A stretch of DNA of 43,550 bases, from NCBI GenBank assembly GCA_002720475.1, contig PBIL01000011.1, positions 149,855 to 193,404 of the forward strand. Direction: 5' to 3'. The DNA comes from Roseovarius sp. GTDB taxonomy: Bacteria > Pseudomonadota > Alphaproteobacteria > Rhodobacterales > Rhodobacteraceae. The notes under the pieces were generated by a model, which saw nothing but the letters and a program-made list of their open reading frames with translations, was not told the DNA's origin and searched no databases. Below are positions 1 through 43,550 of the stretch, in pieces (within the stretch, counting starts at the first letter, position 1; every line of letters begins with the position of its first letter). The translations under genes and the position numbers were made by a program.

Positions 1-965
1 GTCCATTTCTTCACCTCGTCGCGGATCTGGTCCATCCCCCAGACGCGCGTGCGGATGAATTCCTTGTCCTCCCAGCCGTTCTCGAAGATGTGCCAGAGGA
101 TCCCCCAGACGAGCGCCACGTCGGTTCCGGGGCGGAACCGCACGAACTCGTCGGCATGGGCCGCAGTGCGGGTGAAACGCGGATCGCAGACGATGAGCGG
201 CGCGTTGTTTTCTTCCTTGGCCTTCAGCACATGGAGCAGGCTGACGGGATGCGCCTCGGCCGGGTTGCCGCCGATGATGAAGATCGCCCTGGAATTGTGG
301 ATGTCGTTGTAGCTGTTGGTCATGGCGCCGTAGCCCCATGTATTCGCAACGCCGGCAACGGTGGTCGAGTGGCAGATCCGCGCCTGGTGATCCACGTTGT
401 TCGTGCCCCAGTAGGCGGCGAACTTGCGGAAGAGATAGGCCTGCTCGTTGTTGTGCTTGGCAGAGCCCAGCCAATAGACGCTGTCAGGCCCGGATTCCTC
501 GCGGATCGAGAGCATCTGGTCGCCGATCTCGTTGATCGCCTGCTCCCAGCTGATCCGCTTCCACTCGCCGCCCTCTTTCTTCATAGGATACTTGAGGCGG
601 CGTTCGCCATGCGCATGCTCGCGCACCGATGCGCCCTTGGCGCAATGCGCACCCAGGTTGAAGGGGCTGTCCCAGCCGGGCTCCTGCCCCGTCCAGACGC
701 CATTCTGGACCTCGGCCACGACCGTGCAGCCGACCGAGCAATGGGTGCAGACGGACTTGACCGTCTTCACCGCCTCGCCCGCCGCAGTCTGGGCGTTGGC
801 GCGGGTCACGGTGCCCCCAATGGCACCCATCGCGGCCAGGCCCCCGATGGCCAGGCCGCTGCCGCGCAGGAACGCGCGGCGATCGACGGATTTGCCGCCG
901 ACCTCGGACAGGATACTTGTCCGCTGGGGGCGTCGCGCAACCCCGTTGGTCTTTTTCCTAAGCAT
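1..965 (-). CDS. fdhA: Formate dehydrogenase, molybdopterin catalytic (alpha) subunit, N-terminal part
   Basis: The gene starts at ATG 965 and runs off the left edge, so about 321 residues are visible. A twin-arginine signal (DRRAFLRG, residues 28-35) followed by a hydrophobic stretch points to export of the folded enzyme. Cys73, Cys76, Cys80 and Cys108 form the [4Fe-4S] site typical of the molybdopterin oxidoreductase family. The motif [12 protein letters not shown] puts a cysteine (Cys198, codon TGC at 374-372) where E. coli FdnG has selenocysteine, so this is a Cys-type enzyme. NPAEAHPVS follows in the usual place. A strong site (GGAGGAGA) precedes the start. It is the last visible gene of the operon that begins at 3162. 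Family knowledge: oxidises formate to CO2 and passes electrons to Fe-S and quinone or cytochrome partners, which must lie outside the window. Confidence 0.93.
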
Positions 966-1069
966 GTGTCTCTCTCCTCCCTGGGCCCTCCTGGGCTGGG
1001 TACTGTGGCTTCCCCTGACAGTCGGGCGTCACGCAACCGGTCGTCAGCGGTGGTAACGGCGTCCGGTGC

Positions 1070-1261
1070 TCAGAACCGGGCGCTGTCGAAATAGGCGCGG
1101 GTATGCGCGGTGTCCTGCATCCTGTTCGATGTCAGGTCCGGCTCGGCGGCCTCGGCCCGCTCGCCGGTCACGGCCGCGGCCACGGCGGCCGCGGGCGCGC
1201 CCGTGGCGGCCAGCTTGAGGAAATCGCGGCGGCTGGTGGCCTCCTCGGGTTTCCTGGTCAT
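1070..1261 (-). CDS. Small TAT-signal protein of formate dehydrogenase loci (FdhX-like)
   Basis: This 63-residue protein has a twin-arginine motif near the start (SRRDFLKLA, residues 10-18), an Ala-rich hydrophobic stretch, and a short tail ending in TRAYFDSARF. Start ATG 1261 is chosen because GGAGGGGAG lies just upstream; an earlier in-frame start at 1294 would add 11 residues that look non-coding. It matches by pattern the small formate dehydrogenase region TAT target family, found almost only beside formate dehydrogenase genes. Its role is not known; a scaffold or small subunit of the exported enzyme is plausible. It lies between the chaperone and the catalytic subunit in the same operon. 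Confidence 0.82.
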   Translation of the reverse strand: MTRKPEEATSRRDFLKLAATGAPAAAVAAAVTGERAEAAEPDLTSNRMQDTAHTRAYFDSARF

Positions 1262-1319
1262 GGGGTTCTCCCCTCCTCTGGTTGTGGCGGCCACGCGCCG
1301 CCGGTTGGTCGGCGCGGCC

Positions 1320-1928
1320 TCAGGCCCCGCTCATCCGGAAGCCCTCGGCCTCGATCTCCATGAACACCCGGCCGACCGCGCCGACCGAGGCATAGAGAAC
1401 CGAAGACCGAGCCGCCTCCAAATCCGCAAAGAAATGCCCCGCCCAGGGGCCGACATGCCTGCCGAAGAAGGTCTTCTGATCGGCCAGGCTCGCGGGCGCG
1501 CCGAAACGGCCCCGGATGAGCCCGGCCATCATCTCCATCAGCGAGGCGATGTTGTCTTCGGGCTCATAAACGTTGTCCGCCCGCCGCATGCCGCGCGCCG
1601 CCATGTCGCGGCGCAGGCTGGCCAGCGGCTTCTCGTTGAGAAAACCCGTGAGATAGTAGCTCGCATAAGGCAGAAGCTCGCGGCGTCCCAGCCCGATGAA
1701 AAGCGCGGTGAACTCGCTCTCGACGGCGCGCGGGCTGCTCACCGCTGCCACCCGAGCGAGCGCCTGGATGGCCTGCCCCAGGCCGCTTTCGTCCCCGGTC
1801 AGCGCCGCGCAGTGCCGCAGAAGCTCCGCATCGGCGGGCCGCGCCAGGATCGCGCCGAGAAAATCGTATAGATCGGCGCGCAGGCGATCCTCCTCGGCGA
1901 TCACGGGCGCGGCGGTCTGTTGCTCCAT
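1320..1928 (-). CDS. TorD/DmsD-family chaperone for formate dehydrogenase
   Basis: A 202-residue cytoplasmic all-helical protein. The segment EFTALFIGLGRRELLPYASY is the TorD-family signature, followed by LRRDMAARGM and by PEDNIASLMEMMAGLI. TorD-type chaperones bind the twin-arginine signal of a molybdoenzyme and hold it until the cofactor is inserted; the client here should be the FdhA encoded two genes downstream. ATG 1928 is preferred because GAGGAG lies about 8 bases upstream. A GTG at 1949 that overlaps the stop of the preceding gene (GTGA) would add seven residues and would imply translational coupling. Either start keeps the full domain. Confidence 0.88.
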   Translation of the reverse strand: MEQQTAAPVIAEEDRLRADLYDFLGAILARPADAELLRHCAALTGDESGLGQAIQALARVAAVSSPRAVESEFTALFIGLGRRELLPYASYYLTGFLNEKPLASLRRDMAARGMRRADNVYEPEDNIASLMEMMAGLIRGRFGAPASLADQKTFFGRHVGPWAGHFFADLEAARSSVLYASVGAVGRVFMEIEAEGFRMSGA

Positions 1929-1945
1929 CAGGGTCTCCTCACGGG

Positions 1946-2575
1946 TCACGCGGTCACTCCGGCGCTGTCGTCAAAGGCAAAGCGCATCCGGCGGCGCGGC
2001 GGCGGCGGGGCCTCCCCGGCCTCGGTCGTCTTCTCCTCGGCGGACGGCTCACGGGCGGGCTGCGCGGCCTCCGCCCCGGCCTCGTCGCCGGTCTCGCTTT
2101 CGGCCACGGCCAAAACGTCGGACCTGTCTGCCGGGGGCTCGGCTGCCGTGTCCGGCCCGGCTTCGGCCTCGGCCTGCCGCGCCGTTTCCTCGACATGGGC
2201 GAGCATCCCCTTGCCCACCTGATAGGCGGTCCGGAGATTTTCGATCACGCAGGCGCTGTCGGTGAAATCCTCGCCATAGTCGATCATCCCATCGAGATTG
2301 GCGAGCGCGGGGTTGCTCAGCCACAGCCGCCGCAGCGCGCGGCGGCGCAGCCGCTCGGGCACCGCCCTGGCCATGAAGGCGCGGAAATCGTCACCGGGGC
2401 CGAGCGTGTCCGGGTCGGGCAGGCCCAGGTCCGCGCAGATCTCCTCGTCTGTCTTCCCGGCCTGCGCCGCCTCGCGCGCGGCCTCTTCCGCCGCGCGGGC
2501 GGCAAGCGCCTCGGCTTCCGCCTCCGCCTCGACCCGCGCCTTGCGGCGCGACCAGAAATCAGCCCCGCCCGTCAA
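1946..2575 (-). CDS. DUF3306 family protein
   Basis: About 209 residues, starting with FWSRRKARVEAEAEAEAL. The conserved core (residues 45-115) carries LPDPDTLGPGDDFRAFMA and RRALRRLWLSNPALANLDGM, typical of DUF3306. The C-terminal 90 residues are acidic, low in complexity and end in an Arg/Pro-rich tail, probably disordered. The only suitable start is TTG at 2575, which overlaps the stop of the DUF3305 gene (TTGA); GGGAGAGG lies upstream. Function is unknown. DUF3305 and DUF3306 genes travel together in formate dehydrogenase operons, so a role in assembly or regulation of the enzyme is inferred from context only. Confidence 0.82.
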   Translation of the reverse strand: MTGGADFWSRRKARVEAEAEAEALAARAAEEAAREAAQAGKTDEEICADLGLPDPDTLGPGDDFRAFMARAVPERLRRRALRRLWLSNPALANLDGMIDYGEDFTDSACVIENLRTAYQVGKGMLAHVEETARQAEAEAGPDTAAEPPADRSDVLAVAESETGDEAGAEAAQPAREPSAEEKTTEAGEAPPPPRRRMRFAFDDSAGVTA

Positions 2576-3162
2576 TGCAGCCTCTCCCGCCGCGCCCGCG
2601 ACGGGGCGCGATACACATCCGCCGCCTGCGGGATGCGCGCATCGCCCACCCCGTCCTGCGCGATCTCGATGTTCACCCGGTCACGCTTGCGCTTCCGAAA
2701 CGTCTCATCCGCGTGATGCGCCGCCACGAAATCGCGGATCAGCGCGATCAGCCCCTCCGGCATCGGCACCTTTTCCACGATTTCCTCGCCCGTGTCGCAG
2801 TAGTCCTGCGCCTCGAAAGGCGAGGCCGTGACCAGCGTGACCTCGTAGGGCATGTCATCGGTGCCCGCCGCGCGGGGACGCAGGATCACATAGACCGACG
2901 GCACCTGCGCGCGCAGCGCCTCGAGATAGGCGTCGGTCTGGGTATGATGAAGATCGAGCTGGACGGTGGCGGCATGATACTCGACCGCCTCGCCCTCACG
3001 CCGCAGCTCGCGCCACTCCGCCGCTCCCGCGCCGGGCAGCACGGCGACCGCCCGCCAGCACCATCGCGCCCAACGGGTCACGCCCGGCGTCTTGCGCACG
3101 ACGACACCGATCGGCAGCAGAACCTGCTTGTCGGGCTGCATGTCTTTCACGGCTGGCATCAT
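2572..3162 (-). CDS. DUF3305 family protein, first gene of the formate dehydrogenase operon
   Basis: A 196-residue soluble protein. The core LPIGVVVRKTPGVTRWARWCW followed by VQLDLHHTQTDAYLEAL and PSVYVILR marks DUF3305. The tail, from about residue 125, holds TLVTASPFEAQDY and a run of basic residues. ATG 3162 and ATG 3159 are adjacent, with AAGGGG directly upstream; a third ATG at 3141 is also possible. Longer upstream extension of this frame reads through non-coding DNA and is ignored. It overlaps DUF3306 by four bases. No enzymatic motif is visible; the function is not known beyond its constant pairing with formate dehydrogenase genes. Confidence 0.83.
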   Translation of the reverse strand: MMPAVKDMQPDKQVLLPIGVVVRKTPGVTRWARWCWRAVAVLPGAGAAEWRELRREGEAVEYHAATVQLDLHHTQTDAYLEALRAQVPSVYVILRPRAAGTDDMPYEVTLVTASPFEAQDYCDTGEEIVEKVPMPEGLIALIRDFVAAHHADETFRKRKRDRVNIEIAQDGVGDARIPQAADVYRAPSRARRERLH

Positions 3163-3514
3163 CCCCTTGCTGGCTTGTACCCAAGATTGGTGCAGTTTCC
3201 TGACCACGCAAAGCACTTTCTGTGTGCCACGGTCCACAGACCCCGATCGACGGTCATTTTGAACCACCTCCCCTCGGCCCGAGCGCCGGTCAGGACAGAT
3301 TGACCCTGGCTGCGGCAAGATGCTGCAACGCCGCATTGCAAGCGGCTGAAAACAAATAGAATCAATCAGGTTTGCGCATGGACCCAAGCGGCTCCCGCCG
3401 CGACGGGATCGTGATTCGGAATCCGGTTTACGAGGGACGCGAATCATGTCTAAGCTTTGCTCCAAGCGGCGAGGGCCGCGCCCTTCCCGACACCGAGAAT
3501 CCCCTGGGGAACCG
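3163..3514. other. Divergent intergenic region of the formate dehydrogenase locus
   Basis: This stretch of about 350 bases separates the minus-strand operon from the plus-strand polyferredoxin gene and should hold both promoters. It is richer in A/T than its surroundings around 3345-3372. An inverted repeat TGCAA-N7-TTGCA lies at 3324-3340, and GCCGC-N7-GCGGC overlaps it at 3330-3346. A possible plus-strand promoter is TTGCAA (3336-3341) with TAGAAT (3357-3362), but the 15-base spacing is short. No gene is seen here. Confidence 0.4.
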
Positions 3515-5470
3515 ATGCCCAAGCAACTGATTTTATGCGATTGTTCCGGCTCCCAGAGCATCGATGCCAAGGCGCTCTCCGAGGCGTCCGGCCTGCCCTG
3601 CTCGCGGCTGCACTCGGCGCTCTGCACCGCCGAAACGGGTGCCGCGGCCAAGGCGATCGAGGGGGGCGACGCGATTATCTGCTGCACGCAGGAGCGGCGG
3701 ATCTTCGAGGAGATCGCCGCCGATCTGGGCGTCGATCCGCCCGCCTTCCTCGACCTGCGCGACCGCGCCGGGTGGTCCGACGACCCGGCCCCGAAACTGC
3801 CCAAAATGTCCGCCCTCGTGGCCGAGGCCACGCTTGCCGCGCATCCCGACAAGACCGTGGACGTGGTCTCCGAAGGGCTGTGCCTGATCATCGGCACCGC
3901 CGAGGCCGCGCTCCCGGCGGCGGAGAAACTCAGCCCCGTCCTTGGTGTCACGGTCCTTCTGACCGACGGAAGCGACCCGCCGGAGAACCGCGATTTCGAC
4001 GCGATCCGGGGCCGGATCGTGCAGGCCACCGGCGCGCTCGGCGGCTTCTCGCTGCGCCTCGATGCGCTGCAACAGGTCGATCCGGGCGGACGCGGCGCGC
4101 TGCGCTGGACGGCCCCGCGCACCGGCGGGCAGACCGGATGCGACATCATCCTCGATCTGTCCGGCGCGACGCCGCTATTCCCCGCGCCCGAGAAGCGCGA
4201 GGGCTATCTGCGCGCCGATCCGGGCAGCCTCACCGCCGTCGCGGACGCGATCCTTGCGGCATCGCAGCTTGTGGGCACCTTCGAGAAACCGCTCTACGTG
4301 GCGCTCGAGCCACTGCTTTGCGCCCATTCCCGCGCCGGGCAGACCGGCTGCACCAAGTGCCTCGACATCTGCCCCACCGGTGCGATCACGCCCGCGGGCG
4401 ATCATGTCGGCATCGACCCGATGATCTGCGCGGGCTGCGGCGCCTGCGCCGCGCGCTGCCCCTCGGGCGCGATCACCTATGACGCGCCGCCGCCCGACAT
4501 GATCCTGCGCCGCATCCAGACGCTGGCCTCGGCCTATCGCAAGGCCGGCGGGGCGGCGCCGCGCCTGCTGGTGCATGACGCGGGCTTCGGTGCCGAGATG
4601 ATCCGCCTGGCCGCGCGCCACGGCCGCGGCCTGCCCGCCGACGTGATCCCGATGGAGGTCTCCGCGCTCGCCGGTTTCGGCCATGCCGAGATCCTCGCCG
4701 CGCTTGCCTCGGGCTTTGCCGAGGTGGCGCTCATGCTCTCGCCCACGACCGAGCGCGATGCGCCCGAGGCCGAGACCGAACTGGCGCGGGCCATGGCAGG
4801 CGGCCATCCGGTGCGCCTGCTCGACCCCGCCGAGCCCGACGCGCTCTGCGACGCGCTTCATGACACGGCCCCGCCGCCGCCGCTCTCCGAGCCGGTCCTG
4901 CCGATGGGCAGCCGCCGCCAGGTCGCGCGCCTTGCCGCGCGCGCGCTCAACCCCGGGGCAGAGACGCTGGACCTGCCCGCCACCGCCCCCTATGGCGCGG
5001 TGCTGGTCGATGCCGGAGCCTGCACGCTCTGCCTGTCCTGCGTGTCGCTCTGCCCCTCGGGCGCGCTTCTGGACAACGAGGATCTGCCGCAGCTCCGCTT
5101 TCAGGAGGATGCCTGCCTGCAATGCGGGATCTGTGCCACGATATGCCCGGAAAAGGCGATCACGCTGGAGCCCCGCCTGAACCTTGCCGACAGCGCGCTC
5201 GGCCAGGTCGTGCTCAACGAGGAAGAGCCCTTTGCCTGTGTCGAATGCGGCGTGCTCTTCGGCTCGAAATCCACCATCGAGCGCATCACCGAGAAGCTCG
5301 CGGGCAAGCACGCGCTCTTCGCCACGTCAGAGGCCGCGCGCATGATCCGGATGTGCGAGAATTGCCGGATCACGGCGCAGTTCAACGCCGCCGACAACCC
5401 CTTCGCCATGGGCGAACGCCCGCGACCGCGCACCACCGAGGATTACCTCAGCAAGCGCAAGGATCACTGA
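3515..5470 (+). CDS. Large polyferredoxin (4Fe-4S) of the formate dehydrogenase locus
   Basis: A 651-residue cytoplasmic iron-sulfur protein. Cluster motifs lie near residue 279 (CTKCLDICP), 305 (CAGCGACAARCP), 503 (CTLCLSCVSLCP) and 534 (CLQCGICATICP). The last three are complete CxxCxxCxxxCP sets; the first shows three cysteines with others close by. Near 575-622 two CxxC pairs (CVEC, CENC) sit about 45 residues apart, like a zinc or rubredoxin-type site. The rest, including residues 350-430, has no motif I can name. ATG 3515 follows GGGGAA; ATG 3446 would add 23 basic residues unlike the family. It probably carries electrons for the enzyme or its maturation. The gene overlaps the cytochrome gene tail to tail by seven bases. 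Confidence 0.85.
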   Translation: MPKQLILCDCSGSQSIDAKALSEASGLPCSRLHSALCTAETGAAAKAIEGGDAIICCTQERRIFEEIAADLGVDPPAFLDLRDRAGWSDDPAPKLPKMSALVAEATLAAHPDKTVDVVSEGLCLIIGTAEAALPAAEKLSPVLGVTVLLTDGSDPPENRDFDAIRGRIVQATGALGGFSLRLDALQQVDPGGRGALRWTAPRTGGQTGCDIILDLSGATPLFPAPEKREGYLRADPGSLTAVADAILAASQLVGTFEKPLYVALEPLLCAHSRAGQTGCTKCLDICPTGAITPAGDHVGIDPMICAGCGACAARCPSGAITYDAPPPDMILRRIQTLASAYRKAGGAAPRLLVHDAGFGAEMIRLAARHGRGLPADVIPMEVSALAGFGHAEILAALASGFAEVALMLSPTTERDAPEAETELARAMAGGHPVRLLDPAEPDALCDALHDTAPPPPLSEPVLPMGSRRQVARLAARALNPGAETLDLPATAPYGAVLVDAGACTLCLSCVSLCPSGALLDNEDLPQLRFQEDACLQCGICATICPEKAITLEPRLNLADSALGQVVLNEEEPFACVECGVLFGSKSTIERITEKLAGKHALFATSEAARMIRMCENCRITAQFNAADNPFAMGERPRPRTTEDYLSKRKDH

Positions 5471-6231
5471 ACTTGGATCGGCGCGCCCAGATCGGCGGGG
5501 GCCAGCCCTGCCACATAGGCAAGGATCGCCTCGATCTGCGCGGGCGTGACCTCGATGGGCGCGATGGCGGGGGGCAGGTGATCGGCAAAGGGCGCGGTCA
5601 CGCCCGGCACCTGGGTAAAGGCCGGGTGGGGATTGAGCGCGTAGAATCTCTGGAACCGCGCATCCCAGTCGCCCAGCGTGCGCAGCACCGGAAAGGACGG
5701 GGTGGAGCCGATTCCGCCGCGCCGGTCAGGGCCGATCAAATGACAGCGCCCGCATTGCGCCCGCGCCACGCGCTGCCCCTCTGCCGCGTCTCCCTCGATG
5801 ACCGGGCCGGTGGCCCCGGCCTCCTCTGTCTCGGGCAGGGCGAAAGGCGCGCCCCCCGCCACCTCGTAGCTGGTGATCGTGCGCTGCCCGATCTCCGAGC
5901 CGAGCCAGTCGGCAAAGCGCGCGGCACCCGGATGATCGTCCGCAAGGCCAAGCCGCCACGTCGCGCCCGCCCCCACGAATACCGCGCGGCCCGCCTTGGT
6001 TCCCAGCGCCGCCTCGGCCTCCGCGCCCTCGGGCAGGATCTCGATCCGCACCCCGGTCTTGAGCGAGAAGCGCGGCAGGATATATCCCAAGAGCCCGCTT
6101 TCCAGCAAAGCCTCGGGCGCGGACAGCCGGAAATGCCGCTCGTCCGTCTCGGCCATCGCGGGCCAGAGCGCCAGAAGGACAGGCAGGAGCCACGGGCGGA
6201 ACCGGGCGGGATTTGGGACAAGGCACGCCAT
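5464..6231 (-). CDS. Periplasmic c-type cytochrome with a reduced binding-protein-like domain
   Basis: A 255-residue exported protein. Residues 11-27 form a signal peptide ending AMA. Residues 32-90 (LLESGLLGYILPRFSLKTG) resemble the first lobe of tungstate/molybdate-type periplasmic binding proteins, and residues 98-130 (HPGAARFADWLGSEIGQ) resemble their C-terminal helix, but the second lobe between them is missing. A c-type haem motif CGRCH lies at 160-164. No methionine follows it, so the usual sixth ligand is absent; His202 and His218 are the candidates. The start ATG 6231 has only a weak binding site. It probably shuttles electrons in the periplasm for the formate dehydrogenase; the binding-domain resemblance is by eye. 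Confidence 0.75.
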   Translation of the reverse strand: MACLVPNPARFRPWLLPVLLALWPAMAETDERHFRLSAPEALLESGLLGYILPRFSLKTGVRIEILPEGAEAEAALGTKAGRAVFVGAGATWRLGLADDHPGAARFADWLGSEIGQRTITSYEVAGGAPFALPETEEAGATGPVIEGDAAEGQRVARAQCGRCHLIGPDRRGGIGSTPSFPVLRTLGDWDARFQRFYALNPHPAFTQVPGVTAPFADHLPPAIAPIEVTPAQIEAILAYVAGLAPADLGAPIQVQ

Positions 6232-6294
6232 GCCCAAGCGTAGAAACAGCCCCGCCGCCACGTCAAGCGCGGGATCGGAGAGAAGGAGACGGAG

Positions 6295-6489
6295 ATGACC
6301 GACGCATTCAACATGTCGATGCGCAAGTTCCTCAAGCAGGTGGGCGTCACCTCGCAGCAGGCCATCGAGGAGGGGTTGCGCGCCAGGGGGGCGGTCGCGG
6401 GCCAGGAATTCGAGGCGAAGATGGTTCTCACCGTCGAGGGGCTGGATGTGGAACATGTCGTGACCGGCACGATCAAGGGGCAGGACTGA
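6295..6489 (+). CDS. DUF6494 family small protein
   Basis: A 64-residue protein beginning MTDAFNMSMRKFLKQVGVTSQQAIEE in pattern, followed by a short beta-rich half (EAKMVLTVEGLDVEHVVTGTI). The start is well supported by AGAAGGAGACGGAG just upstream. There are no cysteines, signal peptide or membrane segment. It matches DUF6494, a small family of unknown function. One base separates its stop from the Mrp gene start, so the two are very likely translated together. Being first of four tightly linked genes, it may act with the Mrp ATPase. Confidence 0.75.
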   Translation: MTDAFNMSMRKFLKQVGVTSQQAIEEGLRARGAVAGQEFEAKMVLTVEGLDVEHVVTGTIKGQD

Positions 6490-6490
6490 G

Positions 6491-7552
6491 GTGGCAGCCA
6501 CACGCGAAGGCGTCCTTGCGGCGCTCAAGGACATCACCGACCCGGCAAGCGGCAGCGACATCGTCTCGGCCGGCATCGTGCGCGCGCTCCATGTCGAGGG
6601 CGAGACCGTGCGCTTTGTCCTCGAGATCGACCCGGCGAAGGCCGAGACCTATGGCCCTGTGCGCGATGCGGCCGAGGCCGCGGCCAGGACGGCAGGGGCA
6701 AGCAGCGTCTCGGCGGTGCTGACGGCCCATTCCGCCAAGGCCCCCCCGGATCTCAAGCCCGCCCGCAAGGCCGAGCCCAAGGGGCCGCAGCAGGTCCCCG
6801 GCGTGGACCGGATCATCGCCATCGCCTCGGGCAAGGGCGGTGTCGGCAAGTCCACCGTTGCCTCGAACCTCGCCTGCGCACTGGCCGCCGAAGGCCGCCG
6901 CGTTGGCCTTCTGGATGCCGATGTCTACGGCCCCTCGCAGCCCCGGATGCTCGGTGTCTCGGGCCGCCCGGCCAGCCCCGACGGCAAGACCATCCTGCCG
7001 CTCAGGAACCACGGCGTCACCATGATGTCCATCGGCCTCATGGTGAACGAGGGGCAGGCGGTGGTCTGGCGCGGCCCGATGCTCATGGGTGCGCTGCAAC
7101 AGATGCTGATGCAGGTGCAATGGGGTGCGCTCGACGTGCTGCTCGTGGACCTGCCGCCGGGCACGGGCGACGTGCAGCTCACGCTTTCGCAGAAGGCGGC
7201 CGTGGATGGTGCCATCGTGGTCTCCACGCCGCAGGACGTGGCGCTTCTGGACGCGCGCAAGGGCATCGACATGTTCCAGCAGCTCAAGGTGCCGGTGCTG
7301 GGGCTGATCGAGAACATGAGCACGCATATCTGCTCCAATTGCGGACATGAGGAGCATATCTTCGGTCATGGCGGCGTGCGGGCCGAGGCAGAGAAGCTGG
7401 GCGTGCCGCTGCTTGCGGAGATCCCGCTGCATCTCGATATCCGCCTCGCCTCCGATGGCGGTGCGCCCATCGTCGTGACAAGGCCCGAGAGCGCGCAGGC
7501 ACAGGCATTCCGGCAGCTGGCGCGCGATCTGGTGGCGCGGGGACTGGCATGA
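6491..7552 (+). CDS. apbC: Mrp/ApbC (Nbp35-type) iron-sulfur carrier ATPase
   Basis: A 353-residue cytoplasmic P-loop ATPase of the MinD/ParA-like class. An N-terminal MIP18/DUF59-like domain (residues 1-75: EGVLAALKDITDPASGSDIVSAGIV) is followed by a linker, the deviant Walker A GKGGVGKS (114-121), the segment DLPPGTGDVQLTL, and the CxxC pair Cys281/Cys284 that binds a bridging [4Fe-4S] cluster in this family. The start is GTG 6491. Mrp proteins carry and donate Fe-S clusters. Its place among formate dehydrogenase accessory genes suggests a dedicated copy that loads the enzyme or the polyferredoxin; this is inference, since it could also be the general cellular copy. Confidence 0.92.
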   Translation: MAATREGVLAALKDITDPASGSDIVSAGIVRALHVEGETVRFVLEIDPAKAETYGPVRDAAEAAARTAGASSVSAVLTAHSAKAPPDLKPARKAEPKGPQQVPGVDRIIAIASGKGGVGKSTVASNLACALAAEGRRVGLLDADVYGPSQPRMLGVSGRPASPDGKTILPLRNHGVTMMSIGLMVNEGQAVVWRGPMLMGALQQMLMQVQWGALDVLLVDLPPGTGDVQLTLSQKAAVDGAIVVSTPQDVALLDARKGIDMFQQLKVPVLGLIENMSTHICSNCGHEEHIFGHGGVRAEAEKLGVPLLAEIPLHLDIRLASDGGAPIVVTRPESAQAQAFRQLARDLVARGLA

Positions 7553-8265
7553 ACGCACCAGGCGCGGCCCCCACCTTCCCGCCGCTGCTGACGGGGATCG
7601 CCGTCACCGGCAGGGTCGAGCCGTTCGACAGGGCGCGCGCCCTGGCCGCGCTCGGCTGTGACGCGGGCACGGTCGTGCACAACGTCACCGCCGACCGCCT
7701 TGCCGCCGCGCTCGTGCTTGCCCCCGAGGTGCCGCTTTCCCGCGCCATGGCCATGCTGCCCGCCTGCGGGCTGGGATTTCAGAACGCGCTCGGCGCGCTC
7801 GGCCCGCCGGAGGTGGCGGTGCATCTCGACTGGGCGGGCGGCCTGCGCGTGAACGGCGCGCGCTGCGGGCGGCTGCGCGCGGCGGCGGGGACGGCGGATC
7901 CCGCCGCCCTGCCCGGCTGGCTCGTCGTCGGGCTCGAGGTGCCGCTCCTGCCGCTCACCGATCAGCCGGGCAGCACGCCCGAGCAGACCGCGCTTTCCGA
8001 GGAGGGCTGTGCCGAGGTCGGGCCGGTCACGCTGCTCGAAAGCTGGGCACGCCATACCCTTGTCTGGATCAACCGCTGGGAGGACGAGGGGCCGCGGCCG
8101 CTGCACGCCGAATGGCGCGGGCTGGCCTGGAACATGGGCGAGCAGATCACCCAGGGCGATCTGACCGGCACCTGGCTCGGCGTGGACGAGGATTTCGGGA
8201 TGCTCCTGCGCGACGGCGGGACCACCCATCTCATCCCCCTCACTACGGTTCTGGAGGCCGCCTGA
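7549..8265 (+). CDS. Biotin/lipoate-ligase-like protein (BPL fold, DUF4444 end), likely non-ligase
   Basis: A 238-residue protein. Residues 45-130 follow the biotin/lipoate ligase core and residues 165-236 the SH3-like C-terminal domain (DLTGTWLGVDEDFGMLLRDG). Two hallmarks are altered. The GRGRxG loop that holds the adenylate is not visible, and the segment equivalent to KWPND reads LDWAGG (93-98), so the catalytic lysine is replaced by Asp94. VNGARCGRLR (101-110) fits the strand after that site. ATG 7549 overlaps the Mrp stop (ATGA) and the next gene overlaps this one's stop, so it is co-translated with both. It probably binds a ligand or protein partner rather than attaching biotin or lipoate; what it binds is unknown. 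Confidence 0.75.
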   Translation: MNAPGAAPTFPPLLTGIAVTGRVEPFDRARALAALGCDAGTVVHNVTADRLAAALVLAPEVPLSRAMAMLPACGLGFQNALGALGPPEVAVHLDWAGGLRVNGARCGRLRAAAGTADPAALPGWLVVGLEVPLLPLTDQPGSTPEQTALSEEGCAEVGPVTLLESWARHTLVWINRWEDEGPRPLHAEWRGLAWNMGEQITQGDLTGTWLGVDEDFGMLLRDGGTTHLIPLTTVLEAA

Positions 8266-8744
8266 TGAAACTCGCCCGCGCGATCCATTTCGACGAAAGC
8301 GACATGCGCGTCTATCACAGCCCCGCGCGCACCGGCGAATGGTGCCTCTCCGGGGGCTTCGAGTTCTCGAACTGGACCGAGGCCGACCTTGCCGGCAAGG
8401 CACGGCAGGCCTTTGCCAACGGCTGGCTCGGGCTCGAGACCTTCGGCCGTGTCACCTTCGTTGCCGTCACGCAGGTGGAACCGGCCGAGGTCGCGGCGCT
8501 GGAAGAGGCGCTCGCCGCGCATTTCGTCGCCGTCTACGGTGCGCCCGATGCCGAGGCCGCCCTGCCCGTTGCCCGCGACGAGATCGCGCAGATGGCCGAG
8601 CTTTGCGAGGATCACGCGCCCAACACGCTGCTTACCGTCCTGCGCGAACTGACCGGGGCCGGCGTGCGCGAAAGCTACAGCGTGATCGCGCCGCAGGATG
8701 CCCGGCTCGATCTCGTGGCCGTTCACGGATCGCTCGAAGACTGA
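8265..8744 (+). CDS. DUF6505 family protein
   Basis: A 159-residue soluble protein: an N-terminal part with RTGEWCLSGGFEFSNWTEAD in pattern, a middle part rich in Val/Thr strands (GRVTFVAVTQVEPAEV), and a C-terminal helix-strand (LLTVLRELTGAGVRESYSVI). I recognise it as the DUF6505 type, with moderate certainty. Start ATG 8265 overlaps the previous stop (TGATG), so it belongs to the DUF6494-Mrp-ligase-like unit. There are two cysteines, neither in a metal motif. Function is unknown; the constant company of formate dehydrogenase genes suggests a maturation or stability role. Confidence 0.68.
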   Translation: MKLARAIHFDESDMRVYHSPARTGEWCLSGGFEFSNWTEADLAGKARQAFANGWLGLETFGRVTFVAVTQVEPAEVAALEEALAAHFVAVYGAPDAEAALPVARDEIAQMAELCEDHAPNTLLTVLRELTGAGVRESYSVIAPQDARLDLVAVHGSLED

Positions 8745-8758
8745 GACGCGGGTCTCAG
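8741..8758. terminator. Perfect palindrome spanning two convergent stop codons
   Basis: CTGAGAC (8741-8747), loop GCGG, then GTCTCAG (8752-8758). The stem contains the TGA of the DUF6505 gene (8742-8744) and the TGA of tspO on the other strand (8755-8757). It could act as a two-way terminator or 3' mRNA end protector, but there is no T-run on either side, so intrinsic termination is uncertain. Confidence 0.5.
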
Positions 8759-9216
8759 CGCGCCTCCTGGGGGTTGAGCCGGATCACCGCGAGATTGAGC
8801 GCCGCCGCCACGCTCACCCACACCAGATAGGGCACGAAGAGAAGCCCCGCCCAGATGTCCACCTGCCAGAGCGCCACCAGCGTCGCCGCCACCGAGAGCC
8901 ACAGCGCCCCCAGCACCACAAGGCCGAGCCACATCCGCCGTAGCCCGAAGAACACCGGCGTCCAAAGCCCGTTGAGCGCGATCTGCAAGGCCCAGAGCGC
9001 CATGGCGAGGCTGTTGCCCTCGCTCACCGCCGCCCGCGCTCCCGCCGCCGCCATGCAGATGTAAAGCGTGGTCCAGGCCACCGGGAACAGCCAGTTGGGC
9101 GGCGTCCAGCGCGGCTTGCTCAGCCGCGCATACCACTCGCCGGGCGGAAAGAGCCCCCCGGTCGATCCGGCGGCGAAACAGGCGGCGAGGAAAATGGCGA
9201 ACAGGACATAGATCAT
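8755..9216 (-). CDS. tspO: TspO/MBR tryptophan-rich sensory protein
   Basis: A 153-residue outer-membrane-type TspO with five hydrophobic helices (about 1-20, 45-65, 72-90, 97-117 and 123-145). WYARLSKPRWTPPNWLFPVAWTTLY is the family signature, and the motif SxGGLFPPGEW precedes it. In Rhodobacter sphaeroides TspO (CrtK) binds porphyrins and tunes photosynthesis gene expression in response to oxygen. The start ATG 9216 overlaps the crtB stop (ATGA), giving the classical crtI-crtB-tspO order. It ends next to the unrelated formate dehydrogenase accessory genes, marking the border of the photosynthesis segment. Confidence 0.93.
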   Translation of the reverse strand: MIYVLFAIFLAACFAAGSTGGLFPPGEWYARLSKPRWTPPNWLFPVAWTTLYICMAAAGARAAVSEGNSLAMALWALQIALNGLWTPVFFGLRRMWLGLVVLGALWLSVAATLVALWQVDIWAGLLFVPYLVWVSVAAALNLAVIRLNPQEAR

Positions 9217-10262
9217 CCTGCGGTCATAGCGGGTGCCGTGTCGCGCATCAATGCGTCACGGCGCGCGGCGTCGCGGGCCTTGAGTTCCGCCAGCGTCGCA
9301 TGCAGCGTGTCGGACCAGTCGCGCGCAGGCTCTGCCTCCTCCGCCGCCGCCTCGACGAGAAAGACCGTCTCGGGCAAGGGGCGCGCATAATAGAGCGCCG
9401 AATGCGGCATCACGAGGCTCGCCCCGGTGCGCACCCCCGCCCAGGCCAGCCAGCCCAGTTTCTGCCGCGCGCTGGTATGCGCCCGCGCGCGGATCGGATC
9501 ATGGCCCGCGCGCCGCAACGCGCCGCCGATCCCGGCATAGATCAGCCGCGCGGCATAGATGCCGGGCCGGCAATCGACCGCCAGCGCGGCAATCCCCGCC
9601 TCGGCACGGTGATAGAGCGTGTCGGCCTCGCGCAGGAGCCGCGCCACCAGCTCGCCCAGGTCGGACGACATTGCGGGCGCGGCGAGAAACCGCGCGGGAT
9701 CGAGCCGCGCCTCGCGCATCCACTCCAGCGGCAGGTAGAACCGCCCCTCGCGCGCATCCTCGCCCACGTCGCGCGCGATGTTGGTCAGTTGCATCGCCAC
9801 GCCCAGATCGCAGGCCCGCGCCAGCGCCTCGCGCCGCCGCTCGCGCATGAGCACGCACATCATCGCACCCACCGCCGAAGCGACCCGCGCCGAATAGGAG
9901 CGCAGCCCGCTCAGATCGTCATAGCGCCGCCCCTCCGCGTCCCAGGCCAGCCCCTCGAGCAGCGCCTCGGGCAACCTGCGCGGCATCTCGAACTCCTCGA
10001 TCACGGCGGCGAATGCGCGGTCGGCGGGCGCGTTGCGCGGCCGCCCCCGATAGGCCAGGTCGAGCCGCTCGTGCAGGCGCAGCACCGCCGCCGTCTTTTG
10101 CTGCTGCAGATCAACCGCGTCATCGGCCAGCCGGCAGAAGGCATAGAGTGCCAGCGCCGGATCGCGCAGCCGCCGGGGCAGAAGTTTCGAGGCCGCATGA
10201 AACGAGCGCGAGCCCTGCCGGATCGCCGCCACGCAATGCGCCATGTCGCCTTCGTCGATCAT
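9213..10262 (-). CDS. crtB: Phytoene synthase
   Basis: A 349-residue enzyme of the squalene/phytoene synthase family, joining two geranylgeranyl diphosphates to phytoene. The two Asp-rich Mg-binding motifs are present: LADDAVD (residues 45-51) and NIARDVGEDAREGRFYLP (161-178). GSRSFHAASKLLP at 17-29 is the family's N-terminal signature. Start ATG 10262 overlaps the crtI stop (ATGA); a longer in-frame extension upstream lies inside crtI and is not coding. The C-terminal tail of about 50 residues is acidic then basic, as in Rhodobacter homologues. Confidence 0.95.
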   Translation of the reverse strand: MIDEGDMAHCVAAIRQGSRSFHAASKLLPRRLRDPALALYAFCRLADDAVDLQQQKTAAVLRLHERLDLAYRGRPRNAPADRAFAAVIEEFEMPRRLPEALLEGLAWDAEGRRYDDLSGLRSYSARVASAVGAMMCVLMRERRREALARACDLGVAMQLTNIARDVGEDAREGRFYLPLEWMREARLDPARFLAAPAMSSDLGELVARLLREADTLYHRAEAGIAALAVDCRPGIYAARLIYAGIGGALRRAGHDPIRARAHTSARQKLGWLAWAGVRTGASLVMPHSALYYARPLPETVFLVEAAAEEAEPARDWSDTLHATLAELKARDAARRDALMRDTAPAMTAG

Positions 10263-11806
10263 CGCACCCCCACCGGATCGGGCACCAGTTGCGCCAGCAC
10301 CTCGGCGCTCGAGATCACGCCGGGCAGCCCCGCGCCGGGATGCGTCCCCGCCCCCGCGAGATAGAGGCCCGCCGCCTCCTCGCTCACGTTGTGGGGCCGG
10401 AACCAGGCGCTTTGCAGGATGCGCGGCTCGATGGAAAATCCCGCGCCATGCGGGCTGAGATACCGGTCGCGGAAGGTCTCGGGCGTGAATACCTCCGAAG
10501 GCCCCAGATGCGCTTCCAGACCGGGCAGAAGTTCGCGCTCCAGCACCGCCTGCACCCGCGCGCGATAGGGCTCGGCCATGGCCTGCCAGTCCACCGGGTC
10601 GGCATGGCCCAGATGCGGCACCGGGCTCAGCGCGTAGAACGTGTCGCCCCCTTCGGGCGCGACCGTGGGATCGGTGACGGAGGGGCGATGGACATAGAGG
10701 CTCATGTCCTCGGCCAGCTTGCCCTTGAGAAAGATGTCGCGCACGAGGCCCCGGTAACGCGGGCCGTTGAGGATGGTGTGGTGCCCCGCATCGGGCCACA
10801 TGCCCGCCGTGCCCCGCGTGCCGAAATACCAGACGAAAAGCCCCATCGACCAGCGCGACCGCCTGAGCCGCGCTTGCGTCCAGCGCCGTCTGGCATGGTT
10901 GCGCATGAGGTGATCATAGGTATGGCCGGCATCGGCGTTCGAGACCACGATATCGGCCCTCACCACCTTGCCCGAGGCGAGCCGCAGCCCCGCCGCGCGC
11001 CCGTCGCGCAGGAGGATCTCGTCCACCTCCGCGCCCTGCCGCACGGTGCCGCCCTGCGCCGCCACCACCCGCGCCATGGCCGCGGCGATGGCCGCCACGC
11101 CGCCCATGGCGTAATGCACGCCGAATTCCTTTTCCAGATGGCTCACGAGGGCATACATCGAGGTGACATGGAACGGGTCGCCGCCGATGAAGAGCGGATG
11201 AAACGAGAGCGCCATGCGCAGCCTCTCGTCGCGCACCCGCCGCGCGGCATGGGCATAGACCGAACGGTCCGCGCGCAGCCAGGCGAATTTCGGCAGCACC
11301 TTGATCAGGTCCCGCAGCCGATGCATCGGCCGCCGCCCCAGATCCTCGTAGCCGAACCAGTAGCGCGCCTCGGCATCGCGCACGAAACGGTCATAGCCCG
11401 CCAGGTCCCCGGGCGAAAGCCGCGCCACCTCGGCCCGCATCGCCGCCGGGTCGGCCCGCGCGGCAAAGCGGCTGCCGTCGGGCCAGCGGATCTCGTAGAA
11501 CGGGTCGAGCGCACGCAGATCCACATCCGTGTCGAAATCGCGGCCGCAGGCGGCCCAGAGATCGCGCAGCCCCTGCGGCACGGTGACGATGGTCGGCCCC
11601 AGATCGAAGCGGTGGCCGTCGCGCATGAGGCAGGAGCCCCGCCCGCCGGGCATCTCCAGCCGGTCGAAGACCGTCACGCGATAGCCCTTGGCACCCAGCC
11701 GCATCGCCGCCGCCAGCCCGCCCAGCCCCGCGCCGATCACCGCCGCATGGGGCGCGACAGGTTGGGCCGCATCGGGGTGAAGGGCGGGGTCAAGGCGTGT
11801 CAACAT
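10259..11806 (-). CDS. crtI: Phytoene desaturase (neurosporene-forming type)
   Basis: A 515-residue FAD enzyme that desaturates phytoene. The dinucleotide site GAGLGG (25-30) opens the protein, followed by VFDRLEMPGGRG and GHRFDLGPTIVTVP. Near the C-terminus LYLAGAGTHPGAGLPGVI is the conserved bacterial phytoene desaturase end. About 22 residues precede the FAD motif, which supports ATG 11806. That start lies only 17 bases from the PpsR-like palindrome, leaving little leader. First gene of crtI-crtB-tspO, divergent from crtA. Whether it makes neurosporene (three steps) or lycopene (four) cannot be read here; crtA nearby favours the spheroidene route. Confidence 0.95.
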   Translation of the reverse strand: MLTRLDPALHPDAAQPVAPHAAVIGAGLGGLAAAMRLGAKGYRVTVFDRLEMPGGRGSCLMRDGHRFDLGPTIVTVPQGLRDLWAACGRDFDTDVDLRALDPFYEIRWPDGSRFAARADPAAMRAEVARLSPGDLAGYDRFVRDAEARYWFGYEDLGRRPMHRLRDLIKVLPKFAWLRADRSVYAHAARRVRDERLRMALSFHPLFIGGDPFHVTSMYALVSHLEKEFGVHYAMGGVAAIAAAMARVVAAQGGTVRQGAEVDEILLRDGRAAGLRLASGKVVRADIVVSNADAGHTYDHLMRNHARRRWTQARLRRSRWSMGLFVWYFGTRGTAGMWPDAGHHTILNGPRYRGLVRDIFLKGKLAEDMSLYVHRPSVTDPTVAPEGGDTFYALSPVPHLGHADPVDWQAMAEPYRARVQAVLERELLPGLEAHLGPSEVFTPETFRDRYLSPHGAGFSIEPRILQSAWFRPHNVSEEAAGLYLAGAGTHPGAGLPGVISSAEVLAQLVPDPVGVR

Positions 11807-11812
11807 GGACCA

Positions 11813-11863
11813 AGCCTACACATGTCAACTCAAGTTGACAATCGGCGATTGCCGGCGTTTCAT
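11813..11863. promoter_or_regulatory. Divergent crtI / crtA-bchIDO promoter region
   Basis: On the plus strand TTGACA (11835-11840) has a weak partner TTTCAT (11858-11863) at 17 bases. On the minus strand TTGTCA (11841-11836) has TAGGCT (11818-11813) at 17 bases; if used, crtI transcription would begin at about its start codon. Both -35 boxes overlap the palindrome at 11823-11840, so one bound repressor could block both operons. Promoter boxes are read by eye. Confidence 0.45.
11823..11840. promoter_or_regulatory. CrtJ/PpsR-type operator, TGT-N12-ACA palindrome
   Basis: TGTCAACTCAAGTTGACA has perfect 8-base arms around CA. It fits the known TGT-N12-ACA site of CrtJ/PpsR, the aerobic repressor of bch and crt genes in Rhodobacter. 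Position between crtI and crtA is where such sites occur in related genomes. Only one site is seen; CrtJ usually uses two for cooperative binding. Confidence 0.8.
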
Positions 11864-11916
11864 TCCCCCAAGATCCATGGCAGGGTGCCAAGGCACAATA
11901 CGCGGGGAGCGGAGCC

Positions 11917-12624
11917 ATCCAGACCGTCAGCCTCTGCTTTTTCCGATTCGCCCCCGGCACGGCACGGCGCTGGGCCTTTACCATGATGGGGCTGGCGCGC
12001 GGCGCGCTGGCCGCCACCCCCGGCATCGGGTTCTGGAAGCTCTGCGGCTCGGGCACGGGCGAAGGGTTCACGCCCCGGCCCAATCTCGGGGTCTACGCGA
12101 TCCTCGCCACCTGGCCCGACCACACGACGGCAGAGGCGCAGACCGCCACGGCCCCCGCCTTCGCCCGTTACCACGCCCGCGCCAAGGAAAGCTGGACCGT
12201 GTTCCTGACCCCTGTCTCGGCGCGCGGCACATGGTCCGGTCGGCAACCTTTCGTGCCCGCCCCTGCGCCGCTTACCGGTCCCGTCGCGGCCCTCACCCGC
12301 GCAACCCTGCGACCCCGCGCGGCGCTCCGTTTCTGGAATCGCGTGCCCGATATCAGCGCCGCCATCGGGGCCGATCCCGACGTGACCTTCAAGATCGGCA
12401 TCGGCGAGGTGCCGCTCCTGCATCAGGTGACCTTTTCCATCTGGCCCTCCACCGAGACCATGGCGCGATTCGCGCGCGCCGACGGCCCGCACGCGCGCGC
12501 CATCCGCGCCGTGCGCGAGGGCGACTGGTTTTCCGAAGAGCTTTACGCGCGCTTCGCCATCACCGGGACACGCGGCACCTGGCTTGGCACCAACCCACTG
12601 GACTCACTGAAAGAAACTGCATGA
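11917..12624 (+). CDS. crtA: Spheroidene monooxygenase, with an ATC in place of the start codon
   Basis: CrtA adds the keto group to spheroidene, giving spheroidenone, in aerobic or semi-aerobic cells. The frame reads IQTVSLCFFRF from ATC 11917, matching the usual CrtA N-terminus MQTVSL.FRF, then GSGTGEGFTPRPN and, near the end, VTFKIGIGEVPLLHQVTFSIWP and EENWF-like DWFSEELYARF. From the in-frame TGA at 11836 to ATG 11983 there is no ATG, GTG or TTG. GGGGAGCGGAG lies just before the ATC. The first ATG pair (11983, 11986) would cut 22 conserved residues and has no ribosome binding site. Likely an AUC start giving 235 residues, or a start-loss. Its stop overlaps bchI (ATGA). Confidence 0.85.
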   Translation: MQTVSLCFFRFAPGTARRWAFTMMGLARGALAATPGIGFWKLCGSGTGEGFTPRPNLGVYAILATWPDHTTAEAQTATAPAFARYHARAKESWTVFLTPVSARGTWSGRQPFVPAPAPLTGPVAALTRATLRPRAALRFWNRVPDISAAIGADPDVTFKIGIGEVPLLHQVTFSIWPSTETMARFARADGPHARAIRAVREGDWFSEELYARFAITGTRGTWLGTNPLDSLKETA

Positions 12625-13625
12625 CCCCTGCCTTTCCCTTTTCCGCCATCGTCGGCCAGGACGACATGAAACGTGCCATGATCCTGACCGCCATCGACCC
12701 CGGCCTTGGCGGCGTTCTGGTCTTCGGCGACCGGGGAACCGGCAAGTCCACCGCCGTGCGCGCGCTTGCCGCCCTCCTGCCGCCGATCCGCCAGGTCGCG
12801 GCCTGCCCGGTCAATTCCGAGCGCCCGGAGGACTGCCCCGACTGGGCCAATGTCACCGATCCCGCGCTCGCCGAGCGCCCGACCCCGGTGATCGACCTGC
12901 CGCTCGGCGTGACCGAGGACCGCGTGACCGGCGCGCTCGACATCGAGCGCGCGCTCACCCGCGGCGAAAAGGCGTTCGAGCCGGGGCTGCTGGCGCGGGC
13001 CAATCGCGGCTATCTCTACGTGGACGAGGTCAACCTGCTGGAGGATCACATCGTCGACCTGCTGCTCGACGTGGCGCAAAGCGGCGTCAACATCGTCGAG
13101 CGCGAGGGACTCTCGATCCGCCACGCGGCGCGCTTCGTGCTGGTCGGCTCCGGCAACCCGGAGGAGGGCGAATTGCGCCCGCAACTGCTGGACCGGTTCG
13201 GCCTCTCGGTGGAGGTGCGCTCGCCCTCGGACATCGAGGAGCGCGTCGAGGTGATCCGCCGCCGCCATGCCTTCGAGACCGACACGGACGCCTTCATGGC
13301 ACATTGGGGGGCCGAGGATGCGCGCCTGCGCGATGCGATCCTCGCCGCCCGCGCGGCGCTGCCCCGCACCGCCACGCCCGAGGCCACGCTCACCGATTGC
13401 GCGCGGCTGAGCCTCGCGCTTGGCACCGACGGGCTGCGGGGCGAATTGACCCTGCTGCGCGCGGCCCGCGCGCTGGCGGCGTTTGAGGGCGCTCCCGCGA
13501 CCGGCCCCGACCACCTGCGCGCGGTGGCCCCGCTCGTGCTGAGCCACCGGCTGCGCCGCGACCCGCTCGACGAGGCCGGATCGGCCGCCCGCGTCGCGCG
13601 CGCCGTCGCCGAGGTGCTTGGGTGA
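12621..13625 (+). CDS. bchI: Magnesium chelatase subunit I
   Basis: A 334-residue AAA+ ATPase. It forms hexamers that drive Mg insertion into protoporphyrin IX with BchD and BchH. Walker A GDRGTGKST is at 36-44 and Walker B YLYVDEVNLL at 131-140; the arginine-finger region is GSGNPEEGELRPQLLDRFGL. Length fits the family (about 334). ATG 12621 overlaps the crtA stop (ATGA) and its own stop overlaps bchD (GTGA), so translation of bchI may depend on ribosomes reading crtA. BchH is not in this window. Confidence 0.97.
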   Translation: MTPAFPFSAIVGQDDMKRAMILTAIDPGLGGVLVFGDRGTGKSTAVRALAALLPPIRQVAACPVNSERPEDCPDWANVTDPALAERPTPVIDLPLGVTEDRVTGALDIERALTRGEKAFEPGLLARANRGYLYVDEVNLLEDHIVDLLLDVAQSGVNIVEREGLSIRHAARFVLVGSGNPEEGELRPQLLDRFGLSVEVRSPSDIEERVEVIRRRHAFETDTDAFMAHWGAEDARLRDAILAARAALPRTATPEATLTDCARLSLALGTDGLRGELTLLRAARALAAFEGAPATGPDHLRAVAPLVLSHRLRRDPLDEAGSAARVARAVAEVLG

Positions 13626-15286
13626 CGCGCGGCGCGGATACGGGCCGGGCACTCGCCGCGCTGGCGGTCGATCCCGCCGGTCTCGGGGGGCTGGTGCTGC
13701 GCGCCCGCCCCGGCCCCGCCCGAGACGCGGTCGAGGCCGCGCTTGCGCGCCTGCCGGGCCCCGCGCGCCGTCTTCACCCCGCCACGCCGGACGAGACGCT
13801 CTTCGGTGGGCTCGACCTTGCCGCCTCGCTCGGGGTGGGCCGCGCGATCCGAACGACGGGCCTTGTCGCCACCCCGCAGCGCCTGATCCTGCCCATGGCC
13901 GAGCGCACGCCGCCCGGTCTTGCCGCGCGGCTCGCGCGGATCCTCGATCTGGGGCTTGGCCATTGCCTCGTCGCGCTCGACGAGGGGGCCGGGCCGGAGG
14001 AGGCCGCCCCGCCCTCGCTCACCGACCGGCTCGCCTTTCACATCGACCTCACCGGGGTGCGCGCCGAGGCGGTGGCCCTGCCCGTACCCGGAGATCTCGA
14101 TGCCGCGCGCGGGCGGCTCGGCTCAACCGCCCTGCCCGAGGGGGCCATCGCCACCCTAACCGCGCTCGCCGCGCGTTTCGGCATCGACAGCCTGCGCGCG
14201 CCGCATCTCGCGCTGCGCGCCGCGCGCGCGCTGGCCGCACTGGACGGCGCGAAAACCGCGACCGATGACCATATCCGCGAGGCGGCGGAACTCGTCTATC
14301 CCGCCCGCGCCACGCAGGCCCCCGCCCCCGAGGCCCCGCCCGACGAGAACGACGCGCCAGAGCCGGACCGCCCCGAGACGGGTGGCGAGGAAACCGAGAC
14401 GCTGCCCGACGACATACTCGTCGCCGCCATCGCCGCGCGGCTGCCTGCGGGCCTGCTCGACCCGAACCGCGGCACCGGTCCCCGCCGCGCGCCGACCCCC
14501 GGCAGCGGCGCGGGCGCGCGGCAAAAGGGCGCGCGGCGCGGCCGCCCCCTGCCCGCCCGCGCGGGCCGCCCCGACGGGCGCGCGCGCATCGACGCGATGG
14601 CCACCCTGCGCGCCGCCGCCCCCTGGCAGGCATTGCGCCGCAGCCAGTCCCCGGAAGCGACGAAACACCTCCACCTGCATCCCGACGACCTGCGCTTTCG
14701 CCGCTACGAATCGCGTCGCGACCGGCTTCTTGTCTTCGCCGTCGATGCCTCCGGCTCGGCGGCTCTCGCCCGGCTCGCCGAAGCCAAGGGCGCGGTCGAG
14801 ATCCTTTTGGCCGAGGCCTATGCCCGCCGCGATCAGGTCGCGCTGATCGCCTTTCGCGGCGCGGGGGCCGAGGCGCTCCTGCCACCCACGCGCGCGCTGG
14901 TGCAGGCCAAGCGGCGGCTGGCCGCGCTTCCGGGCGGCGGTGGCACACCGCTCGCCGGGGGGCTTCTGGCGGCGGGCGAGCTGGCCGCACAGGCCCGCCG
15001 CGCGGGCCTCAGCCCGCTTCTGGCGCTGCTGACCGACGGGCGCGCCAATCTCGCGCTGGACGGCACCGCGGGACGCGGCCCGGCGATGGAGGATGCACGC
15101 CGCGTGGCCCGCAGCCTTGCCGCCACCGGACTGCGCGCGCTGGTGATCGATACCTCCGCCCGCCCCGGCCCCGAAGCGGCCGAGGTGGCGCAGGCGCTCG
15201 GCGCGCGCTACCTCGCGCTGCCGCGTGCCGATGCCCGCCGCCTGAGCGCCGCCATCGGGGCGGCGCGCGACGACATGGCACCCTGA
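13622..15286 (+). CDS. bchD: Magnesium chelatase subunit D
   Basis: A 554-residue protein in three parts. The first (1-215) is an AAA-like domain without a proper Walker A. Next comes a proline- and acid-rich linker (about 225-265) followed by a very basic stretch (about 285-325). The last is a von Willebrand A domain with a complete metal site: DASGS (from Asp375), the GGTPL threonine and LTDGRAN. BchD is the platform for the BchI ring in Mg chelatase. GTG 13622 overlaps the bchI stop. The AAA part having lost catalytic motifs is normal for this subunit. Confidence 0.96.
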   Translation: MTRGADTGRALAALAVDPAGLGGLVLRARPGPARDAVEAALARLPGPARRLHPATPDETLFGGLDLAASLGVGRAIRTTGLVATPQRLILPMAERTPPGLAARLARILDLGLGHCLVALDEGAGPEEAAPPSLTDRLAFHIDLTGVRAEAVALPVPGDLDAARGRLGSTALPEGAIATLTALAARFGIDSLRAPHLALRAARALAALDGAKTATDDHIREAAELVYPARATQAPAPEAPPDENDAPEPDRPETGGEETETLPDDILVAAIAARLPAGLLDPNRGTGPRRAPTPGSGAGARQKGARRGRPLPARAGRPDGRARIDAMATLRAAAPWQALRRSQSPEATKHLHLHPDDLRFRRYESRRDRLLVFAVDASGSAALARLAEAKGAVEILLAEAYARRDQVALIAFRGAGAEALLPPTRALVQAKRRLAALPGGGGTPLAGGLLAAGELAAQARRAGLSPLLALLTDGRANLALDGTAGRGPAMEDARRVARSLAATGLRALVIDTSARPGPEAAEVAQALGARYLALPRADARRLSAAIGAARDDMAP

Positions 15287-15288
15287 GC

Positions 15289-16149
15289 ATGGACTGGGCG
15301 CGGGACCTGCCCGGCTGGCCGCTCAGCCACCTCTCGCGCCGCGTGGCGTCGCGCCCGCATCGCTGGCATGTGCAGGAGACGGGGACCGGCCCGACGCTGC
15401 TCCTGCTGCATGGGGCCGGGGCCTCCAGCCACAGCTTTCGCGCGCTCATCCCGGCGCTCGCCGAGGATCACCATGTCGTGGCGCTCGACCTGCCCGGCCA
15501 CGGCTTTACCGCGCTCGGCACGCGGGCGCGTTCGGGCCTTGGCCCGATGGCCGAGGACATCGCCGCGCTCTGCCGTGCCGAAGGCTGGACGCCCCATGCC
15601 GTCATCGGCCATTCGGCCGGGGCCGCCGCCGCGCTGCAGATGGCGCGTGTGGCCGGGCCGCCCCTGCCGCGCATTGTCGGCCTCAACGCCGCGCTCGACC
15701 GGTTCGACGGGGTGGCGGGCTGGCTCTTTCCGATGCTGGCCAAACTCCTGGCGCTCAACCCGCTGACCGCGCTCGCCTTTGCCGCGGGCGGCAACCGCAT
15801 GGCCCGCGCCCGGCGGTTGATCGAGAGCACCGGCTCGCATCTCGACGAGGAGGGGCTTGCGCTCTATGCCCGCCTGATCGGCGACCGCGCCCATGTGGAC
15901 GGCACCTTGCAGATGATGGCGCAATGGGATGTGGCGGGGCTTGACGCGGCGCTGCCGCAGATCGCCGCCCCCTGCCTGCTGATCACCGGCGAGCGCGACC
16001 GCGCCGTGCCGCCCTCCGTCTCGGGGCGTGCCGCCACGCGCCTGCCCCGGGCGCGCCATCTCTCCCTGCCCGAACTCGGCCATCTCGCGCACGAGGAATC
16101 GCCCGCCCAGGTGGTCGATCTGATCCGCGCCTTCAGCGCCGAAGGCTGA
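15289..16149 (+). CDS. bchO: BchO-type alpha/beta hydrolase
   Basis: A 286-residue alpha/beta-fold hydrolase. LLLLHGAGASSHSF carries the oxyanion region, GHSAG (107-111) the nucleophile Ser109, ITGERDRAVPP the acid, and ELGHLAHEE the final histidine. It starts two bases after the bchD stop and ends the crtA-bchI-bchD-bchO operon, as in Rhodobacter. BchO is linked to magnesium chelatase genes in many purple bacteria, but its substrate is not established. Confidence 0.9.
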   Translation: MDWARDLPGWPLSHLSRRVASRPHRWHVQETGTGPTLLLLHGAGASSHSFRALIPALAEDHHVVALDLPGHGFTALGTRARSGLGPMAEDIAALCRAEGWTPHAVIGHSAGAAAALQMARVAGPPLPRIVGLNAALDRFDGVAGWLFPMLAKLLALNPLTALAFAAGGNRMARARRLIESTGSHLDEEGLALYARLIGDRAHVDGTLQMMAQWDVAGLDAALPQIAAPCLLITGERDRAVPPSVSGRAATRLPRARHLSLPELGHLAHEESPAQVVDLIRAFSAEG

Positions 16150-16167
16150 ACCGGGACGGGCCGCCGC

Positions 16168-16923
16168 CTATCCGAGCCAGGTGCGCACCGCCGCCTCGAA
16201 TTCGCGCGGCTTCTCGGCATGAAGCCAGTGGCCCGCGCCGGGGATCCTCGCGAATTGCGCGCGCGGAAAGAGGTCCTTGATCCGGGCACGGTGCAGGGAC
16301 GTGACATAGCCGGACTCCGCGCCGGACAGGAACAGGCATTTTCCGTTGTAAACCCCGTCCATATCGGGAAATCCGAGAATCTTCGGCATCTCGCGCCCGA
16401 GCACGTCCAGATTGAGCAGCCAACGCCGCGCCTTCACGTCGAGCGCCTGGAGGAAGAACGACACCAGGGCCGGATCATCGACCAGGGTGCCAAGTTGCGC
16501 CCCCGCATCCGCGCGCCGCTCCACCCGGTTCAGATCGACGGCCTTCATCGCCTCGACATACCGGATCTGGCTGTGCCCATAGGCCACGGGCGCGATATCG
16601 GCCACGATCAGCCGGTTGACCAGATCGGGCCGCGTGAGCGCAAGCACCATCGCGGCCTTGCCGCCCATGGAATGCCCCAGCACGTCCCACGTCCCGCCGA
16701 GCGCCGTCACGACCTCTGCCAGATCGGCCGCCATGTCCTCGTAGGAATGGCTGTCGAACCAGGGGCTTGCGCCGTGGTTGCGCATGTCCACCGCCGTCAC
16801 GCGCCGCGTGTCCGAAAGGCGTCTGGCGATCACCCCCCAGTTGCGCGCCGAGCCGTAAAGCCCGTGCGCGATCAGAAGCCCGGGCCTGTCGGTCGGCTGG
16901 CCATGGTCGATATGATGCAACAT
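16168..16923 (-). CDS. Alpha/beta hydrolase, YbfF-type esterase
   Basis: A 251-residue soluble hydrolase. AHGLYGSARNWG (about 19-30) is the oxyanion loop, GHSMG (83-87) holds nucleophile Ser85, and GAGHWLHAEKP near the end gives the catalytic His. The pattern NHGASPWFDSHSYEDMAADL is typical of the YbfF/ABHD11-like esterases. ATG 16923 is chosen over earlier starts because AGGAGGGG sits directly upstream. It converges with bchO across an 18-base gap without an evident hairpin. The substrate cannot be inferred. Confidence 0.87.
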   Translation of the reverse strand: MLHHIDHGQPTDRPGLLIAHGLYGSARNWGVIARRLSDTRRVTAVDMRNHGASPWFDSHSYEDMAADLAEVVTALGGTWDVLGHSMGGKAAMVLALTRPDLVNRLIVADIAPVAYGHSQIRYVEAMKAVDLNRVERRADAGAQLGTLVDDPALVSFFLQALDVKARRWLLNLDVLGREMPKILGFPDMDGVYNGKCLFLSGAESGYVTSLHRARIKDLFPRAQFARIPGAGHWLHAEKPREFEAAVRTWLG

Positions 16924-16993
16924 GGCCCCTCCTAGCGCGCCCGCGCCCCCTTGGCCAGAGTGCGCGCGCGGGCTAAGCTGCGCCAAAGAGGGT

Positions 16994-17374
16994 ATGCAAG
17001 TGATTGATCCAACGGAATTTCAGGGGCGGATCGAGCGGCTGCGCGCGGCGTTTGCCTCAAGGATGCGCATCAAGGGGGCGAGCCTCGAGCGCCAGATCGG
17101 CCGCGCGGGCCGCCGCCTGCCCCGCCGCCAGCGCCGCGCCGCGGAGCTGATTCTCGGCGCGCAGGACTGGATGGGGCACGCCCGCCTTGCCCGGCTCGTC
17201 GACCGGCGCGCCGTCAACGCGGCCTTCGCCGATCTTCACGCGCATCTCGACCGGCTCGATCCGGCCGAGGCACGGCGCGGCACGGTTCTGGGCATCCTCG
17301 CGGTGATCGTGGTGAACCTGACGATCCTTGGTGCGGCGCTCTACCTTGTCGCGTCGCTCCTCCGATCCTCCTGA
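16994..17374 (+). CDS. Small basic protein with one C-terminal membrane helix
   Basis: A 126-residue protein I do not recognise. Residues 1-95 are highly Arg-rich and helical (RRLPRRQRRAAELILGAQDWMGHARLARLVDRR); residues 99-122 form one membrane helix (VLGILAVIVVNLTILGAALYLVASLL). This predicts a tail-anchored inner membrane protein with its charged part in the cytoplasm. AAAGAGGGT before ATG 16994 is a good binding site. Its last 34 bases overlap the acyl-CoA ligase gene on the other strand. Confidence 0.7.
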   Translation: MQVIDPTEFQGRIERLRAAFASRMRIKGASLERQIGRAGRRLPRRQRRAAELILGAQDWMGHARLARLVDRRAVNAAFADLHAHLDRLDPAEARRGTVLGILAVIVVNLTILGAALYLVASLLRSS

Positions 17375-18846
17375 TCCTGCCGCAACCGCGCGCGCAGGTC
17401 GGTCTTGAGCACCTTGCCATAGTTGTTTTTGGGCAGGCTCTCGAGCATCACATAGCGTTTCGGGCGCTTGAAACCGGCGATATGCGCGCGGCAATGGGTG
17501 TCGAGCACCTCGGGCGTCGCCGCGCCCACGACGAAGGCCACCACCGCCTCGCCCCAGTCGGGATCGGGCGCGCCCACCACCGCCGCCTCGATGACATCGG
17601 GATGCGACAGCAGCACCTCCTCGACCTCGCGCGGGTAGATGTTCGACCCGCCCGAGATGATCACGTCCTTGGAGCGGTCGCAGAGCGTGAGATGGCCCGC
17701 GCCGTCCATCCGCCCCAGATCGCCGGTCCAGAGCCAGCCGTCCCGCAGCGCCTGCGCGCTTGCCTCCGGGTTCTGCCAGTAGCCGGGCATGACCAGATCG
17801 CCGCGCACGAGGATCTCGCCCACTTCGCCCTCGGGCAGATCGGCGCCCGTCTCGTCGGCGATGCGCAGTTCCACCACCGATTGCGCGCGCCCCACCGAGC
17901 CGAGCCGCGCGCGCCAGTCCGGATGGCTGCGATCCGCCACCTCGGCGCGGCCAAGCGCGGTGATCGCCATGGGCGCCTCGCCCTGGCCATAGATCTGTAT
18001 GAAGACCGGGCCGAACCGGTCCACCGCCTCGAGGATATCGGCCTCGTACATCGGCCCGCCGCCATAGACGACGCTGCGCAGCCCCTCGCCGCGCGCGCCC
18101 GTGGCGCGGGCGTGGGCGGTCAGGCGGCGCACCATCGTGGGCGCGGCGAACATGTGCAAGCGCCCGTGATGGCGGGCAAGATCGAGGATCTCCCCCGGCT
18201 CGAACCCGCCCGAGACGGGACAGATGTGCCGCGCGCCGCGCAGCACGTGGACAAGCGCATAGAGCCCCGCGCCATGGCTCATCGGCGCGGCGTAGAGCGT
18301 TGCATCCTCCGCCGAGACCGCGTCCACATCGGCGAGATAGGCAAGCGACATGGCCGAAAGCATCCGGTGCGTGATCATCACGCCCTTGGGCCGCCCGGTC
18401 GTACCCGAGGTGTAGAAGAGCCAGGCCAGATCGGTGGGCGCGCGCGGCGCGATCCGCGCCACCGGCGCGCCCTCTGTGACGGGCTGGGCAGGCAGACCCT
18501 CACCCGCCAGCGCCGCGCGGCGCGGCGCATCGGCAAGGACCACCTGCGCGCCTGAATTGCCGATGATCCAGGCGGCCTCGGCCCCGTGCAGCTTGGCATT
18601 GATCGGCACCGCCACGGCCCCCGCATACCAGATGCCGTAAAGGGCCGTCAGATAGTCCGGCGCGTTCCCCATGAAGAGCGCCACACGGTCCCCCGGCGCG
18701 ACCCCCTGCGCCAAAAGCCCGCCCGCCACGGCCCGCGCGCGCGCGTCGAACCCCGCGTAATCGGCCACCCGGTCGCGCCCGAGAAAGAGCGCCGGGTGCC
18801 GTGGCGCGGCAAGCGCGGCCCGCTCCAGCCAGAGACCGATATTCAT
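17341..18846 (-). CDS. AMP-forming acyl-CoA synthetase
   Basis: A 501-residue member of the ANL adenylate-forming family, activating a carboxylic acid to its CoA thioester. The P-loop-like motif YTSGTTGRPKGV is near 143-154, the adenylate motif IYGQGE is in the middle, WTGDLGRMD gives the ribose-binding Asp, and PKNNYGKVLKTDLR near the end holds the catalytic Lys. ATG 18846 follows GGGGAGGA. Substrate class is uncertain: a short or medium-chain or aromatic acid ligase fits better than a long-chain one. It faces the LuxR-type gene across a shared promoter region. Confidence 0.88.
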   Translation of the reverse strand: MNIGLWLERAALAAPRHPALFLGRDRVADYAGFDARARAVAGGLLAQGVAPGDRVALFMGNAPDYLTALYGIWYAGAVAVPINAKLHGAEAAWIIGNSGAQVVLADAPRRAALAGEGLPAQPVTEGAPVARIAPRAPTDLAWLFYTSGTTGRPKGVMITHRMLSAMSLAYLADVDAVSAEDATLYAAPMSHGAGLYALVHVLRGARHICPVSGGFEPGEILDLARHHGRLHMFAAPTMVRRLTAHARATGARGEGLRSVVYGGGPMYEADILEAVDRFGPVFIQIYGQGEAPMAITALGRAEVADRSHPDWRARLGSVGRAQSVVELRIADETGADLPEGEVGEILVRGDLVMPGYWQNPEASAQALRDGWLWTGDLGRMDGAGHLTLCDRSKDVIISGGSNIYPREVEEVLLSHPDVIEAAVVGAPDPDWGEAVVAFVVGAATPEVLDTHCRAHIAGFKRPKRYVMLESLPKNNYGKVLKTDLRARLRQDQEDRRSDATR

Positions 18847-18900
18847 GGTCAGTCCTCCCCTGTCCCGGCGCAGCAAATCACCCCGCGCGGTGTGGCGCAA

Positions 18901-18918
18901 TTCCGTAGGACTACGCAA
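18901..18918. promoter_or_regulatory. Inverted repeat between acyl-CoA ligase and LuxR-type gene
   Basis: CGTAG-GA-CTACG (18904-18915) is a perfect 5-base repeat with outer TT and AA. It is in the only intergenic space between the divergent ligase and PAS-LuxR genes. The size fits a LuxR/FixJ-type dimer site, so it is a candidate operator for the neighbouring regulator. Confidence 0.5.
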
Positions 18919-18959
18919 GGCACTTGGAGCGCCGCGCGAGGCGCGGCATAACAGAGGTC

Positions 18960-19502
18960 ATGGATTTCGGAACCCTCGCTTTCGAGCACGCTCCCATCGG
19001 GCTTGCGGTGCTCGAACATCGCATCGTCCGCGCCTGCAACCGGCAATTCGCCGCGATCTTCGGCGGCGCGCCCGACGATTACGGCGACGTGCCCCTCGCC
19101 CGCTTCTATCCCTCGATCGAGGATTACCGGCGGATCGGCGAGCGCGGGCTCGCGGTCATGCGCCGGACCGGGCGCTATGCCGACGAGCGGGTGATGCGCC
19201 GGGACGACGGCGAGCTTTTCTGGTGCCGGGTGCGCGGCGCCTCGCTCACGCCTGCGGCCCCGTTCCAGCGCGGGGTCTGGTCCTTTGCCGATCTTTCGGA
19301 CGAACGCCCGCTGGTGCGGCTTACCCGACGCGAACGTGAAGTGGCCATCCTGACCTGCCGGGGCCTTACCTCCAAGGAGATCGGGCTGGAACTGGGCCTG
19401 AGCTATCGCACCGTCGAGGTCTATCGCGCCCGCCTGCTGGAGAAATTCCAGGCCCGCAAGCTGGCCGAACTGGTGGCCAAGCTCTCGGGGATGCCGCTCT
19501 GA
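18960..19502 (+). CDS. PAS domain LuxR-family transcription regulator
   Basis: A 180-residue regulator. Residues 6-110 form a PAS fold (EHAPIGLAVLEHRIVRACNRQF), and residues 118-180 a LuxR helix-turn-helix (LTRREREVAILTCRGLTSKEIG then YRTVEVYRARLLEKF). There is no receiver or kinase domain, so it probably senses a small ligand directly through PAS. ATG 18960 is preferred over an upstream TTG at 18924, with AGAGG close before it. Being divergent from the acyl-CoA ligase suggests that it controls that gene, itself, or both. Confidence 0.87.
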   Translation: MDFGTLAFEHAPIGLAVLEHRIVRACNRQFAAIFGGAPDDYGDVPLARFYPSIEDYRRIGERGLAVMRRTGRYADERVMRRDDGELFWCRVRGASLTPAAPFQRGVWSFADLSDERPLVRLTRREREVAILTCRGLTSKEIGLELGLSYRTVEVYRARLLEKFQARKLAELVAKLSGMPL

Positions 19503-19543
19503 GCCGGCCTGCCGCCACGGCAATTGGCCGCTTTTCTCATCCC

Positions 19544-19584
19544 CCCGCATGGCCTATAAGCGCCCCAAACGCACGCCATGCGGG
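19544..19584. promoter_or_regulatory. Long inverted repeat upstream of accB
   Basis: CCCGCATGGC (19544-19553) and GCCATGCGGG (19575-19584) are perfect 10-base arms separated by 21 bases. A -10-like TATAAG lies inside at 19555-19560. It may be an operator around the accBC promoter; the accB ribosome binding site is outside it. Confidence 0.5.
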
Positions 19585-19619
19585 CGCAGGGCGCCGCATC
19601 GCACTCACCGAGGACGCAA

Positions 19620-20108
19620 ATGTCGAACAAATCGCATGACTCCGACGTGGCCTTCATCCGGGCCCTCGCGGAACTCCTGAACGAGAACGATCTGACCGAG
19701 CTTTCCGTCAAGCGCGAATACGGCGAGGATGACACCCTCCAGGTGCGGGTGAGCCGCAAGGGCGAGACGGTGACCCATGTCGCCACGGCCGCGCCCGCGC
19801 CCCATTCCGCCCCGGCCCCCGCGGCCGCCGCCAACGCCGCGCCGGCGGCACCGGTCGAAGACCCGGCCAGCCATCCCGGTGCCGTCACCTCGCCCATGGT
19901 GGGCACCGTCTACATGCAGGCCGAGCCGGGCGCGCCCGCCTTCGTCAGCGTCGGCCAGCAGGTGGCCGAGGGCGACACGCTCCTGATCATCGAGGCGATG
20001 AAGACGATGAACCACATCCCCGCCCCGCGCGCAGGCACCGTGCGGCGCATCCTTGTCGAGGACGGGGCGGCGGTGGAATACGGCGCGCCGCTCATGATCA
20101 TCGAGTGA
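19620..20108 (+). CDS. accB: Acetyl-CoA carboxylase biotin carboxyl carrier protein
   Basis: A 162-residue protein. An N-terminal helical domain ([19 protein letters not shown]) leads to an Ala/Pro-rich linker (about 56-82), then the biotinyl domain (88-162) with EAMKTMNHI, where Lys128 takes biotin. It carries CO2 for the first step of fatty acid synthesis. GAGGA lies before ATG 19620. accC follows after seven bases, so the two form one operon in the usual bacterial order. Confidence 0.96.
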
Positions 20109-20115
20109 GGCGGCC

Positions 20116-21465
20116 ATGTTCGACAAGATCCTTGTGGCCAACCGCGGCGAGATCGCGCTCCGGGTGATCCGCGCCGCGCGCGAGATGGGGATCGCCTCGG
20201 TCGCCGTCCACTCCACCGCCGATGCCGATGCGATGCATGTGCGCATGGCCGACGAATCGGTCTGCATCGGCCCGCCGCCCTCCTCGGAGAGCTATCTGTC
20301 GATCCCCTCGATCATCGCCGCCTGCGAGGTGACCGGCGCGCAGGCGATCCACCCGGGCTACGGGTTTCTCTCGGAAAACGCCAATTTCGTGCAGATCGTG
20401 GAGGATCACGGGCTGACCTTCATCGGCCCCTCGGCCGAGCATATCCGCATCATGGGCGACAAGATCACCGCCAAGGACACGATGAAGGCGCTCGGGGTTC
20501 CCTGCGTGCCCGGATCAGAGGGCGGCGTGGCCAATCTCAAGATGGCGCAGACGCTCTGCGACGCGATCGGCTTTCCGGTGATCGTCAAGGCCACGGCGGG
20601 CGGCGGCGGGCGCGGCATGAAGGTGGCGCGCGACGCGAGCGAGCTCGAGCGCGCCTTTCTCACCGCGCGTTCCGAGGCCAAGGCCGCCTTCGGCAATGAC
20701 GAGGTCTATATCGAGAAATACCTCCAGAAGCCGCGCCATATCGAGATCCAGGTCTTCGGCGACGGCAAGGGCCGCGCCGTGCATCTGGGCGAGCGTGACT
20801 GCTCGCTCCAGCGCCGCCACCAGAAGGTGCTGGAAGAGGCGCCGGGTCCCAGCATCACCGAAGAAGAGCGCGCGCGCATCGGCACGATCTGCGCCGAGGC
20901 CTGCGCCAATATCCACTATCGCGGCGCGGGCACGATCGAATTTCTCTACGAGAACGGCGAATTCTATTTCATCGAGATGAACACCCGCCTCCAGGTGGAG
21001 CATCCCGTGACCGAGGCGATCTTCGGCGTCGATCTGGTGCAGGAACAGATCCGCGTGGCCGAAGGGCTGCCGATGTCCTTCACCCAGGAGGATCTGGTGA
21101 TCAACGGCCATGCCATCGAGGTGCGCATCAATGCCGAGAAACTGCCGGATTTCGCGCCGCGCCCCGGCACGATCACCCAGTTTCACGCGCCCGGCGGGCT
21201 CGGCGTGCGGATGGATTCGGCGCTCTATGACGGCTACCGGATCCCGCCCCATTACGACAGCCTGATCGCCAAGCTGATCGTGCATGGCAAGGACCGGCCC
21301 GCCGCACTCAACCGTCTGGCGCGCGCGCTTGGCGAGCTGATCGTGGACGGGGTGGATACCACCGTGCCGCTCTTCCACGCGCTTCTGCAGGAAGAGGACA
21401 TCCAGCGGGGAGACTACAACATCCACTGGCTCGAACGCTGGCTGGAAACCAACCTGCGGGCGTGA
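20116..21465 (+). CDS. accC: Acetyl-CoA carboxylase, biotin carboxylase subunit
   Basis: A 449-residue ATP-grasp enzyme that carboxylates the biotin on AccB using bicarbonate and [22 protein letters not shown] is the N-terminal signature. The glycine-rich ATP loop AGGGGRGMK is near 162-170, and [26 protein letters not shown] is the biotin carboxylase active-site signature. Length is standard. Its stop overlaps the aat start (TGATG). Confidence 0.97.
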
Positions 21466-22106
21466 TGCCCGCCTTCCTGCCCCCGGAGATGCTGCTGCGC
21501 GCCTATGCCGCGGGCGTCTTCCCGATGGCCGAGCACCGCGACGACCCGGAGGTGTTCTGGGTCGATCCCGAGCGGCGCGGCATCCTGCCGCTCGACGGCT
21601 TTCACATCTCGCGCAGCCTTGCGCGGCGGATGCGGCGCGGCGGCTACCGGGTGACGCTCGACGCGGATTTCGCGGGCGTGGTTGACGCCTGCGCGGATCG
21701 CACCGAAACCTGGATCAACGGCCCGATCCGCGCGGCCTACCTGGCACTGCACCGGCGCGGCAACGCGCATTCGCTGGAGATATGGGAAGAGGGCGCGCTT
21801 GCCGGCGGGGTCTATGGCGTGACGCTCGGGCGCGCCTTCTTCGGCGAAAGCATGTTCTCGCGGCGCAGCGATGGCTCAAAACTGGCGCTGGCGCATCTCG
21901 TGGACCACCTGCGGCGGTGCGGCTTCACGCTCTTCGACACGCAGTTCCTGACCGATCACCTTGCCCGGCTCGGAGCCATGGAGATCAGCCGCGCCGCCTA
22001 TCGCGCGCGGCTTGCCGAGGCGCTTGCAGATCGGGCGGATATCCGCGCCTTGCCGCTTGAACCGGACCCCGCTCAGGTCGTGCAGCGCAACACCCAGACA
22101 TCGTAG
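21465..22106 (+). CDS. aat: Leucyl/phenylalanyl-tRNA--protein transferase
   Basis: A 213-residue enzyme that adds Leu or Phe to N-terminal Arg or Lys of proteins, marking them for ClpS-ClpAP degradation. The family signatures are [47 protein letters not shown] in pattern, and [22 protein letters not shown] 21465 overlaps the accC stop; GTG 21462 would add one residue. The last 34 bases overlap the DUF2155 gene on the opposite strand. Confidence 0.95.
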
Positions 22107-22432
22107 CGCGGGTGTTCGAGCGCGTTGAGCGCGGGCGAGGAGGCCAGCATCCACCCCGAGAAGAGCACCTTGCCCGTCTCGGTCGCACGGATCACGAGGA
22201 AGGCATAGGCGTCGCTGGCGGGGTTCTCCTCGGGGTAGCGGCATTCGCCCAGTTCCACGGTGAGCGAGCCGAACGCCGCCGAATCGCCATTCGCCAGTTC
22301 CAGATCGCGCACCTCGGTTGTGATCTTGTCGAGCGCGCGCAGCACCGCGCCCTTGCCGGGGGCGGCCGGCTCCTGTGCCGCCGCGTGCCCCGCCAGCAGC
22401 AGCGCGCAGACGGCCGTCAGCGCGCGCCTCAT
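22073..22432 (-). CDS. DUF2155 domain exported protein
   Basis: A 119-residue protein with a signal peptide ([20 protein letters not shown], cleaved near residue 20). The mature part has [36 protein letters not shown] in pattern and ends with [17 protein letters not shown], typical of DUF2155. Two cysteines could form a disulfide. ATG 22432 overlaps the mlaD stop (ATGA). Function is unknown; this gene sits beside aat, mlaD and NDUFA12 in many alphaproteobacteria. Confidence 0.87.
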
Positions 22433-22887
22433 TGGCCGGTGGCTCCCTCGTCGCCGCCGGAGACGAATTTCATCAGCAGCGACACAAGGCTGACCGAGCC
22501 TTGGGTGAACTCGATCTCGTCGCCCGGCTCGAAATGGAAGGGTGAGCCGCCGGGCAGGATCTCCACGTAATTGCCGCCCAGAAGCCCCTCGGAGGAAATC
22601 GACACGGCGCTGTCATCGGGCACGCTGATACCGTCGCGCACGGTAAAGACGGCCCGGGCGCGATAGGTCTCGGGATCGAGTTGCAGATCCGTCACGCGCC
22701 CCACCTTGACACCGGCAAGGCGCACATCGGTGCCCACGTTCACCCCGTCGGCGCTGCGAAAGCTGGCATTGAGCAAATATTCGCCGCCGCCGGTCATGCC
22801 GGTGGTCTTGCCCGCATAGACCAGAAAACCGATCGCCACGGCCAGGACGACCCCGCCCACCAGAACCTCGGTCTTGTTCTCAGACAT
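22429..22887 (-). CDS. mlaD: MlaD-family phospholipid transport protein
   Basis: A 152-residue protein with one N-terminal membrane helix (about 7-25) and a periplasmic MCE domain (GEYLLNASFRSADGVNVGTDVRLAGVKVGRV). The loop LGGNYVEILPGG is conserved. MlaD forms a hexameric ring that moves phospholipids between the membranes with MlaE, MlaF and MlaB, none of which is here, so this copy lies apart from its partners. It lies in a NDUFA12-mlaD-DUF2155 unit. Confidence 0.9.
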   Translation of the reverse strand: MSENKTEVLVGGVVLAVAIGFLVYAGKTTGMTGGGEYLLNASFRSADGVNVGTDVRLAGVKVGRVTDLQLDPETYRARAVFTVRDGISVPDDSAVSISSEGLLGGNYVEILPGGSPFHFEPGDEIEFTQGSVSLVSLLMKFVSGGDEGATGQ

Positions 22888-22897
22888 GATGCTGATC

Positions 22898-23281
22898 CTA
22901 TTCCGGCTGCCAGGCCTCGTAATCGCGGCGTTCGACCGGGGCCGGACGGCGGATCGAGCCTGCGGGCGCATAGGCCAGCGGCGTGCCGGTCAGGTTCTCC
23001 TGGTGCGGCTTCTCCCACGGCTTGTGGGGCAGCGGGCGCTCGGTCGGGGCCTCGTCATAGGTATGATGAAGCCAGCCGTGCCAGTCCGGGCTCACCCGGC
23101 TTGCCTCCGCCTCGCCGTTGAAGATCACCCAGCGGCGCTTGCCGTCGCGGCTCTGGTAGAAAACGTTGCCCTGCGCGTCTTCGCCGACGCGAACGCCCTT
23201 GCGCCAGGTGTGGATCAGGGTGTTGAGCGTGGCCCCGTTCCACCATGTCACGGCGCGCAAAAGCGTGTTGAGAATGCCCAT
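22898..23281 (-). CDS. NDUFA12-family accessory subunit of NADH dehydrogenase
   Basis: A 127-residue protein. The core [18 protein letters not shown] then [31 protein letters not shown] is the NDUFA12 signature (one span of 20 shown at most). It is an accessory subunit of respiratory complex I that alphaproteobacteria share with mitochondria. The C-terminal part, ending DYEAWQPE, also matches bacterial members. ATG 23281 is supported by a good fit to the family N-terminus, [20 protein letters not shown]. It is the first gene of the unit. Confidence 0.92.
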
Positions 23282-23357
23282 GGACGACTCCTGTCTCCTG
23301 TCACGCCCTTATAGGCCCAAGCGCGCGCCAAGGTCCAGCCGCGCGACAGGCGCAGGC

Positions 23358-23714
23358 TCAGGCAGGGGCAAGCGCCGTCACTTCGATCTCGATGCGGAAT
23401 CTCGGGTCGATGAGGCCGCATTCCAGCATGGTTGCCGCTGGCGGATTCGCGTCGAAAGCCGCGCGCAGGATCGGCCAGCAGGGCTCGAACTCGGCCGCGT
23501 CGGGCAGGTAGTAGGTCACGCGCACCGCGTCGGCCAGGCTCCCGCCCGCCTCCTTCAAAGCGGTCTCGATGATGGCAAGCGCGGCGCGGCACTGCTCGGT
23601 CACGGTCTCGCCCTCGCCGACGGTGCCCGCCACATGGACGAAGCCGCCCGCGACCACGGCGCGCGCATAGCCCACCCTCGCCTCGAAGGGACCGCCCGAG
23701 AATATGCGTTTCAT
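23358..23714 (-). CDS. RidA-family protein
   Basis: A 118-residue protein of the YjgF/RidA/UK114 family. The pattern VHVAGTVGEGETVTEQCRAALAIIETALKEAGGSLADAVRVTYYLPD is the family core, and RFRIEIEVTAL the C-terminal strand. The conserved catalytic-site Arg of true RidA imine deaminases (in a CRxxVEV motif) is not evident: the end reads RFRIEIEV, so activity on 2-aminoacrylate is uncertain. It stands alone downstream of clpX on the same strand, 23 bases away. Confidence 0.85.
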   Translation of the reverse strand: MKRIFSGGPFEARVGYARAVVAGGFVHVAGTVGEGETVTEQCRAALAIIETALKEAGGSLADAVRVTYYLPDAAEFEPCWPILRAAFDANPPAATMLECGLIDPRFRIEIEVTALAPA

Positions 23715-23737
23715 GACCCCTCCGCGCGAAAGCGGCT

Positions 23738-25003
23738 TCAGCCCGCGCTCTTGCCTTCCTTCTTGCCGCGGCTCTCGGCGTAGATGACAAGCGGGCGCGC
23801 CTCAGAGGCCACCGCCTCCTCGTTGACCACCACCTCCTCCACATGCGAGAGGCTCGGCAGGTCGAACATGGTATCGAGCAGGATATCCTCGAGGATCGAA
23901 CGCAGGCCGCGCGCCCCGGTCTTGCGGGCGATGGCGCGCTTGGCGATGGCCTTGAGCGCGTCGTCGGTAAAGCTGAGCCGCGCGCCCTCCATCTCGAAGA
24001 GCCGCTGATACTGTTTGACCAGCGCGTTCTTGGGCACGGTCAGAATGGTGACGAGCGCCTCCTCGTCCAGATCCTCGAGGGTCGCCAGCACCGGCAGGCG
24101 GCCGACGAACTCGGGGATGAGCCCGAACTTCAGAAGATCCTCCGGCTCCAGTTCCTTGAAGAGCTCGCCGACATTGCGCGCATCGGGATCCTTCACATCG
24201 GCACCGAATCCCATCGCGCTGCCCTTGCCGCGCTGCGCGATGATCCGGTCGAGCCCGGCAAAGGCGCCGCCGCAGATGAACAGGATGTTGGTCGTGTCCA
24301 CCTGCAGGAATTCCTGCTGCGGATGCTTGCGCCCGCCCTGCGGCGGCACAGAGGCGACCGTGCCCTCCATCAGCTTCAGGAGCGCCTGCTGCACCCCCTC
24401 GCCCGACACGTCGCGGGTGATCGAGGGGTTCTCGGACTTGCGGGTGATCTTGTCCACCTCGTCGATATAGACGATGCCGCGCTGCGCGCGCTCGACATTG
24501 TATTCGCTGGCCTGCAACAGCTTGAGGATGATGTTCTCCACATCCTCGCCGACATAACCGGCCTCGGTCAGGGTCGTCGCATCGGCCATGGTGAAGGGCA
24601 CGTCGAGGATGCGCGCCAGCGTCTGCGCCAGAAGCGTCTTGCCGCAGCCGGTGGGGCCGATCAGCAGGATGTTGGACTTCTGCAGCTCGATATCGCCCTT
24701 GCCCGACTGGTTGAGCCGCTTGTAGTGGTTGTGCACGGCAACCGAGAGCACCCGCTTGGCACGCGCCTGCCCGATCACGTAATCGTCCAGCACCTTGCAG
24801 ATGTCATGCGGGGTGGGCACCCCGTCGGCGGTCTTCAGCCCGGCGCTCTTGGTCTCTTCGCGGATGATGTCCATGCACAGCTCGACGCATTCGTCGCAGA
24901 TGAACACCGTGGGCCCCGCGATCAGCTTGCGCACCTCGTGCTGGCTCTTGCCGCAGAAACTGCAATAGAGCGTGTTCTTGCTGTCGCCGGAATTGTTCGC
25001 CAT
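23738..25003 (-). CDS. clpX: ATP-dependent protease ATP-binding subunit ClpX
   Basis: A 421-residue AAA+ unfoldase that feeds proteins to ClpP. The N-terminal zinc domain has Cys14, Cys17, Cys36 and Cys39. Walker A GPTGCGKT is at 116-123, then [10 protein letters not shown] and the pore loop [10 protein letters not shown]. Length and order are standard. ATG 25003 follows AAGGGAAG; an earlier start would add 12 residues with no homology. It lies about 140 bases after clpP on the same strand. Confidence 0.98.
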
Positions 25004-25110
25004 GGCTTCCCTTTCAGCGCCGCCGCCCGAGCGGCGCACTCGTCGTCTCGTCTGATCCTTCCCGCCAGCTTAAGTCAGGGCGGAAAGCACCACAATGCGA
25101 ATTTCATGAC

Positions 25111-25126
25111 CGCCCGCGCACGGGCG
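25111..25126. terminator. Hairpin between clpP and clpX
   Basis: CGCCCG (25111-25116), loop CGCA, CGGGCG (25121-25126). On the minus strand it lies 20 bases beyond the clpP stop and is followed by only a short A/T stretch, so it may be a leaky terminator or attenuator between clpP and clpX. The rest of this 143-base gap shows a second short hairpin, GCCGC-CCGA-GCGGC (25022-25035), next to the clpX binding site. Confidence 0.35.
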
Positions 25127-25146
25127 ATCACCGTTTCCTCACCGTC

Positions 25147-25785
25147 TCATTTGGCGTCATCGCCTTCGTCGGGCTTGACGCGGCTGGCCACGATCTCGTC
25201 GATCAGGCCCCAGTCCTTCGCCTCTTCCGGCGACATGAACTTGTCGCGTTCCAGCGCGGTCTCGACCGTCTCGTAGCTCTGGCCCGTGTGCTTGACATAG
25301 ATCTCGTTGAGCCGCCGCTTGAGCTTGAGCGTCTCCTCGGCGTGGATCATGATGTCGGTGGCCTGCCCCTGGTAGCCGCCCGAGGGCTGGTGCACCATCA
25401 CCCGGCTGTTGGGCAGAGAGAAGCGCATCCCCGGCTCTCCCGCCGTCAGCAGCAGGGATCCCATGCTCGCCGCCTGCCCGATCACCAGCGTGCTGACCTT
25501 GGGCTTGATGTATTGCATCGTGTCGTAGATCGACAGCCCGCTCGTCACCACGCCGCCGGGGCTGTTGATATACATGCTGATTTCCTTTGACGGGTTCTCC
25601 GCCTCGAGATGCAGCAGCTGCGCCACGATCAGGCTTGACATGCCGTCATGCACCGGCCCGCTGAGAAAGATGATCCGCTCCTTGAGAAGGCGCGAGAAGA
25701 TGTCATAGGCGCGCTCGCCCCGGCTGGTCTGTTCGACCACCATGGGCACCAGCGTGTTCATGTAAGTCTCGAAAGGGTCGTGCAT
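25147..25785 (-). CDS. clpP: ATP-dependent Clp protease proteolytic subunit
   Basis: A 212-residue serine protease that forms the two-ring chamber used by ClpX and ClpA. The triad is visible: Ser107 in GQAASMGS, His132 in MVHQPSGG and Asp181 in [29 protein letters not shown] is conserved. The start [16 protein letters not shown] fits alphaproteobacterial ClpP. On the minus strand upstream, CTTG at about 25892 with CACTAAG some 17 bases on is a faint heat-shock-type promoter; this is weak. Confidence 0.98.
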
Positions 25786-25935
25786 CCTGTCCCGCCTGCT
25801 GTTTTCGCCCGGCCCGCCGGGGCGCTGATCGTGAAAATACGCCGAGGCTACCGGCGCGCTGCTAACGGAGTCTTAGTGGCGCGCCCCAGCCCCTGCAAGG
25901 GCGGGCGCACAATTCGCGCCCGGTCCCTCACGGCA

Positions 25936-25970
25936 TTGACAATTGCCGCGCGCGGCAGATTTCCTTAAAT
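25936..25970. promoter_or_regulatory. Candidate promoter and operator before the SqrR-like gene
   Basis: A perfect TTGACA (25936-25941) is followed by the 14-base palindrome TGCCGCGCGCGGCA (25944-25957). ATTT-CCTT-AAAT (25959-25970) comes next and could hold the -10 box and a second site. The layout suggests repression of the gene at 25995, perhaps by its own product. Binding is not shown by sequence alone. Confidence 0.42.
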
Positions 25971-25994
25971 GAGTCCGAAAAGGATGCCCATACC

Positions 25995-26348
25995 ATGACC
26001 TTGCCAGACCTTGCCGACCCCTCCGCCGACATGGCCCAGATGCAGGACAGCGCCCAAAGGGCCGCCGATTTCCTGCGCGCGCTCGGCCATGAGGGGCGGC
26101 TGATGATGCTCTGCCATCTGGTCCCGGGCGAGAAATCTGTGAGCGAGCTCGAGGAACTTCTGGGTGCCCGCCAGGCGGCGGTATCGCAACAGCTCGCGCG
26201 GCTGCGGCACGAGGGCCTTGTCCAGACCCGCCGCGACGGCAAGACCGTCTATTACAGCCTTGCCGACCCGCGCACGCTGCGGCTTCTGGAAGTGATTTAC
26301 GAGATGTTCTGCGCCCCCGGCGGACAGCAGGGGCGCAGCAGCGCCTAG
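25995..26348 (+). CDS. ArsR-family regulator, SqrR/BigR-like persulfide sensor
   Basis: A 117-residue winged-helix repressor: AADFLRALGHEGRLMMLCHL, then SVSELEELLGARQAAVSQQLARLRHEGLV and the wing RRDGKTVYYSL. Cys40 and Cys106 match the positions of Cys41/Cys107 in Rhodobacter capsulatus SqrR and Cys42/Cys108 of BigR, which form a polysulfide bridge when sulfide is present. Metal-site residues of other ArsR types are not seen. In R. capsulatus SqrR controls sulfide oxidation and also photosynthesis genes. No sulfide:quinone reductase gene is adjacent, so targets are elsewhere. It ends four bases from the convergent AhpD-like gene. Confidence 0.72.
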   Translation: MTLPDLADPSADMAQMQDSAQRAADFLRALGHEGRLMMLCHLVPGEKSVSELEELLGARQAAVSQQLARLRHEGLVQTRRDGKTVYYSLADPRTLRLLEVIYEMFCAPGGQQGRSSA

Positions 26349-26351
26349 GGA

Positions 26352-26936
26352 TCAGGCCGGCTCGACCGACTTGTCCACCGCGAAATCCGCGAAGGCCGCG
26401 TCAAGCTCGGTGTGATTGACGTGGTTGGCATAGTTCGAGATCGTCTTGACCGCCATCGCAAGGATGATCTCGAGGATATGGACATCCCCGTATCCGGCGG
26501 CCTTGAACGCCTCGGCCTCGGCCCGCGTCGGCAGCCCGCGCGTTTCCCACATGTGATGGGTAAAGCGGCGCAGCGCCTCCAGTTTCGGGTCGTCGAGCGG
26601 CTTGCCCTCGCGCAGCGCCTGGGTATGCGCCTGCGAGAGTTTCGACACCTTCACCGCCAGCATCGAATGGGCCGCGACGCAATAGCTGCAGCCATTGGCC
26701 TGCGAGATGGTGAGGAAAACCACCTCCTGCTCGGGCGGGGGGAAGTTGCCCTGCTCGCGGAAATGGGCATAGCCGTGCAGATAGGTGCTCAGAAGCCCCG
26801 GATCGTTGGCCATGCCGCGATACATGTTCGGCACGAAACCAAGCTTGGCGCGGGCACCGTCCAGCAGGTCCTTGGCCAGGCCCTCGGCCCTGTCATCGCT
26901 GAGCGGGGGAAGTTCGACCTTGTATTCGGCAGTCAT
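26352..26936 (-). CDS. AhpD-like carboxymuconolactone decarboxylase family protein
   Basis: A 194-residue protein. The motif NGCSYCVAAHS gives Cys83, Cys86 and His90, the catalytic CxxC...H of alkylhydroperoxidase D types. GFVPNMYRGMANDPGLLSTY precedes it and EIILAMAVKTISNYANHV follows. Such proteins use the Cys pair to reduce peroxides or act as disulfide reductases. ATG 26936 follows AGGAGG; a start at 26963 is less likely. It stands alone and points toward the regulator. Confidence 0.87.
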   Translation of the reverse strand: MTAEYKVELPPLSDDRAEGLAKDLLDGARAKLGFVPNMYRGMANDPGLLSTYLHGYAHFREQGNFPPPEQEVVFLTISQANGCSYCVAAHSMLAVKVSKLSQAHTQALREGKPLDDPKLEALRRFTHHMWETRGLPTRAEAEAFKAAGYGDVHILEIILAMAVKTISNYANHVNHTELDAAFADFAVDKSVEPA

Positions 26937-27018
26937 GTGACCCTCCTTTTCTGGTATCGTCACCCTGGCTAAGCCTATGGGCGCGGCAATGGAACCGCCG
27001 CCCCGTTCACCACAACGT

Positions 27019-27061
27019 GAGCATCGTGTTCCGGCGCGAAACCGGATGTGCGGAAATGCTC
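27019..27061. repeat. Nested inverted repeat in the gap between the AhpD-like and acyl-CoA dehydrogenase genes
   Basis: GAGCAT (27019-27024) pairs with ATGCTC (27056-27061); inside, TTCCG (27029-27033) pairs with CGGAA (27051-27055), leaving a four-base bulge. TCCGG/CCGGA (27030-27046) offers a competing inner stem. It lies about 85 bases before the AhpD-like start and 90 bases past the dehydrogenase stop, so it could be a terminator of one or a leader of the other. The rest of the 212-base gap holds nothing clear. Confidence 0.35.
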
Positions 27062-27148
27062 AGGTCCGTCGCGCCGGCCCCGGACCGGAGCCTCGCGACA
27101 GGGCGCTCGAAGTCCGGGGGCAGGCCCGGCACAGGCTCCGCCGGGCGG

Positions 27149-28381
27149 CTAGACCCGCGCCTGCGTGTGACGCCGCAACTCTGCCCGCGCCACCTGCCGG
27201 CGGTGCACCGCATCCGGCCCGTCGGCCAGGCGCAGCGTGCGCACATGGTGCCACATCGCGGCGAGCGGCACGTCCTGGCTGATGCCCTGCGCGCCGAACA
27301 TCTGCACCGCCTCGTCGATGACCTTCAGCGCCACGCGCGGGGCCACCACCTTGATCTGGTGGATCCAGGGCGCGGCGGCGCGCGCATCGCCCTGGTCCAT
27401 CATCCAGGCCGCCCTCAGGCACAGAAGCCGCGCCTGCTCGATCTCCATCCGGCATTCCGCGATGATGTCGTGATTGGCCCCCAGCTCCGCCAGCGGCCTG
27501 CCGAAGGCCTCGCGCGCGAGGCTGCGGCGGCACAGCATCCCGAGGGCTGCCTCGGCCATGCCGATGGCGCGCATGCAGTGATGGATCCGACCCGGCCCGA
27601 GCCTGCCTTGCGCGATCTCGAAGCCCCGCCCCTCGCCCAGAAGCAGGTTCTCCACCGGCACGCGCACGCCCGAAAAGCGGATATGCATGTGCCCGTGCGG
27701 CGCGTCGTCATGGCCATAGACCTCCATCGCGCGCAGCTTCTCGATGCCGGGCGTATCGGCGGGCACGACGATCATCGAATGGCGCTGATGCCTGGGCAGA
27801 TCATCGCCGCCGGTTCGTACCATCACGATATAGACCGCGCAGCGCGGATCCCCCGCGCCGGTCGCCCACCATTTCTCGCCGTCGAGCACGTAATCCTCGC
27901 CGTCGCGGACACAGGACATGGCGATGTTGGTGGCGTCCGAGCTGGCCACCTCCGGCTCGGTCATGAGATAGGCCGAGCGGATCTCGCCCGCCATGAGCGG
28001 GCGCAGCCAGCGCGCCTTCATCGCCTCCGTGCCATAGCGGTGAAACACCTCCATGTTGCCGGTGTCCGGGGCGTTGCAGTTGAACACCTCGGGGGCCAGC
28101 GGACTCTTGCCCATTTCCTCGGCGAAATACGCATACTCGACCGTCGAAAGGCCGGGGCCCCCGTCACCTGCCCACCAGAAATTCCACAGCCCCTCGGATT
28201 TCGCCCGCGCCTTCAGACCCTCGAGGATTTCGGCCTGCCGGGGCGTGAACTGCCAGCGGTCGCCCCTGCCCACCTCGGCGTGAAATTCGGTCTCCAGGGG
28301 CGCGATCTCGTCGCGCACCATGGCCGCGACCCGCTCCAGCAGCGCCCGCGTCTCGGGGCGCATCCCAAGGTTCATCTCCAT
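27149..28381 (-). CDS. Acyl-CoA dehydrogenase family protein (ACAD11-like)
   Basis: A 410-residue flavoprotein of beta-oxidation type. AYLMTEPEVASSDATNI is the substrate/FAD signature, DGEKWWATGAGDPRC follows, then HHCMRAIGMAE and REAFGRPLAELGANHDIIAE, and FGAQGISQDVPLAAMWHHVRTLR near the end. Electrons would go to the ETF, whose genes lie at 41866-43550 but are not linked. ATG 28381 follows AGGAAAGG. The chain-length preference cannot be read. The gene stands alone. Confidence 0.9.
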   Translation of the reverse strand: MEMNLGMRPETRALLERVAAMVRDEIAPLETEFHAEVGRGDRWQFTPRQAEILEGLKARAKSEGLWNFWWAGDGGPGLSTVEYAYFAEEMGKSPLAPEVFNCNAPDTGNMEVFHRYGTEAMKARWLRPLMAGEIRSAYLMTEPEVASSDATNIAMSCVRDGEDYVLDGEKWWATGAGDPRCAVYIVMVRTGGDDLPRHQRHSMIVVPADTPGIEKLRAMEVYGHDDAPHGHMHIRFSGVRVPVENLLLGEGRGFEIAQGRLGPGRIHHCMRAIGMAEAALGMLCRRSLAREAFGRPLAELGANHDIIAECRMEIEQARLLCLRAAWMMDQGDARAAAPWIHQIKVVAPRVALKVIDEAVQMFGAQGISQDVPLAAMWHHVRTLRLADGPDAVHRRQVARAELRRHTQARV

Positions 28382-28444
28382 TGTCGTCGCCTTTCCTCTT
28401 TGCCGCCTCAATTGAGCGCAGCGCGCAGGCGACGGCAAGGACTA

Positions 28445-29203
28445 TCAGCGCTTGATCACCAATGACTGCCCGCTTGTCAGACCGATGACATTCTCGGGCT
28501 TGTCGGCAAAGAATTCGTCGATGGCCTTCTTCGCCCCGGGGCAATCGGCCGAGCCGTAATCGTCGCACAGGATCACCCCGCCGGGATTGACCCGCGGATA
28601 GAAGAACTCCACCGCCGCCATGGTCGGCTCGTAAAGGTCCACATCGACATGGACGAGCGAGAACCGCCCGGCTTCGACCTCGCCGAACCGATCCGGAATC
28701 CAGCCCTTGTAAAGCACGGCGCGGTCGCCGAAATCCGACAGGTTGCGGCGCACGATCTCCTCGGGCACGGCCAGATCGCCCTTCACCCAGGCCGCGCCGC
28801 CGCCCGACATCGCATCATCCGCGCCGGGGTCCGAAAGCCCCTCGAAGGAATCGAAGATGAAGAGCCGCTTGGCGCTCTGCTCGCCGGCCCCGCTCAGCAG
28901 AAAGCGCGAGGACTTGCCGAAGCGCACACCGCATTCGGCAAAATCGCCCGGAATGTCGCGCACCGAGCGCGCTGCCGCCAACAAGGTGTAGCAACGGTCG
29001 TTCGGGCCGCCCTCGATGCCGCGCCGCTCGGTCTTCTCGCGCGCGGCGACGAACTCCTCGTCGGTCAGCCAGACAAGGTGCGGCTTGTAGACCTCGAAGC
29101 CCTTGATCGCCGCGATCCGCTTGGCCAGCTTGTAATATTTTCGCCGGTAGCGGTCGCGCCCCCACAGGCGCTCGCCCAGATTGTCGATGGCCCTGCCGAT
29201 CAT
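28445..29203 (-). CDS. TylF/MycF-type SAM-dependent methyltransferase
   Basis: A 252-residue class I methyltransferase. GDFAECGVRFGKSSRFL is the SAM-binding segment, then RLFIFDSFEGLSDP, LVHVDVDLYEPTMAAVEFF and GGVILCDDYGSADCPGAKKA, the metal-binding and acceptor region typical of the TylF/MycF sugar methyltransferases. ATG 29203 is preferred (GAGGA eight bases before); ATG 29212 would add three residues. No polysaccharide or antibiotic genes are next to it, so the acceptor is unknown. Confidence 0.85.
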   Translation of the reverse strand: MIGRAIDNLGERLWGRDRYRRKYYKLAKRIAAIKGFEVYKPHLVWLTDEEFVAAREKTERRGIEGGPNDRCYTLLAAARSVRDIPGDFAECGVRFGKSSRFLLSGAGEQSAKRLFIFDSFEGLSDPGADDAMSGGGAAWVKGDLAVPEEIVRRNLSDFGDRAVLYKGWIPDRFGEVEAGRFSLVHVDVDLYEPTMAAVEFFYPRVNPGGVILCDDYGSADCPGAKKAIDEFFADKPENVIGLTSGQSLVIKR

Positions 29204-29290
29204 GACTGTCATCCTCGTGAATCTGCACCGTGCCTTCCCCGTATCACGCCGCCTGTCAACCCGCCTCCGCACGCAGCGCGCCGGGCCAGC

Positions 29291-29305
29291 ATGACGCGAC
29301 GTCAT
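29291..29305. repeat. Inverted repeat ATGACG-N3-CGTCAT
   Basis: ATGACG (29291-29296), CGA, CGTCAT (29300-29305). It sits about 90 bases upstream of the methyltransferase start and could be an operator for it. On the minus strand TTGACA occurs at 29259-29254, downstream of the repeat, but no good -10 box follows. Confidence 0.4.
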
Positions 29306-29400
29306 ACGCGCAAGATGCCCTTGGGTAAGGTTTTCCTGACCGGACTCGGCCGCGATTCTGCATCATATGCGAAGAGGCCGCCGAGAGTATCGCCTTTTAC

Positions 29401-29427
29401 GTGACACGTGCATCCCCATCGTGTCAC
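29401..29427. repeat. Inverted repeat GTGACACG-N11-CGTGTCAC
   Basis: Perfect 8-base arms (29401-29408 and 29420-29427). Two near-identical 10-mers, GGTAACGAGT (29431) and GGTAACGCGT (29461), follow exactly 30 bases apart. This is within a 290-base gap (29213-29502) without a gene. Regulatory site or small structured transcript are both possible. Confidence 0.4.
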
Positions 29428-29477
29428 GGGGGTAACGAGTAGCGGCGCGCCATCATGCAAGGTAACGCGTGTTTAAA

Positions 29478-29501
29478 GGCCCCGGTGATGCCACCGGGGC
29501 C
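29478..29501 (-). terminator. Terminator of the saccharopine/P1 peptidase operon
   Basis: GGCCCCGGTG (29478-29487) pairs with CACCGGGGCC (29492-29501) around a four-base loop. On the minus strand it begins one base after the P1 peptidase stop and is followed by TTTAAA. The 10-base GC-rich stem makes an intrinsic terminator likely, although the T-run is short. Confidence 0.75.
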
Positions 29502-29502
29502 G

Positions 29503-30492
29503 CTACCCGAACCGCCCCGACCAGGCCGGAACGGTATCGCCCGACATGGGGCGCGCCGCATGGATTGCCCGCGCCACCGCCCGTGCCATCACGCAGGCCG
29601 CCGCATGGCCAAGCGTCACCTGCCCGGCCAGGTCCGGCGCGCCGCGCGCGCCCGTGGCGGCGGCAAAGATCGCGTCGCCATCCATCAGCGTGTGCGACGG
29701 CACCAGCGCCCGCGCGAGCCCGTCATGCGCCGCCACCGCAAGCCGCGTGCATTGCGCCTGCGTCAATGCCGCATCGGTCGCCACGATGCCGATGGTGGTG
29801 TTGGCGTGCTGCGCCAGCTTCGTCGGCGCGGCCATCGGATCGCCAAACTCCGCCGCCGCCCCCAGCCCGCCGAACTCCTCCCCGATCTCGAAGGGCGCCG
29901 CCCAGAACTGCGGCCCCTCCCCCACCGTGGCCGAGCCGAGCGCGTTGACCGCCACCAGCGCCCCCACCGTCTCGCCCGAGGGCAGGAGGACCGAGGCCGA
30001 TCCGATCCCGCCCTTGAGCGTCGCCGTCGTGGCCCCCGTCCCCGCGCCCGCCGTGCCGATCTCGAACCGCTCGCCTGCCGCGTCGAGCGCCGCGCGCCCC
30101 AGCGCGCGATAGGGGTTCTCGGCCCAGTCCTTGTCGCCGCCATTGATCAGATCGAAGAGGATCGCGGCCGGCACGACGGGCACGCGGGCCGCGCCCACGG
30201 CAAAGCCGCGCCCCATGGCACGCAAGCCGTCGGCCACGCCCGACGCGGCATCGAGACCGAAGGCCGAGCCGCCAGCGAGCACCAGCGCATCCACCTCCTG
30301 CACCGCGCGGTCGGGGGCGAGCAGGTCTGTCTCGCGCGTGCCCGGCGCGCCGCCCATGACATGCACACCCGCAACGAAGGGCACGTCACCCACCAGCACC
30401 GTCACGCCCGAGCGCAGCGCGTGATCCTCGGCCTGCCCCACGCGCAGCCCGGCGACATCGGTGATCAGGTTGCGCGGCCCGGTTCGCGTCAT
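29503..30492 (-). CDS. P1-family (S58, DmpA-like) peptidase
   Basis: A 329-residue protein: LITDVAGLRVGQAEDHALRSGVTVL at the start, VMGGAPGTRETDLLAPD, VLAGGSAFGLDAASGV and the Gly/Thr-rich core GTAGAGTGATTATLKGG, then ALVAVNALGSA, the region where this family self-cleaves to expose its N-terminal nucleophile. Members are aminopeptidases acting on D- or beta-peptides or are of unknown substrate. ATG 30492 overlaps the stop of the upstream gene (TGATG), making it last in the saccharopine operon. Confidence 0.88.
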   Translation of the reverse strand: MTRTGPRNLITDVAGLRVGQAEDHALRSGVTVLVGDVPFVAGVHVMGGAPGTRETDLLAPDRAVQEVDALVLAGGSAFGLDAASGVADGLRAMGRGFAVGAARVPVVPAAILFDLINGGDKDWAENPYRALGRAALDAAGERFEIGTAGAGTGATTATLKGGIGSASVLLPSGETVGALVAVNALGSATVGEGPQFWAAPFEIGEEFGGLGAAAEFGDPMAAPTKLAQHANTTIGIVATDAALTQAQCTRLAVAAHDGLARALVPSHTLMDGDAIFAAATGARGAPDLAGQVTLGHAAACVMARAVARAIHAARPMSGDTVPAWSGRFG

Positions 30493-31652
30493 CACGGCCT
30501 GTCCCTGGCGGCTCGAAGGTGATCGACCAGGTGCAGATGCTGCGCGAGCCGCTCCACTTCCGCAAGGTAGCGCGCCACGAGCTTCGGGTCATGCGGCGCG
30601 GCGCTGACGCCTGCGGGGATCTCGCGCGCCAGAACCGACTCGACGGCGAGCGAGACCGGAACGGAGACGAGCCGCGCCATCGCCGTGCCGCGCGCATCGC
30701 CCCAGGCATCCATGACCCAGGTCTTGTGCCAGACCGTCTCGCCGCCGCGCTCGGCCCGCAGGGTCACGCAAAGCACCACGCGATCCGGCTCGCCCTCGGC
30801 ATAGGCATGCTCCTGCCAGAGGCGCTCGGACATCTCCCGAAGCCGCGCTTCGCTCGCCTCCCCCTCCAGCGTCTCGATCTCGGCAAAGATCTCCCGCCAC
30901 GCCTCGGACCAGCCGTCGGGCCGCAGCGTGCCGCGCACGAAATCTCGGATCTGCCACGCGGGATCGAAGCGATACTCGGCGATGAAGGGCAGCGAATCGC
31001 GGTTGGGATAGACCTCGAAACTCTCGGGCGCGGGCAGCGGCGCGTCATGGCGCGAGATCGCCTCCCAGGGCCGCGCCACCGCCAGTTCCGAGAAGTTGCG
31101 GATCGAGCGCGAGGGCGCACGCAGCGCCTTGAGCACCCCCAGCGGCGACCAGCTGAACTTGTAGCGGAACGCATTGGGCTCCTTCGGTACCCCGCCACAA
31201 CAGGACAGGAAGGACAGCGCGTTGCCCGGATCGACCGCGCCCGAGGCGCGATAGTCCGCCACCAGGTGATGCGCCATCAGGTGATCTATCCCCGGATCGA
31301 GCCCGATCTCGTTGACAAGGCACAGCCCCGCCTCGCGGGCGCGCGCGTCCAGCGCACGCATCTCCGGCGAGATGTAGGAGGAGGAGACGAAATGCGCCCC
31401 CCGCTCGAGGCAGAGCGTGGCCAGGGCCACGTGCCAGTCGCCCGGCAGCATCGACACCACCACGTCGCCCGGCACCAGCGCAGCACCGAGCGCCTCCCTG
31501 TCAAAGCCGCGGATATCGTCGGTGAGATCCCCCACCGCCGCGCGCGCCTTGTGGGTCGAGCGGTTCCAGACCGTCACCGGCCGCCCCGCCTCGATCAGCC
31601 GCCGCAGCCCCGGGATCGCCGAAAGCCCGGTGCCGCACCAATGGATCGTCAT
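30492..31652 (-). CDS. Saccharopine dehydrogenase, LYS9-like (glutamate-forming)
   Basis: A 386-residue Rossmann-fold enzyme: IHWCGTGLSAIPGLRRL is the dinucleotide site, VSMLPGDWHVALATLCLE and FVSSSYISPEMRALD follow, then NEIGLDPGIDHLMA, a signature of saccharopine reductase/dehydrogenase. It would split saccharopine into glutamate and aminoadipate semialdehyde. Start ATG 31652 overlaps the preceding gene's stop (ATGA). With that gene it forms a two-protein version of the route found fused in animals and separate in fungi. It could instead run another amino acid reaction, but pairing makes lysine breakdown likely. Confidence 0.85.
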   Translation of the reverse strand: MTIHWCGTGLSAIPGLRRLIEAGRPVTVWNRSTHKARAAVGDLTDDIRGFDREALGAALVPGDVVVSMLPGDWHVALATLCLERGAHFVSSSYISPEMRALDARAREAGLCLVNEIGLDPGIDHLMAHHLVADYRASGAVDPGNALSFLSCCGGVPKEPNAFRYKFSWSPLGVLKALRAPSRSIRNFSELAVARPWEAISRHDAPLPAPESFEVYPNRDSLPFIAEYRFDPAWQIRDFVRGTLRPDGWSEAWREIFAEIETLEGEASEARLREMSERLWQEHAYAEGEPDRVVLCVTLRAERGGETVWHKTWVMDAWGDARGTAMARLVSVPVSLAVESVLAREIPAGVSAAPHDPKLVARYLAEVERLAQHLHLVDHLRAARDRP

Positions 31653-32707
31653 GTCGTCACCTCCGTCACATGCCTGTCGAACACCGCCCGCGCCCGGCCC
31701 CAGACGCCCCCTTCGATCCGCTCCAGCGCCATCAGCGACGGCAGAAGCTGCGCGGCGAAATCCTCGGAGGATTCGCGCGGCAGGAGCGAAGGCAGATTGT
31801 CGATCGCCATGATGTCGAGCACCGGCGACCCGTGGACCCGGATCACCGGTGCCTCCCAGCTTGTCGCGCGGTCATAGACCGGCACCGGGTTGTAATCGCT
31901 GTCGGGATCGCAGGCCACGTCGCCCACGACCGTGAGGCGGCGGGGGGCCGTCAGCACCTCTCTCGGCACGAAGACCGGCGTGCCGGGCCGCGCAAGGATG
32001 CAGTTGAGGAATATCTCGTGGTCGAGGATCCCGGGAAAGGGCCCGCCATGGGCGGTCTCTGCCATGTCCCAGCGCGTCACGCGCAGGCCCATCGCCTCGC
32101 ACAGATCGGCCGCGCCGCTGCCCACCCGGCCCAGCGCGCCGATGATCAGGGCCGAGGGCCGCGCCGGCAGCGGCGCGAGGCGCTCACCGAGATCGCCCAG
32201 AAGCGCCGCGCGCCCGCCGAAGGTCCTGACGGGGGGACAAATCCCGCCGCCCTGCTGCGCCGCCCAGGCCATGAGCGACACCGCTGCCCCGGCATGGCCC
32301 GCCCAGTAGCCGAAGGCCGCCACCCGGCGGCCCGTCTCGTCCACCAGGTATTCCAGATCGTAAAGCGCGCCGCCCCCGGCCCGGAACCGCGCAAGCAGGT
32401 GCCGCCCCGCATGCTGCCCCTTGAAGGCGTGGCCGAACATGATGTGACGATGCACGAGCGGCGTGCCATCCTCGGGCAGTTCCTTCAGCCCGAAGATGAT
32501 CGCCGCGCGCGGGGCGGCGCGCCAGGCCCCCTCGGGCGCGATGGCGCAGCCCGCGGCCGCATAGCCGCCGACCGGAATGGCGCGCGCCGCGCTCTCCTCC
32601 ACCGTCACGGAAAAGCCCCGCGCGATCAGGGCCGCCGCGCCCTCGGGCGTGATGCCGACCCGCTCCTCGTTCTCGCGCTGCTCGGCCCGCACCCAGAGAT
32701 GTGTCAT
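31649..32707 (-). CDS. Saccharopine dehydrogenase, LYS1-like (lysine-forming or lysine-ketoglutarate reductase)
   Basis: A 352-residue enzyme of the alanine dehydrogenase/PNT-like family. LWVRAEQRENEERVGITPEGAAALIARGF is the N-terminal substrate region, RHIMFGHAFKGQ the middle motif, and ALIIGALGRVGSGAADLCEAMGL the dinucleotide fold; DIMAIDNLPSLLPRESSEDF near the end is typical of lysine-type saccharopine dehydrogenases. In bacteria it condenses lysine with 2-oxoglutarate for lysine use as food or in osmotic response. ATG 32707 is chosen; GTG 32713 would add two residues. The upstream GST ends ten bases before. Confidence 0.87.
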   Translation of the reverse strand: MTHLWVRAEQRENEERVGITPEGAAALIARGFSVTVEESAARAIPVGGYAAAGCAIAPEGAWRAAPRAAIIFGLKELPEDGTPLVHRHIMFGHAFKGQHAGRHLLARFRAGGGALYDLEYLVDETGRRVAAFGYWAGHAGAAVSLMAWAAQQGGGICPPVRTFGGRAALLGDLGERLAPLPARPSALIIGALGRVGSGAADLCEAMGLRVTRWDMAETAHGGPFPGILDHEIFLNCILARPGTPVFVPREVLTAPRRLTVVGDVACDPDSDYNPVPVYDRATSWEAPVIRVHGSPVLDIMAIDNLPSLLPRESSEDFAAQLLPSLMALERIEGGVWGRARAVFDRHVTEVTT

Positions 32708-32716
32708 GCCCACGTC

Positions 32717-33331
32717 TCAGATCATCCCGTCGGCCACGACCTGCGCGACCGAGGCGCGCGCCGCCATCGCCTCGCGGAACGCGCGGATCTTGGGGAAGGG
32801 CGCGACATCCACGCCGTCGCCCATGAGCCAGCCGGTCGCAACATAGAGATAGGGATCGGCCAGCGTCAGCATCGCGCCCATCACGAAAGGCCCGCGCAGC
32901 ATATGGGTTTCGACGAATTGCGCGCTCTCGGTCATCGTTTGCACCGCCTTGGCGCGCATGTCGGCAAGCGAGCTTTCCTCGTCGGCCCAGCGGGTGCCGC
33001 GCGCGCGATGCGCGTGGTTCACATGCATGGTGGAGGCCAGGTAATACATCGCCGCGCGCATCTGCGCGGCCTCATACGGGTCAGCAGGCCGCAAATCCGC
33101 CTGCGGCGCCAGATCGGCGATATAGTCGAGGATCGCCCCCGTCTCGGTCAGGGTGCCGTGATCTGTCACCAGCGCGGGCACCCGCCCCTTGGGGTTGACC
33201 GCGTGATAATCGGGCTTTCGCTGATCGCCCGCCTGAAAGTCGAGCCGCACCGGCTCGAACGCCAGCCCGGCCTCGTGCAGCGCGATGGCCACGGCCACGG
33301 CAATCGTGCCCTTCGCGTAATAGAGTCTCAT
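32717..33331 (-). CDS. Glutathione S-transferase family protein
   Basis: A 204-residue two-domain protein: a thioredoxin-like N-terminal domain (MRLYYAKGTIAVAVAIALHEAG, then GRVPALVTDHGTLTETGAILDYIA with the conserved Pro before the cis site and the glutathione-binding ETGAI) and a helical C-terminal domain (PFVMGAMLTLADPYLYVATGWL). No Cys or Tyr is near residue 10 in the usual catalytic place; Thr9 or Lys7 is there instead. It precedes the saccharopine genes by about 10 bases and may share their transcript. Confidence 0.88.
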   Translation of the reverse strand: MRLYYAKGTIAVAVAIALHEAGLAFEPVRLDFQAGDQRKPDYHAVNPKGRVPALVTDHGTLTETGAILDYIADLAPQADLRPADPYEAAQMRAAMYYLASTMHVNHAHRARGTRWADEESSLADMRAKAVQTMTESAQFVETHMLRGPFVMGAMLTLADPYLYVATGWLMGDGVDVAPFPKIRAFREAMAARASVAQVVADGMI

Positions 33332-33343
33332 GCCCTTCCCTCC

Positions 33344-33994
33344 TCAGATGAACGTGCGCGCATGGGCGCGCTCGGGCGCGTCGAGATGCGGCGTCGTGTT
33401 GAACGCCCCCACCATCAGCATCTCGTGCACGTGATGCACCCGGTGAAGCGAACTGTTCATCACCTGAAGCATCACCTTCGACAGGCCCGGGATCTCCAGA
33501 TGCAGCGCGTGCCGCATCACCATGCCGATGACGCCCCCAGATGTCACCACCAGAACCCGGCCGCCCATCCCGCTCAGATCGTCAAGCACCGATTCCACCC
33601 GCGCGGCAAAGCCCTCGAAGGTCTCGGGCAGACCCTTCAGCCCGCCCTCGGCCCAGCGGGTGATGACCTGCGGCAGATATCGGGCGAACTCGGTGGCATC
33701 GGCGGGCGCGGGGATACCGTGCTGCTCCTCCACCGCCCGCGCCAGCGCGAAATAGCTCAGCTCGTCAAGCCGCGCATCGGTCTCGAAGCCGCCATAGCCC
33801 ATTGCGCGGGCGGTGCCCCGCTGCCGGTTGAGCGTGCCGGTCAAGACGTGATCGAAATGCGGGTTGGTGGCGCGCAGATGCGCGCCCAGCCACTCGGCCT
33901 GCTGCACCCCAAGCGACGAGAGCCGGTCATAGCCCGCCTCGTCGGTCGCATGGCTCATGGCCTGCCCGTGCCGCACCAGAACGATCTCGGTCAT
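33344..33994 (-). CDS. Histidine phosphatase family protein
   Basis: A 216-residue enzyme of the phosphoglycerate mutase-like superfamily. LVRHGQA has the phospho-accepting His9 in RHG (8-10), LDELSYF supplies the conserved acid region, and VLVVTSGGVIGMVMRH contains the second His region. The substrate is unknown. Start ATG 33994 is followed 12 bases after its own stop by the GST gene, so it is likely the first gene of the five-gene minus-strand run ending at 29503. Confidence 0.87.
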   Translation of the reverse strand: MTEIVLVRHGQAMSHATDEAGYDRLSSLGVQQAEWLGAHLRATNPHFDHVLTGTLNRQRGTARAMGYGGFETDARLDELSYFALARAVEEQHGIPAPADATEFARYLPQVITRWAEGGLKGLPETFEGFAARVESVLDDLSGMGGRVLVVTSGGVIGMVMRHALHLEIPGLSKVMLQVMNSSLHRVHHVHEMLMVGAFNTTPHLDAPERAHARTFI

Positions 33995-34087
33995 GTCACC
34001 TCCCTGCCCGCCGCCGGGACGTTAGCGCCGGTTCGGAGCAGGGAAAACCCCGTCCCGCGCATCGTCCCGCCAGGCGTTTCGGAAATC

Positions 34088-34163
34088 TGGTGCCGCGTGA
34101 GGGGATCGAACCCCCGACCTTCGCTTTACAAGAGCGCTGCTCTACCAGCTGAGCTAACGCGGC
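34088..34163 (-). tRNA. tRNA-Thr(TGT)
   Basis: The body is 73 bases (34163-34091), with CCA encoded at 34090-34088. Acceptor GCCGCGT pairs with ACGCGGC. D arm GCTC...GAGC and T arm GGGGG-TTCGATC-CCCTC are intact. The anticodon loop CTTGTAA gives anticodon TGT (34130-34128), reading ACA and probably ACG. The outermost pair of the anticodon stem (27-43) is a G/A mismatch; the rest is regular. Confidence 0.95.
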
Positions 34164-34293
34164 ACGTTTCAAAGCCGCCAATAAAGCCATTCGCCCCGGC
34201 AGGCAAGCCGGGCGGCGGAGCGGATTACGGTTTTCCCCGCCTGAAATCGGCTTATAGTGGCGCAAAATCACCCGCAAGAGGCAAGCCAGAGGC

Positions 34294-35169
34294 ATGCAGG
34301 TCGTCATCCACGCAGGGGCACACAAGACCGACGAGGACAGGCTCGTGACCTGTCTGCGCGACAATCTCGAGACGCTGCACGCGCTTGGCACTCACGTGCC
34401 GTCCCCCGAGAGCTATCGCCGCACCATCCGCGATCTGTTCCAGACCGCACAGGCCAATGCCCTGCCCGCCGATGCCCGCGCCTCGGTGCTGGCCGCAACC
34501 GGCACCGGCGAGGAGACCGGCCGCCTCGTGCTCTCGAACCACGGCTTTTTCGGCACGCCCAAGATGACCGTGGGCAGCGGCCGCTTCTATGCCGCCGCCG
34601 AGACGCGGCTGGCGCAGCTCAGGCAGATGTTCGCGGGCGACGCGATCGAGCTCTTCTTCGCCCTGCGCAACCCGGCGACCTTCCTGCCCGCACTCCTGCC
34701 CGACACGCCCTTTGCCAGCATGGCCGAGCTTCTGCGCGGCGACGATCCGCTGGCGCTGCGCTGGTCCGAGACGGTGGCCCGGCTGCGCACGGCCTTCCCG
34801 GATATCGCCCTCACCGTCTGGTGCAACGAGGACACGCCGCTGATCTGGGGGCAGGTCATGCGCGAGATGGCGGGCGTGGATGAGACCACCCCGCTTGCGG
34901 GCGAGTTCGCGCTGCTGCCCGAAATCATGACGGCACCGGGGCTCAAGCGGTTCCACGCCTATATCGAAAGCCGCCCGGGCCTGACCGAAGAGCAGAAGCG
35001 GCGCGTGGTGGCGGCCTTTCTCGACAAGTTCGCCGACGAGGCGGCCATCGAGGAAGAGCTTGACGTGCCCGGCTGGGACGCCGCGCTCGTCGATGAGATG
35101 AGCGCGCTCTATGACGCCGATATCGAGGCCATCGCCGCGCTCGATGGGGTCCGTTTCATCGCGCCCTGA
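34294..35169 (+). CDS. Sulfotransferase-like protein
   Basis: A 291-residue soluble protein. VVIHAGAHKT (residues 3-12) resembles the phosphosulfate-binding P-loop of bacterial sulfotransferases (HxGxxKTGTT), although the GTT that usually follows is replaced by DEDR. ELFFALRNPATFLPALL resembles their second motif, RNPxxxxxS. The rest is weakly conserved and helical, with a mostly acidic C-terminus. It may be a degenerate or distinct branch of the family. ATG 34294 is selected; its binding site is only moderate (AGAGG). It lies between tRNA-Thr and the helicase, converging with the latter. Confidence 0.6.
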   Translation: MQVVIHAGAHKTDEDRLVTCLRDNLETLHALGTHVPSPESYRRTIRDLFQTAQANALPADARASVLAATGTGEETGRLVLSNHGFFGTPKMTVGSGRFYAAAETRLAQLRQMFAGDAIELFFALRNPATFLPALLPDTPFASMAELLRGDDPLALRWSETVARLRTAFPDIALTVWCNEDTPLIWGQVMREMAGVDETTPLAGEFALLPEIMTAPGLKRFHAYIESRPGLTEEQKRRVVAAFLDKFADEAAIEEELDVPGWDAALVDEMSALYDADIEAIAALDGVRFIAP

Positions 35170-35181
35170 GCGCCGCGTCCG

Positions 35182-38034
35182 TCACCCCTTGGTCCTGAGC
35201 CCCATCAGCGCCGCGGCGAAGGGGTTGTCCGGGTCGATCCGGTCCTTCTTCTCGGGGCGCGCGGAAAAGGTCTTGGCCCGCTCCTCGCGCGCCTCGCGCG
35301 GCTTGCCCTTGCCCGGCTTGCCGCCCTTGGGCCGGTCGCCGCGCTTGCCCGGCTTGTCCCGAGCGCCGCGCTCGGACCGCTCCGGGCGCGCGCCCTGCGC
35401 CGGACGCTCGACACGGCCGCGGCCGCGCGGTGCCCAGGTGAAGGTGTAGAAAACCTCGATCTCGGGCGCTTCCGCCGTCTCGTCACGGGGCGTCTCGGTT
35501 GTCCCGGGCGCGATCCCGGCCTCGGGTCGCGGATCGTCCGGCGGCGGGGCGGTGTCCGCATCGGGGGCGGTCTCGGCCTGCGCCCCGGCGCTTTCGGCCT
35601 CGGGCGCGGCGGCGGCGGCCTCGGCCGGGGCCTCGGCAACGGGCGTGTCCACCGGCCGGACCTTCGCGCGCTCGGCCTTCTCGGCGCGATAGCCCAGGCC
35701 CCGCATCAGCCCGGCGAACTGTTCGAGCGTCATGCCGGTGATCGAGAGCATCTCTGCCGTCGCCTCGAAGCCGCCGCGCGTATCCACGCCGCGCAGGAGA
35801 TCGGCCAGCCGCTCCAGCATGTCGATGCGAATCGCCCGCTCGCCCGCGGCGCGATAGCCCGCCATGGTGAAATAACCCGTGGGCGCCCCTTCCGGCGCGG
35901 GCACGGTCACAAGACCCGGCGGCGGGGCCTCGGGGAACTCCTCAAGGCCGGTGCTGAGCGCCCAGAGCACCAGCCGCAGCCGCGTCGGCGCGGGCTTTAG
36001 CAGCAAGGGCAGGAACACGGTGAACTGTCCGAAGCGCACCCCGTGCTTGCGCAGCGCGCCGCGCGCCTCCTGATCGAGCGCCTTGACCTCCGCGGCCACG
36101 TCCCCGCGCGGGATCACGCCCATCGCCTCGACAAGGCGAAAGCCGAAGCCGCGCGCAAGCCCCGTCAGCGCCTCGTCGCGGCTGATCGCGGTCAGCGGCT
36201 CGAAGAGGGTCGCCACCTTGCGGTCGATGAAATGCTGCAAGCGCCGCTGCACCTTGGCGGCCACGTCGGGCCCCGCCTCGTCATCGACAAAGGCCACGGC
36301 CTGCGGCTTCATCGGATCGCTTCCCGCGACCAGCTTGCCCACCGCGTCGGTGCCCCACATCAGGCCGCCCTGTTCGGTAAAGTCGATCTCGGTATCGGGC
36401 GCGTTGTAGAACCTGTCCGCCTTGAGATGGAAATGCGGCGCGAGCGCGGCAAGGCTCGCCTGCTGGAGCGTGCGCGCCTCCTGCCCTGCGGCGGCCTTGT
36501 CGCGGATGAAGCGGAACCCTTCGAGACGGCCCACGAATTCGCCCTCGACGCTGACCGCGCCCTGATCGTTCACTTCGGCCACCATGGCCTCCTTCTGCTT
36601 GAGCCGGCGCATCAGCACGGATGTGCGCCGGTCCACAAATCGCTGGGTCAGCGCCCCATGCAGCGCGTCCGACAGGCGGTCTTCTACCGCGCGCGTCGCC
36701 TCGCGCCAATGGGTTTCGTCATCCACCCAGCCCCTGCGCTGCGCGACATAGGTCCAGGTGCGGATATGGGCGAGCCGCTTCGAGAGCGTGTCGATATCGC
36801 CGTCGGTGCGGTCGATGCGCCGTATCTGCGCCGCCAGCCAGTCATCGGGCACGCGGCCGCGCTCGTGCAGATCGCAGAAGATGCGTTCGAGAAGGCCCGC
36901 GTGCTCGGTGGCGCTGATGCCGCGGAAATCGGGGATGCGGCAGACATCCCAGAGCAGCCGGACGGCGGGCGCGTCGATGGCGCGCGCCCGCACCTCCGCC
37001 ACTTCCGAGAGCGATTTCAGCGCCGCGAGATCGTCCGCCTCGCGCGCCCGCGCGAGCCATTCGTGTTCGGGCCGCGCCTCGAGCGCGGCGATGAGCGCCG
37101 CGACCGACCCGAAGGCGAGCCCCGCGTTGCGCCATTCCAGACGGCGGACCGGCGCGAAGCGGTGATCGGTGATCGCCTGCGCCAGCTCGGGATCGAGCTC
37201 GGGGGCCTCGCCCGTCACGCCGAAGGTGCCGTCGCGCATCCCCCGCCCCGCGCGCCCCGCGATCTGGCCCAGCTCGTGCGGGAAAAGCGCGCGCATCCGC
37301 CGCCCGTCGAACTTCGCCAGCGAGGAAAAGGCCACATGGTCGATATCGAGGTTGAGTCCCATGCCGATGGCATCGGTCGCCACGAGGTAATCCACGTCGC
37401 CGTTCTGATAGAGCGCCACCTGCGCGTTGCGCGTGCGCGGGGAAAGCGCCCCCATCACCACCGCCGCCCCGCCCTTCTGCCGCCGGATCAGCTCGGCGAT
37501 GGCATAGACGTTTTCCACCGAGAAGCCCACGATGGCGCTGCGCGCGGGCATCCGCGAGATCTTGCGCGCCCCGGCATAGGCCAGCTGCGACATCCGTTCC
37601 CGGCCCAGGAATTCCACCCCCGGCACCAGCGCGGCGATGGCGGGGCGCATCGTGTGGCTGCCCAGGAACTGCGTCTCGCGCAAGCCCCGCATCCGCAGCA
37701 GCCGGTCGGTGAAGACATGCCCGCGCTCGGGATCCGCGCAAAGCTGGATCTCGTCGATGGCCACGAAATCGGCGCCGGTTCCCTCGGGCATCGCCTCGAC
37801 GGTGCAGACCCAGTATTGCGCGCGCGGCGGCACGATTCGTTCCTCGCCGGTGACGAGCGCCACCACCGAAGGGCCGCGCAGGGCCACGATCCGGTCATAG
37901 ACCTCGCGCGCCAGAAGGCGCAGCGGCAGGCCGATGATCCCGGTGCGATGGCCCAGCATCCGCTCGATGGCGAAATGGGTCTTGCCGGTATTGGTGGGGC
38001 CCAGAACCGCAAGGGTTCTCGACTGCTCGGACAT
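35182..38034 (-). CDS. Suv3-like superfamily 2 helicase with disordered tail
   Basis: A 950-residue protein. Walker A GPTNTGKT (12-19), DEIQ box (94-97), and motif VI QIAGRAGRG near 258 mark the Suv3-type helicase group, which alphaproteobacteria share with the mitochondrial RNA helicase. The part from 300 to 770 carries the helical C-terminal domains. From about 770 the protein is rich in Ala, Glu, Pro then Lys, Arg and Gly (GKRGDRPKGGKPGKGKPREAR in pattern), probably a disordered RNA-binding tail. It likely works in RNA turnover or quality control; partners are not known. Confidence 0.85.
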   Translation of the reverse strand: MSEQSRTLAVLGPTNTGKTHFAIERMLGHRTGIIGLPLRLLAREVYDRIVALRGPSVVALVTGEERIVPPRAQYWVCTVEAMPEGTGADFVAIDEIQLCADPERGHVFTDRLLRMRGLRETQFLGSHTMRPAIAALVPGVEFLGRERMSQLAYAGARKISRMPARSAIVGFSVENVYAIAELIRRQKGGAAVVMGALSPRTRNAQVALYQNGDVDYLVATDAIGMGLNLDIDHVAFSSLAKFDGRRMRALFPHELGQIAGRAGRGMRDGTFGVTGEAPELDPELAQAITDHRFAPVRRLEWRNAGLAFGSVAALIAALEARPEHEWLARAREADDLAALKSLSEVAEVRARAIDAPAVRLLWDVCRIPDFRGISATEHAGLLERIFCDLHERGRVPDDWLAAQIRRIDRTDGDIDTLSKRLAHIRTWTYVAQRRGWVDDETHWREATRAVEDRLSDALHGALTQRFVDRRTSVLMRRLKQKEAMVAEVNDQGAVSVEGEFVGRLEGFRFIRDKAAAGQEARTLQQASLAALAPHFHLKADRFYNAPDTEIDFTEQGGLMWGTDAVGKLVAGSDPMKPQAVAFVDDEAGPDVAAKVQRRLQHFIDRKVATLFEPLTAISRDEALTGLARGFGFRLVEAMGVIPRGDVAAEVKALDQEARGALRKHGVRFGQFTVFLPLLLKPAPTRLRLVLWALSTGLEEFPEAPPPGLVTVPAPEGAPTGYFTMAGYRAAGERAIRIDMLERLADLLRGVDTRGGFEATAEMLSITGMTLEQFAGLMRGLGYRAEKAERAKVRPVDTPVAEAPAEAAAAAPEAESAGAQAETAPDADTAPPPDDPRPEAGIAPGTTETPRDETAEAPEIEVFYTFTWAPRGRGRVERPAQGARPERSERGARDKPGKRGDRPKGGKPGKGKPREAREERAKTFSARPEKKDRIDPDNPFAAALMGLRTKG

Positions 38035-38064
38035 CCGCCCCGTTCCTCTTGCCTCTGCCTGCGC

Positions 38065-38625
38065 TCAGAGCGTGGCACCGCCCAGTTCGCGCGACACACG
38101 TTCCAGGACCGTGCCTATCTCTTCATGGTGGGGATGTATAGCTTGGGCGCGCAGCAGCGCCTCGCGCGCAAGCGCGGGCTTTCCCAGCTCGTCCAGCAGC
38201 ACGCCCAGGCCGAAGATCGCGTTGAAATGGCGCGGCTCCAGCGCGATCACCCGCTCGATGTCCCGCAGCGCCAGCCCGAACCGTTCCTGACGGAAAAAGG
38301 CGATGGAGCGCAGGTGCCAGGCCTCGGCGAAATCCGGCGCATGGTCGATGGCGGCGCTCAGATGCTCCACCGCCATGGCCAGATCGCCCGCCTCGAGCGC
38401 ATCCTCTCCCCGCCGCAGGAGCAGGTCCATCGCGGGCGAGCCGGACCTGGCCCATTCCATCTCGATCTCTGCGGCGATACGGCGCGCTTCCTTCGGGTCG
38501 GCCTGAGAGAGTTCCGAAAACAGCGTGTCGAGCCTGGACCCCTCGGCCCCGAGAGGTAAGGAAAACAGGACTGACGCCAGACCTGCCGCGACGATACGGT
38601 TGAGATATTGGATGACGGCTTTCAT
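38065..38625 (-). CDS. Exported tetratricopeptide repeat protein
   Basis: A 186-residue protein. Residues 1-27 look like a signal peptide (AAGLASVLFSLPLGAEG). Two to three TPR units follow: GEDALEAGDLAMAVEHLSAAIDHAPDF, then EAWHLRSIAFFRQERFGLALRDIERVIALEPRHF and IFGLGVLLDELGKPALAREALLRAQAIHP. It is a periplasmic scaffold by type; its partner is unknown. ATG 38625 has a poor binding site. The gene lies 30 bases upstream of the helicase on the same strand. Confidence 0.85.
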   Translation of the reverse strand: MKAVIQYLNRIVAAGLASVLFSLPLGAEGSRLDTLFSELSQADPKEARRIAAEIEMEWARSGSPAMDLLLRRGEDALEAGDLAMAVEHLSAAIDHAPDFAEAWHLRSIAFFRQERFGLALRDIERVIALEPRHFNAIFGLGVLLDELGKPALAREALLRAQAIHPHHEEIGTVLERVSRELGGATL

Positions 38626-38694
38626 AACGGGTCCAGTGTAGCGCAGATCGGCGGGATGCAAAGCCCCGCCATCGCAAAGGTGAAAGGACGAACG

Positions 38695-38985
38695 ATGAGC
38701 GACGTGATCGCAGCCGCCGTGACGGCACTCAACGAAAAGCTGGGCGCGGACGGCTTTGACGGGGCCGCGAAATTCGTGATCGAGGGCGAGGGCAGCATCG
38801 TTGTCGATGCCGACGGGGCCCGCGCCGCCGATGACGAGACCGATGTCACGCTTTCGGCCGATGCCGAGACCTTCCAGGCGATTCTCTCGGGCGATCTCGA
38901 TCCGACGGCGGCCTTCATGTCGGGCCGTCTCTCGGTCGATGGGGACATGGGGATGGCCATGAAGCTCGGCAGCGTCCTCGCCTGA
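38695..38985 (+). CDS. SCP2 sterol-binding domain protein
   Basis: A 96-residue single-domain protein: AVTALNEKLGADGFDGAAKFVIEGEGSIVVDADG, then DVTLSADAETFQAILSGDLDPTAAFMSGRLSVDGDMGMAMKL, the SCP2 hallmark in which a hydrophobic pocket binds lipids or acyl-CoA. ATG 38695 follows GAAAGGA. Its stop overlaps the next gene (TGATG). A lipid-carrier role near a lysophospholipase-like hydrolase is plausible but not proved. Confidence 0.92.
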   Translation: MSDVIAAAVTALNEKLGADGFDGAAKFVIEGEGSIVVDADGARAADDETDVTLSADAETFQAILSGDLDPTAAFMSGRLSVDGDMGMAMKLGSVLA

Positions 38986-39986
38986 TGGATCCGGCCCCGC
39001 TCTTCGCCGAGGTGGCGGACGGCCCCGGCGACGGGGCCGCATTCTGGCTGCGGGCGGCGGACGGGGTGCGCCTGCGCGCCGGGCTCTGGCACCGCGCGGG
39101 GCCCTGCGGCACGGTGCTGCTCTTTCCGGGGCGCACCGAATATGTCGAGAAATACGGCCGTGCCGCGCGGCAGCTTGCCGGTCACGGCTATGCCACGCTG
39201 GTGATCGACTGGCGCGGGCAGGGCCTTGCCGACCGGCTCACCGGTGACGCCATGACGGGCCATGTCCATCATTTCCCCGATTATCAGCACGACGTTGCCG
39301 CGCTGGTGGCGGCGGCGCACCGGCTCGATCTTCCTCGGCCCTGGCACCTTCTGGCGCATTCCATGGGCGGCTGCATCGGGCTGCGCGCGCTGATGGAGGG
39401 GCTCGACGTGGCCAGCGCCGTCTTTTCCGGGCCGATGTGGGGGATCCGCATGGGCGCGGCGCTGCGGCCCTTCGCCTGGTCGCTGGCCTGGAGCATGCGC
39501 CAGCTGGGTCTTGGCCATCTCTACGCGCCGAGCACGGGGGCCGAGCATTACGTCCTGTCAGAGCCCTTCGAGACCAACAAGCTCACCAATGACCGCGAGA
39601 TGTGGGATCACATGGTGCGCCAGTTGCGGGCGCATCCCGAGCTGGGCATCGGCGGGCCGAGCCTGCGCTGGCTGCACGAGGCGCTTGTCGAGATGCGCGC
39701 GCTTGCCCGCCGCCCCTCGCCCGCGCTGCCCTGCCTCACGATCCTGGGCAGCGACGAGGACATCGTCGAGACGCGCCCGATCCATGACCGCATGGCCGCC
39801 TGGCCCGGCGGCCGGCTCGAGATCGTCCCCGGCGGCCGGCACGAGACGCTGATGGACACGCCCGCCATGCAGGCGCGGCTCTTCGGCCTGATCTGCGCGT
39901 TCTTCGCGGAGGCGGCTGCGGAACGGCGCGCGGACGTGACAGGCCCCGCCGCTCAGCGCGTCGGCACCGGCTCCTCGCCGCGATAG
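38985..39986 (+). CDS. Alpha/beta hydrolase, monoacylglycerol lipase/lysophospholipase type
   Basis: A 333-residue hydrolase. [26 protein letters not shown] and [16 protein letters not shown] (nucleophile Ser126) are the lysophospholipase-L2-like signatures; [10 protein letters not shown] gives the acid and [10 protein letters not shown] the His. No signal peptide is visible. ATG 38985 overlaps the SCP2 gene's stop, so the two are co-translated. The last 34 bases overlap the hydroxyacyl-CoA dehydrogenase gene on the other strand. Confidence 0.9.
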
Positions 39987-40828
39987 TCGTAGAAACCGCG
40001 CCCGGTCTTGCGCCCGAGCCAGCCCGCCTCGACATATTTCGTGAGCAGCGGACAGGGCCGGTATTTCGTGTCCGCCAGCCCGTCATGCAAGACGTTCATG
40101 ATCGCCAGGCAGGTATCGAGCCCGATGAAATCCGCCAGTTCCAGCGGCCCCATCGGATGATTGGCCCCAAGCTTCATCGACTGGTCGATGGAGCGCACGT
40201 TGCCCACCCCCTCGTAGAGCGTGTAGACCGCCTCGTTGATCATCGGCATGAGGATGCGATTGACGATGAAGGCCGGGAAATCCTCGGCGCTCGCCGCCGT
40301 CTTGCCCAGCTTCTCCACCACGCCAAGACAGGTGTCGAAGGTCTCCTTGTCGGTGGCAATGCCGCGAATGAGCTCCACCAGCTGCATCACCGGCACCGGG
40401 TTCATGAAGTGGAACCCCATGAACTTCTCGGGACGGTCGGTGCGGCTCGCAAGCCGCGTGATCGAGATGGAGGATGTGTTGGAGGTCAGGATCGTGTGCG
40501 GGGCGAGATGCGGCAGCAGCGCGTCGAAGATCTTCTGCTTGATCTCCTCGCGTTCGGTCGCGCTCTCGATGATCAGGTCGGCCTTTCCGAGCGCGGTCAG
40601 ATCCTGTGTCGTGGTGATCCGCCCGAGCGCCGCCTCTGCCTCTTCTTCCGTGATCTTGCCGCGGCTTGCCTGCCGTTCGAGATTGCGCCGGATGGTGGCA
40701 GTGGCCTTGTCGAGCGCCTCGGCGCTGATGTCGTTGAGCAGCACGTCATAGCCCGCAAGCGCCATCACATGGGCAATGCCGTTGCCCATCTGGCCCGCGC
40801 CGATGACCGCGACCGTCCGGATTTCCAT
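39953..40828 (-). CDS. hbd: 3-hydroxybutyryl-CoA dehydrogenase
   Basis: A 291-residue enzyme that reduces acetoacetyl-CoA or oxidises 3-hydroxybutyryl-CoA. [12 protein letters not shown] (from residue 10) is the NAD site, [18 protein letters not shown] holds the catalytic His, [16 protein letters not shown] the interface, and GLGTC-like [15 protein letters not shown] the substrate side. Length is typical of the short HbdH type. ATG 40828 is clear. It may feed butyrate or PHB metabolism; no phb genes are adjacent. Confidence 0.95.
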
Positions 40829-40896
40829 GACCCAACCTTTCCCGGTTTTCCGCGCGCAGCATAGGCCCCGGCGGGCAGAGGCCGCAAGGCCCGGAT

Positions 40897-40933
40897 TTCG
40901 CTAAAACACACTGCAAATGTGCGCGTTAGCGAA
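40897..40933. promoter_or_regulatory. Nested inverted repeat between hbd and the DUF6473 gene
   Basis: TTCGCTAA (40897-40904) and TTAGCGAA (40926-40933) are perfect arms with 21 bases between; inside, CACA (40907-40910) mirrors TGTG (40918-40921). It is centred in the 160-base divergent space and is a candidate operator for hbd, the plus-strand gene, or both. Confidence 0.48.
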
Positions 40934-40988
40934 TTGGCAAGACGAATCGGTCAGGCTTCCTTCCGGGTGACTGAAAACGGGTGGGATC

Positions 40989-41852
40989 ATGGCATATGAG
41001 CGCCTGGGGCGGCGGCCCCTTGACTATCGGCCTGTGCGCTATGCGGGCGTGCGGCTTTCCTTTCGCGGACCGGCGCGTGATCTGCGACGGGGCTTTGTGG
41101 CCTGCCTTGGCGGGACGGAGACCTACGGCACCTTCGTCGAACGGCCCTGGCCGCAGCTTGTCGAAGGCATCGCCGCGCCAGCCTGCCTGAACCTTGGCGT
41201 GCCCAATGCCGGGCCCGATCTCTGGCTCGCGCCCGGCGGGCCGCTGCCGCTGGTGCAGGGCGCGCGCGCCGTCGTGCTGCAAATCCCCTGCGGGATGAAC
41301 CTGACCAATCCGCTCTACGCGGTCCATCCCCGCCGCAACGATCGCTTCCTGCGCGCCGCGCCGCCGCTCGAGCGGCTTTACCCGGAGGTGGATTTCACCG
41401 AGTTCCATTTCACCCGTCACATGATCCAGCACCTGCACATGCTGTCGCCCGACCGGTTCGCGCAGGTTCGGGAAGCGGTCCAGGCGGCCTGGATGGGGCG
41501 CATGGCACAGGTTCTGGACCGGATCGCGCCGCCGGTCATCCTGCTGTGGCTGTCGAACCATGCACCGGGGGCGGCCCCCGCCTCCGGCGACATAGAAAGC
41601 GACCCGGCCCTTGTGAGCCGCGACATGCTCGCTTCCATCACGCCCCGGGCACAGGCCACGGTGATCGCCGTCATCTCCGACGCCGCCCGCGCGGAGGGCA
41701 CGCGCGGCATGCGCTTCGCCCCGCTCGAGGAAGAGGTGGCCGCCGCCCTTCCCGGCCCCCGCGCACATGCCGAGGTGGCCGGGGCGCTGCGCCCCGCGCT
41801 CGCCGCGCTTGTCAATGAAAAGGGGCCCGCGCCGCGCGCAGGCCCCTTCTGA
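40989..41852 (+). CDS. DUF6473 family protein
   Basis: A 287-residue protein. The segment YERLGRRPLDYRPVRYAGVRLSFRGP in pattern, then CLGGTETYGTFVERPWPQLVE and LNLGVPNAGPDLWL, matches DUF6473. The LGGxET and NLGxxNAG patterns suggest an SGNH-hydrolase-like fold, though I cannot show a catalytic Ser. ATG 40989 has GGGTGGGATC upstream. Its last 33 bases carry a terminator stem for the neighbouring operon. It is found as a lone gene in many Rhodobacteraceae; the function is unknown. Confidence 0.78.
   Translation: MAYERLGRRPLDYRPVRYAGVRLSFRGPARDLRRGFVACLGGTETYGTFVERPWPQLVEGIAAPACLNLGVPNAGPDLWLAPGGPLPLVQGARAVVLQIPCGMNLTNPLYAVHPRRNDRFLRAAPPLERLYPEVDFTEFHFTRHMIQHLHMLSPDRFAQVREAVQAAWMGRMAQVLDRIAPPVILLWLSNHAPGAAPASGDIESDPALVSRDMLASITPRAQATVIAVISDAARAEGTRGMRFAPLEEEVAAALPGPRAHAEVAGALRPALAALVNEKGPAPRAGPF
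41820..41848 (-). terminator. Terminator of etfB-etfA, inside the DUF6473 gene end
   Basis: AAGGGGCC (41820-41827) pairs with GGCCCCTT (41841-41848). On the minus strand the stem comes about 17 bases after the etfA stop and is followed by TTTT, as in an intrinsic terminator. The same bases encode the last residues of the DUF6473 protein, so it could also end the plus transcript weakly. Confidence 0.78.
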
Positions 41853-41865
41853 ACCGCCCGATATA

Positions 41866-42792
41866 TCAGAGCTTCTCGGTCAGTTCCGGCACCGCGTCGA
41901 AAAGGTCCGCCACCAGCCCGTAATCGGCGACCTGGAAGATCGGGGCCTCCTCGTCCTTGTTGATGGCGACGATCACCTTGCTGTCCTTCATCCCCGCAAG
42001 GTGCTGGATCGCGCCGGAAATGCCCACGGCCACATAGAGGTCCGGTGCCACGACCTTGCCGGTCTGGCCCACCTGCCAGTCGTTCGGCGCATAGCCCGAA
42101 TCGACCGCCGCGCGCGAGGCGCCCACGGCCGCGCCGAGCTTGTCCGCCAGCTTCTCGATCAGCGCGAAATCCTCCCTGGAGCCGACACCGCGCCCGCCCG
42201 AGACGACCACGCCCGCCGAGGTCAGGTCCGGCCGGTCCGAGGCCGCCACCTTGTCCTCGACCCATTCCGAAAGGCCGGGATTTTCCGCCGCGCCGATGGT
42301 CTCGACCGGGGCCGGGGCCTGCTCGCCCGCCGCGTCGAAGGTCGAGGTCCGGATCGAGACGACCTTCGTGGCGTCCTTCGATCTCACCGTCTGGATCGCA
42401 TTGCCCGCATAGATCGGCCGCTCGAAGGTCTCGGCATCGACGATCCCCGACACGTCCGAGATCACCATCGCATCGAGCAGCGCCGCCACCCGCGGCAGCA
42501 CGTTCTTGGCATCGGTCGTGGCCGGGGCGACGATATGCGAATACTCCCCCGCAAGGCTGACGATCAGCGCCGCCGTCGGTTCCGCCAGCCGGTGGCCCAG
42601 AGCGGGATCTTCGGCCACCAGAACCTTCTTGACGCCGGCAATCTTCGCGGCCGCCTCGCCCGCCGCCGCGGCCGAGGCCCCGGCACAGAGCGCCGTCACG
42701 TCGCCAAGCTGCGCCGCCGCCGTGACCGCCTTGGCCGTCGCATCCACGTTGAGCTGACCATCGGTCACCTCGGCCAGAAGAAGAACCGCCAT
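41866..42792 (-). CDS. etfA: Electron transfer flavoprotein alpha subunit
   Basis: A 308-residue subunit that binds FAD. Near the C-terminal half lie [37 protein letters not shown], and [18 protein letters not shown], the ETF-alpha signature, with [22 protein letters not shown] at the end. ETF takes electrons from acyl-CoA dehydrogenases to ETF:ubiquinone oxidoreductase. ATG 42792 overlaps the etfB stop (TGATG); GTG 42795 would add one residue. Confidence 0.97.
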
Positions 42793-43550
42793 CACACCAC
42801 CCCCGCTTCCTTGAGTTTCGCCACCAGCTCATCGACAGAGCCGACGATCTGCCCGGCCTTGCGCGCCTCGGGCTCCGAGGTCTTCACGATCTCCAGCCGC
42901 GGGCGCACGTCCACGCCGTAATCGGCCGCCGTCTTCTCCTCGAGCGGCTTCTTCTTGGCCTTCATGATGTTGGGCAGGCTCGCATAGCGCGGCTCGTTCA
43001 GGCGCAGATCGACCGTCACGATCGCCGGCGTCTTCACCCGGATGGTCTGAAGCCCGCCATCCACCTCCCGCGTCACCAGCGCCGTGTCGCCCTCGACCTC
43101 GAGCGCCGAGGCAAAGGTCGCCTGGCTCCAGCCCAGAAGCGCCGAGAGCATCTGCCCGGTCGCGTTCATGTCGTTGTCGATCGCCTGCTTGCCGCAGAGC
43201 ACGAGACCGGGGCCCTCTTCCTCGACGATCTTCGCGAGGATCTTCGCCACGCTGAGCGGCTCGATGTCCTGATGCACGTCGTCGGCCGCCACCACGAGGA
43301 TCGCCCGGTCCGCCCCCATGGCCAGCGCCGTGCGCAACGTCTCCTGCGCCTGTTTCACGCCGATGGAAACGGCCACAACCTCGTCGGCCTTGCCCGCCTC
43401 CTTCAGACGGATCGCCTCTTCCACGGCGATCTCGTCGAACGGGTTCATCGACATCTTCACATTCGCAAGATCGACCCCGCTGCCATCCGCCTTGACACGG
43501 ACTTTCACGTTGTAGTCGATCACGCGCTTGACAGGCACGAGCACCTTCAT
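42792..43550 (-). CDS. etfB: Electron transfer flavoprotein beta subunit
   Basis: A complete 252-residue subunit; its ATG is the last three bases of the window (43550-43548), so its promoter lies outside. [14 protein letters not shown] is the ETF-beta start; [42 protein letters not shown] and [30 protein letters not shown] are conserved. The length equals that of Paracoccus-type ETF-beta. It forms an operon with etfA. Confidence 0.97.

Follow-up and report, generated by a model that had tools for sequence, protein, structure and literature searches.

A probable AUC start codon in Roseovarius crtA and its apparent trade-off with Shine-Dalgarno strength across the Rhodobacteraceae

The start of the crtA reading frame

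Where does translation of crtA begin when its reading frame offers no ATG, GTG or TTG at the place where the protein appears to begin? The question is raised by a 43,550-nt stretch of Roseovarius DNA (the window, taken at its full length) from a draft genome of 24 contigs that is 73.8% complete. Here crtA, encoding spheroidene monooxygenase (235 codons plus stop, 11917..12624, forward strand), opens with the codon ATC at 11917..11919. An in-frame TGA (11836..11838, forward strand) closes the frame upstream, and direct reading of the 26 open codons between this stop and the ATC found no ATG, GTG or TTG; the first canonical start in the frame after the TGA is the ATG at 11983..11985 on the same strand, which encodes Met23. 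The original prediction had described this gap, had placed the normal CrtA N-terminus immediately after the ATC and had seen a Shine-Dalgarno site at a suitable distance before it. All three observations were borne out. The residues QTVSLCFFRF are encoded right after ATC 11917, and the protein read from this codon matched the NCBIfam model NF045923 (CrtA) from its first position (E 5.9e-109, profile positions 1-225 of 226), with a score of 362.7 bits that lies above the equivalog cut-off of 300; a Pfam search with the same protein gave no match. Within the Shine-Dalgarno region GGGGAGCGGAG (11904..11914, forward strand), the 6-mer that pairs best with the anti-Shine-Dalgarno sequence reaches -6.0 kcal/mol and stops 6 nt short of the ATC, compared with energies of -2.4 for ATG 11983 and +0.2 for the downstream gene bchI.

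The divergent neighbor of crtA is crtI (phytoene desaturase; 10259..11806, reverse strand; TIGR02734, 625.2 bits). Between the two genes a motif match revealed a TGT-N12-ACA palindrome, TGTCAACTCAAGTTGACA (11823..11840), which we take to be a candidate operator of the PpsR/CrtJ type. The same motif was found at this place between crtI and crtA in three other loci (L005, L171 and L172). Since the window holds two TGT-N12-ACA matches where 1.69 are expected by chance, the match by itself is weak; the second lies at 3221-3238, and two matches are no more than chance gives.

Start codons and Shine-Dalgarno sites among relatives

Three readings of the ATC had been left open, namely initiation at AUC, a point change that damaged the start, and a sequencing error. 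Alignment with the crtA genes of relatives, as the original prediction had suggested, strongly supports the first. A genus search gave a crtA match in 30 of 60 genomes, the window's included, of which 29 were readable at the start; the crtA of genome G005, split over two contigs, was left out of this count. The aligned codon is ATT, ATC or ATA (hereafter ATH, or AUH in RNA) in 25 of the 29 Roseovarius genes, 23 of them clean and two with a canonical codon 1-4 codons upstream. The other four comprise one ATG, two with GTG one codon upstream, and one with neither. In the nearest relative the codon is ATT. Isolates carry all three codons: ATA in Roseovarius tolerans, R. litoreus and Sagittula marina, ATC in R. 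atlanticus, R. confluentis and Mameliella alba, and ATT in R. azorensis, Roseovarius sp. 217 and Salipiger mucosus.

We then extended the comparison to the family, where a crtA match was present in 171 of 394 genomes and 130 genes, the window's own included, were read, the unread ones being mostly weaker matches. The resulting one-per-genus sample of 129 crtA genes outside the window's genus contained 44 ATH starts (41 clean) and 41 with ATG at codon 1. Together with the 29 genus rows, 46 named loci and 7 plasmid rows, this made 211 distinct crtA genes, after duplicates of earlier coding sequences had been removed (34 of 80 named loci and 1 of 8 plasmid records) and L033 had been dropped as partial. 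Clean ATH starts were found in 78 of the 211 (39 ATT, 33 ATC and 6 ATA), and five more ATH genes had a canonical codon 1-4 codons upstream. Codon 1 was canonical in 59 (48 ATG, 8 GTG and 3 TTG), a canonical start lay 1-4 codons upstream in 61, and 8 were of other kinds. The position of the start is thus kept across relatives: 142 of the 211 genes have ATG, GTG, TTG or ATH at the aligned codon, and 8 have neither such a codon there nor a canonical one 1-4 codons upstream. All eight annotated crtA genes on PLSDB plasmids have canonical starts (5 ATG, 2 GTG and 1 TTG). As read by eye in L179 and L134, a crtA labelled Maritimibacter may start at an ATT that lies four codons before the usual position, and another crtA may use CTG where its tree neighbor has GTG.

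Searches of the class (385 genomes) and the phylum (398 genomes) turned up few crtA genes outside the family. The class search gave five matches in other families; three of these alphaproteobacterial genes were read, two having ATG and the other a TTG immediately ahead of the aligned codon, and two weak partial matches (L288 and L289) were left unread. The phylum search gave two distant matches whose alignments begin only at query residues 16 and 19, and these were left without an assigned start. Three further family genes from that search, outside the 211, comprise two with ATG and one with TTG just before the aligned codon.

The absence of a canonical start is rare among the eight neighboring pigment-cluster genes that served as a control. 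When bchC, crtF, crtE, tspO, crtB, crtI, bchI and bchO were scanned in the named genomes, a canonical start lay between 12 codons before and 5 codons after the reference start in 484 of 487 instances; of the three exceptions, one had ATH within 2 codons. The same scan of crtA left 24 of 80 genes without a canonical start nearby, all 24 of them with ATH within 2 codons. Three genes, crtC, crtD and bchD, were excluded from this control because their reference starts were misplaced or poorly conserved. A canonical start near the reference was missing in 58 of 59, 7 of 40 and 16 of 75 instances, respectively, and of these exceptions 29, 0 and 1 had ATH no more than 2 codons away; given the poor references, the three genes might hide further odd starts. 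For crtC, which overlaps crtD at its start region, a search within the window gave no match; among relatives (for example L251:7878-8813 and L252:7430-8387), 56 of 58 genes have no ATG, GTG or TTG in the 26 codons before the conserved WWY motif. Of six annotated crtC starts, four are ATC, ATA, CTG or ATT after this motif, one is a GTG shortly before it, and one is a TTG further downstream. Proteogenomics of Ruegeria pomeroyi reported starts at ATG (94%), GTG (5%) and TTG (1%) (PMC3305630). For infC, the aligned start is ATA in all 30 genus loci read (L253-L282, from 40 genomes with a match), so that in Roseovarius IF3 itself is very likely translated from an AUA start.

The Shine-Dalgarno site differs with the start codon. 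Its median energy is -6.3 for the 78 ATH genes and likewise -6.3 for the 11 with GTG or TTG at codon 1, compared with -3.8 for the 48 with ATG there, and sites of -4 or stronger precede 96% of the 78 ATH codons and 42% of the ATG codons. The difference between ATH and ATG genes has p 2.7e-8, computed over rows that are not independent. Among 19 branch-disjoint pairs, with ATG accepted either at codon 1 or up to four codons upstream, the stronger site belongs to the ATH member in 14 and to its partner in 3, and the two are equal in 2 (p 0.013); with starred, well supported branches alone, four pairs remain and the association is not significant. No difference in Shine-Dalgarno strength was detected between ATH and GTG/TTG genes. 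Predicted RNA folding near the start likewise did not distinguish ATH from ATG genes. Strong sites thus accompany the weak codons and weak sites accompany AUG, a pattern resembling one in which the overall rate of initiation is kept roughly constant. The family seems to hold CrtA initiation low, either by AUH (or GUG/UUG) with a strong Shine-Dalgarno site or by AUG with a weak one, and we infer that low CrtA output is what selection favors.

We also considered that AUH might be nearly neutral and drift with no regulatory role, since CrtA would be needed only in tiny amounts. This possibility shares the AUH start with the explanation we prefer and denies only its purpose, and we regard it as a serious one, if not the one we favor. 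On the best FastTree tree of CrtA, built without codons 1-3, starts switch frequently between ATH and canonical codons, with 24 changes, 5 of them forced by well supported branches, and for ATG and clean ATH at codon 1 only there are about 19 switches. In the 43-row clade around Roseovarius, to which Salibaculum, Mameliella and other genera also belong, the third base shifts between T, C and A at least 10 times on the best tree. Such shifting is in accordance with drift, yet 38 of the 43 rows are ATH and a single one is ATG, even though 33% of the four-fold sites in ATH crtA genes carry G; in numbers of changes (1 to ATG versus about 10 among T, C and A), this case against drift is only suggestive. 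The enrichment of ATT at the start over internal isoleucine use and the retention of strong Shine-Dalgarno sites also argue against a purely neutral codon.

Placing the point of initiation

It could be argued that translation starts upstream at another non-canonical codon and that the ATC is an internal isoleucine. The frame is indeed open for 26 codons before the ATC in the window, although several observations among relatives make such a start very improbable. No canonical in-frame codon precedes the ATH before the upstream stop in 30 of the 78 clean ATH genes, and in 10 of these 30 the stop is no more than 5 codons away, in L182 a single codon; the other 48 have some in-frame canonical codon 5-30 codons upstream, where the window has none. 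Amino-acid identity among the 78 rows is 0.06-0.10 at codons -12 to -5 and 0.14-0.35 at codons -4 to -1, which cover the Shine-Dalgarno stretch and a frequent alanine codon (codon -1 is Ala in 44 of 78), and it jumps at codon 2 to reach 0.50-0.95 over codons 2-11, so that conservation upstream does not go beyond the Shine-Dalgarno stretch and codon -1. The leader differs in length by 2 nt between the window and its nearest relative, which is out of step with a coding extension upstream of the ATC. The ATH codon is also used unlike an isoleucine codon: ATT, ATC and ATA stand at 39:33:6 at the start versus 140:671:58 among internal isoleucine codons of the same genes (chi-square p about 1e-12, the genes not being independent). 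Finally, a scan of Shine-Dalgarno offsets peaks at the ATH codon, with the preceding codon nearly as good.

Initiation at ATG 11983, which would make CrtA 22 residues shorter and which the original prediction had named as the outcome that would overturn it, appears more improbable still. This ATG is the first canonical in-frame codon in the window, whereas codons 2-22 are conserved, with dN/dS of about 0.22 when compared with the nearest relative and of 0.39 with the next one. Its Shine-Dalgarno site is the weak one noted above, residue 23 is glutamine in 28 of the 78 ATH genes, and 48 relatives have ATG at codon 1. A damaged start (pseudogene) or a sequencing error, to which a draft genome might lend some credit, is very unlikely, the least probable of the readings weighed here, given that ATT, ATC and ATA recur in many independent assemblies, isolates included, that the nearest relative has ATT, and that the crtA frame is intact with its Shine-Dalgarno site kept and codons 2-22 under purifying selection. 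On this comparative evidence we rejected ATG 11983, an upstream start, a damaged start and a sequencing error alike. Taken together, the sequence comparisons indicate that ATC 11917 is very probably the genuine start of crtA, one that would be weak and limited by IF3 and would be helped by a strong Shine-Dalgarno site.

IF3, bchI and comparison with known systems

How might an AUC codon serve crtA? We propose that the initiator tRNA would pair imperfectly with AUC, as at infC, and that the strong, well spaced Shine-Dalgarno site would make initiation possible at a low rate. Unless an initiation complex forms on AUG, GUG or UUG, IF3 destabilizes it, according to PMC5472188, and complexes on AUH in crtA would be expected to be rejected as well. 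Little CrtA would then be made, in an amount that depends on IF3 activity; it is by analogy with known systems that we infer both properties for an AUC-started CrtA. According to PMC10604819, CrtA is active under (semi)aerobic conditions, light and oxygen both affect its transcript, and control of carotenoid enzymes after transcription has been discussed.

Weak entry into crtA may in addition cap translation of bchI, which encodes the Mg-chelatase ATPase subunit (12621..13625, forward strand; TIGR02030, 532.4 bits). The two genes overlap by ATGA at 12621-12624, an arrangement present in 196 of 209 readable loci, and in the window bchI has no recognizable Shine-Dalgarno site of its own, so that reduced entry into crtA may limit bchI here. 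Throttling of bchI through the overlap is therefore plausible in the window. As a general rule it is opposed by the bchI sites of -4 or stronger in 45% of 75 ATH loci, and bchI site strength did not differ with the crtA start type (75 ATH versus 82 ATG loci, p 0.21).

A wider idea, which we offer tentatively and consider rather doubtful, is that late carotenoid and pigment genes of the Rhodobacteraceae form a set gated by IF3, comprising crtA with its AUH starts, crtC, which lacks a canonical start near its conserved N-terminus, and the short form of AerR with its CUG start. If true, initiation fidelity would be a physiological gate on a photoprotective carotenoid and, through the ATGA coupling, on Mg-chelatase, and the set would supply a mechanism by which IF3 (pifC) could be required, as has been reported, for Rhodobacter sphaeroides to form its photosystem. 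An AerR study cites earlier (1997) work in which IF3 (PifC) was important for photosystem synthesis in that species (PMC6199135), and crtA offers a concrete target for asking why IF3 has this effect.

In our literature search, which lay mostly outside subscription papers and took in annotation from PLSDB alone, no report of non-canonical crtA starts was present among the matches listed. A term search of the main text of PMC6052148, on Rhodobacteraceae photosynthesis gene clusters, found crtA once and 'start codon' nowhere. The class of mechanism is already known from infC and Streptomyces sigR; the gene, the recurrence and the Shine-Dalgarno trade-off appear to be new. Here an ordinary metabolic gene apparently trades its start codon against Shine-Dalgarno strength, its switching between AUG and AUH allows the tuning of initiation strength to be tested by comparing natural variants, and the case points to genes whose starts annotation may miss.

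Three systems invite comparison. In PMC5472188, infC is called a rare example of a well-characterized non-canonical bacterial start, and infC and Streptomyces sigR are described as limited by IF3 repression of their non-canonical starts. Like crtA, infC has an AUH start (AUU, AUC or AUA) and it is autoregulated by IF3; however, its codon is constant in the 30 loci we read, whereas that of crtA varies among ATT, ATC, ATA and ATG, and crtA encodes a pathway enzyme without known feedback on IF3. The sigR gene resembles crtA in its conserved non-canonical start, strong ribosome site and ATGA overlap with the next gene, and changing its GTC to a canonical codon led to overproduction of SigR (PMC5472188). 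Unlike crtA, sigR uses GTC rather than AUH, encodes a sigma factor rather than an enzyme, and has an experimentally proven start; as presented in that paper, this start is known from Streptomyces but is not reported for other genera of actinobacteria, and rsrA, the gene downstream, is served by a promoter and a ribosome site of its own. The third system, AerR of Rhodobacter capsulatus, is a photosynthesis regulator with a non-canonical start in a purple bacterium of the same broad group. Its short isoform starts at CTG, for which the authors discuss IF3 (PMC6199135), yet this CTG is an internal second start that gives rise to an isoform, in contrast to the ATC of crtA, which would be the only start of its gene.
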